Source: an uncultured Fluviicola sp.
GTDB taxonomy: Bacteria > Bacteroidota > Bacteroidia > Flavobacteriales_D > Crocinitomicaceae
Reading direction: 5' to 3'
DNA length: 64,000 bases
Assembly (NCBI RefSeq): GCF_902168135.1
Contig: NZ_CABHOL010000015.1
Span: 1-64,000 of the forward strand
How positions within the stretch are numbered: position 1 is the first letter of the stretch; every line of letters starts with the position of its first letter. The translations under genes were made by a program, and so were the position numbers. Under the pieces are notes generated by a model. It was not told the DNA's origin and searched no databases. It saw nothing but the letters and a program-made list of their open reading frames with translations. Below, piece after piece: positions 1 to 64,000 of the stretch.

Positions 1-369
1 ATGCAGTACCATCCAGGCCAAAGTGACGGTAGCTATGAAAAAAACCTCGTGGATCGCACTGTGCTTACTGAAATGGATGTTGTTATCGCTGTTCCAAAAA
101 ATGATGGCGATCAAAGCCGTAGAACAAGTTATTACCAAAACAATGAATTGCATCCAAACACCCAAATCCTCTTCTTTTGCCCGCAGTCCAATCGATTTGG
201 AAGGAATCCGGATCATGGTAATGATACTTTCCGATAAATACAATCCGCCAAATGTCAACCAGGAGAAAATGATACTTTCCTGGGTTGACCACTTCAAATA
301 GTAGAAAATAGCACCCACCAAAAAAGCGATTAAAAAGATGAGCAAAATCTTGAAGCGGACAAATTTCAT
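1..369 (-). CDS. DUF1345 family membrane protein, C-terminus cut by window edge
   Basis: The minus strand is open from an ATG at 367-369 down to base 1, giving the first 123 residues with no stop. The protein begins MKFVRFKILLIFLIAFLVG, a first membrane segment, followed by a second around residues 27-45, a soluble stretch with RAKEEDLGVWMQ near 64-75, a third segment (FIVLVITCSTALIAIIFW) and a fourth (VFFIATVTLAWMVLH). The order acidic RAxEEDxG turn, hydrophobic helix, then a helix ending in TLAWxxxH matches what I know of DUF1345 predicted inner-membrane proteins. No function is established for that family. The true C-terminus, which in the family carries an HYAHxYY-type motif, lies outside the window. 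The open frames on the plus strand here are shadows. Confidence 0.75.
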   Translation of the reverse strand, partial: MKFVRFKILLIFLIAFLVGAIFYYLKWSTQESIIFSWLTFGGLYLSESIITMIRIPSKSIGLRAKEEDLGVWMQFIVLVITCSTALIAIIFWNSDNNIHFSKHSAIHEVFFIATVTLAWMVLH

Positions 370-456
370 AACTGAACTGTTGACGATCCTAAATTAATCT
401 TTTTACCGGATTTGTTACTTTTCCCCAATCCCGACATTGAGAAGAAAAACAATGTT

Positions 457-1128
457 ATGAAACTGATCTATTCTTTGTGCCTTGTGCTCTTATCTTTTGC
501 TATTCACGCGCAAACGGTGAAGGCTCCTGTTAAAGTAATCGTTAAAGGATTTAACGGCAAACCTTATGCAAACGATAAAGTCCTTTTCGCGGGGCAAAAA
601 TCCAAACAAGTGCTTTCAGGTGTTACCAATCAACTGGGCCAATTTGTCATACAACTACCAAGTGGCGACATTTACGATATTCGCATACAAAGTATCGGTG
701 ATGAGATTGAGTATAACACCATAGAAATACCAGCTGTGAAACCAGGTGAGTTTTTTGAAGAAGCTGAATTGGTAATTGAATATGATCCCGGAACTACTTT
801 TTCATTCACAAACCTCCAATTCGAAACAGCGAAAGCAGATCTGAAAGCCACAAGCTACGTGCACCTCAAAAACCTGGTGGATGTCATGAAGCGCAAAAAG
901 GACCTTAAAATCAGGATTGACGGACATACCGACAGTGATGGGGACGAAAGCGCCAATCAAATCCTGTCCCAAAAAAGAGCAGAATCCGTGAAGAATTACC
1001 TCATCAGCCAGGGAATAGATGCAGGACGGATAGCTGCAAAAGGATTTGGAGAAAGCAAACCTGTTGCAGATAATGCAACACCACAGGGTAAGGCGAAGAA
1101 CCGGAGAACAGAAATTTCCATTTTGTAA
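457..1128 (+). CDS. OmpA-family peptidoglycan-associated outer membrane protein
   Basis: This 223-residue protein starts at the ATG at 457 because MKLIYSLCLVLLSFAIHAQ is a clean signal peptide. An upstream in-frame start at 412 would put 15 polar residues before it. Residues about 25-105 form a beta-rich carboxypeptidase-regulatory-like domain (VKVIVKGFNGKPY). Residues 115-223 are an OmpA C-terminal domain, with the diagnostic helix DGHTDSDGDESANQILSQKR and the closing GKAKNRRTEI. The Asp and Arg of those motifs normally hold the diaminopimelate of peptidoglycan. The likely role is anchoring the outer membrane to the cell wall. It has no beta-barrel, so it is probably periplasmic or lipid-free. 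It stands alone, followed by a repeat-rich gap. Confidence 0.85.
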   Translation: MKLIYSLCLVLLSFAIHAQTVKAPVKVIVKGFNGKPYANDKVLFAGQKSKQVLSGVTNQLGQFVIQLPSGDIYDIRIQSIGDEIEYNTIEIPAVKPGEFFEEAELVIEYDPGTTFSFTNLQFETAKADLKATSYVHLKNLVDVMKRKKDLKIRIDGHTDSDGDESANQILSQKRAESVKNYLISQGIDAGRIAAKGFGESKPVADNATPQGKAKNRRTEISIL

Positions 1129-1134
1129 GAGATG

Positions 1135-1242
1135 CCTTCGACTCCGCTCAGGCAACTTTTAAACACAGTCAAAAATCAAAAGGAACTTCGACTCCGCTGC
1201 GCCTTTGCTGTAGCTTCTGCGTAAGCATTCAGTTTCCTTTTG
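1135..1242. repeat. intergenic repeat: two TTCGACTCCGCT copies and a hairpin
   Basis: The 115-nt gap between the OmpA gene and the di-haem gene, which converge, holds CTTCGACTCCGCTCAGG-like words at about 1137-1153 and 1187-1199. Around the second copy, AAAAGGAACT (1178-1187) pairs with AGTTTCCTTTT (1231-1241) with a one-base bulge, giving a hairpin that could end transcription from both sides. A degenerate copy of the same word (reverse strand) lies beside the gcvP stop at 56287-56303. I read this as a dispersed intergenic repeat, not a gene. Confidence 0.55.
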
Positions 1243-1243
1243 T

Positions 1244-2617
1244 TTACAATGATTGCAAGTACTTTATGAGGTATTGTCGCTGTTTGGCAGGAAGTTTTTT
1301 GTAATTCTCCTTGCTCTTTTCAGCCTCTCCTCCGTGCCATAAAATAGCTTCTTCTATGGATCTTGCTCTTCCGTCATGCAGCAAATAAGTATGCCCGTTC
1401 ACTAACGAGATCAGACCTAATCCCCAAAGCGGCTGAGTCCTCCATTCGTAGCCTGAAGCCAAATGGTCCGGAACATTATCGGCCAAACCAGGTCCCATGT
1501 CGTGAAGCAGCAAGTCTGTATAAGGAGTTATTTTTTGGTTTTTCAAAGGAGCGATATCGCCGCCGAAACCGGTTGTGTAATTCATTTTATGGCAAGAAAT
1601 ACATCCAAGCGATTTAAAATATTGAGCCCCGAATTTTACTTCACCATTCGTTACATTCCGTCGCTTGGGAACGGCCAAACTTCTCGCATAAAGAATTACT
1701 GCCTCTAAGTCGTTGTCCTCGATTTCAGGTGTTCCGCCGTTCGCCAATCCTGCACACGAAGGCTGATTTACCGTATAATTTTCATTAGGGAAATAGCTGC
1801 TCGTAATCCCAATATCTCCGTTAAATGCACCTGCCACCTGGTGGGTAATGCTTCCTACATTTGCTTTCCACCCGAAACGACCTATAATCGGCATTCCGGA
1901 AACAATATCCGTTACATAATTCGCAGTTCCGGAAATACCATCACCATTTGCATCATTTGGATCTGCGTTTGCCAGGATATCTGCTTCGGAAATCAGTTCC
2001 AAAAGCCCCAAACCGATCATCTGCTGTCCTACCCGCGGTGAAACCCCGGTTGTTCCCTGCATAGTTCCGTAACTTTGACCCGCAACCGTGTAAATCGGTT
2101 TTCTCAAGGAATAACTTGTTCCGTCTGCGAAATAACCGGCTTCTTCCACGTAGGTAATTCCCATACTTCCTTCAGGAGTTACGGCATTGTGTGAAAAATC
2201 CTGCAATTGTCCGCCATAGATAGCATCCGGGGAATTGTCAAAGTTTGCTCCCAATCTGAAAAGCAACCCCGAATTAGTCTGTGGCGCACCTCTCCCGTCT
2301 CTGAAGTGGCAAGCCGAACAGGATCTTGCATTGAATAAGGGTCCCAATCCATCTCTTGCTGTTGTAGAAGAAGGCGCCTGGACCCAGCTTTGATTAAAAA
2401 AAGAATTTCCTACGTAGAACATGAGTGACTGAGCCGAAGTCAATCCATTGATCTGGTATGAGAAGGCATAAGATGTCTGATCTCCGGTGCTGCAATCTCC
2501 AGCCAGATCTACCAATGCTGAATCGTCGCTATAGGCAGAAACAACAGTGGTTTCTTCCTTCTTACAGGAAAAAACCACGATTGATAAAACGATTACCAGC
2601 AGGAATAACTGTCTCAT
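1244..2617 (-). CDS. di-haem oxidoreductase-like lipoprotein (DUF1111)
   Basis: This is a 457-residue lipoprotein, with signal peptide and lipobox ending at Cys18 (VVFSC). It has two c-type haem sites, CSACH at residues 100-104 and CISCH at 339-343, and the conserved GRFGWKAN segment near 246-253. This architecture is the DUF1111/di-haem oxidoreductase (DHOR) family, which is distantly related to MauG and di-haem peroxidases. Its physiological substrate is not known. The ATG overlaps the stop of the upstream imelysin gene by one base, so the two are surely co-translated. Imelysin plus DHOR is a recurrent pair linked to iron uptake. The lipobox places it on a membrane face in the periplasm or at the cell surface. 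Confidence 0.9.
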   Translation of the reverse strand: MRQLFLLVIVLSIVVFSCKKEETTVVSAYSDDSALVDLAGDCSTGDQTSYAFSYQINGLTSAQSLMFYVGNSFFNQSWVQAPSSTTARDGLGPLFNARSCSACHFRDGRGAPQTNSGLLFRLGANFDNSPDAIYGGQLQDFSHNAVTPEGSMGITYVEEAGYFADGTSYSLRKPIYTVAGQSYGTMQGTTGVSPRVGQQMIGLGLLELISEADILANADPNDANGDGISGTANYVTDIVSGMPIIGRFGWKANVGSITHQVAGAFNGDIGITSSYFPNENYTVNQPSCAGLANGGTPEIEDNDLEAVILYARSLAVPKRRNVTNGEVKFGAQYFKSLGCISCHKMNYTTGFGGDIAPLKNQKITPYTDLLLHDMGPGLADNVPDHLASGYEWRTQPLWGLGLISLVNGHTYLLHDGRARSIEEAILWHGGEAEKSKENYKKLPAKQRQYLIKYLQSL

Positions 2618-3795
2618 TAAAATGTTATATCGAATACTGCAGCTGCAGCATCTAAATCTACTTGTTCCTGTTGCAATGAAGTCACCACATCCAATACTTT
2701 AGGGCGCTCAGCAGGTAAAACGATCGCCTGGTCAAACGGATGATACATGACAGCAACGTATCCCATTGTAGCTGCAAAACGAGCAGTTACAGTTGTGTTT
2801 TTTGCAGCATCGATCGTACCAACCAAATCCTCCAAAGCGTATCCGTTTACGTTATTCCCGAACGGAGAAGAGTAGTTTCCTTTGTACAAATTCTCAACTG
2901 CCAGAGCATTCAGGTAAATATCTCTGTGTGTGTTGTCTGAGAAACAAGAATGCTCATCTTCCTGGTTTTCATTTTCGTAAGCAACATAGATACGCTCACC
3001 GGCCAATTCATCTCCGGCAAGTACACGCATAGAATTGAACATTTTACGCAACGCCGTTTTATTATCCAACTCCTGGAAAGTATGGTAATAGCTGCCCGGA
3101 ATTGCAGGGTCCCATGCATCCTTCACCTGGCCCAGTGCGGAAACCAATAAGTCAACTACAACCTTCAGATAAGTTGCACGACGGTCTTCATTATCAGCAG
3201 TTGATCCGCCAATCACGAAATCCTCATACGATCTTTGTCCTGCAGTAACTGAACTTAAGTCTTGCCCCCATAATAGGAATTCAATGGCGTGATATCCGCA
3301 GGAAATCTTTGTTTCCCCACCAAATTCATTTGCCTGAACGATAGTAGCTGCGTTAATCGTAGGGTAATTGACAACGTCATTGATGATTCCGGCATTTGGT
3401 TCACCAACTACATAATCCACGTAATTTTCATCCATAGGCCAGGCATTGATCAAACCTTCAGGGCCGTCATTGGTATTGTCAATCGGTCCGTCAACAAATC
3501 GGAAAATTTCAGATAAACCGTAAATTTCGCGTGCATCCAGCCAGGCTTGTTTTGCAGCATCCAGGTTTGCCTGGGACGGGTTGTCTGCAAAAGTATGACA
3601 TGCAGTCTGTAATGTTACCGTAGAAGTATAGGAATCCGAGTACACGGCAAAGGCCATATCTGCATACGTTTTCTTTATTTCCGTTTTTTGCTGAGCGTAT
3701 TGGTCAGTGGACGTATCGTCATCTTTTTTATCTTTCTTACATGCAGTAAAAGCTACTGAAGCAAGCACTAATATACCGATTGCGGTCTTTTTCAT
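2617..3795 (-). CDS. imelysin family lipoprotein (peptidase M75 fold)
   Basis: This is a 392-residue lipoprotein with lipobox FTAC at Cys19, followed by a charged KKDKKDDD linker. The imelysin signature GxHxxE is present as GYHAIE at residues 167-172, within the longer conserved phrase GYHAIEFLLWGQD. Imelysins (EfeO/IrpA relatives) are predicted metal-binding periplasmic or surface proteins, mostly iron-related. Despite the M75 name, proteolysis is not well supported. It is the first gene of a two-gene operon with the di-haem protein, driven by a near-ideal promoter 17 nt upstream of the start codon. A reasonable reading is iron capture plus redox conversion at the cell envelope. I see no clear Fur box. 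Confidence 0.92.
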   Translation of the reverse strand: MKKTAIGILVLASVAFTACKKDKKDDDTSTDQYAQQKTEIKKTYADMAFAVYSDSYTSTVTLQTACHTFADNPSQANLDAAKQAWLDAREIYGLSEIFRFVDGPIDNTNDGPEGLINAWPMDENYVDYVVGEPNAGIINDVVNYPTINAATIVQANEFGGETKISCGYHAIEFLLWGQDLSSVTAGQRSYEDFVIGGSTADNEDRRATYLKVVVDLLVSALGQVKDAWDPAIPGSYYHTFQELDNKTALRKMFNSMRVLAGDELAGERIYVAYENENQEDEHSCFSDNTHRDIYLNALAVENLYKGNYSSPFGNNVNGYALEDLVGTIDAAKNTTVTARFAATMGYVAVMYHPFDQAIVLPAERPKVLDVVTSLQQEQVDLDAAAAVFDITF

Positions 3796-3811
3796 GGTGT
3801 TAATTTGGGTA

Positions 3812-3842
3812 CAAAAGTAAGCGGGAGGTACTTTTCACTCAA
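3812..3842 (-). promoter_or_regulatory. Bacteroidota-type promoter of the imelysin operon
   Basis: Read on the minus strand, TTG (3840-3842) is followed by exactly 20 bases and then TACTTTTG (3812-3819), a perfect TAnnTTTG -7 box. The start codon at 3795 follows 16 bases after the box, so the leader is only about 10 nt. This is the best-formed promoter in the window. Confidence 0.75.
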
Positions 3843-3981
3843 TACCAGATTTCAGGTATTTTCATTGTTTCTAAAAAATTGTATCTTTTTACTGGAAATC
3901 AATTATTTCTAAATAAACATGAAACCCAATTTTTGGCATTTAGTTTGTTATCACTTTTTCCAACAATTAGAAAATTAAGTT

Positions 3982-4770
3982 ATGAAAACACGTTTGATCA
4001 TCTCCGCAGCAGTTATCTTCATAGTCGGCTTAACCTGTAGTATGCAGGAAATCGCACTGCCAACTGTTTCAAACAATTCATTTCAAACAGGAGAAAAACT
4101 GCGTTACCGCATTACCTATGGTTTTATCGATGCAGGTGAAGCTGTTCTTGAAGTAAAGGAAACCAGCAAGAAAGGAAACAGAACCCGAGACCTATATCAT
4201 ATAAAGGGTACGGGAAAAACACTCGGTGGATTCAATGCCGTTTACAAGGTAAACGATGTTTACGAAAGCTACATTGACAAAAAGGGAATTTTCCCATGGC
4301 AGTTTGTCCGCCGCGTTGAAGAAGGCGGATATAAGCTTTCCCAGGATTATGCATTCAAACAGGACAAGCAAAAAGTACATAACGGTCAGAAGGATTTTTC
4401 CACTCCATCCGGAATCCAGGACATGATCTCTTCTTTCTATTATGCACGAACCCTGAACTTCAAATCTGCAAAAGTCGGAGATACTTTCGAGTTCAAATGC
4501 TTTATGGACGATGAGATCTGGCCCTTAAAGGTAAAATACCTGGGGGATGAAAAGATTTCGATTCGAAAAGGAAAATTCAACTGTATGAAATTTGCTCCGG
4601 TTGTTCAAACAGGTCGTGTATTCAAAAAGCAGGATGACCTAAGTTTTTGGGTGACAAAGGATGAAAACCGCATTCCAATCCTTGTGAAAGCGAAAATTCC
4701 GGTTGGATCTATCAAACTACACTTGGTTGAATGGTCGGGTCTTAAGCATGATTTAGTAAAAGCGAAATAG
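3982..4770 (+). CDS. DUF3108 domain exported protein
   Basis: This 262-residue protein has an N-terminal hydrophobic export signal (MKTRLIISAAVIFIVGLTC). The Cys at 19 is not followed by a typical lipobox context, so lipidation is uncertain. After it comes a beta-rich domain opening with GEKLRYRITYGFIDAGEAVLEV, which is the DUF3108 opening motif, and the domain covers nearly the whole protein. DUF3108 proteins are periplasmic and of unknown function. They resemble lipoprotein-carrier or LolA-like folds, with a repeated GEKLxYxxxxGxxxAG phrase. The gene is monocistronic and divergent from the imelysin operon. The 186-nt gap between the two starts holds the imelysin promoter and AT-rich sequence. 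Confidence 0.8.
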   Translation: MKTRLIISAAVIFIVGLTCSMQEIALPTVSNNSFQTGEKLRYRITYGFIDAGEAVLEVKETSKKGNRTRDLYHIKGTGKTLGGFNAVYKVNDVYESYIDKKGIFPWQFVRRVEEGGYKLSQDYAFKQDKQKVHNGQKDFSTPSGIQDMISSFYYARTLNFKSAKVGDTFEFKCFMDDEIWPLKVKYLGDEKISIRKGKFNCMKFAPVVQTGRVFKKQDDLSFWVTKDENRIPILVKAKIPVGSIKLHLVEWSGLKHDLVKAK

Positions 4771-4873
4771 TAAACCGTTTTACCTGGCTAAAACTTTAGT
4801 ATACGGAGTTGCCGAAAGCATTAAATGTTCAAATATTCACGTTTTTGTTCATGATTAATACAGCTCTTTCTCC

Positions 4874-4881
4874 TATCTTTG
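4874..4881 (+). promoter_or_regulatory. -7 box upstream of tryptophan dioxygenase gene
   Basis: TATCTTTG is a perfect TAnnTTTG, 21 bases before the ATG. The nearest TTG (4845-4847) is 26 bases upstream, longer than the usual 17-23, so the -33 part is weak. Confidence 0.45.
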
Positions 4882-4902
4882 CTTTCTAAAGCTGAATAAA
4901 AC

Positions 4903-5853
4903 ATGGAATTAACTCCTGAAATCTTAGAAAGAATTACTCTTCTTAAAGCGAAATATGACGCGCAAGGTCAGGATTTGGTAACATATCTGGATAGTTTATT
5001 GTATTCAAGAATGCCAAATTATTGGGACTACATTCAGGTAGATACTTTATTGTCTTTGCAGAAGACATATACTGACTTTCCGGATGAAGTGGTTTTTTTG
5101 ATGTATCACCAGGTAACTGAATTATACTTCAAATTATGCCTGCATGAATTTCAGCAAATTTCAGATCGTAAGAATTTAGACGCTCCTTTCTTCGTGGAAC
5201 ATGTTCAGCGGATCAACCGTTATTTTGAAGCTTTAACAAAGAGTTTTGAGATCATGGTTGACGGAATGCAGCGGGAACAATTCCTGAAGTTCAGATTGGC
5301 ACTGGCACCTGCTTCAGGGTTCCAATCCGCTCAATACCGCAAAATTGAAATTCATTCTACGGATTTCCTCCAATTGGTCCACAAAGACCATCGTGAAAAA
5401 TATACCGGTAAAGAACCGATTGCAGAGCTTTTTGAAAACATATACTGGAAAGAAGGAGCAACAGATATTGACACAGGTAAGAAGACTTTGACATTGACTC
5501 AGTTTGAAGACCGTTACCGCGAAGAATTTATTCAAATGGGTGAGAATCTGCGCAACGATAACCTGTGGCAGTGTTATTTACGCTTACCAGCAGAAGATCA
5601 GGAACTACCGGAAGTTGTCCATGTCCTGAAACAAAATGACGTAAACGTGAACATCAATTGGCCTTTGGTACATTATAAATCAGCTGTACGTTATTTACAG
5701 AAAGATAAAGGTGATATTGCTGCAACAGGTGGAACAAACTGGCAAAAATACCTTCCTCCGCGTTTCCAGAAACGCATTTTCTACCCGCAACTGTGGTCTG
5801 AAACGGAAACTGCTGAGTGGGGAAAATCCTGGGTGGAAGCAGTATTGAACTAA
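4903..5853 (+). CDS. kynA: tryptophan 2,3-dioxygenase
   Basis: This 316-residue haem enzyme opens the indole ring of L-tryptophan to N-formylkynurenine, the first step of tryptophan breakdown. Visible family marks are the distal-side motif FLMYHQVTELYFKL (His69), PASGFQSAQYRKIE (residues 137-149, with the carboxylate-binding Arg at 146), the proximal haem His257 in PLVHYKSAVRYL, and the ATGGTNWQKYL loop at 274-284 corresponding to the GTGGS(S/T) substrate loop. The length is slightly above that of short bacterial enzymes (about 280) and below animal forms (about 400). No kynurenine formamidase or kynureninase is adjacent. The only other candidate for the route in this window is the ybdL-type aminotransferase at 59680, whose relatives can act on kynurenine. 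Confidence 0.92.
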   Translation: MELTPEILERITLLKAKYDAQGQDLVTYLDSLLYSRMPNYWDYIQVDTLLSLQKTYTDFPDEVVFLMYHQVTELYFKLCLHEFQQISDRKNLDAPFFVEHVQRINRYFEALTKSFEIMVDGMQREQFLKFRLALAPASGFQSAQYRKIEIHSTDFLQLVHKDHREKYTGKEPIAELFENIYWKEGATDIDTGKKTLTLTQFEDRYREEFIQMGENLRNDNLWQCYLRLPAEDQELPEVVHVLKQNDVNVNINWPLVHYKSAVRYLQKDKGDIAATGGTNWQKYLPPRFQKRIFYPQLWSETETAEWGKSWVEAVLN

Positions 5854-5882
5854 CAAAACACTTTTTATAACAACAATTATTG

Positions 5883-5922
5883 AAACATGTAGGGGCGCGA
5901 TTAATCGTGCCCCTACATGTTT
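5883..5922. repeat. palindromic intergenic element, family GTAGGGGC (copy A)
   Basis: AAACATGTAGGGGC (5883-5896) pairs perfectly with 5909-5922. The centre GCGATTAATCGT also folds on itself apart from one G-T pair, so 19 of 20 positions pair in a 40-nt palindrome. It lies between kynA and the next gene on the same strand and could act as a terminator, but the T-run after it is short. It shares its GTAGGGG...CCCCTAC arms with the elements at 27151, 33187, 43783 and 29895. Confidence 0.85.
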
Positions 5923-5928
5923 TCTTCG

Positions 5929-5936
5929 TACTTTTG
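5929..5936 (+). promoter_or_regulatory. -7 box directly before a start codon (possible leaderless gene)
   Basis: TACTTTTG is a perfect TAnnTTTG. The ATG of the next gene is at 5941, only four bases later, close to where transcription would begin. No TTG stands at the right distance, because the upstream bases belong to the palindrome. Confidence 0.45.
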
Positions 5937-5940
5937 CACT

Positions 5941-6786
5941 ATGCAAAAAGCGCTTCTTTTGTTTATTCCCTTGTTCCTTCTTGCTGCAACGGTTCAAAAA
6001 ACAAACCGCCTGCCGAAGGATTTGAAGGAAATTTCCGGATGGGTTTTTGTCGATGACAGCACTTTGATAGCTCACAACGACGGTGGAAATGATCCCAAAA
6101 TTTTCGTGTTGAACCTGGACGGAAGCATTCGCCATAAAATAACGGTAACTAATGCTGAGAATACGGACTGGGAAGATATTGCAACCGATCACAAAGGATA
6201 TTTGTACCTGGGAGATTTTGGGAATAACAATAACACCCGGACTAATCTTCGGATTCTGAAAGTGAGTTTGAAAAAAGTACTCGACAACCAGGATGTAGAA
6301 GCTAAATACATTGACTTTTCCTATCCCGAACAAACCGATTTTCCTCCGAAATTGTCTGAAAAATACTTTGACTGTGAGGCTATGAGTTACTACAATGATT
6401 CGCTGTACCTGTTTACCAAATGCCGTACAGAACCTTTTGACGGAAGATGTTATGTTTATACCCTTCCAACCAAACCAGGAGCTTACAAAGCCAAAAAGAA
6501 ATACTACATGGTTATTGGAAAGCGTGATTGGTTCCGGGATGCTGCAACTTCAGCAGCTATTTGGAAGGATAAACTCTACTTGTTGACTTATAACCGTATT
6601 ATCATCCATACCTTTGAAAACGGAAGGGCAAAATACGAATCTCACCAGACATTGCTTCCAATCACCCAGAAAGAAGCTATTGCCGTCCATTCGAACGGGA
6701 AAGTTTACGTGGCAGACGAACGGCAGAAAATAGTGGGAGGCGGAAACATGTACATCATCAAACAGGAAACAAAAAAGAAAAAATGA
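5941..6786 (+). CDS. exported beta-propeller-like protein of unknown function
   Basis: This 281-residue protein starts at 5941, which gives the signal peptide MQKALLLFIPLFLLAATVQ. An in-frame ATG eight codons upstream lies before the -7 box and would add polar residues. The body has WD/SMP30-like beta strands such as EISGWVFVDDSTLIAHNDGG, NTDWEDIATDHKGYLYLGDFGNN and AIAVHSNGKVYVADER, spaced as in a six-bladed propeller. Proteins like this are common in Flavobacteriales, and I know no assigned function for them. Its stop overlaps the start of the phosphatase gene by four bases (ATGA), so they are translationally coupled. Confidence 0.7.
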   Translation: MQKALLLFIPLFLLAATVQKTNRLPKDLKEISGWVFVDDSTLIAHNDGGNDPKIFVLNLDGSIRHKITVTNAENTDWEDIATDHKGYLYLGDFGNNNNTRTNLRILKVSLKKVLDNQDVEAKYIDFSYPEQTDFPPKLSEKYFDCEAMSYYNDSLYLFTKCRTEPFDGRCYVYTLPTKPGAYKAKKKYYMVIGKRDWFRDAATSAAIWKDKLYLLTYNRIIIHTFENGRAKYESHQTLLPITQKEAIAVHSNGKVYVADERQKIVGGGNMYIIKQETKKKK

Positions 6787-7439
6787 ATCTTAGCAATTTT
6801 GACGGAGTAATCTATGATATGGATGGGGTCTTAACGGACTCCGAACCCTTGTGGAAAATTGCTATGGAAGATGTTTTCAAAAGTGTCGGTTGTCCGCTTA
6901 CCAAAGAAGATTTTCAACGAACGGTTGGGCTTCGTATCGATGAAGTGACCGCGTATTGGTACCAGGTTTCTCCCTGGCCGGATGCAAGTCCGAAGGATGT
7001 AGAACGTGCAATCGTTCAACGCATGATTGAATTATTGACTGAACGTGCAACTCCGCTGCCGGGGGTGATAGAATCACTGGAATTCTTCGCTTCAAGGGGG
7101 TTGAAGATCGGTTTGGCGACTTCCTCTTACCAGGTTTTGATTGATTGTATTCTGGACACATTGAAAATCCGGCATTTTTTCCAGACCATCCATTCTGCGG
7201 AATTCGAATTGTTTGGAAAACCTCATCCTGCAGTATACTTAACGGCAGCAAAAGGCCTCGGTTTAGACCCAAGACGCTGTCTGGTAATCGAGGATTCTTT
7301 AAATGGAATTATTTCCGGGAAAGCCGCGCGAATGACCGTGTTTTGCGTCCCTGAAAAAACGCATCATCCCGAACCAAAACTAATCCTTGCAGATGCACAA
7401 TTTGATAATTTAATTGACCTGATCCATTCCTTTCAGTAA
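6783..7439 (+). CDS. hxpB: HAD-superfamily sugar-phosphate phosphatase, HxpB-like
   Basis: This is a 218-residue HAD hydrolase of subclass IA. The nucleophile motif is YDMDGVLTDSEPLW (Asp12, Asp14), motif II is GLATSS near 105, and motifs III/IV are FGKPHPAVY and VIEDSLNGIISGKAARM. The phrases DSEPLW, GLRIDEVTAYWY, PWPDAS and SLNGxxxxKAARM closely follow the Escherichia coli hexitol phosphatase B (YniC), which dephosphorylates 2-deoxyglucose-6-phosphate and hexitol phosphates. The beta-phosphoglucomutase subgroup is the main alternative. Substrate choice cannot be read from sequence. It is the middle gene of a tight three-gene run, overlapping the previous stop by 4 nt and ending 8 nt before the DUF3109 gene. 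Confidence 0.82.
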   Translation: MNLSNFDGVIYDMDGVLTDSEPLWKIAMEDVFKSVGCPLTKEDFQRTVGLRIDEVTAYWYQVSPWPDASPKDVERAIVQRMIELLTERATPLPGVIESLEFFASRGLKIGLATSSYQVLIDCILDTLKIRHFFQTIHSAEFELFGKPHPAVYLTAAKGLGLDPRRCLVIEDSLNGIISGKAARMTVFCVPEKTHHPEPKLILADAQFDNLIDLIHSFQ

Positions 7440-7447
7440 CTTGTACT

Positions 7448-8032
7448 ATGATCGTAGCAATAGATGATAAATTGATTTCCACGGAAGTATTCGACCGTAA
7501 ATTTGTATGTGACCTGAATGCCTGCAAAGGTGCCTGCTGTGTAGAAGGTGACGGTGGTGCTCCACTTACATTTGAGGAAGTAGACATCATGGAAGAGATC
7601 CTGGATGACGTAATTCCGTTTATGCGGCCGGAAGGCATTGAAGCCGTGAAAAAATCCGGTGTTTTTTATATAGACCCGTGGAACGAACCGGCTTCTACCC
7701 TGGTAGACGGAAAAGAGTGCGCTTTCGTTTATTTTGACGAGCAGGGAATCACGAAATGTGCAATCGAACAAGCTTATTTATTGGGTAAAACAACCTGGAA
7801 GAAACCAATTTCCTGCCATTTGTACCCGATACGGGTCAAAAAACTGAGTGAAGGTGTAGCCTTGAATTACGAAGAATGGAACATTTGCAAACCTGCCTGT
7901 GCCTGCGGGGAAAAACTGGATGTTCCGGTATACAAATTCTTGCGTGAACCGCTTATCCGGGCATTTGGAGAGGAATTCTATGCTGATCTGGAAGGAATAG
8001 ACAAGACTTTGAGAGAAGAAGGTCGGGGTTAA
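7448..8032 (+). CDS. DUF3109 family cysteine-rich protein
   Basis: This is a 194-residue cytoplasmic protein. Near the N-terminus is CDLNACKGACC (Cys21, 26, 30, 31), followed by further cysteines in ECAFVYFD, TKCAIEQ, PISCHLYPIRV and the cluster CKPACACG. Such spacing suggests a bound metal centre of the zinc or iron-sulphur type, similar to the broad YkgJ-like CxxxxxCC families. DUF3109 is conserved across Bacteroidota, and its function is unknown to me. The start ATG at 7448 follows the phosphatase stop by only 8 nt, so this is the last gene of the operon. Just after it comes a long inverted repeat that may end the transcript. Confidence 0.85.
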   Translation: MIVAIDDKLISTEVFDRKFVCDLNACKGACCVEGDGGAPLTFEEVDIMEEILDDVIPFMRPEGIEAVKKSGVFYIDPWNEPASTLVDGKECAFVYFDEQGITKCAIEQAYLLGKTTWKKPISCHLYPIRVKKLSEGVALNYEEWNICKPACACGEKLDVPVYKFLREPLIRAFGEEFYADLEGIDKTLREEGRG

Positions 8033-8052
8033 TTTCGGCACAGCTCTTTTAT

Positions 8053-8121
8053 TAACCGCAAATGAAAGAACGCAAAGAAACATGTAAAATAAAACTTTGC
8101 GTACCCTGCGGCCTTTGCGGT
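8053..8121. repeat. long inverted repeat with CGCAAAG words between convergent genes
   Basis: ACCGCAAA (8055-8062) pairs with TTTGCGGT (8114-8121), and inside it CGCAAAG (8071-8077) pairs with CTTTGCG (8095-8101). The arms contain mismatched spacers, so the structure is a stepped hairpin. It fills almost the whole 98-nt gap between two convergent stops, which suits a bidirectional terminator or a dispersed repeat. Fragments with similar words (CGCAGATCATGCAGA, ACCGCAAAG) occur after holB at about 32548-32585. Confidence 0.7.
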
Positions 8122-8130
8122 GAAATTTAG

Positions 8131-8835
8131 TTACACACTCCAGCTTTCGTCCAGGATCCATTTCCGGATCATTTCTTTGGTCAGAATGCGGCCAACAACC
8201 CGGTAGGCAGATTTAGCAAAAGGATTATCACCATCCAGTTCTTCGGTTTGCACTCCGACTTCCGGGTCGTAATAGCTAGCGTGCGTAAAAGTGACTTTCT
8301 TTCCCGATTTGTATACGAAACCCACATGGCTGTCAAGGCCTGCAACAAATAATCCATCCGGCTGGTCCATGAAATAACCTTTCATGTATTCAGGTGTTTT
8401 GCCGCTGAAACGCTTTACCTCGGAAGTCATTCTTGTAATGTAATATTCGGAAGCCTGCTGAGCCCATTTGACTCGCGGAATTTTAAACCCGGCATCCAAA
8501 AGTACCGTTGTGATGAAATAACCGCAAGCGATTTTTCCTATCCGAGGAGTCCGTGTTGTTCCATTGAAATCCCACTCCGTGCCGTACCACTGATCAAAGA
8601 AATCATGCGTGATTTTTTTCAAAAGATAGCTTTGGGCTTTTTCCTCGATTGTATTTTGAGTTGCTTCATCGGCATTTGCATATTCTTTTTGAAAAGCTAA
8701 ACGCTGGCTTTCTACTTCAGCAATCAAATCTTCGTATGGAGGTAATTTTAAATTTCCCCTTAGTTTCGATTTGTCCTGGAAACAACCGAAAAATAAAAAG
8801 CACAAAACAAAAAGTGATATGAATCTTAGCTGCAT
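8131..8835 (-). CDS. lipoprotein with NlpC/P60-like cysteine-peptidase features
   Basis: This 234-residue lipoprotein has lipobox FFGC (Cys18). I do not recognise a named family with certainty. The core has a cysteine at the head of a helix (IACGYFITTVLLDAG, Cys104) and, later, GLDSHVGFVY (His170) followed by VTFTHASY. This order, Cys at a helix start and then His on a strand in a xSHVGF context, is the layout of papain-like NlpC/P60 and amidase_5-type cell-wall peptidases. That activity is inference. The residues before the core (about 40-85) are charged and helical. It is convergent with DUF3109 and stands alone, with the large nuclease gene on the same strand upstream. Confidence 0.6.
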   Translation of the reverse strand: MQLRFISLFVLCFLFFGCFQDKSKLRGNLKLPPYEDLIAEVESQRLAFQKEYANADEATQNTIEEKAQSYLLKKITHDFFDQWYGTEWDFNGTTRTPRIGKIACGYFITTVLLDAGFKIPRVKWAQQASEYYITRMTSEVKRFSGKTPEYMKGYFMDQPDGLFVAGLDSHVGFVYKSGKKVTFTHASYYDPEVGVQTEELDGDNPFAKSAYRVVGRILTKEMIRKWILDESWSV

Positions 8836-8920
8836 GGTTTTAGTTTAAACAAGTAACTTCAGGATCTTCTAATGGTTACAGGAAAACGAAGATACAATGA
8901 CTTTTTATACTCGAAAACAA

Positions 8921-11776
8921 TCAGTTACAATAAGCACAAAACTTCGAATCTTTATTGTGCTCAAACGGAACACTCTGGTCCAGCATATCTGAAATGGTTT
9001 GTTTGAGGAACCCTTCCAGGAATTGCGGGATGTCTTCCTTGCGAATATCATCGGGAAGTTTCAGAAAGTGTGGGCTTTCTTTGATTGAACGGAAAGAGAA
9101 AATACCTGCCTGGTCGGTCAGAATTCCGGTTTCCTTGTAATAAAGGTAGCAGTAAATCAATAACTGCAATACGTGTTTCTGCAGGGAATTCCCCTTGCGT
9201 CGATTGGTGAGGATCGCTTCTTCGTAACTCTCCTGGTTCGCTGTTTTCTTCAATTCTACTTTGTCCTGGCTCACACTTCCCGATTTGTAATCAATGATCC
9301 GGTGCACACCGTCAAACTGGTCTATCCGATCACAAATCCCTGAAAGGCGCACTTCGATGTGTTTGGTCAGATCAGAATCGGGGGTAATCGGAATCAAGGT
9401 TTCCAATCGTCTTTCCAACCCAAGTATAAACAAGGCTTTCTGCGGATTTTCTTTCAGAATGGTGCGGTCTCTGCGAAGTACGTTTTGAACCATTTCTTTT
9501 GCCACTTCGAAATTAATATGATTGGTTCCCGTCTGCCAGGAATTGCGGTCTTCGGAAAAATGCAGCTCGAAACTTTTACTCACCAAAAGCGGCACTTCTT
9601 TCTCCATGTTCAGCAAGTCTTCTTCGGTGACTACTTTACCTGAAATCCTTCTTCCATTTTCATCAAAGCGGTCGATAAACGGCGAAAATAATGTTTCCAG
9701 CACATAGTGAATGATTGTTCCCAGCGTACTGCTTTCAATATCTTCTTCCACCTTGTTCTCTTCCCCGAAACGCAATACGTAGCGGTAATAGAAATCCAGC
9801 GGACAGCTCATGAATTTATCCAGCATCGAGAAACTGATCCCACCATTCAGTACGTCATAGATGCGGTTTACGACTTCATCTGTTTTCTCAATGGTTGTTG
9901 TTCCGACTTTTTCTTTGTTTCCGGCTGTATAAAAGGATTTTTGGATCTTCACATTCGGATTGATCTGGGCCAATTCCAATTCAATCTGCTGAATGTACCT
10001 GCTGGGCTCACTGGAACCAACCGATTCAGAAGCACTCGAATAAGTTATCAGCATTTCCTCTGCATGGTGCAGTAGGCGGTAAAAGTGATGTGCAAAAAGT
10101 CCTTGTTTTTCACGCGGAGTAGGCAGCCCGAAATACTTCCGTAAATCCATCGGGATAATGGTGTTGATGGCGTTTTGAGGAGGCATGGAACCTTCATTCA
10201 GACCAAAAACAAAGATCCGTTTGAAATCCAACCCGCGCGTTTCCAAAAGCCCCATGATCTGCAGCCCCTCGAGCGGATTTCCAAAGTAAGCGATCGTTTC
10301 ATTGCTCCAATTTCCATTGAACAGGTTCCGGAAAGATGAAATGCTCATCAAAGGAGATTGGGCAGTCATGATATTCTGGAGTACGATCGTAGCATGAGAA
10401 AATCGGCGCACAATAGCGCGCTCCAGTTCATTCTTTTCCTCCAGCCAAAGGTCCAGTTTCTCGTTTAAGAGCTGAATGACCTGAATTCCTCTCAGCCAAT
10501 CATTTTTCCAGGGTTCAAAGATCAGTTGATTCAATTCCGACAAACGTTCGCTCAAATCCAATTTTTTACGATCCAGGAAATGCCAGTTGTGATTGATGAT
10601 ACGGGATTCGATATCCTGTATTTCCTTCTTTTCTTCAGCTGAAAGTACACCCAAAATAAAAGGATGGTGGGCAAACTGGATAAAATCGCGGTAATAAATA
10701 CTGGAATTCCCTCTTCTCAAAAATGATTCCTGAAGCCTGAATATGAGATCAACCCACGAACGCAGGGAAGTTTGTCTTAAAGGCAGTCCAACAGTAATAT
10801 TCGCATGACCGATCTCTGCCGGAAGGTGTTTCAAAATAGAGCTCAACAAACTTTCATCAGCCAAAAGGACCAGTGTTTCATCCAGCTGTCTGGAATTCAA
10901 TTTCTTCAATTCACTTCCTACAACCTGAGCCTGGGAGGTAAACTGCGGACATTCGACCACCCGGATATTCATTTCTTTCGTACCGAGGTGATTTTCGATA
11001 AATGGCAGCGATTTCAATTCAAGCCTTTTACACAAATCGCGCTGAAATTGCCCGGCCTCATGAATGGTGTCATTGAAATAAAAAGCATCCGAATCCATCA
11101 GGATCGAAGCTCTGCCCATAATCGAAAGCTGCTTCATGATCGAAATTTCCGATTCTGAAAGGGCATTGAACCCTGCAAAAACGAATTGAGCATCTTTATC
11201 ACTTGCAAAAGCCAGATCGATATTGTTTGCCAGGTAACGGTATGCTTTTCCCTTCGTGGTAAGGGATTTTGCCTTCAATTGTTCTTCGAGTGCAAAATAA
11301 TAGGGTTTCAGCTTGTCCCAGAAAGCCATAAACTGGATCTGGCCTTTAGACAGTTCTTCCGAATTAAATGACCAATTCTCAATTTCCCGGATATCCCTCA
11401 GGTTTTTGAATAATTGATCAGCCGGGACCAAATAGCGGTCTATTTCATCAAAATCGCTCAGCAATATTTGCCCCCATGCCATAAAAGAATCGAAGGAATC
11501 CACATTAATTTCAACGGGATCTTTCCTGAAAATCGCATACAATTCAAACAGCAAGCTGGTTTTATCAAGTACGGGAATCGGGTTGATATCCTGGATCCAG
11601 CGATCAATCGTAACAATCCTGGGTGATAGAATGGGTTTTTGATAGTATTCGTAAAAAGCGCGCTGCAGGTAAGCAATCATACGCTCAGAAGGAACAACGA
11701 TGCATGCATTCTGAAAATTCAGTGCATGTTCATCCATGTAACGCACGATTCTATTTACAAATGTTTCCATATTCAT
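8921..11776 (-). CDS. AddB-like PD-(D/E)XK nuclease protein
   Basis: This 951-residue protein has the shape of the Bacteroidota AddB-like subunit of the helicase-nuclease that processes double-strand breaks. The N-terminus has the degenerate helicase motif CIVVPSERMIAYLQR in place of a Walker A. A central helicase-like region contains GLLETRGLDFKRIFVFGLNEG and MPPQNAINTIIP. The C-terminal nuclease domain begins near MSCPLDFYYRYVLRFGEEN (about 660) and has the catalytic strands RIDQFDG and RIIDYKSGSV (Asp829, Lys831) followed by QKHVLQLLIYCYLYY. AddB nucleases carry a 4Fe-4S cluster held by one Cys before and three after the nuclease core. Here the protein stops right after CAYCN, so only three of the four cysteines are visible. 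A partner AddA is not in the window. Confidence 0.82.
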   Translation of the reverse strand: MNMETFVNRIVRYMDEHALNFQNACIVVPSERMIAYLQRAFYEYYQKPILSPRIVTIDRWIQDINPIPVLDKTSLLFELYAIFRKDPVEINVDSFDSFMAWGQILLSDFDEIDRYLVPADQLFKNLRDIREIENWSFNSEELSKGQIQFMAFWDKLKPYYFALEEQLKAKSLTTKGKAYRYLANNIDLAFASDKDAQFVFAGFNALSESEISIMKQLSIMGRASILMDSDAFYFNDTIHEAGQFQRDLCKRLELKSLPFIENHLGTKEMNIRVVECPQFTSQAQVVGSELKKLNSRQLDETLVLLADESLLSSILKHLPAEIGHANITVGLPLRQTSLRSWVDLIFRLQESFLRRGNSSIYYRDFIQFAHHPFILGVLSAEEKKEIQDIESRIINHNWHFLDRKKLDLSERLSELNQLIFEPWKNDWLRGIQVIQLLNEKLDLWLEEKNELERAIVRRFSHATIVLQNIMTAQSPLMSISSFRNLFNGNWSNETIAYFGNPLEGLQIMGLLETRGLDFKRIFVFGLNEGSMPPQNAINTIIPMDLRKYFGLPTPREKQGLFAHHFYRLLHHAEEMLITYSSASESVGSSEPSRYIQQIELELAQINPNVKIQKSFYTAGNKEKVGTTTIEKTDEVVNRIYDVLNGGISFSMLDKFMSCPLDFYYRYVLRFGEENKVEEDIESSTLGTIIHYVLETLFSPFIDRFDENGRRISGKVVTEEDLLNMEKEVPLLVSKSFELHFSEDRNSWQTGTNHINFEVAKEMVQNVLRRDRTILKENPQKALFILGLERRLETLIPITPDSDLTKHIEVRLSGICDRIDQFDGVHRIIDYKSGSVSQDKVELKKTANQESYEEAILTNRRKGNSLQKHVLQLLIYCYLYYKETGILTDQAGIFSFRSIKESPHFLKLPDDIRKEDIPQFLEGFLKQTISDMLDQSVPFEHNKDSKFCAYCN

Positions 11777-11799
11777 TCCACCGATCAGGCGGTAAAGGT

Positions 11800-13833
11800 C
11801 TAGTTCCTGTAAAAGGTAAATTCCAGATCATCCAGCAACACCACATTTTTATTGGGATTGTGAATGTAAAAACTCAATTTTTCATCGGCCGATGAGCGTT
11901 TCGGAAGGAAAAGTATGAATTCTTTTTTAGTCCACTCATTTGCTGCAGATCCCGGGTTCAACTCAACTGTTTGGTAGTAATTCAGATCATTTCCAATGGA
12001 ATACGCAACAATAATTGCTGTTGGATTATCCTTTTTTCGCAGGAATTTTCCTTTTATTTTCAATACTCTTCCCTTCGTATCCGGTCCTACATCCTTTGTA
12101 AAATCCTGTGCAAAACCATACGCTTCATTTTCCCCTACAAGGCCAATTCCATTTTTACCATCAGCAGGATCTTTTTCATACAGGATCCCGGGTTGCGAAT
12201 CGTTTTTCTTTTCGAAATCCGTCCGGATCGTTTTATACGCTTTTTTCACACCCATAAATTCCATCAGGGATTGCGGGATAGTGTCTGTTTTTCGCTTACA
12301 TAAGATCAGATTCTCATTCACAGCAATTGATTCCACTTTTTTAAGGATCTCCGGATAAATGGCATACACCTCATCCATGAAATACGGCTTTTGGAATACC
12401 ACATAATCCCATTTCCAGTTTAATCCCCGATCAATATCATCGGGCTCGTGGCCCACAACTGCAAGTCCCACACGATTCATTCGGACAAACGGAATGTTTG
12501 GCCCGTAGGCATGAATCACCAGGATCGTATCTTCTCTTGCAACTCCTGATTTGGTCAAAAACTCATCTGAACCTTCAAAATGAATCACCGACCCGGTGAA
12601 ATGATCATTGGCTGTAAAAATTCTGCGTTGTTTTTGGAAATCGGAGGTTTCCCGGAAGGAAACAATCCCGAAATAGATTACGAACAACGCCATGACTGTT
12701 TCCCCGAAATACCACTGAGGTTTTGGAAGAACGGCCAGGCAAAGTGCCACAAAAAATACGATTGGCAGATAGAAAGTATCCAGGAAATAATAATCATGTG
12801 CGAAGAATTGCTTGGCCATGGCAAACCAGAATAAAATCACCCCGATAAACCAGAGCAAACAAATAATCCACCATCCGTTGAACACTTTATACGTGTTTCG
12901 CTCCCTGATGAGAAAGGCTATCAAAACCAGCACGGCTAATAAGAAAAGCAGGAAATAATGCTTCATTGAAAGGTAAGCCAGCACCATCGCCTCCCACATG
13001 TGGTCAAGAATGGTTTTCAGCTCTTCCTTGTTTTCAGCCGGTAAAAGCTGACTTAAGAAATCTGATCCGTATTTTGCACGCAACGTGCTGTTGTAATACT
13101 GCGCAGCCGCAATGATCAATGCAGAAAGCCCAACTCCCAAAATATTCGGCCAAAACCGGGTCTTTTTTTGAAAAACCCGAATGAGTTCGAAGCCAAGAAC
13201 CGCCAAATAAGGAATAACAAAGGTAAAACGTGCAAGTGCTGCAAAAGTGAAAAAGAACAACGCCCACCGAAACCATTTTTTCCCGCTGCCCTCAAAATAC
13301 AAAGCATAACAATAGATCGCTATGATCGTATTGGCAATACTTGGGATTGTCGGTAGAAATCCACCCTGGTAAAAGGTATAGATGGGAGAGGTCATTGCGA
13401 ATATGACCACCAAAGCTGCTTTTATTTTGGACCCGCAGATTTTCTCAGACAAGAGGTACAAAAAGAAAAATCCTATAATGCTGTAAATCAAAATATAAGC
13501 ATGGAAAACCCATGGTTCATTCGTTCCGAAAGCTTTCATAAATACTCCCGGAACATAATCGTGGATCGGGAATTCTACCGCTGTAATTGTTGAATAACTG
13601 GGATCGGACCAATTTTTGGGGAACTGGTGGTTGAGAATGTAATTCTGGGGTTTGAAAAAATTGAGGTCATTTCGGACAAAACCGTTTGCAAGTGCCAACC
13701 GGTCATTTTGAGCCCAGGTATGGGTATAAGCTGGTACTTCATTCAGGTGCCTGAACTGAAAGACCAGCGTTATGAATGTGATCAGTAAAAACGCAATACT
13801 GTTTGTTATTCGCCTCTTTTTCAAAATCTCCAA
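11800..13833 (-). CDS. polytopic membrane glycosyltransferase-like protein (GT-C/GT39 type)
   Basis: This 677-residue protein has a first membrane segment at about 10-27, roughly ten more up to residue 420, and then a soluble C-terminal part of about 240 residues ending in a beta-sandwich-like stretch (VELNPGSAANEWTKKEFILFLP). The first outside loop has acidic and aromatic residues (THTWAQNDRLALANGF), as in dolichyl-phosphate-sugar-dependent GT-C enzymes. Transfer of a sugar to lipid or surface glycan is therefore the likely role, but this is inferred from topology. The start is TTG at 13831-13833, since no ATG lies near the first membrane helix. A second TTG three codons later is also possible. 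It is divergent from the next membrane protein. Confidence 0.65.
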   Translation of the reverse strand: MEILKKRRITNSIAFLLITFITLVFQFRHLNEVPAYTHTWAQNDRLALANGFVRNDLNFFKPQNYILNHQFPKNWSDPSYSTITAVEFPIHDYVPGVFMKAFGTNEPWVFHAYILIYSIIGFFFLYLLSEKICGSKIKAALVVIFAMTSPIYTFYQGGFLPTIPSIANTIIAIYCYALYFEGSGKKWFRWALFFFTFAALARFTFVIPYLAVLGFELIRVFQKKTRFWPNILGVGLSALIIAAAQYYNSTLRAKYGSDFLSQLLPAENKEELKTILDHMWEAMVLAYLSMKHYFLLFLLAVLVLIAFLIRERNTYKVFNGWWIICLLWFIGVILFWFAMAKQFFAHDYYFLDTFYLPIVFFVALCLAVLPKPQWYFGETVMALFVIYFGIVSFRETSDFQKQRRIFTANDHFTGSVIHFEGSDEFLTKSGVAREDTILVIHAYGPNIPFVRMNRVGLAVVGHEPDDIDRGLNWKWDYVVFQKPYFMDEVYAIYPEILKKVESIAVNENLILCKRKTDTIPQSLMEFMGVKKAYKTIRTDFEKKNDSQPGILYEKDPADGKNGIGLVGENEAYGFAQDFTKDVGPDTKGRVLKIKGKFLRKKDNPTAIIVAYSIGNDLNYYQTVELNPGSAANEWTKKEFILFLPKRSSADEKLSFYIHNPNKNVVLLDDLEFTFYRN

Positions 13834-13869
13834 AATACGTTAGAATAATCAATAGATACAAATATCAAA

Positions 13870-13885
13870 CTATTATTGATAATAG
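13870..13885. repeat. small palindrome in divergent promoter region
   Basis: CTATTAT (13870-13876) and ATAATAG (13879-13885) form a tight inverted repeat with a two-base centre, between two divergently read membrane-protein genes. It could be a binding site or chance in AT-rich DNA. The rest of the 180-nt gap shows only a -7 box at 13989. Confidence 0.3.
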
Positions 13886-13988
13886 CATCCAAAAATAAAA
13901 GAGCTTTCCGGAAATCAAGAAAACCATGGCTAAGAAGTCCTGAAACGGGTTATTTTAAACTGCCCGTCAATCGGGTAACATTCTGGGT

Positions 13989-13996
13989 TATTTTTG
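13989..13996 (+). promoter_or_regulatory. -7 box upstream of membrane protein gene
   Basis: TATTTTTG fits TAnnTTTG and lies 17 bases before the ATG at 14014. I see no TTG at the standard distance, so the promoter is only partly supported. Confidence 0.4.
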
Positions 13997-14013
13997 TAAA
14001 CCAAACATACTGA

Positions 14014-15618
14014 ATGAATCACTTTTTAAACAGGTTATCCAAATACGAGAAAGTGTTCTTTTTCTCGATTGTTTTACTGAATCTTATACCGGTTCTAACC
14101 CATCATTTTTTTCCAACTCTGGACGGGCCTGCTCATTTATACAATGCCAATCTGATAAATCATTTGCTTTTTTCGGATTCTAATCTTGATTCTTTTTTTC
14201 AGTTTAATTCCGAACCGGTTCCAAATTGGACAGGACATATTCTACTCTGTTTCTTCAACTGGTTCCTACCAGGATACCTGGCCGAAAAAATGCTGCTTAT
14301 TATTTATTTTATCGGATTGCCGTATGCTTTCCGAAACCTCATTAAAGCGATAAACCCCGGGCAAACCGGTTTGAGTTACCTGATTTTTCCTTTTACCTAC
14401 AGCCATCTTTTTGCTTTAGGATTTTACAATTTTTCGTTTGGTTTGATTGGATTGCTCTTAATCCTCTCCTATTGGGTCAAAAACCATGAGACAATTGCAC
14501 GTTCTGCAAAAAAAATCGCAATCCTGGGTTTTCTATTGCTTTTAACCTATTTTTCGCATCTGGTCATGTTCAGTGTGGCGTTACTTGCAATCAGCTGTTA
14601 TACAATGATGACTTTTCTGAAACAATTTCTTGAAACCGGGAAATTCAAGGATGCTTTTATCAAGCATTTTAGAAAAGCGCTCGCTTTGTTAATCAGTTCC
14701 TTGATACCGTTGGTTTTAATGGTTCTTTATTTTGCTAACAGACCTCTTTCAGGAAACCGTCTTTTTCTGCCGAAACAAGAATTAATAAAATGGTTAAATT
14801 ATTTAAATCCCATCATTTGCTATAACGAAGAAGTTGAAAGGGTGTTTACCCGAAAAATTGTAATCATCCTGTGTGCGCTCATTATCGGAGGAATTATTAT
14901 TCGTATCAGAAATCGAAAATCAGCAGTTGGAAATTACAAGGCGGAAGGTATTCTTTCCTTGAAAGATACTTGGCTACTGGTAGCAGGGATTATGCTGTTT
15001 TTATTATTTACAATGCCCGATGCCAATGCAATGGCGAGCATCATTTCCATGCGATTTGGTTTGCTCTTTTTCCTGTTCCTGAGTATCTGGATAGCAAGCA
15101 TTAAACACCCGAAATGGTTTATTTTTGTTTGTTCCGCACTTTTGCTGATCGCTCATTTCAAAAGAGTCCGTTTTCTCGATGAGACCACTGAAATCCACAG
15201 TAAAATCGCCGTTAACTGCAATAAAGCGGGAAGTTTTATCAAACCTAACAGCATTGTCCTTCCCATAGACCTGTCCCACTTTTGGTTTGAGTCGCACTTT
15301 TCCAACTACCTCGGGATTGACAAACCGATGGTCATATTGGAAAATTATGAAGCTACGATGAATTACTTCCCCCTATTTTGGGACACTAAAAAACTGCCCG
15401 ATTTCCAGGTGGGAGGAATATCTGTCTCAGAAAATCCATTATTTGGTTCATCTCCTGCCAACCCGGAAAATGAAAAAAGGGAAGTTGATTACATCTTCCT
15501 ATTAGGAAATTGGGACAGCACAAATACCACCCATATTCAAACACAACAAATGATCGAAAGTCATTTTATTCCAAAATACAAGAACGAAAACTGCACATTG
15601 TATCAACGCAGAAAATGA
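14014..15618 (+). CDS. polytopic membrane protein, possible GT-C glycosyltransferase
   Basis: This 534-residue protein has about ten membrane helices, the first at residues 14-30 (VFFFSIVLLNLIPVL), and a C-terminal soluble part of about 140 residues. Straight after the first helix comes FPTLDGPAHLYNANLI. An Asp in a loop after helix 1, followed by a His, is the usual place for the catalytic acid of GT-C sugar transferases. I do not recognise a named family. The C-terminal part contains ILENYEATMNYFPLFW, seen in Flavobacteriales membrane proteins of unknown role. Its divergent pairing with another GT-C-like gene suggests both serve the same envelope glycan or lipid pathway, which is inference. 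Confidence 0.6.
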   Translation: MNHFLNRLSKYEKVFFFSIVLLNLIPVLTHHFFPTLDGPAHLYNANLINHLLFSDSNLDSFFQFNSEPVPNWTGHILLCFFNWFLPGYLAEKMLLIIYFIGLPYAFRNLIKAINPGQTGLSYLIFPFTYSHLFALGFYNFSFGLIGLLLILSYWVKNHETIARSAKKIAILGFLLLLTYFSHLVMFSVALLAISCYTMMTFLKQFLETGKFKDAFIKHFRKALALLISSLIPLVLMVLYFANRPLSGNRLFLPKQELIKWLNYLNPIICYNEEVERVFTRKIVIILCALIIGGIIIRIRNRKSAVGNYKAEGILSLKDTWLLVAGIMLFLLFTMPDANAMASIISMRFGLLFFLFLSIWIASIKHPKWFIFVCSALLLIAHFKRVRFLDETTEIHSKIAVNCNKAGSFIKPNSIVLPIDLSHFWFESHFSNYLGIDKPMVILENYEATMNYFPLFWDTKKLPDFQVGGISVSENPLFGSSPANPENEKREVDYIFLLGNWDSTNTTHIQTQQMIESHFIPKYKNENCTLYQRRK

Positions 15619-15693
15619 TCTGATTGAAACAGAAAATCGAAATATTAGCAGTTCATTTTCTCAAAACCAAGTCCTTTTAACTACCTTCACTAT

Positions 15694-18600
15694 ATGGTTG
15701 AAACAGATCATTCTCTTGAGGACGAAGAAGCATTCATCTTTCGCGATTCCGACTTTGCCGAACTCAATTATGGTACACTTCTGAAATTTGCGGAAGCATC
15801 TGCCATTCAGGTCCTGAACTTTAGCGGCAATTCCGTGCAGGCTGTTGAGCTTTCTGTTAACAAAGGTATCTTTCTATGCAATTACGGATTTCGTGCAGAA
15901 CACGAAGTAATCCTGACCCAGGAAAACCGGAACGTTGTTCTTGCCTGCAGCTGCGGCGGGAATGGCAAAAAACTCTGCGACCACCAGGCAATTGTGCTTT
16001 ACCGGGTGATGGAATTGAGCGATTTTCGAGCTTTCTTCGATGAATCAGACCGAAAAAAACGCATTTCTGAGGCAGCGCTTTCCTATGGAATTACGGATGA
16101 AGAAAAATGGAATGAACTGTTCCGGATCTCTTATGAAAACAGGCAGCTAAAAGTAACTTCCAGGAATCCGGAACTGATCCGCTTAACTCCGGATAAGCTG
16201 GACGAATTGAACCGGAAACTTGCACCGGTCTCTTTTTCACCGGAAAAATTACATGCACCCTTGCCAAATCGCTATATTGCCTTTCGTGCTCATGCGAATG
16301 AAAACCATTTCGAATTTGAGATCAATGAAAGTGCCCTGACCCAAACCGGGAAAATCAAATCGCCGATCCGCATTTTGAACCCACTGGAATTAGCATTACA
16401 GGAAACCAAACCTGAAATGATCCAGGCTTACACCGCTTTGGGTATGTTAAGCACAAAACACCATTTGTACCGGAACCTGGTAAATGATGAAGAAGCATTC
16501 CTGAAAGTGGTCAAATCGATCGGGATTGCCAAACCACTTTTTGAAGAGTTTCAGGTAATTGAAGTTTGGGACGCAAAACCTCCGAAAGATGCGGATCTTA
16601 CCATCCACATTCACGATAAACCCATGCAGGTGCACCTGGATGTCAATCAAAACGAGGAGTTCTTCGAAATAACAGGCTTCATTGAGGTTGACAATCACAA
16701 AATTGGTTTTGATCAGGTAAAAATGAAAAGCGAATTGTTCATACGCCGCGGACAGGATTTGTACCTGATCAAGAACTGGAATTACCTGCGGACACTGAGC
16801 TATTTTCGGAAGAATCATCACAAGCTGATCATTCATCAATCACAGTTTGATGCCTTCCAGGCACGTTTTTTAGTTCCGCTTGAAAACGTCATAAGCATCA
16901 ATTATTCGTATGTAAAAAAGGCCACACGTGCTATTATCAAACAAACCCAACTGGCAGCCGTCCGGGCGAAACGCATTTACCTCACAGACAGCGAAAATTA
17001 CATCCACATCACTCCGATCATTGAATACGGCCAGGTAGAAATTCCGATCCTTTCCAAACGTAAATTATTGACAATAGATCAAACCGGGAATTCATTTGAA
17101 ATTCCGCGGGACGAAGAACTGGAAATTAGTTTCCTGGGCCAGATTATCCGTTTGCACAAAGATTTCGAATACCAGCTTGGCGGCGATTTTTTCTACTTGC
17201 ACAAAAGCCAGTTTTTGGAGAACGACTGGTTTCTGAATGCATTTGAATCCTGGAACGAAGCCGAATTGGAAATTCACGGTTTCCAGGAATTAACGAAACT
17301 AAAACTGGTTCCGAAGAGCATGAAAGTTTCGGTTCAGATCATCAGCGGAATTGATTGGTTCGAAACGAAGGCGCATATCAAAGTTGGAGATAATCGGGTG
17401 CGTTTGAAAGAAATACAGCGCAGCATTATTCAAAAATCACGCTATGTGAAACTGGGCGATGGTCAGCTGGCACTACTTCCACAGCAATGGCTGGAGCGAT
17501 TCTCCGCTTTTTTTCAGGAAGGAGAATTGGCAGATGATGTTATCCGGATTCCGAAAACTTCTTATCAATTTATCGATGAGTGGTTCGAAGCAGAAGAGAT
17601 CGACACCGATGTTCGCATGCAAATAGAAGACCTGAAAGAAAAGATCACACATTTCGAACGCATTCCTGAAATTGAGCTCCCGAAAGAATTCCAAACGGAA
17701 TTACGACACTACCAGCGGGAAGGATATCATTGGCTGCATTTTTTAAACGATTTTGGTTTCGGGGGTATTCTCGCCGACGATATGGGGCTTGGAAAAACCA
17801 TCCAGGTTTTAGCCTATCTTTCCAAAAAGCATGAAGTACAAAAAGGAGTTCATTTGATTGTTGTTCCAACTTCTTTGGTTTTCAACTGGAAGGATGAAAT
17901 CGCAAAATTCACTCCACATTTACGGGTTCTGGACCTACATGGAACCAAGCGGATCAAATCCGTTCAACATTTTGAGAAATTCGACATTCTGCTAAGTACT
18001 TACGGAACGCTTTTGTCGGACATTCGCTATCTGAAAGATTTTGTATTCGACACCATTATCCTGGATGAAGGTCAGGCCATTAAAAACCCGGATTCCAAAC
18101 GTTATAAAACTGTCCGTTTGCTGCAGTCCAAACAGCGCTTCGTACTCACCGGAACCCCGATCGAGAACAACACATTAGACATCTATTCGATCCTGTCGTT
18201 CTGCAACCCGGGAATGTTCGGTTCACTGAAGCAATTCAAAGACCACTTTGCTTTTCCGATCGACAAATTCCAGGACAGCCAGCGCGCGAAAGAATTGCAA
18301 AAACGCATTCACCCCTTCCTTTTGAGGCGTACCAAGAAACAAGTCGCTACAGAACTTCCGGAAAAGACCGAGATGGTTGTTTATTGTGAAATGGACCATG
18401 AACAGCGGCGTGTTTATGACGTTTACAAAACAGAATTGAAGGAATACCTGATGAGCGAACCGGATTTCACGGATGGTCAGCACAGCATGCATGTATTAGC
18501 CGGATTGACCAAATTGCGCCAGATCTGCAATTCTCCGGCATTGATCAATGAAAACGGAGTTTCTTATGGAGATCAGTCGGCCAAGATCCAGGAATTACTG

Positions 18601-19077
18601 GAACAGATAGAAGACAAAAAGAAGCACCATAAAATCCTTGTGTTTTCTCAGTTTGTAGGAATGCTTGAGTTGATCGAAAAAGCATTGGAAGAGCGAGAAA
18701 TACCGTATTCCAAATTAACGGGTCAGACCAGAAAACGCAGGGAGGTCGTGACCGCTTTCCAGGAAAACGAGCACATCCGTGTTTTCCTGATCAGTTTAAA
18801 AGCCGGCGGAATGGGATTGAATCTAACACAGGCAGATTACGTCTATCTCATCGATCCATGGTGGAATCCAGCGGTGGAAAACCAGGCAATAGACCGTGCT
18901 TACCGGATTGGACAAGACAAGAAAGTCGTTGCCGTTCGATTCATCACCCCCAATACGATCGAAGAGAAAATCCTGGAATTACAAAAACGCAAGCAGGAAT
19001 TGGTCGGGGATCTGGTGCATACCGATGTAAGTACGTTGAAACAGCTGAGCAGGAAAGAATTGGTTGATTTGTTGTAA
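15694..19077 (+). CDS. SNF2-family DNA helicase/translocase with SWIM zinc finger
   Basis: This 1127-residue protein has a SWIM-type zinc finger near the N-terminus (Cys85, Cys87, Cys95, His97 in CSCGGNGKKLCDH). A long middle region of about 550 residues without clear motifs follows. The SNF2 ATPase then occupies about 670-1127: Walker A GGILADDMGLGKT at about 690-702, DEGQ box at 791-794 (LDEGQAIKN), motif III LTGTPIENN, motif V AGGMGLNLTQAD, and motif VI QAIDRAYRIGQDKKV. Such single-chain bacterial SNF2 proteins track along DNA and remodel bound proteins; a HepA/RapA-like role with RNA polymerase is one option. No methylase, nuclease or other defence gene stands next to it. It is monocistronic, with 76 nt before its start. 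Confidence 0.9.
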   Translation: MVETDHSLEDEEAFIFRDSDFAELNYGTLLKFAEASAIQVLNFSGNSVQAVELSVNKGIFLCNYGFRAEHEVILTQENRNVVLACSCGGNGKKLCDHQAIVLYRVMELSDFRAFFDESDRKKRISEAALSYGITDEEKWNELFRISYENRQLKVTSRNPELIRLTPDKLDELNRKLAPVSFSPEKLHAPLPNRYIAFRAHANENHFEFEINESALTQTGKIKSPIRILNPLELALQETKPEMIQAYTALGMLSTKHHLYRNLVNDEEAFLKVVKSIGIAKPLFEEFQVIEVWDAKPPKDADLTIHIHDKPMQVHLDVNQNEEFFEITGFIEVDNHKIGFDQVKMKSELFIRRGQDLYLIKNWNYLRTLSYFRKNHHKLIIHQSQFDAFQARFLVPLENVISINYSYVKKATRAIIKQTQLAAVRAKRIYLTDSENYIHITPIIEYGQVEIPILSKRKLLTIDQTGNSFEIPRDEELEISFLGQIIRLHKDFEYQLGGDFFYLHKSQFLENDWFLNAFESWNEAELEIHGFQELTKLKLVPKSMKVSVQIISGIDWFETKAHIKVGDNRVRLKEIQRSIIQKSRYVKLGDGQLALLPQQWLERFSAFFQEGELADDVIRIPKTSYQFIDEWFEAEEIDTDVRMQIEDLKEKITHFERIPEIELPKEFQTELRHYQREGYHWLHFLNDFGFGGILADDMGLGKTIQVLAYLSKKHEVQKGVHLIVVPTSLVFNWKDEIAKFTPHLRVLDLHGTKRIKSVQHFEKFDILLSTYGTLLSDIRYLKDFVFDTIILDEGQAIKNPDSKRYKTVRLLQSKQRFVLTGTPIENNTLDIYSILSFCNPGMFGSLKQFKDHFAFPIDKFQDSQRAKELQKRIHPFLLRRTKKQVATELPEKTEMVVYCEMDHEQRRVYDVYKTELKEYLMSEPDFTDGQHSMHVLAGLTKLRQICNSPALINENGVSYGDQSAKIQELLEQIEDKKKHHKILVFSQFVGMLELIEKALEEREIPYSKLTGQTRKRREVVTAFQENEHIRVFLISLKAGGMGLNLTQADYVYLIDPWWNPAVENQAIDRAYRIGQDKKVVAVRFITPNTIEEKILELQKRKQELVGDLVHTDVSTLKQLSRKELVDLL

Positions 19078-19189
19078 TATAAGAGAATGAAAAGCAAAAA
19101 CAGAATGAGGAAAGCTTTTCATCTTAGCAATATGTTAAATCCCCAACAACCAGGAACAGTTTATGCGTTTGTTTCGTAATTTTACACCC

Positions 19190-19429
19190 ATGAAAAAACG
19201 CTTGTTTTTATTGGCAATTGCATTGATCGCGGTAGATTTTGCTTTCGGGCAGGGTTGTTCCCAATGCAAATTATTGGCGCAACAGGGAAGTGAATTGAAT
19301 GAAAATTCATTTGGTTCTTCTATCAATACCGGGATTTTATTCCTGATCGCTATACCTTATTTAATCCTGATGTTTTTCTTCCGCAAGCAGATTGCACGCT
19401 TATTCAAAAGCAAAAAAGCAAAAGCTTAA
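19190..19429 (+). CDS. small exported membrane protein with CxxC motif
   Basis: This 79-residue protein begins at 19190, so that MKKRLFLLAIALIAVDFAFG is the signal peptide; an upstream in-frame ATG at 19163 would add nine polar residues. The mature start is QGCSQCKLLAQQG, a CxxC pair. A short linker SFGSSINTGILFLIAIPYLILM then leads into one membrane helix and a basic tail (RKQIARLFKSKKAKA). Similar short proteins with a CxxC next to a cleavage site and an NxGIL..AIPY helix are, to my knowledge, widespread in Bacteroidota and uncharacterised. A redox or metal-handling role is a guess from the CxxC. The last four bases overlap the nadD stop on the other strand. Confidence 0.7.
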   Translation: MKKRLFLLAIALIAVDFAFGQGCSQCKLLAQQGSELNENSFGSSINTGILFLIAIPYLILMFFFRKQIARLFKSKKAKA

Positions 19430-20040
19430 CGGTAAAAATTCATTTCGTCAATGTACTTGCGAACCGGGTCGGTCAGCAGGTAGCGTACATCTTTTCCTTC
19501 TTTAATTGCATGTCGCACAAAGCTCGATGATACTTTCATCACAGGCGCATCCTCACACATGATAATATTCGGATGATTCTTGAATCCGTTTTCCGGATGA
19601 TGACCGATTTCCTGGACTTCCTCTTCCTCCTGCACGGTTAGAACACGCGGGTAAACATAGAACTTATAATTTGCCAGCAAGTGCTCGTGATTGTACCATT
19701 TGTGGAATGTTCTGAGATTGTCTTCTCCCATGATCAGGGAAAATTCGTGGGTTGGGTATTTCTCTTTCAGATGAGCAAGGGTTGTTGCCGTATAATTCGG
19801 TTGTGGCAATTTAAACTCAATATCCGAAGCTTTCAAATTCACATTATCCTGGATTGCCTCATTGACAATTGCCAGTCGGTGATAATCTGCAAGCAGCGAT
19901 GACTTCAGCTTCAAGGGATTTTGCGGAGTAACCACTAGCCAAACCTGGTCGATATCGGTGTATTCCGCCATGAAATTCGCAATGACCAAATGTCCCACAT
20001 GAATCGGATTAAACGTTCCGAAATACAGACCTACTCTCAT
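19426..20040 (-). CDS. nadD: nicotinate-nucleotide adenylyltransferase
   Basis: This 204-residue protein joins nicotinate mononucleotide and ATP to give deamido-NAD, the second-last step of NAD synthesis. The nucleotidyltransferase motif GTFNPIHVGHL is at residues 8-18, MGEDNLRTFHKW follows in the middle, and VSSSFVRHAIKEGKDVRYLL near the end corresponds to the ISSTxIR motif. It is the last gene of the yicC-gmk-nadD run, and its start overlaps the gmk stop by four bases. The convergent small membrane protein overlaps its stop, leaving no room for a separate terminator. Confidence 0.95.
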   Translation of the reverse strand: MRVGLYFGTFNPIHVGHLVIANFMAEYTDIDQVWLVVTPQNPLKLKSSLLADYHRLAIVNEAIQDNVNLKASDIEFKLPQPNYTATTLAHLKEKYPTHEFSLIMGEDNLRTFHKWYNHEHLLANYKFYVYPRVLTVQEEEEVQEIGHHPENGFKNHPNIIMCEDAPVMKVSSSFVRHAIKEGKDVRYLLTDPVRKYIDEMNFYR

Positions 20041-20621
20041 GATTCCGAAATAAATTTGCGAACGATCTCTTCAGCCTCTTTGCAGGCTCTCCGTAAATCA
20101 TCGTTTAAAAGGATGTAATCAAATTCGGGAGCTCTATCCAATTCAATTTGTGCTTTTGCCAGACGCATAGAGATTTTTTCCTCTGTTTCAGTGCTTCTGA
20201 ATCTCAACCTGTTTTCCAGTTCTTCAAAAGAAGGCGGCTGTACGAAAATTGCCAGCGCATTTTCTCCCATGATCTTCTTCAGGTTCAATCCTCCCACAAC
20301 GTCAACATCGAAAATGACGGTTTTTCCTTCTCCCCAGATCCGCTCCAGTTCCGAAGCCAATGTTCCATAGAAGTTATCCGTATAGACCTCTTCCCACTCA
20401 ATGAATTCACCACCATCAATTTTCTGCTTGAATCCTTCGATGCCTAAAAAATAGTAGTGCTTTCCATGCTTTTCTTCGCCCCGCGGTTCGCGGCTGCATG
20501 CCGAAATTGAAAAAGACAATTCAGGTAATTCACCCAGTAAGTATTGAACAATGGTTGTTTTTCCGGCACCCGAAGGAGCTGAGAAAATGACACATTTACC
20601 ACCACTCGAATCAAAGGCCAT
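20037..20621 (-). CDS. gmk: guanylate kinase
   Basis: This 194-residue enzyme phosphorylates GMP to GDP with ATP. Walker A is SAPSGAGKTT around residues 14-23, and the GMP-binding segment runs through SACSREPRGEEKHGKHYYFL. It also has EFIEWEEVYTDNFYGT and the late VDVVGGLNLKK with FVQPPSFEELENRLRFRSTET, all standard for the family. The length is usual for a bacterial enzyme. The gene begins one base after the yicC stop and ends with a four-base overlap into nadD, so the three form an operon. Confidence 0.96.
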   Translation of the reverse strand: MAFDSSGGKCVIFSAPSGAGKTTIVQYLLGELPELSFSISACSREPRGEEKHGKHYYFLGIEGFKQKIDGGEFIEWEEVYTDNFYGTLASELERIWGEGKTVIFDVDVVGGLNLKKIMGENALAIFVQPPSFEELENRLRFRSTETEEKISMRLAKAQIELDRAPEFDYILLNDDLRRACKEAEEIVRKFISES

Positions 20622-20622
20622 T

Positions 20623-21489
20623 TTACAGGGTATTTAGAACTTGTTCTTTGATTTTCTCCAGGTGATCTTTCATTTCAACCACCAATTTCTGCATTTCCAC
20701 GTGGTAGGATTTGCTTCCCAGGGTATTGATCTCGCGACCGATTTCCTGCGTAATGAACCCCAATTTCTTTCCACATAACGGAATGTTCATCGTTTCCAAA
20801 AAGTAATTGAGGTGATTGGAAAGACGCATTTTTTCTTCCGAAACGTCCATCTTTTCAATGTAGAAAATGATTTCCTGTTCCAATCGGTTCAGGTCGATCG
20901 ATATATTGGTAATCTTCTCCAATCCGGTTTTCATACGTTCTCGAACCGCCTCGATACGCGCTGCTTCATATTTCGGAACTTCGGAAAGCAATTCTTCAAT
21001 ACGACCAATGTTTCCTTCGAAATCCTTTCGCAGCTGATCACCTTCCTGCTTGCGGAATTCGTTCAAATGCTGACAAGCTTCCCGCACCAGACCTTGTACA
21101 AAAGTTGACTCTTCATCCGAAAGTGCTTCTTTGTCATTGGAGTAAATCTCAGGCATTCTTAATACCATTGAAAGGATATCATCTGCGGGTTCTCCCAATA
21201 ACTCAGCCGTTTCCTTAATGTCTTTGTAATAAGCCTGTGCCAAATCACGATTGATAGCGTAATTCTTAGTCTCACCGGAATTCTCCAGGGAAATGGATAA
21301 TTCCACTTTACCTCTGTCTAATAATTCAGCAACTATCGAACGATTTTCCAACTCAATCTCACGGTACAAAGGAATTGCACGCATATTCAGATCTAAGCTT
21401 TTACTGTTTAAGGAACGGATCTCCACAACGATTTTCTTCCCTTGGAAGGAACCACTTGCTTTTCCGTAGCCGGTCATTGATAATACCAT
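20623..21489 (-). CDS. yicC: YicC-family endoribonuclease
   Basis: This 288-residue protein starts with MVLSMTGYGKASGSFQG, the SMTGYG opening typical of YicC, which fixes the start at 21489. A further in-frame ATG at 21507 lies inside the promoter box. Other family marks are VEIRSLNSKSLDLNMR, and in the C-terminal DUF1732 part RLEQEIIFYIEKMDVSEE, RLSNHLNYF and GKKLGFITQEIGREINTLGSK. YicC proteins are a newer class of stress-linked endoribonuclease. The gene is first in an operon with gmk and nadD, an arrangement often conserved because yicC and gmk neighbour each other in many bacteria. Confidence 0.93.
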   Translation of the reverse strand: MVLSMTGYGKASGSFQGKKIVVEIRSLNSKSLDLNMRAIPLYREIELENRSIVAELLDRGKVELSISLENSGETKNYAINRDLAQAYYKDIKETAELLGEPADDILSMVLRMPEIYSNDKEALSDEESTFVQGLVREACQHLNEFRKQEGDQLRKDFEGNIGRIEELLSEVPKYEAARIEAVRERMKTGLEKITNISIDLNRLEQEIIFYIEKMDVSEEKMRLSNHLNYFLETMNIPLCGKKLGFITQEIGREINTLGSKSYHVEMQKLVVEMKDHLEKIKEQVLNTL

Positions 21490-21504
21490 TTGCTTCAGTT
21501 TGGG

Positions 21505-21512
21505 CAAAAGTA
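21505..21512 (-). promoter_or_regulatory. -7 box of the yicC-gmk-nadD operon
   Basis: Minus strand TACTTTTG is a perfect TAnnTTTG, 15 bases before the ATG at 21489. It overlaps the more distant in-frame ATG, which argues that the shorter start is right. No good TTG element precedes it. Confidence 0.5.
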
Positions 21513-21541
21513 AGGAAATATTGTCGAGAAGGCGTCATTTT

Positions 21542-21702
21542 AACCACATAGGTCACATAGAAACATAGGGAAGATAGTACTTGATGGATTTCCCCTGAAC
21601 AGATTGCTGGTAAATAATGGCTTTTTTACTCTTTCCGAATCAAGCTGCAAATAACTGACATTTGACCAAATATGCTATGTGAACTATGTTCCTATTGTGG
21701 TT
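21542..21702. repeat. long-arm inverted repeat with CACATAG words
   Basis: The left arm AACCACATAGG-TCACATAG-AAACATAG (21542-21568) is matched by the right arm CTATGTG-AA-CTATGTT-CCTATTGTGGTT (21675-21702). The arms pair nearly throughout but are 106 nt apart. Each arm is built of repeated ACATAG words. The unit sits in the 297-nt space between recA and yicC, which otherwise holds no open frame. It is a different type from the GTAGGGG palindromes. Confidence 0.7.
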
Positions 21703-21727
21703 CTTTTATTATCCTATGTCGTTTTAA

Positions 21728-21776
21728 TTTCCAATACAAGTCCCGCCGCCTTGGCGGGGACGGGACTCATTGGAAA
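21728..21776. repeat. GC-rich nested palindrome just after recA
   Basis: TTTCCAAT (21728-21735) pairs with ATTGGAAA (21769-21776), AGTCCCG (21739-21745) with CGGGACT (21761-21767), and the centre CCGCCTTGGCGG folds on itself. This three-step hairpin begins 10 bases beyond the recA stop, so it probably ends recA transcripts. Its GC content is far above the surroundings, and there is no long T-run. Confidence 0.65.
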
Positions 21777-21786
21777 CGATATGCAG

Positions 21787-22818
21787 TTAGTCCTGGTCTG
21801 CCACTACTGCAGTAGCAGTAGATCCAAGAGCTTCTTTGATTTTTGCTTCTAACTCGTCCATTAATTCCGGGTTGTCAGCAATCATATTTTTAACGGAATC
21901 CCTTCCCTGTCCCAAACGTGTTTCACCGTAAGAGAACCAGGAACCGCTTTTCTTCAGAATATTCAATTCCACTCCCAGGTCGATTATTTCACCTACTTTC
22001 GAAATTCCTTCTCCGTACATGATATCGAATTCAGCCTTGCGGAACGGAGGAGCTACTTTATTCTTCACCACTTTTACTTTCACGCGGTTACCCATTACAT
22101 CTTCACCTTCTTTGATCTGGCTTGATTTACGGATATCGATACGCATGGAAGCATAGAATTTCAAAGCATTACCTCCTGTTGTTGTTTCCGGGTTACCGAA
22201 CATCACACCGATCTTATCACGCAACTGGTTGATGAAAATACAACAGCATTTCGCTTTGTTGATCGAGCCTGTCAGTTTACGAAGTGCTTTGGACATCAAA
22301 CGAGCTTGTAATCCCATTTGAGAATCACCCATCTCCCCTTCGATCTCTGCTTTTGGAGTCAATGCCGCAACCGAGTCAATTACTAACAGGTCAACTGCTC
22401 CTGAACGGATTAAGCTGTCTGCAATTTCCAGAGCCTGCTCACCATTGTCCGGTTGAGAGATCAATAAGTTATCGATGTCCACACCCAATTTCTGAGCATA
22501 AAACTGGTCAAATGCATGTTCCGCATCCACGATCGCTGCAATTCCACCTTGTTTTTGCACTTCTGCAATTGCATGAATTGCCAGGGTTGTTTTTCCTGAA
22601 GACTCGGGACCGTAGATCTCAACGATTCTTCCTTTCGGGTAACCGTTTACTCCAAGAGCCAGGTCTAATGTAATGGATCCTGTAGGAATAACATCTACTT
22701 CTTCAATTGCATTGTCTCCCAATTTCATTACAGATCCTTTTCCGAAAGTCTTGTCTAACTTTTCCATTGTTAGCTGAAGTGCTTTCAATTTTTCCGGGTT
22801 GATTTCTTTAACTGCCAT
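21787..22818 (-). CDS. recA: RecA recombinase
   Basis: This 343-residue protein binds single-stranded DNA and drives homologous strand exchange. Visible are Walker [10 protein letters not shown] (70-78), Walker [13 protein letters not shown], the [12 protein letters not shown] and loop L1/L2 region [29 protein letters not shown], and a short acidic tail (ATAVVADQD). Length and motifs are normal for Bacteroidota. It is monocistronic, with a -7 box 36 bases upstream and a strong GC-rich hairpin after the stop. Whether it is damage-inducible is not evident; a short palindrome next to the promoter could be an operator. Confidence 0.98.
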
Positions 22819-22854
22819 ATCGCTTAATTTTTAATCGTTTTGTTATCGTTTCTG

Positions 22855-22875
22855 CAAATGTATGACCAGTAGGTC
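22855..22875 (-). promoter_or_regulatory. recA promoter box and adjacent palindrome
   Basis: Minus strand TACATTTG (22855-22862) is a perfect TAnnTTTG, 36 bases before the recA ATG. One base upstream sits GACCTACTGGTC (22864-22875), an inverted repeat of GACC with a four-base centre. Its position against the -7 box would suit a repressor, but nothing in the sequence identifies one. Confidence 0.4.
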
Positions 22876-22898
22876 GTAAACTACTTACGATGTTCGGA

Positions 22899-23357
22899 TC
22901 ATTCTAAATTTAAGATCTCTTCACCGTGTATTTTTGTTTTCGGTTTCTCTATTATATGTGTAATAATGCCGGTTTCATTTACGATAAACGTGGTCCGGTG
23001 GATTCCATCGTATTCACGTCCCATAAATTTTTTCAGACCCCAAACTTTGAATGCATCGATCATTTTTCGTTCGGTATCTGCGATCAATGGAAAAGGTAAG
23101 CTAAACTTTTCAATAAACTTCGTATGTGCCTTTTCCGTATCCATACTTACTCCTAAAATAGAATACCCAGCCTTGGTTAACTCTCCGTACGAATCCCTTA
23201 AACTGCATGCCTGGTTCGTACAAGCCGGTGTATTGTCTTTCGGATAGAAATAGATCACTAATTTTTTACCGGTAAAATCGCGACTTGTAATTTCCTTTCC
23301 ATTTTGATCTTTTCCCTGAAAATCAGGCATTCGATCACCTACTTTTAATCCTGTCAT
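22899..23357 (-). CDS. bcp: thioredoxin-dependent peroxiredoxin (Bcp/PrxQ)
   Basis: This 152-residue thiol peroxidase reduces hydrogen and organic peroxides. The active site is DNTPACTNQACSLRDSY, with the peroxidatic Cys46 and the resolving Cys51 five residues later, the spacing of the PrxQ class. The usual TPGCT is TPACT here. The rest (VLGVSMDTEKAHTKFIEKFSLPFPLIADTE, GREYDGIHRTTFIVNETG) is standard. It is read alone from a well-formed promoter 43 bases upstream of its start, and it follows recA on the same strand at a distance. Confidence 0.94.
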   Translation of the reverse strand: MTGLKVGDRMPDFQGKDQNGKEITSRDFTGKKLVIYFYPKDNTPACTNQACSLRDSYGELTKAGYSILGVSMDTEKAHTKFIEKFSLPFPLIADTERKMIDAFKVWGLKKFMGREYDGIHRTTFIVNETGIITHIIEKPKTKIHGEEILNLE

Positions 23358-23400
23358 TTAATTGTTGAGTATTTAAACATTTAACTGACGAATATGTAAT

Positions 23401-23430
23401 CAAAAGTACAACTTATTTTCAAACCGACAA
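23401..23430 (-). promoter_or_regulatory. Bacteroidota-type promoter of bcp
   Basis: Minus strand TTG (23428-23430), a 19-base spacer, then TACTTTTG (23401-23408). Both elements and the spacing fit the Bacteroidota consensus. The start codon lies 43 bases downstream of the box. Confidence 0.7.
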
Positions 23431-23518
23431 GTTTTCGTTGTATTTTTTGCTTAATTTTTCGTCATTTGCTACTTTTCGCAATTTTATTGCGGCAGATTCA
23501 ATCTTTGGATTCCCTTTC

Positions 23519-25093
23519 CTACTCCGGGAAATAAACACTTTGTCCTGTTTCCTGTTCCAGCCGGAATTTTTCCCGGATGACTTCCTGAACGGTTCTTTTT
23601 TCGATCTTACATTCCAGCCAGGAGATAATATCCAGGTACAGGAATGGTCGTTTTTCGTAAGGAAGTTTGGATAATTTTACCAGTTTTCCATGCAAAATAC
23701 GGAACGCACGCATCAGAGACCGGTCATCTGCAAACGGAAGCTGACGCAGGAAATTCAGGATTTCTTGCTGCACACCATGCAAATCTCCCATGTTCCGGAG
23801 GAAACGGTAAACGGATTTAATCTGGTAATCCAACAAATGATCATCCGTTCCCAACTCAAAATGCGCAATCAGGTTCAAAATACGTGCGAAAGCCTGGATA
23901 TCTTCCCGCAGGGAAACATCTTTCAGCTGAATAATGCGGTTCAGGTATTTAATCGCCATCCGGTTGTCTCCGTTCCCGAAATACAAACAAGCTACTTTAT
24001 AGTAAAGGATCATGATCCGATGGTTATCCAACCGATCTTCGTGATCGGAAATAAACTGCTCCACTTTCGGAACGATCTCAATTCCCTCGGAAAAGGTTCC
24101 GCACAGATAGTAATAATTGATCTTTGCCGTGAGCCAGTACATGCGGTGCAGTAAGGCAATATTCTCGTTCTCCCGCTCTCCCAGGTCGGCACTTTCCAAT
24201 TTCTCGATGGATTCCAGCAGACGCTTGTGGTTTCTCAGGTTAAACAATGCATTTTGAAGGTTGTAAAGTCCTTTCAGGTACATCTCCCGATAGTGGTCCT
24301 TTACATGCTCGTTGTCCTCAAACAATTTTACCCACAAACTTGCATACTTGAAGCACATCAGGAATTCCTGGGTCATATAATGGTACCAAACGTAGGCATT
24401 GTATAAGTGCATTTTTTCTTCGAAGCTCAGTTCTGCCATACTGTACTCGGGCAGACGCTTGGCAAAGAATTCTTTAACAAAACGGTAATCTTTCTCATCG
24501 CGTACGAATCCTACTTTTACGTTCAGTGCATATAACTGTAAAGACAGATTTGAAAACTGGATGCTTCCCTGAACGTGTTTGCTCAGTTCCCTGCTTTCTG
24601 CCGTTAATTCATCCGCGCGGGAAGAAACACTTCGCGTAATATGCTGTGATTCTATAAATTTCTCAAAATCCAGGATTTCCAGGTGAAGGACTGTTGACTG
24701 TATCTTGATTGCATGCTGCTTGGCTTTCTCCAATAATTTCAGGGCCTGGTTATAAAATCCTTTTTCATACAGGATCAAAGCGTGATCCATGGACTCCCTG
24801 ATCTCAATCGTAGGCAAATGCGGTGCATGCTGAAGCCTCAAACTGGTAAGCAGCTGCTTGTATAAATGGGCTTTAATGTTTGAAAGCTGGCTTTTTTTGA
24901 TCCCGCTGATTTTGGAAATAGCCAACTCATCGGAGTAATTCTCGGTTTTATCAATAAAATCAAACAACTGCAAATACTTGATTTCTTCCTGGGAGGAAGA
25001 ATTCCGATTTGCGTAAAGCTTAAAGCTCCGCTTTTCTGCCTTCGATAGGGAAGCAATCAAACGAACTAAACTATCTGTTGATCCTGTGGACAT
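23519..25093 (-). CDS. alpha-helical repeat (TPR-like) cytoplasmic protein, function unknown
   Basis: This 524-residue protein has no signal peptide and is almost wholly helical. It opens with STDSLVRLIASLSKAEKRSFKLYA, a phrase I associate with long Flavobacteriales proteins of unknown role. Helix pairs with TPR character follow (ALILYEKGFYNQALKLLEKAKQHA; VACLYFGNGDNRMAIKYLNRIIQL). It ends in IISWLECKIEKRTVQEVIREKF. The arrays suggest a scaffold or protein-binding role. It stands alone, with 161 nt before the bcp promoter region and 260 nt of non-coding sequence on its other side. I cannot assign a process. Confidence 0.65.
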   Translation of the reverse strand: MSTGSTDSLVRLIASLSKAEKRSFKLYANRNSSSQEEIKYLQLFDFIDKTENYSDELAISKISGIKKSQLSNIKAHLYKQLLTSLRLQHAPHLPTIEIRESMDHALILYEKGFYNQALKLLEKAKQHAIKIQSTVLHLEILDFEKFIESQHITRSVSSRADELTAESRELSKHVQGSIQFSNLSLQLYALNVKVGFVRDEKDYRFVKEFFAKRLPEYSMAELSFEEKMHLYNAYVWYHYMTQEFLMCFKYASLWVKLFEDNEHVKDHYREMYLKGLYNLQNALFNLRNHKRLLESIEKLESADLGERENENIALLHRMYWLTAKINYYYLCGTFSEGIEIVPKVEQFISDHEDRLDNHRIMILYYKVACLYFGNGDNRMAIKYLNRIIQLKDVSLREDIQAFARILNLIAHFELGTDDHLLDYQIKSVYRFLRNMGDLHGVQQEILNFLRQLPFADDRSLMRAFRILHGKLVKLSKLPYEKRPFLYLDIISWLECKIEKRTVQEVIREKFRLEQETGQSVYFPE

Positions 25094-25280
25094 TGTAATT
25101 TTTTGCTTAAAATAGTGTTTATAACTTGTTGACTTGCAACTAATTAAATCTTTTAAGTTATAGCTTGGGTATCGTAAATCTTAAAAAGATTGATTTCGGA
25201 TAATCAAGCTCATGTTTCATCTTTGTTCTGTCGAATGATTTCAACAGTCATTCTTTTAATAAAGTACTCATTTTGAGTAA

Positions 25281-25306
25281 CAGGAGTAGGGGTGCTCTTG
25301 TTTTTT
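25281..25306 (+). terminator. orphan intrinsic terminator
   Basis: The stem CAGGAG (25281-25286) with CTCTTG (25295-25300) includes one G-T pair and an 8-base loop, followed by TTTTTT. It points along the plus strand, yet the genes on both sides are on the minus strand. Confidence 0.45.
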
Positions 25307-25317
25307 CGATTAATAGC

Positions 25318-25350
25318 AAAATCCTTTGTCTTTTTGGCAGAGGATTTTTT
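25318..25350 (-). terminator. hairpin after the epimerase-family gene
   Basis: AAAATCCT (25318-25325) and AGGATTTT (25341-25348) form an 8-bp stem ending a few bases beyond the stop at 25354. T-rich ends occur on both strands, so it may work both ways. Confidence 0.5.
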
Positions 25351-25353
25351 GTT

Positions 25354-26241
25354 TTACTCAAAAATACGCTGAATTGTTGAATTAAGATTTCCATGCCTGA
25401 AAGAAAATCCTTCGGAATGAATTTTTTCGTTGGAAACTTTATTTCCATATAGCAGCATCATTGCCATTTTTCCGAATAAAATCCGGACAATAAACGCAGG
25501 AACTACAGGCAACAATCTTTTATTCAGGGTTTTAGCAATCAGTTTTGTAAGCTCTTTATTGGTGGTATTTCCGGCTGAAGCATGGTAAGCTCCCTCCAGT
25601 TTATTGGTAATTACATATTCAAAAACACGGTAAAGATCTTCGCTGTAAATCCACGGAATGGCTTGTTTACCGGAAGATAAAACGGCACCGAATCCTTTCC
25701 TGATAGGACTGGCTAATTTTTGCAATGCACCTCCGGATTCACTTAGAACAACCGCAATCCTCACTTTTGAAACCATACAGCAGGGTGAAAATCGATCTGC
25801 TGCTTTTTCCCATTCACGGGTAATGTCTGAAATGATGTCATTTCCAAAAGGATCGGATTCTTTGTAAGTCTTCTCCGGATGTTCGAATCCGTAGGCAACC
25901 GCGCCGGATGCTGAAACATACTGCTTCAACGCAGCTGAGTTCTTAAACGATTCAAATAAAAAATGGGTGGTATTGATCCGGGAATCGTATAATTCTTCGA
26001 TCCGTGATTTGGTCCATCGTTTTGCCGCCAGTTCTGCCCCGCACAAGTTGATCAGGATGCTTGTTCCGGCAACTGCCGAATGATCTATTTTCCCAGACTC
26101 CGGATCCCAATTCAGGAAGAAACGTTCCGGATCTGACGGTTTTCGCGAAAGGACCCAAACTTCATGTCCTGCTTTTCTTAAATGATTAGCCAATCCTGTT
26201 CCGATAAATCCTGAACCTCCCGCAATAACGATCTTTTCCAT
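25354..26241 (-). CDS. TIGR01777/SDR39U1-type nucleotide-sugar-epimerase-like protein
   Basis: This 295-residue Rossmann-fold protein has the NAD(P)-binding motif GGSGFIGTGL at 8-17. The TIGR01777 phrases are NLCGAELAAKRWTKSRIEELYDSRI (about 88-112), YVSASGAVAYGF and FGNDIISDITREWEKAAD. Also visible are VRIAVVLSESGGALQK, FGAVLSSGKQAIPWIYSEDL and, at the end, a DUF1731-like segment. These proteins (E. coli YfcH, human SDR39U1) belong to the atypical SDR group, and their substrates are unknown. An unrelated YfcH-linked role in cell division has been suggested but is not supported here. It is monocistronic and divergent from the lipoprotein gene at 26346. Confidence 0.88.
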   Translation of the reverse strand: MEKIVIAGGSGFIGTGLANHLRKAGHEVWVLSRKPSDPERFFLNWDPESGKIDHSAVAGTSILINLCGAELAAKRWTKSRIEELYDSRINTTHFLFESFKNSAALKQYVSASGAVAYGFEHPEKTYKESDPFGNDIISDITREWEKAADRFSPCCMVSKVRIAVVLSESGGALQKLASPIRKGFGAVLSSGKQAIPWIYSEDLYRVFEYVITNKLEGAYHASAGNTTNKELTKLIAKTLNKRLLPVVPAFIVRILFGKMAMMLLYGNKVSNEKIHSEGFSFRHGNLNSTIQRIFE

Positions 26242-26345
26242 ACCCTGAATTGTTTTCGGGACCTAATTTAAGTGAAAAAAAGGGTGACATTTGTTATAAA
26301 GCTGTTACTTTTACATGTCACGTCATTTTGAATGAAACAAACGCT

Positions 26346-27137
26346 ATGAAAAAGTATATTTTCCCTTTATTGCTTGCCGGATTGGCATCTTGTGGTTCTG
26401 ATAATTCCGGAGAGGTAAACCCGAAAGAAAATAAAACCATCGTAAAGCATTTCAAAAATGAAGCTGAAATGGACCGGCAGGTGCTGGAATTGAAGAAAAT
26501 AACCGAATCTTCCGGCATGGTTGCCAACTCACTCCATTATGAAAAAGCAGACGGGCAGATGGTTGAAGTGATCGGGCATTTGGATACCGCCAATGTGCTT
26601 CAGATCCTGGAAGAACAATTTTCTGAAGGAAACGGAAAAACAAACGGTACGCGCTATTATTTCCTGAACAACGGAAAACCATTTGTGATCCAGGAATTGA
26701 TTGACCAGGTCAACGGTGAGAATGAAGCTGTTTTCATTGACCGCATTTCTTATTATGATTCGAAAGGAAAGATCATCAAGACCAAGGAACGCAGCGCTTC
26801 TTTCCAGGATGATATCAACGGAATGAAATACAAACCGGCGACGCTTCACCCGATCAGCTCACAACGGGCAATGGATGCCTTGAATTCACAAAAGGAATTT
26901 GCAACTACTTTCCAGGGATTTGTGAACCAGGATATGTTCAGCTACATCATTTTAGGAGCTGATGACCCGAATGGGTTCACCACAGCTTTGAGATTGGATT
27001 ACAAAGATCAATTGGTAAATATTCTCGCGTCAGACCCGGAAAAATACATGGGTGCACACGTAAAGGTAAACTTTGAGGTTCACAACGACAGAGGTTTTGA
27101 ATTCCAGGTTTACGCGGGCGGAAAATTTGTAGATTGA
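26346..27137 (+). CDS. lipoprotein of unknown function
   Basis: This 263-residue lipoprotein starts at 26346 because MKKYIFPLLLAGLASC is a compact signal with its lipobox at Cys16. The in-frame ATG 96 bases earlier would prepend an unlikely tail. Past a short acidic linker, the mature part mixes helices (NEAEMDRQVLELKKITESSG) and beta strands (TRYYFLNNGKPFVIQELIDQVNG; VKVNFEVHNDRGFEFQVYAGG). I do not recognise a domain. It has no operon partner. Just past its stop is the 40-bp perfect palindrome at 27151, which would serve as the terminator between it and the convergent isomerase gene. Confidence 0.7.
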   Translation: MKKYIFPLLLAGLASCGSDNSGEVNPKENKTIVKHFKNEAEMDRQVLELKKITESSGMVANSLHYEKADGQMVEVIGHLDTANVLQILEEQFSEGNGKTNGTRYYFLNNGKPFVIQELIDQVNGENEAVFIDRISYYDSKGKIIKTKERSASFQDDINGMKYKPATLHPISSQRAMDALNSQKEFATTFQGFVNQDMFSYIILGADDPNGFTTALRLDYKDQLVNILASDPEKYMGAHVKVNFEVHNDRGFEFQVYAGGKFVD

Positions 27138-27150
27138 TTCTATATGTGTA

Positions 27151-27190
27151 AAAATAGTAGGGGCGGAAAATTTTCCGCCCCTACTATTTT
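27151..27190. repeat. 40-bp perfect palindrome, family GTAGGGGC (copy B)
   Basis: AAAATAGTAGGGGCGGAAAA (27151-27170) is followed by its exact reverse complement (27171-27190) with no loop bases. It lies between convergent stops at 27137 and 27195. The inner GGGGCGG/CCGCCCC part matches copy A in the outer bases but not in the centre. A-T-rich ends on both strands would let it end transcription both ways. Confidence 0.92.
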
Positions 27191-27194
27191 ATAT

Positions 27195-28181
27195 CTATTT
27201 GATTTTTCCCAATTCTTCCTTTAAATAATCGATGATCTCGATTTCGATCGGGTCTCCGTGCTTCAAGTCTGAAAGGTAAAGCGAAATCCAGTCGATCAAA
27301 TGGATCAGGTAAATGCTTTTCTCAACCGGCGTTGAACCTTTCGCGGAAATTACCACTACTTTATCTGTTTTCGATTTCGTCCGTTCAATAGAAATATCGA
27401 AGCGTTTTTGGTTGCGCATAGACAAATCACCCGTCTGGATAAACAAGCACGCATAGCGGTTATCCCCTCCACCCCATCCAACAAGTTCGTTGTGGTTCAT
27501 TTCAGGAATAACATGTTGCCAGCACAATTCTTTTGAATTCTCATTGAACTGCTGTTTTGCACGGATCGTAATACCTTCATAATTCGCACCGGCATAAACA
27601 GCGATCGTTCTTTTCTGTAGTTCATGGGCTGCACGCATCGCTTCCGATTTAATGTGCGCCGATTCCGAATCAATTAAAAGCTTTCCGTTCGAAATTTCAT
27701 CCAGGATCGCCGCATGTGCATATCCCAGCTGCATGAAGATGTTACTTAATTGTACCAAAGAGAAAGCCAACGCTGTTCTTGGCGGATTTCCACCCGGAAC
27801 GATTACATATTGGTAATGATTGGATTTGCAGAATTCAGCCAGTGCTCCTCCGGAACAAATCCCGATGATAGTTGATCCTTTTGCCTTTGCATCTTCCAAA
27901 GCAAAAAGGGTTTCTTCCGTATTCCCGGAGTAGGAAGACCCTATTACCAAACTGTGTTTATCAACAAAAGCCGGTAGGGTGTAATCCTGCACAGACATTA
28001 CAGGAACCGAACAGGTATTTTGGGCCCATTGAGCAACGATTCTTCCACCAATTCCGGATCCTCCCATGCCGCAAATGACAATATTCCGGATATCCTGGTT
28101 TGGTTTTGCAAAAGTTACTCCTGCAGCGATTTTAAGTGCTTCGCTGATGTTGGACGAAAATTCCTGAATGAGTTTTTCCAT
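27195..28181 (-). CDS. bifunctional phosphoglucose/phosphomannose isomerase
   Basis: This 328-residue SIS-domain enzyme interconverts glucose-6-phosphate or mannose-6-phosphate with fructose-6-phosphate. The start at 28181 gives MEKLIQEFSSNISEALKIAA; the longer frame upstream is basic and unlike the family. Visible motifs are IVICGMGGSGIGGRIVAQ (34-51), LVIGSSYSGNTEETLFAL, IIGICSGGAL, and the late PEMNHNELVGWG, with the Glu/His pair used in catalysis in this family. The C-terminal part ends with the dimer helix LSDLKHGDPIEIEIIDYLKEEL. This archaeal-type enzyme often replaces or complements classic PGI in Bacteroidota. It is monocistronic. Confidence 0.9.
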   Translation of the reverse strand: MEKLIQEFSSNISEALKIAAGVTFAKPNQDIRNIVICGMGGSGIGGRIVAQWAQNTCSVPVMSVQDYTLPAFVDKHSLVIGSSYSGNTEETLFALEDAKAKGSTIIGICSGGALAEFCKSNHYQYVIVPGGNPPRTALAFSLVQLSNIFMQLGYAHAAILDEISNGKLLIDSESAHIKSEAMRAAHELQKRTIAVYAGANYEGITIRAKQQFNENSKELCWQHVIPEMNHNELVGWGGGDNRYACLFIQTGDLSMRNQKRFDISIERTKSKTDKVVVISAKGSTPVEKSIYLIHLIDWISLYLSDLKHGDPIEIEIIDYLKEELGKIK

Positions 28182-28307
28182 AGTTCTCTTTGAAGTTTGT
28201 AAATATAGTAAGGCTTTTTTGAACTGGAGAAATTTTTTGGACTCAGAAAACATTCTTAAACCTTTGTTCCTGGTAATTTAATGTACTTTTACCGAAAAAA
28301 GGAAAAC

Positions 28308-28820
28308 ATGAAGCCAAGACTTGCATCGGAAACCCTGGCTATTACTACAAAAGTTGTTTTGCCGAATGATACCAATACACTGGGGAATTTATTCGGAGGT
28401 CAATTGCTGGCCTGGATGGATGAAATAGCGAGTGTTTCTGCGCACAGACATTGCCGCAGAGTGGTTGTTACTGCAAACGTGAACAATGTAAGTTTCAATT
28501 CTCCGATCAATCATGCATCCATTGTGACCCTGGAGGCAAAAGTGTCACGCGCATTCAATTCTTCCATGGAGATCTTTGTAGATGTTTTTGTGGAAGACAA
28601 CATCACGGGCAAACGCAGTAAGTCGAATGAAGCGATTTACACCTTTGTGGCGGTTGACCAGCATGGAGGTCCAATCCAGGTTCCCGAACTGGTTCCTGAA
28701 ACGGAAGAGGAAATCGAACGTTTTGAAGGAGCATTGCGAAGAAGGCAGCTGGCTTTGATTCTGGCAAAGAAAATGACTCCGAAGGACGCTACGGAACTGC
28801 GAAAATTGTTTCTGGATTAA
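28308..28820 (+). CDS. hotdog-fold acyl-CoA thioesterase
   Basis: This 170-residue protein starts at 28308 (MKPRLASETL), with an AAAGGAAAA run a few bases before it. It carries the acyl-CoA thioesterase hotdog core VLPNDTNTLGNLFGGQLLAWMDEIASVSAHRHC, where the Asn and Asp/Glu residues are the usual catalytic candidates. VTLEAKVSRAFNSSMEIFVDVFVED and a C-terminal RRRQLALILAKKM follow. This is the YciA/BFIT-like class that hydrolyses fatty acyl-CoA, and chain-length preference cannot be told. It is divergent from the isomerase gene, and convergent with the glycosyltransferase across a hairpin-rich gap. Confidence 0.88.
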   Translation: MKPRLASETLAITTKVVLPNDTNTLGNLFGGQLLAWMDEIASVSAHRHCRRVVVTANVNNVSFNSPINHASIVTLEAKVSRAFNSSMEIFVDVFVEDNITGKRSKSNEAIYTFVAVDQHGGPIQVPELVPETEEEIERFEGALRRRQLALILAKKMTPKDATELRKLFLD

Positions 28821-28824
28821 AAAC

Positions 28825-28880
28825 AATTGAAAAGGATTCCATAAATCTTTTATTCAATTGGGAGTCCAAACTTTTCAATT
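28825..28880. terminator. inverted repeat between convergent genes
   Basis: AATTGAAAAG (28825-28834) pairs with CTTTTCAATT (28871-28880), and the adjoining GGATTCC pairs with GGAGTCC (28861-28867) apart from one wobble. It begins five bases past the thioesterase stop and probably ends transcription from both sides. More TTTTCAATT words follow before the opposite stop at 28897. Confidence 0.6.
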
Positions 28881-28896
28881 TTTACATTGTCAATTT

Positions 28897-29874
28897 TCAA
28901 TTATTTAGTTCTGTTCTAATCACTTCCGGGTTTTGCAGGTTCATGCAGTTGAAGTGTTTTTTCGGACATTCTTTATAACCGATTTTCGAACACGGTCTGC
29001 AGCTCAGGCCTTCCACTTCATGGATCGTATACAAGGATTTGTTCTGCGGAGCATAGGTATACATACCAAAATCGGGAACGGTATTCCCCCAAACGCTTAC
29101 GATCGGTGTTTCGAAACAACTTGCAATGTGCATTAGTCCGGTATCTCCGGTGAGTAATTTTGCGCAGTGTTTGGTCATAAAAGCCGATTGGCGCAGGGTT
29201 AGTTTCCCGCAAAGGTCTACCGCTCGCTGGTTCGGAAGTTGTTCGATCAATGCAGCAGCACGCTCAGAATCCATGGGTCCGCCCAATAAAACAACCGGCA
29301 TTTGAACTCCCTGAAGAATTTTTGCCATCAACGGAACGGGCATCTGCTTGGTAGCGAATTGTGCACCCATTGCCACGGCTATGAATTTCTTTGAAGCAAG
29401 TGCAATGGATTCCAGTGAAACAATATCCGCATCCGCCAGGAAGAAATCGCAGGGTTTGCGATCGTTTTTTACTCCAAGTTCCTTAACCGCTTCGAAATAA
29501 CGGTCTACCACATGAACTTTGGGCATGCGGTTGATCTTGAAGGTAGTTAAGAGCAATTTGGAGAAATTCTTCTTAGGAAAGGCTGCCGACCTCACTTTTA
29601 AAGCGCGTTTCAGACGCAGCGTCCGTATATTGTTGTGCAGGTCGACCACGAAATCGTAGTGCTCATTCTTCAGAAGATCCACCACCTCATCCACCGATTT
29701 TTCAATAGTAATGATTCGGTCGATGTAGGGATTTTGGTCCAATACGGATTGGAACGCTTTTTTGGTAATGAAATGGATCTCGGCATCTTTTAGTTGTTGT
29801 TTGAGGCAGCGGACAACAGGTGTGGTCAACACCACATCGCCGATGGAGCTAAAGCGGACAACGAGAATTTTCAT
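28897..29874 (-). CDS. family 9 glycosyltransferase (heptosyltransferase-like)
   Basis: This 325-residue protein starts at 29874 with MKILVVRFSSIGDVVLTTPVV, the classic GT9 opening. A longer frame to 29931 would read through the palindromic repeat at 29895 and is rejected. The C-terminal half has VVLLGGPMDSERAA, LTGDTGLMHIASCFETPIVSVWGNTVP (nucleotide-sugar binding), and a tail with six cysteines in the last 40 residues (LSCRPCSK, KECPKKHFNCMN) as in this family. GT9 enzymes add heptose or similar sugars to lipopolysaccharide core, so it likely works on surface lipid on the cytoplasmic side of the inner membrane. It follows the coiled-coil genes but is separated from them by the repeat. Confidence 0.88.
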   Translation of the reverse strand: MKILVVRFSSIGDVVLTTPVVRCLKQQLKDAEIHFITKKAFQSVLDQNPYIDRIITIEKSVDEVVDLLKNEHYDFVVDLHNNIRTLRLKRALKVRSAAFPKKNFSKLLLTTFKINRMPKVHVVDRYFEAVKELGVKNDRKPCDFFLADADIVSLESIALASKKFIAVAMGAQFATKQMPVPLMAKILQGVQMPVVLLGGPMDSERAAALIEQLPNQRAVDLCGKLTLRQSAFMTKHCAKLLTGDTGLMHIASCFETPIVSVWGNTVPDFGMYTYAPQNKSLYTIHEVEGLSCRPCSKIGYKECPKKHFNCMNLQNPEVIRTELNN

Positions 29875-29894
29875 GGGGATAAAGGTATAAAAAA

Positions 29895-29926
29895 AGGTAG
29901 GGACACCATGCATTACGTCCCTACCT
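29895..29926. repeat. palindromic element, family GTAGGGAC (copy E)
   Basis: AGGTAGGGAC (29895-29904) pairs exactly with GTCCCTACCT (29917-29926) around a 12-base centre containing ATGCAT. It lies directly upstream of the glycosyltransferase start and just past the stop of the coiled-coil gene at 29943. A degenerate relative with the same CATGC...ACGTCCCTA core is at 43750-43772. Confidence 0.8.
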
Positions 29927-29942
29927 AACAAATAATCCCGAA

Positions 29943-30602
29943 TTACTTAATCTTCTTCAACAACTCCTGGGTTTCTCCAAGCTTGGTAGTTTGAGCACCG
30001 ATCTCTTCTTCTTTCTTTTTGGAAGCAGCTTCGTTGTCTTTGATATTCTGCTCCGCTTCAGCGATTTTCTTTTTGTAGTTCTCGATATCCTTTTTGGAAT
30101 CTTCGATCTCTTTCAGCATGTCTTCCTTTTCACCGGTCAGTTTTTTCAGAATTTTCGTTTCTGCCTCAATCATTCCGTTGACACTTTCTTTAGAAGCATT
30201 CTGACCGAATTTCTTCGCGCGGCTTTCGATCGTTCTGTGCTGGTCTTTGTGGTCGCCCTGGTTCATATAGCTCCCACCCAAATCAACTGCAAAAGCAACT
30301 TTGATCTCCGAACCGCTTTCAATGATTTTCGCGTATCCGTCGAAATACTTGTCGCCCATCTCTTTCATTTTGGCTTCTTTCGCCGTGTATTCACCTTTCG
30401 AACTGTTATATTTTCCACCCCAGTCCTTCATTTCAGACTTCAGTTCTTTTTCAATAATGTCTTTATTCCCATATGGAATACTTACAACAATTGCGTCAAA
30501 GGATCCGTGAGAAAAACTCACTTTGTCATTCGATGTTTTTACTTCTTGTCCGATTGCCCAGGTAGTGCACAAAGCGGCAACGAAAAGTGTTACTTGTTTC
30601 AT
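29943..30602 (-). CDS. exported protein with C-terminal coiled coil, paralogue 1
   Basis: This 219-residue protein has the signal peptide MKQVTLFVAALCTTWAIGQ, a globular part (about 25-130) with GSFDAIVVSIPYGNKDIIEKELKSEMKDWGG and YFDGYAKIIESGSEIKVAFAVDLGG, and a lysine/glutamate-rich coiled coil from about 140 to the end. It shares these phrases with the neighbouring gene at 30661 throughout, so the two arose by tandem duplication. I know no named domain for the globular part. The mature protein is probably periplasmic, and the long helix suggests it forms dimers or filaments. The 58-nt gap to the paralogue has no clear terminator, so co-transcription is likely. Confidence 0.7.
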   Translation of the reverse strand: MKQVTLFVAALCTTWAIGQEVKTSNDKVSFSHGSFDAIVVSIPYGNKDIIEKELKSEMKDWGGKYNSSKGEYTAKEAKMKEMGDKYFDGYAKIIESGSEIKVAFAVDLGGSYMNQGDHKDQHRTIESRAKKFGQNASKESVNGMIEAETKILKKLTGEKEDMLKEIEDSKKDIENYKKKIAEAEQNIKDNEAASKKKEEEIGAQTTKLGETQELLKKIK

Positions 30603-30660
30603 GATGTATTAGTTATGTGTTGTTTTATTTGATGGATAAATATACCAATCCTGCAGTTAA

Positions 30661-31326
30661 TTACTTGATTTTCTTAGCGGTTTTCTTCCGTTCATTGATT
30701 TGCAGGCTTTGAGTTTTAATCTCTTCTTGTTTTGCACTCAATTCGATCTTTTTAGTTTCAATATCTTTCTCAGCCTGCTTGATCTTTTTCTGGCAGCTTT
30801 CAATATCCCTATTCAAGCTTTCAATGCTTTTTTCAATCTTTCTCTCTTCTTTTTCCAGGGATTTCAGTACTTTTTTATCCGATTCAACATCTGCTCCGAT
30901 ACCTGCAGTTGCCGTTTTTGCTCCAAAATTTCTTGCTCTTTCACGAATCGCCTTGAATTCAATCGGATCTTCTGTGCTGCTCATATACCTTCCTCCAAGA
31001 TCAATTACAAAAGCAACTTTCGTGTCTTCCGCAGTTTCAATTATTTTAGCATACCCGTCAAAATGATTTTCTCCAAAAATTTTCATTTTTCCCTGAACCA
31101 CCTTGTATTCATCTCCGCTAATAGTCAATTTTCCTCCCCAGCTTTTCATTTCCGATTTTAACCGCTTTTCAATAATGTCGCGTTTTGCAAATGGAATAAC
31201 CGTGACAATCGCATCGTGCGATCCGGATGAAAACTGAACCACTTCATCATTCACAATGACGTCCTGAGCCCAAAAGGAGTTTGGAAAAAAGGCAACAAAT
31301 CCAATAAACAATAAAGCTAATTTCAT
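30661..31326 (-). CDS. exported protein with C-terminal coiled coil, paralogue 2
   Basis: This 221-residue protein has the signal peptide MKLALLFIGFVAFFPNSFWAQ. Its globular part matches the downstream copy: GSHDAIVTVIPFAKRDIIEKRLKSEMKSWGG and HFDGYAKIIETAEDTKVAFVIDLGG. The C-terminal coiled coil of about 85 residues ends in the same KKIK tail. The globular part is better conserved than the coiled coil, as expected if the first binds something and the second only spaces it. It is the upstream gene of the pair and diverges from holB; the 94-nt gap there holds a -7 box for holB. The role is unknown. Confidence 0.7.
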   Translation of the reverse strand: MKLALLFIGFVAFFPNSFWAQDVIVNDEVVQFSSGSHDAIVTVIPFAKRDIIEKRLKSEMKSWGGKLTISGDEYKVVQGKMKIFGENHFDGYAKIIETAEDTKVAFVIDLGGRYMSSTEDPIEFKAIRERARNFGAKTATAGIGADVESDKKVLKSLEKEERKIEKSIESLNRDIESCQKKIKQAEKDIETKKIELSAKQEEIKTQSLQINERKKTAKKIK

Positions 31327-31377
31327 AATTCTGTTTTTCTATTTACAACAAGGTAGCTACTTTACATCACTTTCCAC

Positions 31378-31385
31378 TATTTTTG
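31378..31385 (+). promoter_or_regulatory. -7 box upstream of holB
   Basis: TATTTTTG fits TAnnTTTG and stands 35 bases before the GTG start codon. No TTG at the standard distance is clear. Confidence 0.35.
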
Positions 31386-31420
31386 TCTTTAATTGTGAGT
31401 ATAAGCTTTAACTTTACGGC

Positions 31421-32536
31421 GTGCAATTCCATTCAATACCCGGACAGGAGGAAATTAAAGCTCATTTGATCGAAGAGGTCAAAGGAGGAAAGATCAGTCA
31501 TGCCCAATTGTTTGCAGGAAAAGCAGGGCATGCAACACTTCCGATGGCCCTGGCTTTCGTTCAGTATATCTTTTGTGAGAACAAACAAGAACATGACAGC
31601 TGTGGAACCTGTGCATCCTGTAAAAAGGTTTCTGACCTGCAGCATCCCGATCTGCACTTTTCATTTCCAACGGTCCAGACCATTTCCAAGACAACAAACC
31701 CACTTTTAGCGCAATGGAGAACACAGATCCAGGAGCAGCCGATCTTTGATCTCTACCACTGGACCAAACGCATGGACGACAAGGAGCGCAAGCCGATTAT
31801 CGGAACGGAGGAAAGTTTGGAGATCGTAAAAAAACTGTCGTTGAAGTCTTACGAAGGCGGATACAAAGTAATGCTGATCTGGATGGCGGAAGAAATGAAT
31901 GCGACCTGTGCCAATAAACTATTGAAAATCCTGGAAGAACCTCCGGCAAAAACACTTTTCCTGCTGGTTACCGACAGTCCTGATAAATTGCTTACAACCA
32001 TTCTTTCCAGGACACAGATTCTGCGCATCCCCTCCTACCCGATGGATGTGATTCAGCAAGTTGTGGAACGAAGCGGTATTGGACGTCAATTGGCTGAAAG
32101 TATTGCTGCAAGAAGCAACGGCAACCTGATCGATGCACAACAAATCATGGGGGATCAATCCGAAGCAAACCTGTTCCGGGAATTGTTCATCCAGCTGATG
32201 CGTGTATGCTTCAAAAAAGATGTCAACGCCATGTTGAACTGGACGGATGAGGTTTCGGCACTTTCCCGCGAAGGACAAAAGCAATTTGTTCAGTATGCGC
32301 TGCACATGGTACGCCAGAGTTTATTGAAGAATTACACGCAGGACATGCTGACTCGCGTTTCTCAGGAAGAAGCTGCTTTCCTGGCTAATTTTGCCCGCTT
32401 CATTTCGAACAATAATGCATTGGATTTCATGGAGATTTTCAACGATGCCCATTACCATTTAGACCGGAATGCTTTCGGGAAATTGTTGTTTACGCAGCTT
32501 TGCTTTCAAGTGATGCGGTTTATTCACAGGGCTTAG
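31421..32536 (+). CDS. holB: DNA polymerase III delta-prime subunit
   Basis: This 371-residue clamp-loader subunit starts with GTG at 31421, which gives MQFHSIPGQEEIKAHLI, the expected family opening (IxGQxxIKxxL). Family features are HAQLFAGKAGHATLPMALA (a degenerate P-loop, normal for delta-prime), the zinc-binding cysteines CENKQEHDSCGTCASC (Cys52, 61, 64, 67), EEMNATCANKLLKILEEPP and the sensor-1 region ILSRTQILRI. The clamp loader places the beta ring on DNA. In Bacteroidota holB usually stands directly before ricT and gldH. Here a minus-strand lipoprotein gene lies between holB and ricT. Confidence 0.92.
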   Translation: MQFHSIPGQEEIKAHLIEEVKGGKISHAQLFAGKAGHATLPMALAFVQYIFCENKQEHDSCGTCASCKKVSDLQHPDLHFSFPTVQTISKTTNPLLAQWRTQIQEQPIFDLYHWTKRMDDKERKPIIGTEESLEIVKKLSLKSYEGGYKVMLIWMAEEMNATCANKLLKILEEPPAKTLFLLVTDSPDKLLTTILSRTQILRIPSYPMDVIQQVVERSGIGRQLAESIAARSNGNLIDAQQIMGDQSEANLFRELFIQLMRVCFKKDVNAMLNWTDEVSALSREGQKQFVQYALHMVRQSLLKNYTQDMLTRVSQEEAAFLANFARFISNNNALDFMEIFNDAHYHLDRNAFGKLLFTQLCFQVMRFIHRA

Positions 32537-32615
32537 AAAAAGTTCTCGCAGATCATGCAGATTTTTTCATTTTACCGCAAAGAATTTCCAATAGGTTCTC
32601 TAAATTTTCCTGTTT

Positions 32616-33143
32616 CTAGGATCTTGTTTTTAAGACCTTGAAGTTGTGTTTTACAGAGAACTTCTGCTGCACTTTATCTACTTTGTTGATCTCGATATCG
32701 TACTGCTTGTCAATATTTTCAGCTGTTGCCTGAACTTCTTCCACCATTTTCTCCTGTTCTTCAAAACTTGCATTTTGGTACTTATCGATCAACTTCAGCA
32801 GTTTTTTGATCTCTGTTTTACCGTTGTTTCGCATGAATTGCGTATAAGCCAGAGCTTGCATGGTAAGCGTACTGTCTCCCTGGTAAGGCTGAATTCCTTT
32901 AAATTCTTCCGTTGTTTTGTCGCACAGTTCTACCAGCTGATCACATTTTTTCATGCAAACATCAATCCCGCTGTCTGTTGCCAATGCTAAAATATAGGCA
33001 GAATCCAGCGTGTTGATGTGGTCAACGATGAAGTCATTGTATTCAACAACGTCAGTAAATGATTTTCTCTTGTCACTATTCACGTTACAAGACACCGCAA
33101 GCATCAAAACTGCCATTGCCGAAAAAATAAAGCTGAATTTCAT
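32616..33143 (-). CDS. lipoprotein with helical body, function unknown
   Basis: This 175-residue lipoprotein starts at 33143: MKFSFIFSAMAVLMLAVSC gives signal and lipobox (Cys19). The longer frame to 33227 would run through the perfect palindrome at 33187 and is rejected. The body is helical with cysteines in ATDSGIDVCMKKCDQLVELC (helix with paired Cys) and a charged C-terminal helix (EEQEKMVEEVQATAENIDKQ). I recall similar Bacteroidota lipoproteins without known function. It interrupts the usual holB-ricT order on the opposite strand, convergent with holB and divergent from ricT. Confidence 0.7.
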   Translation of the reverse strand: MKFSFIFSAMAVLMLAVSCNVNSDKRKSFTDVVEYNDFIVDHINTLDSAYILALATDSGIDVCMKKCDQLVELCDKTTEEFKGIQPYQGDSTLTMQALAYTQFMRNNGKTEIKKLLKLIDKYQNASFEEQEKMVEEVQATAENIDKQYDIEINKVDKVQQKFSVKHNFKVLKTRS

Positions 33144-33186
33144 CTGTAGATTTGTGTTTAAATTGTTTTCGAAAATAAGAAATTTG

Positions 33187-33220
33187 ACTGTAAGGGCGAA
33201 AAATTTTTCGCCCTTACAGT
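33187..33220. repeat. 34-bp perfect palindrome, family GTAAGGGCG (copy C)
   Basis: ACTGTAAGGGCGAAAAA (33187-33203) is followed directly by its exact reverse complement (33204-33220). Unlike copies A and B, it sits between divergent genes, upstream of both, so it cannot be explained as a terminator alone. Confidence 0.92.
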
Positions 33221-33306
33221 TTTTCACAAAGGGCTGTTGTCAAGTCGGGTGACAAAATGCTATCGTAACTTTTAATTTTCGTATTTTTACATCAAATTCG
33301 AAAACT

Positions 33307-34764
33307 ATGGGATGTTCCTCGTGTAGCAGCGGTGGTGGTACGCCACGCGGTTGTAAAAATAATGGGACCTGTAGTTCTGGTGGATGTAATAAACTAGGTG
33401 TATTCGATTGGCTGGCAAACATGCAGTTGCCGGCAGGTCAGACATCTTACGATATACTTGAGATTCGCTTCAAAAACAGTCGAAAGACGTTTTACAGGAA
33501 CGCGAAAAACCTATCGCTTCAAGTGGGTGATGTGGTAGTAGTTGAAGCAAGCCCGGGATACGATGTGGGTGTTGTTTCCGTAGTAGGTGAGTTAGCCAGA
33601 ATTCAGGTCAAAAAGAAATCTCCGGGTTTAAAACCTATGGAGACTAAGAAGATTTTGCGCATTGCAAATCAGGAAGATATTGATAAATGGGTACAGGCCC
33701 GCTCTTTGGAGTCGGAAGTGATGTTCCAGGCCCGTACTTTAGCCGTAAATATCGGGTTGGAAATGAAAATTTCCGATGTAGAGTACCAGGGCGATTTAAC
33801 CAAAGCAACGTTTTATTACACTGCCGAAGGACGCGTGGATTTCCGCCAGCTGATCAAGGACATGGCTGATAAATTCAAGATCCGTATTGAAATGCGCCAG
33901 ATCGGTTCGCGACAGGAAGCTCAGCGATTGGGCGGAATCGGTTCATGCGGACGCGAGTTGTGCTGTTCAACCTGGTTGACAGATTTCCGTTCGGTTTCTA
34001 CTTCTGCAGCACGTTACCAGCAATTATCGCTGAATCCGCAAAAATTAGCCGGACAATGCGGAAAATTGAAGTGCTGTTTGAACTACGAGCTGGACATGTA
34101 CTTAGATGCAATCAAATCTTTCCCTAGCACGGATGTGAAACTTCAAACCGAAAAAGGAACTGCTTTCCACATCAAAACGGATGTCTTCAAACGACAATTG
34201 TGGTACATGTATGAAGGCGAAGCTTCTATCGGTGTGGGATTGGTTGCTTTGAGCCCGGAACGTGTTCAGGACATCATCAAGATCAACAAATCGGGTAAAA
34301 AACCTGCTGATCTGAAGGATTTCGATTCACATATCGTAACACGAAAAGAACCGGATTACGACAATGTGGTAGGCCAGGATTCTTTGAACCGTTTCGACAA
34401 TACGTTCAGTAAAAACAAGAAACGCAAGAAGAAAAAATCGAAAGGAAATGCGCCTCAGGCTGATACCGCAGTTGCAGCTCCAAAACCTGCTCAAAAGCAA
34501 AACAAACCTCAGGGCAATAAACCTCAGCAGGACAAACAACAGCAGAACCGTCCGCAGCAACAACAAAACAAGCCTCAACAGCAAAACACTAAACCTCAGC
34601 AGCAGCAAAAACCTGCTCAGAACGGAGATCGCATGTCGCCTACAGCTTCAGCGACGGCACAAGAAAATTCCCCACAGGCTCAGGCAAATCCGAATAAAAA
34701 GAAAAACAATCGTCGCAGACCACCGCGTAAAAACAACGGAGGAAATGAAGGCACTGAAAAATAG
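33307..34764 (+). CDS. ricT: PSP1-domain regulatory protein RicT
   Basis: This 485-residue protein has a cysteine-rich N-terminus (Cys3, 6, 16, 22, 27 in a Gly/Ser-rich stretch) and then a PSP1 core at about 45-280: GVVSVVGELARIQVKKK, IGSRQEAQRLGGIGSCGRELCCSTWL and SLNPQKLAGQCGKLKCCLNYE. The CxxxxCC and CGxLxCC cysteines of the core match the iron-sulphur-binding YaaT/RicT family, which in Bacillus helps control RNA processing. From about 375 the tail is Lys-rich, then Gln/Pro/Asn-rich and probably disordered. The last 20 nt overlap gldH. It is the first gene of the long plus-strand operon. Confidence 0.88.
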   Translation: MGCSSCSSGGGTPRGCKNNGTCSSGGCNKLGVFDWLANMQLPAGQTSYDILEIRFKNSRKTFYRNAKNLSLQVGDVVVVEASPGYDVGVVSVVGELARIQVKKKSPGLKPMETKKILRIANQEDIDKWVQARSLESEVMFQARTLAVNIGLEMKISDVEYQGDLTKATFYYTAEGRVDFRQLIKDMADKFKIRIEMRQIGSRQEAQRLGGIGSCGRELCCSTWLTDFRSVSTSAARYQQLSLNPQKLAGQCGKLKCCLNYELDMYLDAIKSFPSTDVKLQTEKGTAFHIKTDVFKRQLWYMYEGEASIGVGLVALSPERVQDIIKINKSGKKPADLKDFDSHIVTRKEPDYDNVVGQDSLNRFDNTFSKNKKRKKKKSKGNAPQADTAVAAPKPAQKQNKPQGNKPQQDKQQQNRPQQQQNKPQQQNTKPQQQQKPAQNGDRMSPTASATAQENSPQAQANPNKKKNNRRRPPRKNNGGNEGTEK

Positions 34765-35218
34765 TTGGATATTGATTCTATTGGTCCTGATCTGCTCATG
34801 CGGAGATTCACCGCTTTACAACAAGTCGTATTCTTTCGCCAATAACGCGTGGGAACAAGACGTAAAACCGGTGTTCAAGGTTCATATTGAAGATACAACT
34901 GCGGTTTATACCGTTCAGATTACACTTCGTACTACAACGGATTATGGTTACAATAACCTGTGGTTTTTCATCCATTCCAAAACTCCGAAGGGCCAGGTTG
35001 GAAGAGAGCCCGTAGAAGTAAAAATCGCCAACCCGGATGGCTCCTGGATCGGAGAGACTTCCGGAACGATTGTGGAGAACACCGTGTATTTCAGACATGT
35101 CAAGTTCCCTCAAAAAGGCAATTATACCTTCACTTTCGAACAGGGAATTACGGAACAAAGTGCAAAAAATGTAATGGATATCAGCTATGCTGTGACCAAA
35201 AATCCAACCAAAGAATAA
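34745..35218 (+). CDS. gldH: gliding motility lipoprotein GldH
   Basis: This 157-residue lipoprotein begins at 34745 inside the ricT 3' end ([19 protein letters not shown], lipobox Cys19). The mature domain is beta-rich with the GldH phrases [33 protein letters not shown] and [15 protein letters not shown]. GldH is needed for gliding and chitin use in Flavobacterium johnsoniae, and it also occurs in many non-gliding Bacteroidota, so motility here is not proven. The next gene, dut, starts two bases after the stop. The longer reading that begins in ricT is out of frame with ricT and lacks a signal. Confidence 0.9.
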
Positions 35219-35219
35219 T

Positions 35220-35654
35220 ATGGAAATCAAAGTCATCAATAAATCGAACAACGAGCTGCCACACTACGCAACTGCAGATTCTGCAGGCTTGGATATTCGT
35301 GCATTTTTGAATGAAGCGGTGACACTGAAGCCTTTGGAGCGTAAACTGATACCGACAGGTTTGTATTTGGAAATCCCGAGCGGATTTGAAGTCCAGATCC
35401 GTCCCAGAAGTGGATTCGCCTTTAAACAAGGTGTAACTGTTTTGAATTCCCCGGGAACCATTGATGCGGATTACCGTGGTGAAATTGGCGTGTTATTGAT
35501 TAACTTGTCAAACGAAGATGTGGTCATCGAAAGCGGTGAACGCGTAGCACAGATGGTTGTAGCACCATTTGTACAGGCACAATTAACAGAAACAAACGCA
35601 CTTTCGGAAACAGACCGCGGAGAAGGCGGTTTCGGAAGTACAGGAAAAAATTAA
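35220..35654 (+). CDS. dut: dUTP diphosphatase
   Basis: This 144-residue trimeric dUTPase removes dUTP and supplies dUMP for thymidylate synthesis. All five family motifs are visible: AGLDIRAFL (1), [10 protein letters not shown] (2), [16 protein letters not shown] (3, with the catalytic Asp), [11 protein letters not shown] (4), and the flexible C-terminal arm [10 protein letters not shown] (5). It begins two bases after gldH and ends eight bases before the nucleotidyltransferase, so it is clearly within the operon. Length is normal. Confidence 0.97.
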
Positions 35655-35662
35655 AGGATACT

Positions 35663-36670
35663 ATGAAAGTTATCGTTCCAATGGCAGGACGTGGCAGCCG
35701 ATTAAGACCACATACACTAACAGTACCAAAACCACTTGTACCGGTTGGCGGGAAACCGATCGTTCACCGTTTGGTGGAAGACATTGCCGCATTGTGCAGC
35801 GAACCGATTGATGAGATCGGGTTTGTGATCGGTGATTTCGGTCCTGAAATTGAAGCTGAGCTGATCAAAGTAGCGGAGAAATTAGGTGCAAAGGGAAGTA
35901 TTTTTTACCAGGATAAACCACTGGGAACTGCACATGCCGTACTATGCGCCGAAAAGCTATTGGAAGGTCCGGTAGTAGTCGCCTTTGCAGATACTTTATT
36001 CCGTGCAAACTTCAAGATCGATCCGAACGCGGACGGGATCTTGTGGGTGAAACAGATCGAAGACCCAAGCAATTTCGGAGTCGTGAAACTGAACGACAAT
36101 GGCGAGATCATTGATTTCGTGGAAAAACCGAAAGATTTCGTTTCCGATTTGGCTATGATCGGAATTTATTATTTCAAAGACGGATTGGCTTTGAGAGACG
36201 AATTAAACTTTTTAGTAGAAAACGGCATCATAAAGAGCGGCGAGTACCAGCTTCCGGATGCATTGCGCAGACTGACGGAAAAAGGAAAACGCTTTAAACC
36301 GGGAGAAGTAGATGAATGGCTGGATTGCGGAAATAAAGAAGTTACGGTTATCACGAACCAGCGTGTGTTGGAATACGACCAGGAAAAAGGCATTGACATG
36401 GTAGATGATTCTGCAAAAGTACTGAACTCCATCATTATTCCTCCCTGCTTCATCGGGAAGGATGTGATTCTTGAGAACTCGGTTGTGGGGCCGCATGTTT
36501 CACTTGGAAAAGGTTCCATGGTTACCAATTCCATTATCAAGAACAGTATTTTGCAGCAGCATTCCATTATTGTTGATGCCAATTTGAAGGACTCCATGTT
36601 GGGTTCACACTCCAAATACAAAGGTTTGGCTCGGGATTTGAGCTTAAGCGACTATTCAATAATTAGCTGA
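35663..36670 (+). CDS. sugar-phosphate nucleotidyltransferase with left-handed beta-helix tail
   Basis: This 335-residue protein has the nucleotidyltransferase signature GRGSRLRPHTLTVPKPLVPV at about residues 9-28, followed by ADTLF and FGVVKLNDNGEIIDFVEKP of the Rossmann-like domain (to about 235). From about 250 on there are hexapeptide repeats (IIIPPCFIGKDVILENS, VVGPHVSLGKGSMV, SIIKNSIL). This layout is shared by glucose-1-phosphate thymidylyltransferases and mannose-1-phosphate guanylyltransferases; the nucleotide and sugar are not decidable. It makes activated sugars for surface glycans. Its stop overlaps the next start by one base (TGATG). Confidence 0.88.
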   Translation: MKVIVPMAGRGSRLRPHTLTVPKPLVPVGGKPIVHRLVEDIAALCSEPIDEIGFVIGDFGPEIEAELIKVAEKLGAKGSIFYQDKPLGTAHAVLCAEKLLEGPVVVAFADTLFRANFKIDPNADGILWVKQIEDPSNFGVVKLNDNGEIIDFVEKPKDFVSDLAMIGIYYFKDGLALRDELNFLVENGIIKSGEYQLPDALRRLTEKGKRFKPGEVDEWLDCGNKEVTVITNQRVLEYDQEKGIDMVDDSAKVLNSIIIPPCFIGKDVILENSVVGPHVSLGKGSMVTNSIIKNSILQQHSIIVDANLKDSMLGSHSKYKGLARDLSLSDYSIIS

Positions 36671-38379
36671 TGAAACATTTCTTTTACTTCTGTGGACTGA
36701 TGCTTGTTTTCGCTTCTTGCGGAGTCAAAAAAGCGGCCTCGTCCGGAAAAACGAATAACCAGTATGACCTGGCTTATATTCAGACCTTCCACAATGCGAT
36801 GCGCTACAAAGTAAAAGGACAAACCAATAATGCAATACAGGCTTTCGATTCCTGCCTGGTGATGCGTCCGACGGATGACGCAGCTGCTTTCGGGTTAAGC
36901 CAGTGCTACCTGCAGCTCGACAATAAAACCAAGGCTGCCGAATATACGGAATTAGCCAGTAAACTGGATCCGAACAATATTTGGTATACCCAGGAATTGG
37001 GGTACATGTATTACAACCAGGGGAAATTTACAGAAGCTGAAAAATGCTTCGCGAAAATGGTCAAAACCCAGCCCAATAATGTGGATTGGTTATTTGCCCA
37101 TTCCGAAATCCTGAAACGCTTAGGCCGGCAAAATGATGCTATCAATGCCTTGAATAAGATGGAAGATCAATTGGGCGTTTTACCTGATCTTTCCATTCAG
37201 AAATTCGAGCTGTATGTTTCACTGAAACAAGATGAAAAAGGAATTGAAGAGCTTGAAAAAGCACGTGAAGTTTACCCGGACGACCTTGGATTGATCGGAA
37301 CGCTGGTAGATTATTACTTCTCCAAAAGAGAAATTGCCAAAGCACAAAACATGCTGGTTGAATTGGTAAAAAACGATCCGTCCAATGCGCGGGCTAACCT
37401 GGCACTGGGGGATTTATACTACCGCCAGATGAACAAACCGGAAGCTTACAAATATTTCAAAGCTGCATTCGAGGGAACAGGTATTGATGTCGATACGAAG
37501 ATGTCTGTGCTGCTTGAAATGTACGAAAAGCAGGTGGTTATTGATAAAGAGTTGATCGAATTGGCTGATTTGCTGATTGCCAGTTATCCGAATGATGCAA
37601 AAGGTTATTCCGTAAAAGGTGATTTACTGCTTCGGAACAACCAAAAGGAAGAAGCACTCGCGGCCTATAAAGAAGCACTGAAACACGAAGACGGCAAATT
37701 CCCGATCTGGAACCAGGTATTGATCCTGGAATATGAATTAATGAAGTTCGAGGACCTTTATAAAGATGCCCGTGCCTGCAGTGCACTGTTCCCGACCATT
37801 TCAAGCGTACAATTACTCTACACGATTGCCTGTGTGCAAATCGACCATTTCCAGGAAGCTATTGATGCTGCTGATATGGGAAAAGAGTTGGTGGTAAACG
37901 ATCCTGCGACAGAATCTGAGTTCTACGCCCAAAAAGGAGATGCGCTGTTCGGTTTGAAACGCTACCAGGAAGGAGCTGAGGCTTACGATAAGGCATTGGC
38001 GATTTTCCCTTCGAATTCCCTGACTAAGAATAATTATGCCATGCGGCTGGCATTGGCCAATATGGATCTTCCCAAAGCTGAAAAACTGATCAACGAAGTG
38101 CTTGAAGGTAAATCCAACCAGGCACCATATGTAGATACGAAGGGAATGATCTTTTTCAGACAGGGTAAATTCAAACAAGCCCTGGAGCAGTTTACGATTG
38201 CAGACGAACTGGACAAAGAAAACAAAAATTACATCGAGCACATGGGTGACGCCTTTTTCAAATTAGGTGACACCACCAAAGCGCTCGAATTATGGAAAAA
38301 AGCACTTACACTTGGATCAAAGAATAAATTACTCACCAAAAAAATTCAATCAAAAACGTATGTCGATCCCGAATATTAA
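36670..38379 (+). CDS. tetratricopeptide repeat lipoprotein
   Basis: This 569-residue lipoprotein (MKHFFYFCGLMLVFASC, lipobox Cys17) consists almost entirely of about 14 TPR-like helix pairs, e.g. ELGYMYYNQGKFTEAEKCFAKM, NLALGDLYYRQMNKPEAYKYFKAAF, and GMIFFRQGKFKQALEQFTIADEL. Such proteins act as assembly platforms in the periplasm or on the membrane. In Bacteroidota this gene neighbours DUF4292 and EnvC-like genes, as here, suggesting a role in envelope assembly (inference). It starts within the previous stop and its last 20 nt overlap the DUF4292 gene. Confidence 0.88.
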   Translation: MKHFFYFCGLMLVFASCGVKKAASSGKTNNQYDLAYIQTFHNAMRYKVKGQTNNAIQAFDSCLVMRPTDDAAAFGLSQCYLQLDNKTKAAEYTELASKLDPNNIWYTQELGYMYYNQGKFTEAEKCFAKMVKTQPNNVDWLFAHSEILKRLGRQNDAINALNKMEDQLGVLPDLSIQKFELYVSLKQDEKGIEELEKAREVYPDDLGLIGTLVDYYFSKREIAKAQNMLVELVKNDPSNARANLALGDLYYRQMNKPEAYKYFKAAFEGTGIDVDTKMSVLLEMYEKQVVIDKELIELADLLIASYPNDAKGYSVKGDLLLRNNQKEEALAAYKEALKHEDGKFPIWNQVLILEYELMKFEDLYKDARACSALFPTISSVQLLYTIACVQIDHFQEAIDAADMGKELVVNDPATESEFYAQKGDALFGLKRYQEGAEAYDKALAIFPSNSLTKNNYAMRLALANMDLPKAEKLINEVLEGKSNQAPYVDTKGMIFFRQGKFKQALEQFTIADELDKENKNYIEHMGDAFFKLGDTTKALELWKKALTLGSKNKLLTKKIQSKTYVDPEY

Positions 38380-39259
38380 ATGGTTGGGAATTGCTTTGCT
38401 GGTCCTTTTGGCTTCTTGCGTAAGAAGACCCGTTGCAGACAAACCTGTCAAACTTGAAAAACGAAAGACCATCGAGTTGATCAACGCAATGGACAGTCTT
38501 GCAGGAGTTCGTCCGAATTCGTTTTACACAAAGATCAAATGCCATTTCTCAGATACCAATCGACGTGTGAGTTTTAAGACTTCCATTCGTGCAGTAAAAG
38601 ACAGTGCCATCAACCCCATCATTACTTATGCAGGAATCCCGATCGTTAATTCACTGATCAGGCCTGATTCTTTGTTTATTTCCAACAGAAAGGATAAATG
38701 TAAGATCCTCACAAACATGGGTTACATCAAAGAATCCTTCGGTGTGGATTTCGACTTCCGCAATGTGGAAGAATTACTGCTTGGATTGCCGGTTGCTTAC
38801 GATACGACACAAAAATATTTCCAGATCAATGATCCTTATAATTACATCATTTCTTCCCACCGGAAACGCATTATAAAAAAAGAAAATAAGAACAAGCACG
38901 AGAAGGAGAAAGAGAAGGACAATAACAGGGACAATATTTTGCGCCGGGATCGAAATGGAAACGATGAAGACAACGATGAAGACAATGTGATCATCCGTTA
39001 TTTCATCCACCCTTCGCTGAAAAGTATCAATCGCATGGTGATTGACAGCCCGGAAGATACCACACACATTTCTGTAGATTATATTGGCCGTGACACCATT
39101 GGCACCTATTTATTACCTAAAGAAGTTGTCATTGATATTGTAACGGCCCGCAATCATATCGTTTTAACAATGGATTACGATAAAACCGAAATAAACACAC
39201 CTCAGGAAATTTATTTTGTAATACCGGAAGAATATGATATCTGCAATTCTGAAAAGTAG
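38360..39259 (+). CDS. DUF4292 lipoprotein
   Basis: This 299-residue lipoprotein has the start at 38360 giving MSIPNIKWLGIALLVLLASC (lipobox Cys20). DUF4292 features are KIKCHFSDTNRRVSFKTSIRAVKDSAI, followed by GIPIVNSLIRPDSLFISNRKDKC, and a fold related to LolA-like lipoprotein carriers. Between about 185 and 215 lies a low-complexity Lys/Glu/Asp/Asn run (KKENKNKHEKEKEKDNNRD) that appears to be an inserted disordered loop. The 5' end overlaps the TPR gene by 20 nt, and the 3' end overlaps the EnvC-like gene by 26 nt, so this operon reads through. Confidence 0.85.
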   Translation: MSIPNIKWLGIALLVLLASCVRRPVADKPVKLEKRKTIELINAMDSLAGVRPNSFYTKIKCHFSDTNRRVSFKTSIRAVKDSAINPIITYAGIPIVNSLIRPDSLFISNRKDKCKILTNMGYIKESFGVDFDFRNVEELLLGLPVAYDTTQKYFQINDPYNYIISSHRKRIIKKENKNKHEKEKEKDNNRDNILRRDRNGNDEDNDEDNVIIRYFIHPSLKSINRMVIDSPEDTTHISVDYIGRDTIGTYLLPKEVVIDIVTARNHIVLTMDYDKTEINTPQEIYFVIPEEYDICNSEK

Positions 39260-40535
39260 CCTGTTTATCCTTCTATTGACGAGTACAGGCTTTGTTTGGT
39301 CGCAGAAGAAAAGTGATCAGCTCCAGGCCGAGCAAAATAAGCTGGAGAAGAAACTTTCTACGACAAAATCCCTGTTGGATAAAGTTAAAAAGGGAACACA
39401 ATCTTCTTTGAATGAGTTGAAACTGATCGAGAACCAGGTCAAAAACCGGGAATTGCTTGTCCGCAATTTTGACAACCAGATCCGCAGTGCCGAACTGACT
39501 ATTTCTTCCAAAGACAGCCAAATCAAAGAACTTCAAAAACGATTGGTCCGCTTAAAGGAACAATACAAGAAATTGCTTATTTATGCTTACAAGCACCGCA
39601 ATAAAAGTGCAAAAATGATGTACATCTTTTCCTCTTCCAATTATTTTGAAGCGGTAAAAAGGACATCCTACTTAAAACGTCTTGCGGAAATACAGCAAAA
39701 GCAATTCAAGGTTATTCTTCAAAGCGAAAAAACGATTCACAAAGAGATCAAGACGATCCGGGAGGAAAAAGAGCATAAAAAGATTCTGTTACAGGAAAAG
39801 ATTGTAGAGAAACAACAAATCGAAAAAGATAAGTCCGCCAAACAGCTTGCATTGGAAAAACTGCGCAAGGATGAAAGTTCTCTTATGGCAGAAATGAAGG
39901 AACAGGAACGTCAGAAAGCAGAATTGAAACGCCGAATCAAATTGGCTATCGAAAAAGAAATTGCAGAAGCGGAAGCAAAAGCCAGGAAAGAAGCTGAGAA
40001 AAAAGCCTCGCTGGCTTCTAAAAAGACTTCTACTACCACCAAAACAACTAACACTTCAACCGCAACGAAAGAAGTAACATTTACGGACACCAAAGAAAAT
40101 ATTGCCCTGGGGAAAAGCTTTGAATCAAACCGCGGTAAGCTTCCGTGGCCTGTGGCTAAGGGATCTATCACAGAAGGCTATGGTAAAAATGCCCATCCTA
40201 CGCTACCGAATGTATTTACCAACAACAACGGGATTGATATAGGTGCGCCTAAAAACTCGCAGGTAAGAGCTGTTTTTGACGGAGAAGTTACCAGCGTCCT
40301 GAATATCCCGGGAGCCGGAAAGGTAATCATTATTAAACACGGAGCATATCGTACTGTTTACAGTAACCTGCAGGAAGCTTATGTTTCCGTAGGCGATAAA
40401 GTAAGCTCCAAACAAGCGATCGGTTCCCTGCTTGCAGATGACGAAGGGAATCTTTCCACTTCTCATTTCGAAATTCACCAGGTGGTGGAAGGAAATGTGC
40501 AGCGCATCAATCCCACTTTGTGGCTGGCCATGTAA
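39234..40535 (+). CDS. EnvC-like murein hydrolase activator (degenerate M23)
   Basis: This 433-residue exported protein has the signal MISAILKSSLFILLLTSTGFVWSQ. A long coiled coil (about 28-260) begins QLQAEQNKLEKKLSTTKSLL, followed by a Lys/Thr-rich linker and an M23/LytM domain at about 295-433. In the M23 domain the zinc ligands look incomplete: the HxxxD site reads NNGIDIGAP with Asn for His, the usual YAHL is YSNLQ, and only SHFEIHQ keeps histidines. Like EnvC, which also lacks the metal site, it probably activates an amidase rather than cuts murein itself. It is the last gene of the ricT-gldH operon; no terminator hairpin is evident in the 200-nt gap that follows. Confidence 0.88.
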   Translation: MISAILKSSLFILLLTSTGFVWSQKKSDQLQAEQNKLEKKLSTTKSLLDKVKKGTQSSLNELKLIENQVKNRELLVRNFDNQIRSAELTISSKDSQIKELQKRLVRLKEQYKKLLIYAYKHRNKSAKMMYIFSSSNYFEAVKRTSYLKRLAEIQQKQFKVILQSEKTIHKEIKTIREEKEHKKILLQEKIVEKQQIEKDKSAKQLALEKLRKDESSLMAEMKEQERQKAELKRRIKLAIEKEIAEAEAKARKEAEKKASLASKKTSTTTKTTNTSTATKEVTFTDTKENIALGKSFESNRGKLPWPVAKGSITEGYGKNAHPTLPNVFTNNNGIDIGAPKNSQVRAVFDGEVTSVLNIPGAGKVIIIKHGAYRTVYSNLQEAYVSVGDKVSSKQAIGSLLADDEGNLSTSHFEIHQVVEGNVQRINPTLWLAM

Positions 40536-40675
40536 TCAAAGTATAGAAAGGAAACCAAGTTTCTTTTTCTTGGAATCCTATTGTAGATTACTCACTCACA
40601 ATGCATGCTTAATAGCCAACTCGACCAATTGGCTCATTTAACGTCTTTTATAAGCATTCTTCCGGCATTTTAAAG

Positions 40676-40683
40676 TACTTTTG
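40676..40683 (+). promoter_or_regulatory. -7 box for T9SS gene
   Basis: TACTTTTG matches TAnnTTTG, 52 bases before the ATG at 40736. I cannot find a matching TTG. The region from 40536 to here holds no gene and only AT-rich sequence. Confidence 0.4.
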
Positions 40684-40699
40684 CATTCGCGTAAGAGAC

Positions 40700-40734
40700 C
40701 ACTATTCCATTTTGGAATTTAAATTGAAATAGTG
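40700..40734. repeat. hairpin in the 5' leader, ending next to the start codon
   Basis: CACTATT (40700-40706) and AATAGTG (40728-40734) pair, and the second arm ends one base before the ATG at 40736. An alternative hairpin ATTCCA/TGGAAT overlaps the first arm. The two folds exclude each other, so this leader could switch access to the start codon, but chance in AT-rich DNA cannot be ruled out. Confidence 0.35.
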
Positions 40735-40735
40735 T

Positions 40736-42577
40736 ATGAACAACTTTTCCTCCTTCATTATCCTGAGTATGCTGACTGCCTTCTCTTCCCTGGGGCAAAC
40801 CGGTCCTGCGGGTGTAGGAAGTCCTGCCACCAACGTATTATGGTTAAAGGCCGACGCAGGAACAAGTACTTCAACAAATGGTTCTCCTTTAGCATCCTGG
40901 ACGGATCAGTCCGGAAACGGAGTTGTTTTAAGCCAATCAAATGTGGCGCAGCAGCCACAGTTCGTGAGTTCATTCATGAACGGATTTCCTGCCATTGAAT
41001 TTGATAACAATGGTTCTACCGGACAAAACGACTACCTGATTACCCCGGACAATCCGATTTTTGATAATACGAACGGCTACAGTTTCTTTACCGTAACCCG
41101 CATGAAAGGATTCGGAGATGCACAGTCCATTATCAGTAAACGGAACAATGTAGGAAATGAAGAAGCTTTTATGCTTTTCTACTATACCGGCAACCGACTG
41201 TTCGTAGATTTTGACAACGACAATAATCGTTTTTCGAACTCGACAATCAGTACCATCAATACTACTAAGATCTATGATTTCTTTTACGACGGGACTTTAA
41301 CTCCGACCATGCGCTCAACAATCTTCGACCAGGAAGTTTTGCAAACCACAAGTACGGAAAGCAGCGCAACAATCGCCGACAAAAATTCTCCGCTGCTTGT
41401 TGGAGCAACGCATACAGGGGATCCGCGACCATTCAACGGGTACATTTCCGAGATCATCATGTTCCGCACAAAGCTGAATGACGCACAACGAACCATCATC
41501 AACAATCATTTATCCGCAAAATACGATGTGCCTTTAAGTTCCAATGATTTGTACGTTGGTGATAATCCGGCAAACGGGAACTACGACCGGAATGTTTCCG
41601 GAATAGGGAGAGATGCAACAGGTTTAACAAATGCTTCATTCGATCCGTCGACCTCTGCGGGTTTGGGGATGCAATCTGTCTCAGGACTGGATAATAATGA
41701 CTATATTATTGCAGGACATGCATTTACAACAAACACTGACATGACTACTGATATTGCAGGAATTGTCGGTACGAATGTTTCCCGCTGGCAGCGTATCTGG
41801 TATTTTGATGTTACGAATACCGGCGCTTCAAACGTTGCCAATATTTCCTTTGATATGAGCGATGGCGGCATGGCCGGCGTAAATTTAGGAGTGACTTCCA
41901 ATTACATTTTGATATACAGAGCAGGGCAAACCGGAGCATGGACAGAGATCGCAGCGGCAAATTCAATTGTAGGTGATCAGATCGTATTTGCCAACCAATC
42001 CATTACACTTGACGGATACTATACATTGGCTACGAAAGATTTCACGTTGAGTCCGCTTCCCGTTGAATTAGTTTCTTTTGATGCATCCCTGGCAGAACGC
42101 AAAGTGGTTCTAAACTGGCAGACAGCAAGCGAGCTCAACAGTAATTATTTTGATATTTTGCGATCAAATGACGGCCAGAACTGGTCCAGTATAGGAACTG
42201 TTCCCGCAAATGGTTCGTCGCAGGTAATCATTGATTATACGCTGACAGACTCATCACCGATGGATGGTGTTTCTTATTATCGTTTAAAGCAAGTCGATCT
42301 GAACGGCAATTTCTACCTGTCTGATATCCGATCAATCAATAACAGCAGCAAAGTAAACCAGGTAAAAATTTACCCGAATCCTACGGATAACGGTTTAGTG
42401 ACTATCATTTCCGATGAACCGATTTCAAGTCTTTTGGTTTATAACGCTCTCGGAAAGGTCGTGTTCGAAGCAAAAATCGATTCGGATGATACTTACTTAT
42501 TGGATACAGAGACTTTTGAATCCGGAATGTACTGGATTAAGCTGAATGGTGAAAATTACAAGCTGATTGTACAGTAA
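40736..42577 (+). CDS. T9SS-sorted surface protein with LamG/DUF8202-like domains
   Basis: This 613-residue protein has the signal peptide MNNFSSFIILSMLTAFSSLGQ. A concanavalin-like (LamG) domain covers about 34-260 (VLWLKADAG, SWTDQSGNG, NGYISEIIMF), followed by a DUF8202-like region containing VSGIGRDATGLTNASFDPS and GLDNNDYIIAG. A PVELVSFDASLAERKVVLNWQT segment comes next, and the T9SS type A sorting domain closes (VKIYPNPTDNGLVTI ... YWIKLNGENYKLIVQ). Proteins with this tail are exported across the outer membrane by the type IX system and fixed to the surface. The tail differs from those of the proteins at 48938, 51098 and 54121, so it did not take part in their duplication. The substrate is not known. 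Confidence 0.85.
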   Translation: MNNFSSFIILSMLTAFSSLGQTGPAGVGSPATNVLWLKADAGTSTSTNGSPLASWTDQSGNGVVLSQSNVAQQPQFVSSFMNGFPAIEFDNNGSTGQNDYLITPDNPIFDNTNGYSFFTVTRMKGFGDAQSIISKRNNVGNEEAFMLFYYTGNRLFVDFDNDNNRFSNSTISTINTTKIYDFFYDGTLTPTMRSTIFDQEVLQTTSTESSATIADKNSPLLVGATHTGDPRPFNGYISEIIMFRTKLNDAQRTIINNHLSAKYDVPLSSNDLYVGDNPANGNYDRNVSGIGRDATGLTNASFDPSTSAGLGMQSVSGLDNNDYIIAGHAFTTNTDMTTDIAGIVGTNVSRWQRIWYFDVTNTGASNVANISFDMSDGGMAGVNLGVTSNYILIYRAGQTGAWTEIAAANSIVGDQIVFANQSITLDGYYTLATKDFTLSPLPVELVSFDASLAERKVVLNWQTASELNSNYFDILRSNDGQNWSSIGTVPANGSSQVIIDYTLTDSSPMDGVSYYRLKQVDLNGNFYLSDIRSINNSSKVNQVKIYPNPTDNGLVTIISDEPISSLLVYNALGKVVFEAKIDSDDTYLLDTETFESGMYWIKLNGENYKLIVQ

Positions 42578-42583
42578 TGAATT

Positions 42584-42652
42584 ATCAATTATAAAAAGTT
42601 TAATTATCAAGAGGATTCTCCGCTGGATGCCTCTTGATAATTTATAATTGAT
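42584..42652. terminator. nested inverted repeat between convergent genes
   Basis: Outer arms ATCAATTATA (42584-42593) and TATAATTGAT (42643-42652), inner arms ATTATCAAGAGG (42603-42614) and CCTCTTGATAAT (42630-42641): both pairs are perfect. The element fills the gap between the stops at 42577 and 42667 and very likely ends both transcripts, or is a dispersed repeat. Confidence 0.7.
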
Positions 42653-42666
42653 CGTTTAAATGATCT

Positions 42667-43521
42667 TTAAATCCGGATTCCCACCACACAAATATCATCC
42701 ACCTGTTCCTGTTTTCCCCTCCAGTTATTGTAGTTTAAAAGTAACTCTTTGCGCTGTTCGCGTAACTCGAAATCGCGGATGGAAATCAGTAGATTTCGGA
42801 AACGTTGCCGATTGAATTTCTTCACGTTCTCGCCTCCGAATTGGTCGGTATAACCATCTGAAAACAAGTAAAACTGATCGCCTTTTTGCAGTCCGAAGTG
42901 AATGGTCTCAAACTCTTTGGTTTCTTTGGAAGCATGTCCTATGGCATCCGGACCTTTCCTGAATTCTACCAATTCACCGTCTCTTACCAGGATCAAAGGT
43001 CTTCCTGCCCCGCAAAACGATCCCTTCATTTGAGAAAGATTGAACTTGCAAAATACCAGGTCCATCCCATCGCGGGTAGTTCCTTCCGTTAAATGTTCAT
43101 TAAACAGACTGGTCAACTCACTATCCAGCAATGCTACAATTTTTGCCGGATCCGAAAGTCCTTCCAGGCGGATAATTTGTCTGAGCAAAGCATTCCCTGC
43201 GATGTTCACCATAGCCCCGGGAACACCATGTCCGGTACAATCTCCCACAGCGAAATAAATATCGTCATGATGCTGGAAAATCCAATAGAAATCACCGCTT
43301 ACAATGTCCTTCGGCTGAAAAATGACAAAGGCGTCCGAAAAAATATTCCGGAAAATCCGCTCGTTCGGCAAAATGCTTCGCTGCAGACTTCCTGCGTAGC
43401 GCATGCTTTCAAGTAAGGTTTGGGACTGTTGTTCCAAATAAGCAATTCGACTGGCAAGTTCTCCGGAAACCAAATCGGGTTCTGATACCGGAACCTGCTC
43501 TTCCAAAACGAGCGTGTTCAT
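42667..43521 (-). CDS. SpoIIE-family PP2C-type serine phosphatase
   Basis: This 284-residue cytoplasmic protein has a short helix (about 25-45, ASRIAYLEQQSQTLLESM), the linker SLQRSILPNERIF, and a SpoIIE/RsbU phosphatase domain from about 55 to the end. Metal-binding motifs are DIVSGDFYWIF, VGDCTGHGVPGAMVNIAG, SDGYTDQFGG, and the final DDICVVGIRI. Such phosphatases remove phosphate from anti-sigma-factor antagonists or related signalling proteins. No sensor domain is attached, and no anti-sigma gene is adjacent, so its target cannot be told. It is monocistronic and followed by a nested terminator. Confidence 0.9.
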   Translation of the reverse strand: MNTLVLEEQVPVSEPDLVSGELASRIAYLEQQSQTLLESMRYAGSLQRSILPNERIFRNIFSDAFVIFQPKDIVSGDFYWIFQHHDDIYFAVGDCTGHGVPGAMVNIAGNALLRQIIRLEGLSDPAKIVALLDSELTSLFNEHLTEGTTRDGMDLVFCKFNLSQMKGSFCGAGRPLILVRDGELVEFRKGPDAIGHASKETKEFETIHFGLQKGDQFYLFSDGYTDQFGGENVKKFNRQRFRNLLISIRDFELREQRKELLLNYNNWRGKQEQVDDICVVGIRI

Positions 43522-43749
43522 CGTGTAAAAAATAACATTGAAAATGGATTGTTGCTGATGGATTTCAGAGGTTCAGCAACCTCACGGGTGAATTCAGACC
43601 CTACAGAAACGGGTAAAGCGCCAGAAGGATCGGCGCATGCTAATTCGATATGTCGAAATGAATTTCACGCAGTAAAACTAATCAATTTTCGCACAATTAT
43701 GAATACCTGATTCCTAATTGTTCCTCGTTTTCCTTTTTTCAATAAAAAA

Positions 43750-43772
43750 GGAACGCATGCTTCACGTCCCTA
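43750..43772. repeat. degenerate GTAGGGAC-family element (copy F)
   Basis: GGAACGCATGCTTCACGTCCCTA is the core with imperfect arms (GGAACG against CGTCCC, one mismatch). The CATGC...ACGTCCCTA string closely follows copy E at 29895, and it stands 10 bases before copy D. The rest of the 292-nt gap between 43522 and 43813 holds no reading frame or clear signal. Confidence 0.45.
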
Positions 43773-43782
43773 ATTTCACTTT

Positions 43783-43813
43783 AAGTAAGGGTGAAAAATT
43801 TTCACCCTTACTT
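43783..43813. repeat. 31-bp palindrome, family GTAAGGGTG (copy D), touching a stop codon
   Basis: AAGTAAGGGTGAAAA (43783-43797) pairs exactly with TTTTCACCCTTACTT (43799-43813) around a single base. Its last base abuts the stop codon of the DsbA-like gene at 43814, so it may terminate that transcript. Against copy C, two bases in each arm differ and still pair. Confidence 0.9.
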
Positions 43814-44446
43814 TTATCCTTTTAAAACTTCCTGAATCGTCTGCTCAAAATGTTCGATTGGCTGAGCTCCTGAAATGGCGTATTTCCGATCAAAAACAAA
43901 GAACGGAACACCTCTTACTCCAATTTGCTGTGCCTCTGAAATATCGTTTCTCACAGCATTGGCAAACCTTGTTTCATCTTCCAGAACTTCTTTTACATCC
44001 AAAGCGTTCAGCCCGATTCCAACGCACAGTTCCATGAGGGTGTCTTTATCATTCAAATCTCTCCCCTCGGTGAAATAGGCTTTGAAGAACTTTTCCTCTA
44101 TCGGATCGCCCAGACCTTTGGTTTTCGCCAACTGGATCAAGCGATGTGCATCAAAAGAATTTGAAACGACCGCTTTTTCGAACTGGTAATCCAGGCCAAC
44201 TTCCGCTGCGCGGGCTACTACACCAGCATGCATTTGTTTGGATTCTTCCACGGACACGCCTTTTCGTTCAGCCAGGTATTCATATACGTTCTTATCGGGC
44301 TGCGGAACGATTGTCGGATCGAGCTGAAAGCTTTTCCATTCAATCTCAAAGTGCTGATCCGGGAACTGGTCCAAAGCAGTTTCCAAATGTCTTTTCCCGA
44401 TATAACAAAACGGACACATGATGTCCGACCAAATTTCAATTTTCAT
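43814..44446 (-). CDS. DsbA-family FrnE-like oxidoreductase
   Basis: This 210-residue thioredoxin-fold protein has the active site CPFC at residues 11-14 (SDIMCPFCYIGKRHLE). FEIEWKSFQLDPTIVPQPDK follows the FrnE (DsbA-like) pattern, and GVRGVPFFVFDRKYAISGAQ closes with the cis-Pro loop VPFF. There is no signal peptide, so it is cytoplasmic, unlike classic DsbA. FrnE proteins link to disulphide exchange and oxidative or metal stress. The start codon stands four bases after a good promoter box, so it may be leaderless. Confidence 0.9.
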   Translation of the reverse strand: MKIEIWSDIMCPFCYIGKRHLETALDQFPDQHFEIEWKSFQLDPTIVPQPDKNVYEYLAERKGVSVEESKQMHAGVVARAAEVGLDYQFEKAVVSNSFDAHRLIQLAKTKGLGDPIEEKFFKAYFTEGRDLNDKDTLMELCVGIGLNALDVKEVLEDETRFANAVRNDISEAQQIGVRGVPFFVFDRKYAISGAQPIEHFEQTIQEVLKG

Positions 44447-44450
44447 GCAC

Positions 44451-44483
44451 CAAAGTTACATCAATTTACCCTGGTAAATACAA
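44451..44483 (-). promoter_or_regulatory. promoter of the DsbA-like gene, start codon 4 nt away
   Basis: Minus strand TTG (44481-44483), 22-base spacer, then TAACTTTG (44451-44458), a perfect TAnnTTTG. The ATG begins four bases after the box. The promoter overlaps the 3' end of the upstream hydrolase gene, so the two are not one transcript or are only partly so. Confidence 0.6.
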
Positions 44484-45158
44484 ACTTAACAATTGTTGGG
44501 CCAGTTGATCGGAGGGAACTAAGTTTATAGGATGCAACCAATCCGCGATCTCAGTATAACTTCCATTTCTCAGCAGGTGTTGAACTTCCGCCGTTTCCTC
44601 TTTGGTTACCATCGCATCTTTTTCTCCTCTCAACAAGTGAACAGGAACTTGAATATGATGAAAATCATAAGATTTCAATGCCGGTTTATTTCCCAATTCA
44701 AGCATCATTTTTGCGGTAGCCTGCAAAACTGTCCTCCAGCTATTTTCTCCGTGAAGAGATTTCAGATAAGCAACAAATGAAGGAACTTTTTCTTCTATTT
44801 TTTCCGCATTCAGCATTTTTGCTTCCTTCTCAGCGCTCTCGGGATTCCAGTCGAATTTGGTTCCCAAAGTCACGAGTTTCTCCATGGACCCCGGATTCAG
44901 GCTTTCCAATTTCAACGCCACATAACCACCCATGCTGTATCCGAAAATCATTGGTTTTTGGATGTCGTTTTGCTGCATGAAATCTTTCAGGTTTTGAGCA
45001 AACAATTCGATGGAGAAATCAGCTGCTCCGGTTGATTTCGTTCCGTGCCCGTCAAATTCAAGTGTATAAACATGGAAGTGTTCCGACAATTGAGAGGCCA
45101 ATTGTTCAAACTGGGATTTGGCACCAAGTGCTCCGTGAAGAATGATCAAGTTTTTCAT
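44466..45158 (-). CDS. alpha/beta-hydrolase
   Basis: This 230-residue protein has the alpha/beta-hydrolase fold: an oxyanion region LHGALGAKSQFE (about 8-19), the nucleophile elbow GYSMGG (Ser75 in IFGYSMGGYVALKL), and a likely catalytic His near ADWLHPINLVP with the acid in LLRGEKDAMVTKEE. No signal peptide is present. This is the generic esterase/lipase or MenH-like group, and I cannot name the substrate. It is separated from the upstream lipoprotein gene by a strong hairpin and overlapped at its 3' end by the promoter of the DsbA-like gene. Confidence 0.85.
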   Translation of the reverse strand: MKNLIILHGALGAKSQFEQLASQLSEHFHVYTLEFDGHGTKSTGAADFSIELFAQNLKDFMQQNDIQKPMIFGYSMGGYVALKLESLNPGSMEKLVTLGTKFDWNPESAEKEAKMLNAEKIEEKVPSFVAYLKSLHGENSWRTVLQATAKMMLELGNKPALKSYDFHHIQVPVHLLRGEKDAMVTKEETAEVQHLLRNGSYTEIADWLHPINLVPSDQLAQQLLSLYLPG

Positions 45159-45176
45159 ACGCGAATATAAAAAGAA

Positions 45177-45212
45177 ATCCGTCTCCCATCCTATGACAGA
45201 CGGAAGACGGAT
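45177..45212 (-). terminator. hairpin terminator after lipoprotein gene
   Basis: On the minus strand ATCCGTCT (45205-45212) pairs with AGACGGAT (45177-45184), followed by TTCTTTTTAT. It lies in the gap before the hydrolase start at 45158 and about 63 bases past the lipoprotein stop at 45275. Confidence 0.6.
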
Positions 45213-45274
45213 CCGGGCTTTGAGTTGAGTTACAGAAGCGCCCTTGTTTTAAGTAGGATTGGTTATTGAGTATC

Positions 45275-46000
45275 TTACTTCACAGTTACAGCGATCTTGG
45301 AGATGTGGTCGCCGTCCCAGGTTACTTCAACAGTTTCGTACCAAAGTTCTGCCGAACAAACGTATGTTCCGTCTGCTTTGATGTTGGAGATTGAAAGTCC
45401 CTGAGTTGCAGGATCACCAAACATTGGCTCACCGTTTTCGGTAGTGATATTGTAAGGGTCCACCCCTTCTTTCACATATTTCTTCGCTGCTTCCAGGATA
45501 CGTCCGCCTTCGGTGAATTCATTCAGGAATGCTTTCATGCGGTCGCTTACTTTCACGGTAGCTTCATCTTTCAAAGTTCCCATATCCAGGGTAGCAGTTG
45601 CATCAGCGTATGATTTAACCTCGATGGTGTATTTTCCGTTAACATCAAGCAGGTATAAATTACTTTTGTCCGGGCTTGTTGTCAGGTCTAAATCTCTTAC
45701 AAAAGGACCGGCAACCAGGAAGTCCACTTCTTCCACTTCTTTATCTCCTTCTTTCACGGAAAGGAAGTAGTCTCCGTTTTCTGCTTTCACATCCACAACC
45801 ACATAAATCTTACCTTCCGGAGCGACCAATGTTTGCTGTTCTTTTTCACTTACCAGAACTGAGCTCGCTTTAAAATCAACGGTCATTTTTTGTTCATCGA
45901 ATGTAACTTCTGTTCCTTTTTTAATGGATACGGGTGGTGTTTCCGAACAGGATCCAAGGAATAATCCGCCTAGTACCACCGGTAGAATAAATAATTTCAT
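45275..46000 (-). CDS. lipoprotein with two beta-rich domains, function unknown
   Basis: This 241-residue lipoprotein starts at 46000, giving MKLFILPVVLGGLFLGSC with lipobox Cys18. The longer frame to 46036 begins before the -7 box at 46020 and is rejected. Residues about 27-140 are a beta sandwich (KMTVDFKASSVLVSEKEQ; KIYVVVDVKAENGDYFL), reminiscent of DUF4352-like immunoprotective domains, with a hydrophobic ledge (VDFLVAGPFVRDLDLTT). Residues about 160-241 form a second part with mixed helix and strand (MKAFLNEFTEGGRILEAAKKY) ending in CSAELWYETVEVTWDGDHI. I do not recognise the second domain. It probably stands at the cell surface or in the periplasm. Confidence 0.65.
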   Translation of the reverse strand: MKLFILPVVLGGLFLGSCSETPPVSIKKGTEVTFDEQKMTVDFKASSVLVSEKEQQTLVAPEGKIYVVVDVKAENGDYFLSVKEGDKEVEEVDFLVAGPFVRDLDLTTSPDKSNLYLLDVNGKYTIEVKSYADATATLDMGTLKDEATVKVSDRMKAFLNEFTEGGRILEAAKKYVKEGVDPYNITTENGEPMFGDPATQGLSISNIKADGTYVCSAELWYETVEVTWDGDHISKIAVTVK

Positions 46001-46019
46001 AGTTCGTGTGTATTTGCCA

Positions 46020-46027
46020 CAAAAGTA
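46020..46027 (-). promoter_or_regulatory. -7 box for lipoprotein gene
   Basis: Minus strand TACTTTTG is a perfect TAnnTTTG, 19 bases before the ATG at 46000. It excludes the longer in-frame start at 46036. Confidence 0.45.
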
Positions 46028-46137
46028 TGGCAACAAAAGGAAGGAAACGACCTGTTTTGGTGTTCGAACTGTACCAATTGGTAAGCGTGCCTGTTTTTCA
46101 AATAAGTGTAACCAACTGCTATCCGAAGGTTGTACTT

Positions 46138-48084
46138 TTAATCAAAAAGTGTGTCGTACGGAATGGAGAAAAAGACGGTTGTTCCCTGCATTGGAACGGA
46201 ACTGATCTCAAATTTGAAAGCCCCTTTTCGTTTTTTATTCAATAACTGAATGCGTTTTTCCGTGATTTGAATAGCAACCGATTCATGGCTCTTCTTTTCA
46301 CGTGGCTGGTCCTCCATGGAAAATCCTTTCCCATTATCCGAAATACGAATCTCGAGCTCTTTATCCGTCTTTTTGTACGAAATGTGCAATTCTCCGGATT
46401 TATCGGAATCCGAAAACCCGTGTTCGATCGCATTTTCAATGAAAGGCTGGATCAGCATCGGCGGCAGCAGTACATTGTCTGAGGACAACTGCTCATCAAT
46501 CTCAATGGTATAATTGAATGAATCGGTAAAACGCAGCTGCTGTAAACGGATATAATCTCTCAGCCAATTTAATTCATCTGAAAGCGGGATGCTATCCTTG
46601 GAAGAATGTTGCAAAATGGCACGGACCAGACGTGCAAAAGAAGTAAGCAGTTTCCCGGACTCTTCCGTGTCTTTCCGCAGCATGAAGGTGTGGATAGCAT
46701 GGAGCACATTGAAAGTAAAATGCGGGTTCATCTGGCTCTGCAGCAGGCGCTGCTCCATTTCCATGGTTGCTTTTTCCGACCTCAACCGGTTGTTGCGAAT
46801 TATAATAACAGCCATAATACTAATCAGAATCAATAAAAGGATTATGCCGAAAACCAGGTAATTGCGCTGTCTGATTTGTAAGTCTTTTAGTTCGTTATCC
46901 CTTTTAAGCTGCCTGTTTTCTGCCTGCTTCTTTTCGGTTTCGTATTCTTCCTTCATCCGGGAAATTCCATGCTGCACATCCAACTGGTCATTCTGTTCCC
47001 GAACTTCATTTGCCTGTTCAAAGTATTGTAAAGCCACTTCTGTTTTTCCCATCGCCTTATAAACCTTATAATATTCCCACAGCAGGTTTCCTTCCTGTAT
47101 GGCATAAAGCTTATTGCCCTTAATCAGTTTATGTTTTTCTCTCAATACCGAAAGTGCCTTGTCGAACTGTTTGAGTTTCGTGTACCCAACGGCCTGAATG
47201 AGCGATAACTTTGCCAGGTTAAATGTATCTTTTTGCTTTTGAAAATACGTTTCGCATTCAGCCGCCAATTCCAGGCCTTTGCGTGCTTTTCCGGTTTCTA
47301 CATATACGTGTGCAAGATTCGCCTGACAGTACATGATCACATTTTGCTGCTTGTACGTTTGCTGGATGCTCAATGCTTCTTCCAGGTAAGGTCCGGCTTC
47401 TTTAAAACGGTCCTGCTGAGCCAGCATTCCACCTAAATTTATCAATATCATGGATTTCCCCACAAAATCCTTCAATTCTTCCCGTATATGGATTGCGCGC
47501 AAATAGTAATCCTTAGCTTCATTGTAGCGCTGCAGTTGAGTTAAAGCTATGGCAATCCTTCCGCAGATCTTCGCCACATCGGGTTTAGCATTGTTCTTTT
47601 CTTTGTATTCCAACAACTCAAACAGCAGCTGAAGTTCTTTATCAAATTCTTTCTGGTAGAAATAGTAAAGTGTATAAAACCCTTTGTTTGACATGATCGC
47701 AGGTTTGTCTCCCAGTCGTTCAAAGATACTGTCTGCTTTTTGCAGGTTGTGTTTCGACTTCGACCAGTCCTTTTCCATGCAGTAGTAGTAACCATGAGCA
47801 GAATGACCTAATCCGATTCCCTTCGGGTAATTCAATTTCCGGGATAATCTCAGGACACTGTCACTATAAGCTTTAAACAAAGCATTGTTTTTTTGAGCAT
47901 ACCGGATTCCAACATCGTAATACAGATTTACCTTGAGTGTATCCTCTTTCTGGTACCGAAGTTTGGTCAACAAACTGTCTAATGGAGGTTGGCCGTAAGA
48001 CGCTCCTGCAAACAGACAGCAGAGAACAAATGCAGTCAAACGGATTTTTGTGAATAAGGGGGTCGGTTTTTTTAAAAAAAACAT
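46138..48084 (-). CDS. LytS-type sensor histidine kinase with TPR sensor region
   Basis: This 648-residue membrane kinase has a signal or anchor at 12-31 (IRLTAFVLCCLFAGASYG). About 350 residues of TPR-like repeats follow in the periplasm (AKDYYLRAIHIREELKDF; AGPYLEEALSIQQTYKQ), then one membrane helix (LVFGIILLLILISIMAVIII). The catalytic end is of the His_kinase (PF06580) type: the phosphoacceptor helix NPHFTFNVLHAIHTFM, the N-box PFIENAIEHGF and the G-box DNGKGF. It pairs with the LytTR regulator whose stop is 21 nt upstream, so both are made together. TPR sensors of this kind are common in Bacteroidota; the signal sensed is unknown. Confidence 0.93.
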   Translation of the reverse strand: MFFLKKPTPLFTKIRLTAFVLCCLFAGASYGQPPLDSLLTKLRYQKEDTLKVNLYYDVGIRYAQKNNALFKAYSDSVLRLSRKLNYPKGIGLGHSAHGYYYCMEKDWSKSKHNLQKADSIFERLGDKPAIMSNKGFYTLYYFYQKEFDKELQLLFELLEYKEKNNAKPDVAKICGRIAIALTQLQRYNEAKDYYLRAIHIREELKDFVGKSMILINLGGMLAQQDRFKEAGPYLEEALSIQQTYKQQNVIMYCQANLAHVYVETGKARKGLELAAECETYFQKQKDTFNLAKLSLIQAVGYTKLKQFDKALSVLREKHKLIKGNKLYAIQEGNLLWEYYKVYKAMGKTEVALQYFEQANEVREQNDQLDVQHGISRMKEEYETEKKQAENRQLKRDNELKDLQIRQRNYLVFGIILLLILISIMAVIIIRNNRLRSEKATMEMEQRLLQSQMNPHFTFNVLHAIHTFMLRKDTEESGKLLTSFARLVRAILQHSSKDSIPLSDELNWLRDYIRLQQLRFTDSFNYTIEIDEQLSSDNVLLPPMLIQPFIENAIEHGFSDSDKSGELHISYKKTDKELEIRISDNGKGFSMEDQPREKKSHESVAIQITEKRIQLLNKKRKGAFKFEISSVPMQGTTVFFSIPYDTLFD

Positions 48085-48105
48085 GGGTGTCAGATTTTAT
48101 TGCTA

Positions 48106-48855
48106 TTACTGGTAATTCGACTTGAAATGGGCCAAAACCTCTTCTTTCTTACGGGTAGAAACCGGTATTTCGATGCCATTCGGAAGGATCAGGAATCCCC
48201 CGTTCCGTTTGTCGAATTGGGTAACATGGCGCATGTTTACCAGGTAACTTTGGTGTGTTCGGATGAAGTGATTGTTGTCAATGATATTTTCAAAATGGGC
48301 AAGGGTTTTGGAAACCAGGATTTCTTTTCGATTCGTGAAGAAAAAATGGGTATAAGCACCGTCTGCCAGGCAGTAAGTAATGTCGTCAACATCTACAATA
48401 TGCAGCATATCTGCGGTATTCAATACAATCCGCTTAGATTCCGCACTTTTAAACTGGTTGCGAAATACATCCAATTGCTCCAGGATTCTATCATTCTGAA
48501 TGCGTTTATGAGCTTTCAATATCGCAGCAGTCAGGTCGGACGGATCGAAAGGCTTTAACAGGTAATCCAGGGCTGAAACCTGGAAAGCTTTAAGTGCGAA
48601 ATCATTGTAAGCCGTGATGAAAATTGTGGGAATGTAACGAGGGGCAATGGTTTGCAGGATATCAAAGCCGGTTTTGTCATGCAGTTGGATATCCAGCAGA
48701 AGCAAATCGGGATCAAACTCTTTAATTGCATCCAGTGCGCCCGGAACGCTGTCCGACTCACGGATAACCAGGTTATCAATACCGGTTCGGGACAATACCA
48801 TCAGGCAGTTTTCCCTTGCCATTTTTTCGTCATCTACAATCAAGATTTTCATCAC
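48106..48855 (-). CDS. LytTR-type response regulator
   Basis: This 249-residue protein has a receiver domain with the acidic pocket VDDEKMA (Asp8, Asp9), the phosphoacceptor Asp55 in LLLLDIQLHDKTG, and the switch Thr/Lys region IFITAYND ... LLKPFDPSDL. A LytTR DNA-binding domain follows from about 145 to the end (LHIVDVDDITYCLADGAYTHFF; FIRTHQSYLVNMRHV). LytTR regulators bind imperfect direct repeats; I could not point to a matching site. It is the upstream gene of the two-gene system and begins three codons after its best -7 box candidate would allow. MMKIL leaves two possible ATGs. Confidence 0.95.
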   Translation of the reverse strand: MMKILIVDDEKMARENCLMVLSRTGIDNLVIRESDSVPGALDAIKEFDPDLLLLDIQLHDKTGFDILQTIAPRYIPTIFITAYNDFALKAFQVSALDYLLKPFDPSDLTAAILKAHKRIQNDRILEQLDVFRNQFKSAESKRIVLNTADMLHIVDVDDITYCLADGAYTHFFFTNRKEILVSKTLAHFENIIDNNHFIRTHQSYLVNMRHVTQFDKRNGGFLILPNGIEIPVSTRKKEEVLAHFKSNYQ

Positions 48856-48888
48856 TGGAGGTTAAAATAGAGGCTACAAAAATACGAA

Positions 48889-48916
48889 AATCCGTATGTC
48901 AGCCGACATACGGATT
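48889..48916 (-). terminator. hairpin terminator, AATCCGTATG type
   Basis: AATCCGTATGTC (48889-48900) and GACATACGGATT (48905-48916) pair perfectly around AGCC. It lies 22 bases past the stop of the T9SS gene at 48938 and just before the response-regulator promoter. The outer bases share the AATCCG/CGGATT core with three other hairpins in this region. Confidence 0.75.
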
Positions 48917-48937
48917 ACAATGTATCTTGTTAAATTC

Positions 48938-50467
48938 TTAGTGTTTCACTACCCGCTGAACGGTATGTCCATCAGAGTTCTTAAAGTCAAACAGGTAAAC
49001 TCCCCTATCCAGATTTTGCAGCGAAATAATTTCCTGATTTTGGATTCGGTCTTTCAACACGACCTTTCCCTGTACATCGTAGACAGTTAAGTCTGCATCT
49101 GAACCGGAGAAGTTGATGTGAATATTGTTGTTCGTTGGGTTCGGATACAAGTTTAGAGACATCGTATTCCGGATTTCTAATCCCAGATTATCCAATGTAA
49201 AACAAGCTGAAGTATCGATGCAAAAACGAAGCGGGTCATTCACCGCCAAAGCATAGTTCCCATTTTGTGCCGGAGCAAAATAACTGCCTGACCCCACAAC
49301 ACTATCTGTTGCACAATCAATCCACTCTAAGATTCCGCTCTCATTACTGGTGTAGGTTCCATCTCCATTGTCAATGATCTCCGGAAATGTAATTGGCGAT
49401 AACTGAAGATTCAAATACACAATGGAATCGCAGCCATGAACGTTTTGAACCGTATCCCTGTACTGACCCGGAAAATTGTATGTAAGCCCATTCAAAGACC
49501 AAACATATGGTCCGCAAGATACATCAGATGTTGTAGATGTACTTAATTGAAGAACGGTTAAATCCAATTCCACCACCGAATCACAGCCGGCAATTGTTTG
49601 CAAAGTATCCGTATAAGTTCCGCTTGCCGTTAAAATCTGCCCATTAAAATCATATTCATCTTCATTACAAATCTCTTGCTGGAAAGAATAAAAAACATCC
49701 GTTGTAATTAAGCCTGAAGTAACCAGTGATGCACCGGATGTAGTCCAGTTGGAAGTGTTTCCGGTCAAAGCAAAATTAATAAGTGTCCCATTGTTTACAC
49801 TTACCAATTCAGGTAAAGTAGTTACTCCCGAATTACTCCCGTCGGCAATTCCCTGATTGAAATTGTAATAAGCACTTAGGTTTGTTTCAGTCCCTGCAAG
49901 TTCTGAATCAAAATTTGCCTGTATCTCGCAAGCCGAGCGCGCTTCACTCCAAATACGCACCTCATCGACAGATCCATTGAAAAATTGGGTTCCTCCCGGA
50001 CTCGCACCAATACATAATTCATTCACCGATCCGTTACTTGCAATACCACCGCTAACACCTGTTTGCAAAACACCATCCAAATAAACCCGGATTTGATTGG
50101 AAGCTGCGACCCATGAGGCTGCAATATGCGTCCAGGTATCCAATGTCAGGCTATTGGTTGTTTGTATGCTGTAAGTTGTTCCGTTTTTAACAACATAAAA
50201 ATAAATTTCATTGGATGCACCGATGCCAATAACTGTAAAATTCATAGTGTTGTTTTGTGCACATATGATTCTGCTGAAATTTGCTGCCTGAGGTTTTACC
50301 CAAGCCTCTATCGTGAAATCATTTGCACTTATGTTGTTAAAAACAACAGGAAGGTTTGCACTGACATAATCATCCACTCCATCCAGTTGAAGTGCGTTCA
50401 AAGAAGATTGAGCAAATGTCGTTTGGCAAACCAAAGTAAGTGCAATGCTTGTAATTAGGTGTTTCAT
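48938..50467 (-). CDS. T9SS-sorted LamG-domain surface protein
   Basis: This 509-residue protein has the signal MKHLITSIALTLVCQTTFAQ, then a LamG-like concanavalin domain at about 22-210 (LQLDGVDDYVSANLP, FTIEAWVKPQ, IRVYLDGVLQTG, GSVDEVRIWSE). Next come two copies of a C...GTYTDTLQTIAGCDSVVELDLTVL repeat and the GILEWIDCATDSVVGSGSY segment. The T9SS sorting domain with NPTNNNIHINFSGSDADLTVYD runs to the end (HTVQRVVKH). The repeats and the tail are shared with the protein at 54121, though the DNA is not as close as between 51098 and 54121. The LamG domain suggests sugar or ligand binding. Exported by the type IX system. Confidence 0.88.
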   Translation of the reverse strand: MKHLITSIALTLVCQTTFAQSSLNALQLDGVDDYVSANLPVVFNNISANDFTIEAWVKPQAANFSRIICAQNNTMNFTVIGIGASNEIYFYVVKNGTTYSIQTTNSLTLDTWTHIAASWVAASNQIRVYLDGVLQTGVSGGIASNGSVNELCIGASPGGTQFFNGSVDEVRIWSEARSACEIQANFDSELAGTETNLSAYYNFNQGIADGSNSGVTTLPELVSVNNGTLINFALTGNTSNWTTSGASLVTSGLITTDVFYSFQQEICNEDEYDFNGQILTASGTYTDTLQTIAGCDSVVELDLTVLQLSTSTTSDVSCGPYVWSLNGLTYNFPGQYRDTVQNVHGCDSIVYLNLQLSPITFPEIIDNGDGTYTSNESGILEWIDCATDSVVGSGSYFAPAQNGNYALAVNDPLRFCIDTSACFTLDNLGLEIRNTMSLNLYPNPTNNNIHINFSGSDADLTVYDVQGKVVLKDRIQNQEIISLQNLDRGVYLFDFKNSDGHTVQRVVKH

Positions 50468-50563
50468 AAATGGTTATTATGCTATCGAAAATACAAAAAC
50501 TAATTGTGCTTTGCAAAAATCCATTTCCATTTAGCTATATTAAGTCGCCAAAACAGGTAAATC

Positions 50564-51031
50564 ATGAAATCCCATTCACAAACACCTTTATTTCAAAAAT
50601 CAGAAGAGATTTTTGAAACTTTAAAAAACATCACCGCATTATTTCCAAAGGAAAATGAGATTCTAATGGAATTGAAGAATCAACTCATGGAGAACGCTAT
50701 AACCATTCAGGCAAAATTAACCGGTGCTTATGCTGTAAAGTTATATGATCTAAAAATGGAAAACGCCACACTTATTCGCAAAGCGGCACGAGAAATCCTT
50801 GTGCTCCATCATGGTTTAGAGATGCACGGTTTTAAGGAAGTAGAATATTATCAAATTGTTCGTAATCAGATAGAAGAGTTTCGCTTATTGTTTATAGCAT
50901 GGGTTACCGAATTTAATCAACAGCATTTCATAACAGACTCTTGGGGATTGTTTAATCCACCGGGAATTTCACCCGATCACGAACAAAGTGAAGATGAGCT
51001 CGATTTTTTGGATGAGGACGACGAGGAATAA
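50564..51031 (+). CDS. small helical protein with acidic tail, function unknown
   Basis: This 155-residue protein has no signal. It is helical: about four helices (SEEIFETLKNITALFP; NEILMELKNQLMENAITIQ; AVKLYDLKMENATLIRKAAREILVLHHGLEMHG; EYYQIVRNQIEEFRLLFIAWVTEF) followed by a Ser/Asp/Glu tail ending DDEE. The helix pattern recalls the four-helix-bundle family related to 23S-rRNA intervening-sequence proteins and the Avd accessory protein, but similarity is weak by eye and no reverse transcriptase or variable region is nearby. It is the only plus-strand gene within the T9SS cluster (48.9-56.2 kb). Its stop at 51031 precedes the 51045 terminator by 13 bases. Confidence 0.55.
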   Translation: MKSHSQTPLFQKSEEIFETLKNITALFPKENEILMELKNQLMENAITIQAKLTGAYAVKLYDLKMENATLIRKAAREILVLHHGLEMHGFKEVEYYQIVRNQIEEFRLLFIAWVTEFNQQHFITDSWGLFNPPGISPDHEQSEDELDFLDEDDEE

Positions 51032-51044
51032 CAATGAAAACACA

Positions 51045-51076
51045 AAAATCCGCCCAACAACCGGTAAACGGATTTT
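51045..51076. terminator. hairpin terminator shared by convergent genes
   Basis: AAAATCCG (51045-51052) pairs with CGGATTTT (51069-51076); the centre CCCAACAACCGGTAAA gives a second short pairing. It is 13 bases past the small gene's stop and 22 bases past the stop of the T9SS gene, and it can serve both. The same sequence with two substitutions recurs at 54067. Confidence 0.75.
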
Positions 51077-51097
51077 CGTTCAGTATCAATGAGTTTC

Positions 51098-54037
51098 CTA
51101 CTGCTTAACAACGCGTTGAACAGAGTGTCCTTGTGAATTCTTAAAGTCGAACAAATAAACCCCGCGTTCGAAGTTTTGAAGGGAGATAATTTCCTGGTTT
51201 TGGATCTGATCTTTCAACACCATTTTCCCTTGTGCATCGTAAACCGTCAGTTCCGCATCCGAACCGGAGAAGTTGATGTGGACCTGGTCGTTGGTTGGGT
51301 TGGGGTAGATTTCAAAAACTGAAGGGGTAAGACTGACCACAGATGCTGTTCCGTCACCATCCGCTATATACACCAATTGTGTGTATGAATAAAAATCATC
51401 TTGTGATTTAAACGGACAGTAGAACCCGATTTGAACATAGTACATTCCTGGTCCCAGGAACAAATCGTATAAGGTTGAATCTGTGTGCGTACCCGTCGAA
51501 TCAATTACTGTCCAAACCAAATTTAATTGATTCCCAATCACTGCACCACTTACTATATACATGGTATCAATCGTCTGATAATCGATATTACAATTTTCAA
51601 TGGTTATTCCGAACAAACTGTATAACCCTGAATTTGAAAGTGTGTCTAAAACAAAGATCCCAGAATCTTGTCCGATCACAAAGAGTTGTATAATGGAGTC
51701 ATTGTAAAAATCATATACCTTTAAATTATGAATTCCGGCACATAACGAGTCAATAGTGATTGATCCGTTTGAATATCTCGGGGCATCATTATCCACAACG
51801 AAAGTGAAGCCAGGGGCACCGGTTGTTTCAATAAGCGCACTTCCGGAGCAGGTATTATAAAAACTCGGATGTGTAAATACATTAACTGTAAACGGAAGCG
51901 GTGTAAAGCTTGCAAAATCAAGTACTTCGTAGATATGCCCCGTTGCACCTTGAGCAGGTCCGAAATCCGATCCCGCAACAACCAGGGTTGAGTCGAAAAT
52001 ACACAGCACTGCTGTAGGCCCGTAAGGACCCGTCGGGTTTAAATTCCATGGACTAATGACATCATTAAACAGATCCAATTCCGCCACATAGTTTCGCTGT
52101 TGCCCGTCAATAGTGGTAAAACGTCCTCCCAAATATGATTTTGTTCCGAATGTTTCAATACTTCTTACATAGTCATTCGGGTTCACATCCAATGAATTCA
52201 AGTTACCGGTTACCACTTGTATTGAGGCAAAGTAATTGCGATTGGTAGAATTAACGGTTGTAAAGTCTCCTCCAACCAGAATTTCATTTCCGTTTTGGGA
52301 GACCGCGCGTACCTTTCCATTGAATTCCGGGTTCCAGGAATCAAGCGTTAAAGACCCTAAATTAAATCGTGCAATTCTCATTCTGGAAGATGCTCCGGAA
52401 CTCGTAAAATCACCTCCCGCGTATAAATAACCATTTGAAATATAGACCGTGTGAACAGTATCATTTAATTGTGGATTCCACGATTGAACGCTTCCGGTAG
52501 TTTCGTTGATTGCTACAAGATTCCCAAAAGAAGTTCCATTTACCTGTGTGAAGGCTCCTCCTACAAAAATCATCGAATCTAATGAACCGATGCTATAAAC
52601 CGCACCATTTACAGATGGGTTCCAGGAAAGTAAATTTCCGGTTGCACGGTCAAATGACGCAAAGTGATTTCTTGGAACTCCGTTTACAGTTGTAAATTCC
52701 CCTCCTATCAGGATTTTGTCTGTTGTAAGGTGTACAGCATTTACCAATCCGTTTATCTGAGGATTCCAATTTGTTGGAATTCCTGTTGCATGATCAATCG
52801 ATGCCAGGTAGCTTCTGTATTTTGTTCCTATACTATAAAAGCTCCCCCCGATATATACCGTTGAACCGGCAATCTCGATGGAGCGAATTGTTCCTGACAA
52901 TATACTTGGATTCCAGTCCGTTAATTGATCGCTTTCCAGGTTATATGCCGCCAGGCCTTGTCTTTCAATGCCATCAATGTGGGAGAAGTTCCCGCCAAAG
53001 TAGATGATCGAATCTTTCAGGCTAATTCTTTCAACATCTCCGCTTACATCAGCGCTCCATGGATAAAGGGATCCATCATGCCTGTTGGCAACCGCAAAAC
53101 TATTTCTCGGTTGGGAATCCACTTGGTTGAACTGACCAACGATAAACAATGAATCGCCTTTAATCAAAAGATCATAGATATTCCCGTCAGTACTGATTTC
53201 CACGTCACTTAAGCTGTCCCCTACAATTGTCCCAAAAGAATCTCTCATTTCATAAATGGACGCAAATCCACTTCGCGATTGACCGTTCACTGTAAAGATC
53301 GGGCCACTAATGTATACCGTTGAATCGATAATTTCGATATCTGTTACATACCCGGTAATATCCGGCTGCCAGATTGAAGCTGTTCCGCTAGGTAAATCAA
53401 AACGTACAAGATTGTTATAAGTATTTGAACCGGTAAAATGTGTAAAGGTCCCTCCGACATACAGTCCGTTATTCTTAGCTACAATGGAGTAAATGCTCCC
53501 TGAAAAACCCGGTGCCCAATTATAAAGAGATGCATCCGAAGCACTTAATGCTGCAAAACAATAACGGGTTTCTCCGGCAATTTGTCCAAAAGATCCTCCG
53601 ATGAAGAGAGAATCTCCAACTAATGTCATTGATCGAACTATAGATGGTGGATTTCCTTCCATATGAGCATCCCAGGATGTAACACTTCCGGTTGCATCTA
53701 TATGCGCTACAAATTTTCTAAGGCTGTCCCCAACTTGTGTGAAATTACCTCCAATGAAAAAGCCGCCATTTCCATCCGAAACAGCACACATGACATTGGA
53801 GTTCGGATTTGCAAACTCATAATTGGGCATGCCCGTTTGCAGATTGACCAATGAACCATTCGGCTCCGTCGGAGGTGTAAACTTCGTGAAATTACCCCCT
53901 ATGTACAATAAGTTACTGGTAGTATCCATTTCCAGGTCGTAAACATCAGAAGTTGGAGTCCAAAAGGGATGAGAAGTAGTTTGTGCACTTAGATTAAAGC
54001 TCAGGCACAAAAATAAAATTAGGTAGTTTATCTTCAT
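51098..54037 (-). CDS. T9SS-sorted beta-propeller (delta-60 type) surface protein
   Basis: This 979-residue protein starts at 54037 (signal MKINYLILFLCLSFNLSAQ); the frame to 54082 would add a stretch that reads through the terminator. From about 30 to 660 there are 13 repeats of about 45-50 residues built on a GGxFTxxxG core (GGNFTKF, GGEFTTVNG, GGAFTQVNG, GGDFTTVNS, GGRFTTIDG). These are propeller blades like DUF5122/delta-60 repeats, so perhaps two propellers. A beta-sandwich region with FPDFYNDSI-like strands follows, and the T9SS sorting domain closes (NPTNDQVHINFSGSDAELTVYD ... HSVQRVVKQ). The sorting domain DNA matches that of 54121 very closely. A role in adhesion is likely but not shown. 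Confidence 0.85.
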   Translation of the reverse strand: MKINYLILFLCLSFNLSAQTTSHPFWTPTSDVYDLEMDTTSNLLYIGGNFTKFTPPTEPNGSLVNLQTGMPNYEFANPNSNVMCAVSDGNGGFFIGGNFTQVGDSLRKFVAHIDATGSVTSWDAHMEGNPPSIVRSMTLVGDSLFIGGSFGQIAGETRYCFAALSASDASLYNWAPGFSGSIYSIVAKNNGLYVGGTFTHFTGSNTYNNLVRFDLPSGTASIWQPDITGYVTDIEIIDSTVYISGPIFTVNGQSRSGFASIYEMRDSFGTIVGDSLSDVEISTDGNIYDLLIKGDSLFIVGQFNQVDSQPRNSFAVANRHDGSLYPWSADVSGDVERISLKDSIIYFGGNFSHIDGIERQGLAAYNLESDQLTDWNPSILSGTIRSIEIAGSTVYIGGSFYSIGTKYRSYLASIDHATGIPTNWNPQINGLVNAVHLTTDKILIGGEFTTVNGVPRNHFASFDRATGNLLSWNPSVNGAVYSIGSLDSMIFVGGAFTQVNGTSFGNLVAINETTGSVQSWNPQLNDTVHTVYISNGYLYAGGDFTSSGASSRMRIARFNLGSLTLDSWNPEFNGKVRAVSQNGNEILVGGDFTTVNSTNRNYFASIQVVTGNLNSLDVNPNDYVRSIETFGTKSYLGGRFTTIDGQQRNYVAELDLFNDVISPWNLNPTGPYGPTAVLCIFDSTLVVAGSDFGPAQGATGHIYEVLDFASFTPLPFTVNVFTHPSFYNTCSGSALIETTGAPGFTFVVDNDAPRYSNGSITIDSLCAGIHNLKVYDFYNDSIIQLFVIGQDSGIFVLDTLSNSGLYSLFGITIENCNIDYQTIDTMYIVSGAVIGNQLNLVWTVIDSTGTHTDSTLYDLFLGPGMYYVQIGFYCPFKSQDDFYSYTQLVYIADGDGTASVVSLTPSVFEIYPNPTNDQVHINFSGSDAELTVYDAQGKMVLKDQIQNQEIISLQNFERGVYLFDFKNSQGHSVQRVVKQ
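51162..51295 (-). repeat. recently copied DNA, first copy of shared sorting-domain segment
   Basis: This 134-nt part of the T9SS sorting domain, in minus-strand coding sense, is the same as 54185-54318 except for four single-base changes and no gaps. It encodes the identical peptide NPTNDQVHINFSGSDAELTVYD and onward to FERGVYLF. Coding DNA of unrelated full-length proteins is not expected to agree this closely. Confidence 0.9.
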
Positions 54038-54066
54038 AGTTAAGAAATTACATCTGTAAAAATACA

Positions 54067-54098
54067 AAAATCCGCCCACCAATCGGTAAACGGATTTT
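54067..54098. terminator. hairpin terminator, AAAATCCG type
   Basis: AAAATCCG (54067-54074) and CGGATTTT (54091-54098), with inner ACC/GGT pairing, 22 bases past the stop at 54121 and 30 bases upstream of the next T9SS start at 54037. It is the near twin of the one at 51045. Minus strand reading ends in a T-rich tail (GGATTTTTGTATTTTTAC). Confidence 0.75.
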
Positions 54099-54120
54099 CG
54101 TTCAGTATCAATGAGTTTCC

Positions 54121-56205
54121 CTACTGCTTCACTACCCGCTGAACTCTTCGTCCAATTGAGTTTTTAAAATCAAACAAATAAACTCCGCGCTCGAAGTTTT
54201 GAAGGGAGATAATTTCCTGGTTTTGGATCTGATCTTTCAACACCATTTTCCCCTGGGCATCGTAAACCGTCAGTTCCGCATCAGAACCGGAGAAGTTGAT
54301 GTGGACCTGGTCGTTGGTCGGATTCGGATAGATACTCCAATTTATCGGATTCATCGACTCTATGTCGAGGTAGTCAATTACTATACAGTTTGAAGTGTCT
54401 GAACAAGATGTAACCCCATCAGTAGCAATTAAGGCATATGTTCCATTCTGAACTGGTGTGAATGATTGACCTGATCCGACAACCGTATTTGTCACACAAT
54501 CAATCCACTCCAAAATTCCGGAATAAACCGATGTTAAGGTTCCGTTTCCAGCATCAATAACCGCTACAGAAGGTATAGTCCTCACCTGAAGATTCAGATG
54601 TACGATGGAATCACATCCGTTTATCGCTGTCACAGTATCCGTATAAAACCCGGAAAACCCATAGGTTTGACCATTCAACGGCCATACAAAAGGACCACAA
54701 CTTGTCTCTATTTGTGTTGTTTCGGAAATCGGTAAAACCGTGAGGTAGAGTGTTACTATTGAATCACAACCACCTGAATTTGTCAACTGATTAGTATAAG
54801 TACCTGAAGTATTATAACTTTCTCCGTACCAGTTGATTGAACCACATACTGTAGCAGTAGAATCGCTAAAAGTTGTTGAGCAAACTTCAGCAGCACCTAC
54901 GTCTCTAATGCTCCCCGTTAAAGGACCATTTTGTGCAGCACTCAAATCAGCCGGATTTCCCATATCTATTGCTATACTTCCTAAACCCGGCAGCATTGTT
55001 TTGGTATTTCCGCCATTGAGCTGCAGTGGACCAAGATTAAGTTGGGCAGTCGTTGCATTTATTTGATCAGAAGCAATACCTGAACCCCCAATTGGCCCGA
55101 AAATATTATATCCATTGGATGTAAAACTACCAAAATTACCATTAGGGAAGTTAAGCAATTCACCGCCTCCATTCAAAGCAACAATACTTCCCTCAATTAT
55201 TAATGAACTAGTATTTGCATAAGCTACTGAACAAAGTCCAACATAATTATTACCGACAATAGTACAATTCTTAACCGTTAACATCGATCCAGCAACACCA
55301 GATGAAAAAACCCCTCCGCTTTGTGTAGCTGTGTTACCCGTAATTGTACAATTGGTAAGTGACACATTTGATATTGATGATGATGATGTAGCATCGGAAT
55401 AAATAGCACCACCTTGTGCACCGGAGTTCCCACTAAATGTGCTGTTTTGCGCTGTAACCCAAGAAGCCGTTTGTCCTTTGGAGTAAATTCCACAACCTGT
55501 ATTGTTGCAGATAGAACTATTTTGGATGATAACTGTTGAAATAAGCTGACTCACACACGAAATCCCGCCACCGGAATTTCCACCAGTATTCCCAGATATG
55601 TCAGTATTAATAACTGTTAGATTTGTATTAAAATAACCATGAATAGCTATTCCAGCTCCAGAACAATTTTTGATAACGCTATTTTCTATCACGATGGTTT
55701 GATCTTTAAAATAGGACATACATCCTATTGCTCCTCCAAAGTCTGCTGTATTATTTCTGAAAAAACAATTCCGAACAATTAAGGAATTGCTTCCATCATA
55801 GTCTTCATACTGCACTGCGCCACCAAAAAGAACATTATTCCCATTAATAAAAACAAGACTATCAAGAATAATTGAAGAATTATTAACGGATAATAAACTT
55901 GCGCCCATAATTAGATTTGCATGGTTTCCGCTAAGAAACAATGTATCGTTTTGATTGTACAATCCTTTTATTGTCAGTGGTTTATCTACTGATAAATAAC
56001 TTGACACTGTAATTGTGTTACTTCCATTGCTTAACAAATTAGGATTAAACCGGATAATATCCCCGCTCTGAGAATTTGCAAGAGCCATACGCAATGACCC
56101 AGGGCCACTGTCATTCACATTTTGAACAACAATAGTTGCTCCATTTATTTGAGAGAAAATATTTAGAAAGAAGCCTAAAACAACTATTGATATTAATCGA
56201 TTCAT
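54121..56205 (-). CDS. T9SS-sorted parallel beta-helix surface protein
   Basis: This 694-residue protein starts at 56205 (signal MNRLISIVVLGFFLNIFSQ); an upstream in-frame ATG at 56250 would read through a terminator-like hairpin. Residues 25-420 are repeats of short strands rich in Asn/Ser/Gly (GGAIGCMSYFKDQTIVIENSVIKNC; NTDISGNTGGNSGGGISC), a right-handed parallel beta-helix as in pectin-lyase-like proteins. A choice-of-anchor Q-like motif near 410-440 (NGGNTKTMLPGLGSIAIDMGNP) marks its end. The GCDS repeat and GILEWIDC module follow, shared with 48938. The sorting domain is identical to that of 51098 through FERGVYLFDFKNS. Probable function: binding or cleaving a polysaccharide; not proven. 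Confidence 0.85.
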   Translation of the reverse strand: MNRLISIVVLGFFLNIFSQINGATIVVQNVNDSGPGSLRMALANSQSGDIIRFNPNLLSNGSNTITVSSYLSVDKPLTIKGLYNQNDTLFLSGNHANLIMGASLLSVNNSSIILDSLVFINGNNVLFGGAVQYEDYDGSNSLIVRNCFFRNNTADFGGAIGCMSYFKDQTIVIENSVIKNCSGAGIAIHGYFNTNLTVINTDISGNTGGNSGGGISCVSQLISTVIIQNSSICNNTGCGIYSKGQTASWVTAQNSTFSGNSGAQGGAIYSDATSSSSISNVSLTNCTITGNTATQSGGVFSSGVAGSMLTVKNCTIVGNNYVGLCSVAYANTSSLIIEGSIVALNGGGELLNFPNGNFGSFTSNGYNIFGPIGGSGIASDQINATTAQLNLGPLQLNGGNTKTMLPGLGSIAIDMGNPADLSAAQNGPLTGSIRDVGAAEVCSTTFSDSTATVCGSINWYGESYNTSGTYTNQLTNSGGCDSIVTLYLTVLPISETTQIETSCGPFVWPLNGQTYGFSGFYTDTVTAINGCDSIVHLNLQVRTIPSVAVIDAGNGTLTSVYSGILEWIDCVTNTVVGSGQSFTPVQNGTYALIATDGVTSCSDTSNCIVIDYLDIESMNPINWSIYPNPTNDQVHINFSGSDAELTVYDAQGKMVLKDQIQNQEIISLQNFERGVYLFDFKNSIGRRVQRVVKQ
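54185..54318 (-). repeat. recently copied DNA, second copy of shared sorting-domain segment
   Basis: 134 nt with only four base differences from 51162-51295. Between the copies and their shared terminators lies about 55 nt of much more changed coding sequence (KNSQGHS against KNSIGRR), so the copied tract is not continuous or has been partly overwritten. Confidence 0.9.
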
Positions 56206-56234
56206 ACAGTTAAATTGATCCCCAAAAATACAAA

Positions 56235-56266
56235 AAAATCCGCCCGTCAATCGACAAGCGGATTTT
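56235..56266 (-). terminator. hairpin terminator after gcvP, AAAATCCGC type
   Basis: AAAATCCGC (56235-56243) pairs with GCGGATTTT (56258-56266) with inner GTC/GAC. The inner pair differs from ACC/GGT in the 54067 hairpin, yet still pairs. It lies 38 bases past the gcvP stop and upstream of the next T9SS gene. Confidence 0.65.
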
Positions 56267-56303
56267 CATTATAAACTCTTTAGTAAGCTGAGCGAAGTCG
56301 AAG

Positions 56304-59135
56304 CTAAGCCTCCAAGTGCATGTAGCTCTCCACACTCGGACAAGAACACACTAAGTTTCTGTCTCCGTAAGCGTTGTCTACACGACGTACCGGAACCCAG
56401 TACTTCCACTCTTTCAAATAAGCAACCGGGTAAGCTGCTTCCTGCGGAGAGTATGGATAGTTCCAGTCTTTGTTGATGATACAGTCTGCTGTGTGCGGAG
56501 CATTCTTCAACAGGTTGTTTTCTTTGTCTGCATGACCGTTCTCGATTTCTTTGATCTCAGCTCTGATCTTGATCATCGCTTCGATGAAACGGTCCAGTTC
56601 TTCTTTATCCTCTGATTCTGTAGGTTCAACCATCAAGGTTCCTGCTACCGGGAATGATACCGTTGGTGCATGGAAACCGAAGTCGATCAAACGCTTCGCC
56701 ATATCTGCTACTTCTACGTCTGCTGTTTTCTTGAAATCACGGCAGTCTAAGATCATTTCGTGCGCAACTGTTCCGTTCTTACCGGTGTATAATACGTCGT
56801 AGTGACCTTTCAGTTTCGCTGCAATGTAGTTTGCATTCAGGATAGCCGCTTCTGTAGATTGGCGCAATCCATCTGCTCCCAGCATTTTAATGTATCCGTA
56901 AGAGATCAACAAGATCAATGCACTTCCGTAAGGCGCTGCGGAAACGGCGTGGATCGGTGTGTTTCCTCCTGCTGCAACAACCGGGTTGCTTGGTAAGAAA
57001 GGAGCCAAATGTGCTGCCACTCCGATTGGTCCCATTCCGGGTCCACCACCTCCGTGAGGAATTGCAAATGTTTTATGTAAGTTCAGGTGACAAACGTCTG
57101 CACCGATGTTTCCTGGATTTGTTAATCCAACCTGTGCGTTCATATTTGCACCGTCCATGTATACTTGTCCCCCGTTTTCGTGGATGATAGACGTGATCTC
57201 ACGGATACCTTCTTCGTAAACTCCGTGTGTTGACGGGTAAGTCACCATCAAACCTGCCAATTCGTTCCCGATTTGGTTGGCAACAGTTCTTAATTCGTCG
57301 ATGTTGATGTTCCCGTTCTCGTCACAACCTGTAACAACCACTTCCATTCCTGCCATTACTGCAGAAGCCGGGTTCGTCCCGTGTGCAGATGAAGGAATGA
57401 TCATTTTTGTACGCTGCTTGTCGCCGCGGCTTTCGTGGTATGCTTTGATCACCATCAATCCGGCATACTCACCTTGTGCTCCTGAGTTCGGCTGCAAAGA
57501 CATGGCTGCAAATCCGGTGGATTCACACAAGTCTTTTTCCAACTGGCGGAACATAGCGTGGTAACCTGCTGCCTGCTCAACCGGGGCAAACGGGTGCATA
57601 TTTGCGAACTGAGGATTCGTGATCGGAATCAACTCGGAAGCCGCGTTTAGTTTCATAGTACAAGATCCCAGCGGAATCATGGAGTGAACCAATGAAAGGT
57701 CTTTATTTTCCAAACGCTTCAAATAACGCATCATTTTGGATTCCGAATGATACTTGTTGAATGTTGCGTGTGTGAATACTGCATCTGTTCTCAACACAGA
57801 AGCGCTCAATGCTGATTCTGCTGTCGGTGCGCTTGCTCCGAAAATGTCCAAAATCGCTGCAACATCTTCTTTTGTATGAGGTTCTCCGAAGCTGATAGTC
57901 AATTCAGAGTCATTGATGATGCGGAAGTTCATTTCCTTCGCTTCTGCAGCTGCTTTGATTTTTGCCGTATCTACTCCTTTCACCCAAACAGTGTCGAAGA
58001 AAGAATCGGAACCAACCTGGATCCCTGCTGCTTTCAATCCGAGAGCAGTTGAAGTTGCCAGGCTGTTTACATGCTCAGCAATTTCTTTCATTCCTGCAGG
58101 ACCGTGGTACACTGCATACATGGAAGCCATTACTGCAAGCAATGCCTGCGCCGTACAAATATTGGATGTTGCTTTATCTCTTTTAATGTGCTGCTCACGT
58201 GTCTGCAAAGCCATACGCAAAGCCATGTTGTCATCCGCATCTTTCGATACCCCGATGATACGGCCCGGCATGGAGCGCTTGTATTCGTCTTTTGCCGCAA
58301 AAAATGCTGCGTGAGGTCCTCCGTAACCCATCGGAACTCCAAAACGCTGGGAAGAACCAAATACGACATCAGCTCCCAGTGACCCCGGTGATTTCAACAG
58401 AACAAGCGACAATATGTCTGCAGCTACTGCTGTTCTCAACCCGTTGTTTCGGCTGATAAATCCTGCAACATCAGTAATATGTCCGTGAACATCCGGATAT
58501 TGAACGATTGCTCCGAAATAAGTTCCGTCATTTGTAAAGGTTGTTTCGTCACCTTCGATCAATTCGATCCCCAGGTTCAATGCACGGCCCAACACCACTT
58601 CTTTTGTTTGTGGGAATGCATTTTTAGAAATGAAGAATTTATTCACTCCGTCTTTAATCTCCTGGCGGGAACGTGAGTTCCAGAACAAGATCATTGCTTC
58701 GGAAGCCGCTGTTCCTTCATCCAATAAGGATGCGTTTGCGATTTCCATTCCTGTTAGTTCCATCACCATCGTCTGGAAGTTCAACAAAGCCTCTAAACGG
58801 CCCTGGGAAATTTCAGCCTGGTACGGAGTATATGCCGTATACCATCCCGGATTCTCCAATACGTTACGCAAAATCACGGAAGGAACGATCGTTTCGTTGT
58901 ATCCTAAACCGATGAAAGACCTATATACTTTATTCTGAGCACCCAATGCGGTGATATGCTGCAGGTATTCCTGCTCGCTCAACGCATTGTCGATCTTCAA
59001 TTCTCCTGATAAACGGATGTGTGAAGGAATGGTTTTATCGATTAATTCTTGAATTGATTGAACACCAATAGCAGCTAACATCTCAGATTTCTCAGCTGAA
59101 TCAGGGCCAATGTGGCGGGATGAAAATGCACTCAT
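56304..59135 (-). CDS. gcvP: glycine dehydrogenase (decarboxylating), GcvP
   Basis: This 943-residue P-protein of the glycine cleavage system starts at 59135 (MSAFSSRHIGPDSAEKSEML); the longer frame to 59186 begins inside the -7 box. It has the N-terminal GYNETIVPSVILRNVLENPGWYTAYTPYQAEISQGR segment, the DEGTAASEAM motif, the C-terminal half with MIPLGSCTMKLNAA and the PLP-lysine motif HLNLHKTFAIPHGGGGPGMGPIGV. It decarboxylates glycine onto the lipoyl arm of the H-protein. It is a single fused chain (as in most bacteria), with no gcvT/gcvH adjacent. A 43-nt leader shows no glycine-riboswitch structure. Confidence 0.97.
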   Translation of the reverse strand: MSAFSSRHIGPDSAEKSEMLAAIGVQSIQELIDKTIPSHIRLSGELKIDNALSEQEYLQHITALGAQNKVYRSFIGLGYNETIVPSVILRNVLENPGWYTAYTPYQAEISQGRLEALLNFQTMVMELTGMEIANASLLDEGTAASEAMILFWNSRSRQEIKDGVNKFFISKNAFPQTKEVVLGRALNLGIELIEGDETTFTNDGTYFGAIVQYPDVHGHITDVAGFISRNNGLRTAVAADILSLVLLKSPGSLGADVVFGSSQRFGVPMGYGGPHAAFFAAKDEYKRSMPGRIIGVSKDADDNMALRMALQTREQHIKRDKATSNICTAQALLAVMASMYAVYHGPAGMKEIAEHVNSLATSTALGLKAAGIQVGSDSFFDTVWVKGVDTAKIKAAAEAKEMNFRIINDSELTISFGEPHTKEDVAAILDIFGASAPTAESALSASVLRTDAVFTHATFNKYHSESKMMRYLKRLENKDLSLVHSMIPLGSCTMKLNAASELIPITNPQFANMHPFAPVEQAAGYHAMFRQLEKDLCESTGFAAMSLQPNSGAQGEYAGLMVIKAYHESRGDKQRTKMIIPSSAHGTNPASAVMAGMEVVVTGCDENGNINIDELRTVANQIGNELAGLMVTYPSTHGVYEEGIREITSIIHENGGQVYMDGANMNAQVGLTNPGNIGADVCHLNLHKTFAIPHGGGGPGMGPIGVAAHLAPFLPSNPVVAAGGNTPIHAVSAAPYGSALILLISYGYIKMLGADGLRQSTEAAILNANYIAAKLKGHYDVLYTGKNGTVAHEMILDCRDFKKTADVEVADMAKRLIDFGFHAPTVSFPVAGTLMVEPTESEDKEELDRFIEAMIKIRAEIKEIENGHADKENNLLKNAPHTADCIINKDWNYPYSPQEAAYPVAYLKEWKYWVPVRRVDNAYGDRNLVCSCPSVESYMHLEA

Positions 59136-59166
59136 AAAAATTTCACTTCTTTTTTGAAACTTACTT

Positions 59167-59176
59167 TTACTAGTAA
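59167..59176. repeat. small palindrome in gcvP leader
   Basis: TTACTAGTAA is a perfect 10-base palindrome lying near the predicted transcription start of gcvP, between the -7 box (59184-59191) and the ATG. It may be an operator or chance. Confidence 0.3.
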
Positions 59177-59183
59177 GCAGGTG

Positions 59184-59191
59184 CAAAGATA
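59184..59191 (-). promoter_or_regulatory. -7 box of gcvP
   Basis: Minus strand TATCTTTG is a perfect TAnnTTTG, 48 bases before the ATG at 59135. No TTG at the right distance was found. The box overlaps the longest possible start, supporting the shorter one. Confidence 0.45.
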
Positions 59192-59324
59192 GCGAATTTC
59201 ACGTTTTATTATTTCGATTTAGTTTGGAATATTTGTTAACCGGAAATGGAGACTTTCCATAGCCGTTCAAGAATGGATTTTAAATCATTGACCGAACTGA
59301 AATCCAGGCAAAAAAGATTGTGGC

Positions 59325-59582
59325 TTACTCCTTACAGCTTGCCTTTCTTTCGAGCATTTCCGGACCGCTCATCTGCTCAAACTCCTTGCATTTAGCCTTC
59401 TTTGTTTGGATCAATTCTTTGACTTCTTTTTGTCCTTTGTTGCTCAATGCTTTTGTACGCAGCTCATCATATTTTGCATTCAATTCATCACTGGCGCGAA
59501 TACAATCACAGATAGAATCTTCACTACAGGAGGTGAATAAGAGGCTAAAAAATACCGGGAAAGCTAAAAAACGGAGTTTCAT
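59325..59582 (-). CDS. small cysteine-containing lipoprotein
   Basis: This 85-residue lipoprotein (MKLRFLAFPVFFSLLFTSC, lipobox Cys19) has further cysteines in SICDCIRAS and near the C-terminus (KKAKCKEFEQM, ERKASCKE). The body is helical and charged. It resembles many short Bacteroidota lipoproteins, and I know no function for it. It stands alone; the gap to gcvP of about 189 nt holds only the promoter region. Confidence 0.65.
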   Translation of the reverse strand: MKLRFLAFPVFFSLLFTSCSEDSICDCIRASDELNAKYDELRTKALSNKGQKEVKELIQTKKAKCKEFEQMSGPEMLERKASCKE

Positions 59583-59679
59583 TCAGTTCATTTTAAGTGA
59601 ATTCCCGTTAAAATATGCCTGTTTGCATACCATATAAAGCAGGAATGATTTACTTTGCTACTGCAAACAAATGTAATCC

Positions 59680-60810
59680 ATGCAGACAAAACTTCCAAAA
59701 GTAGGAACCACCATATTTTCAACGATGAGCCAGTTGGCCAATCAATACCAGGCAATTAATCTCTCACAAGGCTTTCCAAATTTCCCGATTGATCCTTTGA
59801 TTGAAGAATTATTGGCTAAAAACAGTACTGAAAACGTGCATCAGTATGCCCCAATGGCCGGGCTTCCGGCTTTGTTGGAAGGAATTGCGCAAATGGTACA
59901 CCGTGTTTACAACAGAGAGGTTAATCCTTCTACCGAAATTTTGGTTACTTCCGGAGCTACTCAGGGAATTTTTACAACACTTCAGGCATTGGTTCATCCC
60001 GGAGACGAAGTTGTTATCCTGGATCCGGCCTATGATTGTTACAGTCCGGCGGTTCATTTGGCCGGCGGGAAGGCAATCCATATTCCCATGCGGGAAGATT
60101 TCACGATCGACTGGCGCGAGCTCAGACAAACAGTGAATCAAAAAACGTGCATTTTGATCATCAATAACCCGCACAATCCTTCCGGGAAAATGATGGACCA
60201 GGAAGACTTTGACGCATTGGTACAGGTCATGACGGATCACCCCAACCTGATTTTGTGTTCCGACGAAGTTTATGAATTCATTACTTTTGAAAAGAAGCAT
60301 TTTTCCGCACATCATCATGAAATCTTGCGGAATAGAAGCATTATTGTTTCATCATTCGGAAAAACTTTCCATTTAACCGGATGGAAGGTTGGTTACCTGA
60401 TCGCACCGGAACCTATCCTGAAAGAAATCAAAAAAGTACACCAGTACCTGGTGTTTTCCGTGAACAGCGTGGCACAAAAAACATTGGCGGACTACATTTC
60501 CGCAACCGATGTGACAAACCTAGGTGGATTCTACCAGGATAAACGCGATCGTTTTAGACAACTCATGACCAAGAGTAAGTTTGAATTCCTGCCCAGTGAA
60601 GGGACTTATTTTCAAACGGTGCGGTACAATGCAATTTCCGATCTTCCGGATGTTTCCTTTTGCGAATGGCTGGTAAAAGATATCGGGGTGGCAGCTATAC
60701 CACTCTCTGTTTTCTACGAGGAATTGAACGATTATCACACCATCCGTTTTTGTTTTGCGAAAACAGATGAAACATTAATCCGGGCAGCAGAAAGATTATG
60801 CAAAATCTAA
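59680..60810 (+). CDS. ybdL: methionine/kynurenine-type aminotransferase (YbdL-like)
   Basis: This 376-residue fold-type I PLP enzyme has NLSQGFPNFP (about 27-36), YAPMAGLPALLEGIA, VTSGATQGIF, the ILIINNPHNPSGKMM segment, SDEVYEFITF, and the PLP-lysine SSFGKTFHLTGWKVGY (Lys228). These match the E. coli YbdL methionine aminotransferase and related kynurenine/glutamine transaminases. Such enzymes recycle the keto acid of methionine (KMTB) and often work with an omega-amidase. That partner is the next gene, which starts 13 bases before this stop, so both are co-translated. It could also act on kynurenine from the kynA product, though no further kynurenine genes are adjacent. Confidence 0.9.
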   Translation: MQTKLPKVGTTIFSTMSQLANQYQAINLSQGFPNFPIDPLIEELLAKNSTENVHQYAPMAGLPALLEGIAQMVHRVYNREVNPSTEILVTSGATQGIFTTLQALVHPGDEVVILDPAYDCYSPAVHLAGGKAIHIPMREDFTIDWRELRQTVNQKTCILIINNPHNPSGKMMDQEDFDALVQVMTDHPNLILCSDEVYEFITFEKKHFSAHHHEILRNRSIIVSSFGKTFHLTGWKVGYLIAPEPILKEIKKVHQYLVFSVNSVAQKTLADYISATDVTNLGGFYQDKRDRFRQLMTKSKFEFLPSEGTYFQTVRYNAISDLPDVSFCEWLVKDIGVAAIPLSVFYEELNDYHTIRFCFAKTDETLIRAAERLCKI

Positions 60811-61589
60811 GAATAACATTCGTCCAGGCAGATCAGCGGTGGGAAGACAAAACTGCCAACTTCGAACATTACGAGGAACTATTGAAATCGGTTTCGGAAA
60901 CAGACATCATCCTCTTACCTGAAATGTTCCAAACCGGGTTTTCCATGAATGCGAAACAACTTTCCGAAAAAATGGAAAGCAGCGCAAGCATTTCATGGTT
61001 AAAGGGGAAGGCAAAAGAAAAAAGAGCGGCGTTCTATACTTCACTTATTATTGAAGAGGAAGGAAAATACTACAACCGTGGCGTATTCATTGAGCCCGAC
61101 GGAAAGATCACTTGTTATGACAAGCGGAAACTATTCGGAATGGCAGAGGAATCGATTCACTTCACTGCCGGCTCAAAAGAAGTCATTGTGGATTACCTTG
61201 GATGGAAAATAAACTTACAGATTTGTTACGACCTTCGCTTCCCGGAAAATATACGCAATGGAGAAACGGATGGGAAGCCTGCTTATGATCTTTTGCTCTA
61301 TGTAGCAAACTGGCCGGAAAGAAGGATTCATCACTGGTCAACACTTTTGCCCGCACGTGCAATTGAAAACCAATGCTACGTTGCAGGATTGAATCGTGTT
61401 GGGAATGATCATTCAGGTTTGTCCTACAACGGACAGAGCAAATTAATTAACCTGCTTGGCGAGGAACTTTCCAACCTTTTGAATTCCGAAAGCGTCATTA
61501 CACAGGACATTAGCTACGATGAACTGGGTCGACTCCGGGAGAAATTACCTTTCTTAAAGGACAGTGATTACCGTTTATTTCGTAATTAA
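60798..61589 (+). CDS. yafV: omega-amidase (nitrilase superfamily, YafV-like)
   Basis: This 263-residue nitrilase-fold protein has the catalytic triad: Glu42 (LLPEMFQTGFSM), Lys109 (YDKRKLFGM), and Cys143 (QICYDLRFPE). The remaining YafV phrases are NRGVFIEPDGKI, YVANWPERRIHHWSTLLPARAIENQCYVAGLNRVG and SKLINLLGEEL. It hydrolyses alpha-ketoglutaramate and alpha-ketosuccinamate. This removes the keto product of glutamine-using transaminases and makes the methionine salvage reaction go one way. The start overlaps the ybdL stop by 13 nt. The pairing of an omega-amidase with a YbdL-type transaminase is known in bacteria. The sequence ends 74 nt before the next signal peptide gene. Confidence 0.92.
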   Translation: MQNLRITFVQADQRWEDKTANFEHYEELLKSVSETDIILLPEMFQTGFSMNAKQLSEKMESSASISWLKGKAKEKRAAFYTSLIIEEEGKYYNRGVFIEPDGKITCYDKRKLFGMAEESIHFTAGSKEVIVDYLGWKINLQICYDLRFPENIRNGETDGKPAYDLLLYVANWPERRIHHWSTLLPARAIENQCYVAGLNRVGNDHSGLSYNGQSKLINLLGEELSNLLNSESVITQDISYDELGRLREKLPFLKDSDYRLFRN

Positions 61590-61662
61590 TACCGTTTAAT
61601 AAATAAACAGACCTTTTATGGGTCAAATAATTAAATTTAGAACTTCGTAAATTAAAGAAAAC

Positions 61663-63501
61663 ATGAAAAAACAAATTACTTTGTTATCGGGATTGTTGCT
61701 GGTTACAGGTGCTTTTGCTCAAAATGCGAAAGTAACGGCATCACCTCGAATGGCACAAACAATTAGTACTGCAAACCACAAAGCAGCTCCGGTTTCCGCT
61801 CCGAAAGCTCTAGGAACTACTGTCTGGTCAAGTGACTTTTCAACTCCAGGTGATTGGACTATCGACAACGACAACCAAACGGGTGGAAACTTCGGTTGGA
61901 ATATCAACGCAACAAAAGAAGGTTGGGCAAACAATGCTACGCAAGGAATTATCCTTTCTACTTCCGGAGGTAACTTCGCTGAATTAGGGAATGGAAACCC
62001 GGCTGCAACTCCTGCAACTCAGAAATTGGATGTTGATTACTATTTAACAACAGCAGCTCCGATCGATATCACAGGACAGCCAAACCTTATTTTATCTTTC
62101 ATGCAGAACGGTGCATTGTTCAATGACCTGCAGGAATTCCAAATTTCTTTGGATGGTACTACATGGGTTACTGTAGGTGATAACACAGATAAAGGTACTT
62201 TATCTCAGGCAGGTGGAGATGCTTATGCGAATCCAACTGAGGAAATAATCAACATCACTTCTTATGTTCCAAACGGATCAACTGACCTTTGGGTTCGTTT
62301 CCACTGGACAACTCGTTTCCCTCAATCCGCAACAAATCCTAACGTTTGGATTACTTACGGATGGAACATTGACGATGTAAAAATTACTACACCTGCTGAA
62401 TACGATTTAGCAATCACTAATGATTACTGGGGTACTGAAGGATTGGCATATTTCAAAATCCCTACCACTCAAATCGCTCCTATCGATTTCTCTTTGAATG
62501 TTAAGAACGAGGGCTCATTGTCCATGACAAACGTAGTATACAATGTTGCAATAACTGGTGCTGCTACTTTCAACGGGTCAAATACTCCTGCAACTATCGC
62601 TTCCGGAGCTGATGACAGCTTATTCATGTCTACTCAGTTTACTCCAAGCGTTGTTGGTACTTATAACGTAGCAAGAACATTGAATTCGACAAATCCGGAT
62701 GATGTTCCAGCTAATAATTCACTGGGGGCAAACTTCTCTTTCGATGTAACAAACCACATCTATGCAAGAGATAACGGTGTTGCTGACGGATACACAACTA
62801 ACGGTGCAGATTTGTTCCAGGCTGGAAACTTCTATGATATCTGGACTGCTCAAACTTTAAAAGGTGTTGATGTGCGTTTTGCAACTGGAACTCCTGTAAA
62901 CTCTGAAGTTTATGCTAGAATTCACAAGATTGATCCGGTATCCGGAGATATCGTTTACGCTGGAGAATCTGCTGTTATTTCATTGACAGCTGCACAAATC
63001 GGTACTAACATTACGCTTCTTTTGACTAGCCCTATTCAAATGGAGGCAGGTACAACTTACTTCGTAATGGTTGGTAGCTACTCTCCGGATGTTAGAATTG
63101 CAAACGCTGGAACTTCAGTTCCTCAAACTTCATTCTTCGTAGACGGAGATGATATCACAACTCAAGCAAACAGATTCTACCAATTGGAGACTCCATGGGT
63201 TCGTTTGAACTTCGATCCTTCATTAAGTGTTGAGGAATTGACTACTGCATCTAACTTATCTGTTTACCCGAACCCGTTCGCTGGTACAACAGAAGTTAAG
63301 TTCGATTTGAAAGCTGACGCTAGCGTTTCTGCTGTTGTTACAGATCTTTCAGGACGTACAGTTGCAACAGTTCCTGCTTCTAAAATGGCTGCTGGTTCTC
63401 AAACTATCGCTATCGATGGTACTAGCTTCCAGGCTGGAATCTACAACGTAACTTTGACTGTTGGTAACGAAACAACAACAAAACGTATCGTTAAGAAATA
63501 A
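61663..63501 (+). CDS. T9SS-sorted secreted protein, apparently highly expressed
   Basis: This 612-residue protein (signal MKKQITLLSGLLLVTGAFAQ) is beta-rich, with a first domain TVWSSDFSTPGDWTIDNDNQTGG, a segment YDLAITNDYWGTEGLAYFKIPTTQIAPI, and CARDB-like repeats. It closes with a T9SS type A domain (SVYPNPFAGTTEVKFDL ... NETTTKRIVKK). Codons are unusually uniform (GTT, GCT, ACT, AAC, TTC, GGT), which differs from its neighbours and points to high expression, inferred by eye and not counted. The first domain may be a choice-of-anchor J-like module. A strong terminator follows. The protein might be an abundant surface component. Confidence 0.85.
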   Translation: MKKQITLLSGLLLVTGAFAQNAKVTASPRMAQTISTANHKAAPVSAPKALGTTVWSSDFSTPGDWTIDNDNQTGGNFGWNINATKEGWANNATQGIILSTSGGNFAELGNGNPAATPATQKLDVDYYLTTAAPIDITGQPNLILSFMQNGALFNDLQEFQISLDGTTWVTVGDNTDKGTLSQAGGDAYANPTEEIINITSYVPNGSTDLWVRFHWTTRFPQSATNPNVWITYGWNIDDVKITTPAEYDLAITNDYWGTEGLAYFKIPTTQIAPIDFSLNVKNEGSLSMTNVVYNVAITGAATFNGSNTPATIASGADDSLFMSTQFTPSVVGTYNVARTLNSTNPDDVPANNSLGANFSFDVTNHIYARDNGVADGYTTNGADLFQAGNFYDIWTAQTLKGVDVRFATGTPVNSEVYARIHKIDPVSGDIVYAGESAVISLTAAQIGTNITLLLTSPIQMEAGTTYFVMVGSYSPDVRIANAGTSVPQTSFFVDGDDITTQANRFYQLETPWVRLNFDPSLSVEELTTASNLSVYPNPFAGTTEVKFDLKADASVSAVVTDLSGRTVATVPASKMAAGSQTIAIDGTSFQAGIYNVTLTVGNETTTKRIVKK

Positions 63502-63520
63502 TTTTCTTTAGAAAAAACGA

Positions 63521-63554
63521 AATGGGGATCTGCTGTGGTAGATCCCCATTTTTT
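63521..63554 (+). terminator. strong intrinsic terminator after the T9SS gene
   Basis: AATGGGGATCT (63521-63531) and AGATCCCCATT (63540-63550) pair perfectly with an 8-base loop, then six T (63549-63554). It is 20 bases past the stop. Confidence 0.9.
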
Positions 63555-63560
63555 GTTTCG

Positions 63561-63568
63561 TAAGTTTG
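63561..63568 (+). promoter_or_regulatory. -7 box with the ATG four bases away
   Basis: TAAGTTTG is a perfect TAnnTTTG, and the ATG of the next gene is at 63573, four bases past it. A TTG at the standard distance is lacking; upstream bases are the terminator. Confidence 0.45.
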
Positions 63569-63572
63569 CAGC

Positions 63573-63986
63573 ATGATCGAATGGGGTTTAATTGGATTGT
63601 TCTTGTTATGCTTTCTGGCATCAACCATTATTCCGTTTCCTTCCGAAGCCACACTTTTATTCTTTTTGAATTCGGGAGACTACTCACCGGTTTCTGTTCT
63701 AATTACGGCAAGTCTTGGAAACTGCCTGGGCGGAAGTACCAATTACTTACTGGGATATTATGGTCGTAAAATACTCGGAAAAAAGCAGTTGATACGCAGT
63801 GAATCACTGGTTCAGCGCTATGGTTTTTGGACAGCCCTGTTTTCATGGGTGCCCGTTATCGGCGATCCTTTATTGGTTGTACTGGGAATTTACCGGGTAT
63901 CTTTCCGGAAAACGATGACTTTAATGTCTCTCGGAAAAATTGTTCGCTATTTGGTGGTTTTCTGGGCTTATCTTACAGTTGCTTAA
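63573..63986 (+). CDS. YqaA-type (DedA-like) small membrane protein
   Basis: This 137-residue protein has about four hydrophobic segments: MIEWGLIGLFLLCFLAST, PFPSEATLLFFLN (with the Pro/Glu-containing re-entrant loop), GNCLGGSTNYLLGYYGRKIL, and a final helix near the C-terminus. The phrases LASTIIPFPSEA, GGSTNYLLGYYGRK and FSWVPVIGDPLLVVLGIYR are those of the YqaA/VTT (DedA-like) membrane family, probable lipid or undecaprenyl-phosphate transporters. The short YqaA subfamily fits this length. It begins only 4 nt after a perfect -7 box. Confidence 0.85.
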   Translation: MIEWGLIGLFLLCFLASTIIPFPSEATLLFFLNSGDYSPVSVLITASLGNCLGGSTNYLLGYYGRKILGKKQLIRSESLVQRYGFWTALFSWVPVIGDPLLVVLGIYRVSFRKTMTLMSLGKIVRYLVVFWAYLTVA

Positions 63987-64000
63987 ATACAATCTCACGC

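Follow-up and report, generated by a model that had tools for sequence, protein, structure and literature searches.

The palindrome at positions 5883-5922 of the 64,000-nucleotide stretch of Fluviicola DNA analysed here (the window) raises the question of whether it belongs to a wider family of hairpins and, if so, what keeps the two arms of each copy matched. A preliminary description listed five intergenic palindromes with fixed ends, GTA(A/G)GGG...CCC(C/T)TAC, and co-varying centres, located in same-strand, convergent and divergent gaps. All five were recovered with the pairing described there, and our gene calls agree with the assigned gap types. Copy A (5883-5922; core CGATTAATCG) forms 19 of 20 pairs, with one G-T mismatch, and lies in a same-strand gap 30 nt past the stop of the gene at 4903-5853 (+), with a GTTTTC-type tail following. 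Copy B (27151-27190; core GAAAATTTTC) is a perfect 40-nt palindrome of 20 pairs in a convergent gap, near the stops of both neighbours (27137 on the + strand, 27195 on the - strand). Copy C (33187-33220; core AAAAATTTTT) is a perfect 34-nt palindrome, with 17 of 17 pairs, in a divergent gap. Copy D (43783-43813) forms 15 of 15 pairs around one central base and lies in a same-strand (-) gap, 2 nt past the stop of 43814-44446 (-). Copy E (29895-29926) carries the sister sequence GTAGGGAC, in which 10 outer pairs enclose an imperfect, mismatched core; it also lies in a same-strand gap, 16 nt past the stop of 29943-30602 (-), with TTTTTTT next on the - strand.

Folding of these elements as RNA yields -32.7 kcal/mol for copy A (z-score -9.4), -30.9 kcal/mol for copy B (z-score -9.3; other strand -30.0 kcal/mol and -9.8) and -25.7 kcal/mol for copy C (z-score -9.7), with weaker values for copy D (-19.2 kcal/mol, z-score -5.2) and copy E (-17.4 kcal/mol, z-score -3.6). 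Copies B, C, D and E are among the top entries of a scan of the window for terminator-like structures. When compared with an intrinsic terminator, a G+C-rich hairpin with a T-run just past a stop codon, the fit is good for A, B and E. It is poor for C, which lies between divergent genes, and for D, whose T-run is on the + strand although the neighbouring genes read on the - strand, so that D qualifies on the other strand only. The end pattern occurs on average 0.01 times in 200 mononucleotide shuffles of the window, and a scan of the window with Rfam 15 gave no matches at the gathering score. Two other features of the window were recorded. A further imperfect hairpin (AGGGACGTGAAGCATGCGTTCCT; 43749-43771), resembling the subfamily of copy E, lies 11 nt from copy D with its T-run on the - strand, and positions 15694-19077 encode a 1127-aa helicase whose hits to SNF2-type and anti-phage helicase models all score under the respective cut-offs.

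The source genome (G000; 4.38 Mb in 56 contigs) contains 63 matches to GTARGGG-N4..30-CCCYTAC, compared with 5 for the reversed control. A sister type, GTAGRGAY...RTCYCTAC, matches 13 times and never in its control, and copy E is one of its members; this subfamily (GTAGGGACGCGATGCATCGCGTCCCTAC, 13 places in the genome) is more decayed than the main one. A search with a covariance model built from 43 copies, in which 150 of 1192 candidates were scored, yielded at least 145 strand-wise matches (E <= 0.001), hence at least 73 places. The typical unit is a 28-bp mirror without a loop, consisting of GTAGGGG(C/T)G, a 10-bp core and the complement (GTAGGGGCG-N10-CGCCCCTAC and variants). The cores sort into the subfamilies CGATTAATCG, GAAAATTTTC, AAAAATTTTT and TAAAATTTTA plus a few others, and the fourth base of the end motif is G or A with a matching partner. 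Longer units of 34-38 bp also occur. Individual copies depart from the ideal form, for example with one central mismatch (L171) or a poor 36-bp core (L004).

The copies are single. Two inverted REPs within about 100 bp, as in a REPIN or BIME, are not the arrangement here: the smallest spacing is 3687 bp among 51 of the 63 copies in the source genome and 545 bp in a second genome (G007), with the exception of one slot in G012 that holds two units 14 bp apart. By form, with many dispersed and mostly extragenic copies (63 in G000) and 28-bp palindromic units that have GT[AG]G...C[TC]AC ends and fall within 20-65 nt, the family is of the GTAG 'double foot' REP type. The consulted sections of PMC6006769 describe double-foot REPs as bounded by GT[AG]G on one side and by the complementary sequence on the other, and assign them to TnpAREP subclass 2.4, whose RAYT genes have REP insertions inside and are abundant in Cyanobacteria and Bacteroidetes but found in other phyla too. 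Set beside that description only, our family is alike in its ends, its long palindrome and its dispersal, but in the genus differs in having no palindrome-linked RAYT, in carrying T-tracts on both sides and in showing core differences at orthologous slots. The GTAG REPs covered in the consulted part of PMC3733652 are likewise 20-40 bp elements with a GTAG end, dispersed in tandem and convergent gaps near 3' ends, with paired subfamily differences in the stem. However, those REPs form stem-loops with an unpaired GTAG at one end, and many of them occur as dimers. The units found here are single and loop-free and have their GTAG paired with CTAC, so that they are not canonical GTAG REPs. No GTAG family in Bacteroidetes is reported in that part of PMC3733652.

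The claim that the centres co-vary while the structure is kept is borne out. In a 40-column alignment, two-sided changes are present in 14 of 20 pairs. For 43 copies of 28 nt from the source genome (40 distinct), the covariation score is 0.446, whereas shuffles give 0.131 (sd 0.012) and slid partners 0.059 to 0.110; none of 500 shuffles scored as high, a figure that is not a probability because the copies are related by descent. According to the preliminary description, the family would be an accident of strong terminator selection if the genome held only these few copies with no excess of paired changes over shuffles. The genome-wide copy number and the paired changes, which lie far above shuffled and slid controls, do not agree with such an accident.

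Co-variation extends to three further pairs outside the unit, at positions -1 to -3. Among tandem copies, these positions are complementary in 83, 71 and 66 of 87 cases (39.2, 38.1 and 34.4 expected from composition), and among convergent copies in 36, 36 and 36 of 42 (18.8, 19.3 and 16.2 expected). Position -1 is complementary in all 13 divergent copies (4.1 expected). Beyond -3, an A-tract on the left faces a T-tract on the right, and matching there exceeds expectation slightly or not at all, except at position -5 of tandem copies (70 compared with 57.4). If transcripts from both strands are to be stopped, then both hairpins must be good, and this rationale permits convergent and tandem copies to be compared. 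Mismatched copies number 1 of 35 in convergent gaps and 21 of 85 in tandem gaps (P 0.0038), as judged from the 27- and 28-nt copies (133 of 142) with the innermost pair omitted; the divergent count is 3 of 13. On the transcribed strand of tandem copies, 11 mismatches are G-U and 8 are A-C (5 other), which gives no clear bias at the RNA level.

Placement was examined for 145 copies from four genomes (50 of 63 in G000, 13 of 25 in G012, 42 of 42 in G007 and 40 of 40 in G008) by using gene calls from a codon-usage script. None of these copies lies inside a called gene. Three are at contig edges and were left out of the gap counts, and the remaining 142 comprise 87 tandem, 42 convergent and 13 divergent copies, compared with 84, 24 and 40 among 148 other gaps. 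Convergent gaps are thus enriched (42 of 142 compared with 24 of 148; P 0.0077) and divergent gaps depleted (P 0.0001). A position 3' of a gene is occupied by 129 of the 142 classified copies, with a median distance to the upstream stop of 20 nt and a distance of 40 nt or less in 120 of these 129 tandem or convergent copies. Because REPs in general are found near 3' ends, a habit noted in the consulted part of PMC3733652, place alone proves little. The flanking tracts are a second feature: the 8 nt after the unit contain on average 5.16 T (local value 2.79) and the 8 nt before it 5.26 A (local value 2.86). For divergent copies, the tract values are 3.0 and 2.85.

These findings suggest that the family consists of dispersed 28-bp, zero-loop, double-foot palindromes and that most copies in the genus probably serve as portable, two-way intrinsic terminators. 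Most copies have the G+C-rich hairpin and the T-run just past the stop, some 20 nt downstream, that are typical of rho-independent terminators, but they differ from these in forming a recurring family with conserved ends rather than a set of unrelated sequences. A copy placed about 20 nt downstream of the stop would let transcripts from both strands fold into hairpins of 12-19 pairs, each trailed by a U-run. The arms probably co-vary for two reasons. Selection would preserve the hairpin, with the strictest demand at sites that serve both strands, and entire copies in a slot would be replaced by copies of other subfamilies.

The suggestion in the preliminary description that the palindromes are not only terminators holds for a minority, the divergent copies, which are 13 of 142 here compared with 40 of 148 other gaps. 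Certain observations argue against the terminator reading. Tandem copies have A- and T-tracts of equal strength (5.13 before and 5.14 after the unit), although termination in one direction should suffice there, and terminator function leaves the complementarity at position -1 in all 13 divergent copies unexplained. Together with the G-U and A-C counts of 11 and 8, the tandem A-tract and the divergent -1 pairing also argue against a one-way account that operates purely at the RNA level.

Sites were compared across genomes of the genus by matching the flanks on both sides, for a total of 82 comparisons. In 56 of these, the other genome carries a palindrome that fits the pattern; the other 26 lack one, and some of them hold a changed copy. 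Reduction to distinct cases left 27 pairs, at 21 sites by our grouping, with some pairs sharing a site; 5 pairs of unequal length were left outside the position counts. The 22 equal-length pairs include 13 with the same core, 7 in which three or more of the five core pairs have changed on both sides and 2 in which one has. Stem changes are paired in 8 cases and one-sided in 4, in keeping with the claim that the structure is kept. For the four outer pairs, 17 changes are paired, 12 are one-sided and 4 are unpaired in both copies.

Wholesale core differences are present at 9 of the 21 orthologous slots, namely 6 sites where three or more paired changes fall in the core and 3 where the copies differ in length and have clearly unlike cores; the count excludes the pair at copy D, where the copies lie at different spots, and one pair that differs by one base in length. 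At several of these slots alignment of the flanks extends right to the hairpin, and at others they align poorly (for instance at L011, and at L171 and L318 on the right). For example, slot L008 carries GAAAATTTTC in G000, the same core with GTAA/TTAC ends in G008 and CGATTAATCG in G012, and slot L178 carries a 35-bp unit in G000 and GAAAATTTTC in G008. The slot with two units in G012 is L171, where the second unit has GCAG/CTGC ends, an arrangement that suggests a gain beside the old copy, to be followed by later loss.

The slots of the window behave similarly. The orthologue of copy A in G007 has a paired change adjoining GTAG, and slot B in that genome has paired changes within the conserved end motif itself (GTAGGGC...GCCCTAC), which takes it off the search pattern and outside the orthologous-pair counts. 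In G003, slot B (L153) holds an unrelated hairpin, GGTACACTTCGACTCCGCTCAGTGTACC, between its own A-run and T-run. Imperfect relatives of copy C are present at its slot in G007 and G012. The site of copy D has no copy in G007, and in G008 a copy lies elsewhere within the same gap. At slot E, the ends are GTAG in G000, GCAG in G007 and GCTG in G003, and are paired in each. The ends described as fixed are not fully so, as slots B and E and the G or A at the fourth base reveal. The changed ends and the unrelated hairpin at these two slots in different genomes indicate that the hairpin is kept and the sequence is not.

These data permit a more tentative proposal, which we regard as possible but somewhat doubtful: the genus may keep fixed 'terminator slots' after genes, at which whole two-way terminator cassettes (CGATTAATCG, GAAAATTTTC, AAAAATTTTT, TAAAATTTTA or a 35-bp hairpin, depending on species) are exchanged, symmetric or nearly so and with their own matching outer pairs, through copying or conversion that would need no resident RAYT. 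We infer that replacement would proceed by re-insertion or gene conversion. Target duplications and clean empty sites were looked for at the orthologous slots and none were found, and a check for MITE-type ends revealed flanks that are complementary rather than direct repeats.

The family is not confined to the source genome. At least one match is present in 11 of the 14 genus genomes searched (G000 included); 10 genomes have six or more, three have none, and the range is 0 to 63 copies. Matches occur in 9 of 45 other genomes of the family and order, with at most 6 in each. A wider contig scan for GTAGGGGCG-N10-CGCCCCTAC, with length fixed at 28, found at least 117 stretches, and the names among the matches listed include Chloroflexi, Cyanobacteria, Desulfobacterota-type, Planctomycetes, Acidobacteria, Omnitrophota and Bacteroidota. 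Among these listed matches, 123 units could be counted, with a perfect core in 85 and no symmetry beyond the unit in 85, and the cores GTTCGCGAAC, TATTGCAATA and AGGCATGCCT recur 10, 8 and 7 times. Of the listed units from other phyla, 40 of 64 lie within 40 nt of 3' ends by a cruder longest-ORF rule for gene calls. These units lack tracts: among the matches listed, T per 8 nt is 2.24 in tandem gaps (local value 2.12) and 2.10 in convergent gaps (local value 2.02). For 14 of these 64 listed copies, the crude calls suggest that the adjacent gene ends with the TAG inside GTAG as its stop codon (distance -4).

Such a distribution invites the explanation that a resident RAYT actively copies selfish palindromes, whose place and symmetry would reflect harmless insertion sites and the needs of the enzyme. 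We consider this explanation unlikely for the genus. A search of the source genome with PF01797 returned two proteins, both outside the window, in accord with the earlier statement that the window has no RAYT gene. One (L016) is a REP-associated tyrosine transposase that matches NF047646 above the NCBIfam cut-off, and the other (L017) is a relative, below the NCBIfam cut-off. The genome therefore does contain a RAYT of the kind that the preliminary description proposed to look for, but this gene is not flanked by palindromes of the family. A GTAGRGRC palindrome was found near none of 22 Y1_Tnp loci (L016, L017 and 20 loci of the genus and family), which together have one half-site. Furthermore, G012 (100% complete, 25 copies) and G002 (84% complete, 45 copies) hold copies but yielded no match to PF01797, and active copying by a RAYT predicts neither the T-tracts nor the difference between convergent and tandem copies.

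Other observations were made at these loci. By eye, the RAYT gene at L016 (1000-2000) is flanked by hairpins other than GTAG palindromes, and the adjoining protein carries a T9SS sorting domain. Nine genus genomes encode a Y1_Tnp-like protein, about 183-221 aa long, that carries CRDH(M/I)H and YIxxNR-type motifs and has no palindromes near its gene (L017, L375, L377, L383, L385, L386, L387, L389 and L390); it may be a tamed transposase.

Evidence that favours RAYT copying comes from elsewhere, in addition to the RAYT at L016 and the bare units listed from many phyla. An Anaerolineaceae locus (L071) carries a RAYT-like gene, matching NF047646 below cut-off, that ends at a perfect palindrome, contains palindrome-like stretches and is preceded by a degenerate copy. 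This locus fits the double-foot picture given in the consulted sections of PMC6006769, where the gene has palindromes inside. At a second locus (L260), GGGGCGGG-type hairpins lie on both sides of a Y1_Tnp match, of which one ends in CTAC and the other starts with GATAG. However, half-site density at 70 Y1_Tnp loci of other genomes is 0.147 per kb (40 RAYT-like) and 0.146 per kb (30 best-scoring), and these equal values at background level indicate no general association with RAYTs. The consulted part of PMC8266576 reports that correcting the bulge of an E. coli REP harms activity, and leaves open how group 3 enzymes recognize their perfect palindromes. The proposal that transposase-type copying is a possible cause of the family gains support from the 63 and 13 copies in the source genome, from the occurrence of the unit in many phyla and from the RAYT linkage at L071, and we infer that the family originated by RAYT-type copying.

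Still less probable is mutational repair of symmetry, in which template switching at imperfect palindromes would copy one arm onto the other and yield co-variation in the absence of selection. The paired changes at orthologous sites are consistent with this mechanism, as is the complementarity outside the unit, which reaches even position -1 of divergent copies. Yet repair should act equally in all gaps, which the mismatch counts for tandem and convergent copies contradict, and core changes jump at once between a few recurring subfamily cores. Template switching as the sole cause was dropped on the difference in mismatches.

Convergence of ordinary terminators on a similar sequence, without any mobile origin, is very improbable; it would account for the place, the tracts and the hairpins, but termination demands neither GTAGGGG ends nor identical cores in dozens of copies, and among the matches listed the 28-bp unit is present in many phyla without T-tracts.

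DNA uptake sequences of Neisseria and Haemophilus are dispersed motifs that form inverted pairs after genes and double as terminators. The palindromes resemble them in dispersal and inverted pairing after genes, and a duplex palindrome could bind a putative dimer, but an uptake signal or protein-binding site is the reading to which we give least credence, given variable cores ill-suited to one fixed site. The window also shows no excess of single half-sites, and the uptake idea was dropped on these counts: GTAGGGG occurs 3 times (1.8 expected) and CCCCTAC 4 times (2.6 expected), and copies A and B account for 2 of each.

Judged by title, none of the papers listed for GTAGGGGCG deals with repeats of this kind, and core replacement at orthologous slots is not described in the titles and abstracts found on RAYTs, REPs, terminators, uptake sequences and Bacteroidetes. 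The consulted part of a paper on the Nostoc hyp operon gives a repeat, agacgcgatt(c/a)atcgcgtct, whose core is like one of this family's. The two-sided tracts, the gap-dependent perfection and the change of core at fixed slots are likewise absent from the titles and abstracts found, while the kind of element itself is known.

The preliminary interpretation is thus partly supported, and the observation behind it is real and more orderly than first stated. Judging from sequence comparisons, the palindromes form a double-foot family that in this genus most likely acts as a portable two-way terminator. REPs have traditionally been described as selfish, or as possible participants in termination. 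With the unit bare in many phyla and T-tracted in one genus, the steps by which a mobile palindrome was tamed to serve as a terminator would be traceable at named orthologous slots. Moreover, the difference in perfection between convergent and same-strand copies offers a simple way to test for two-way terminator function from sequence, and it could be applied to any genome.
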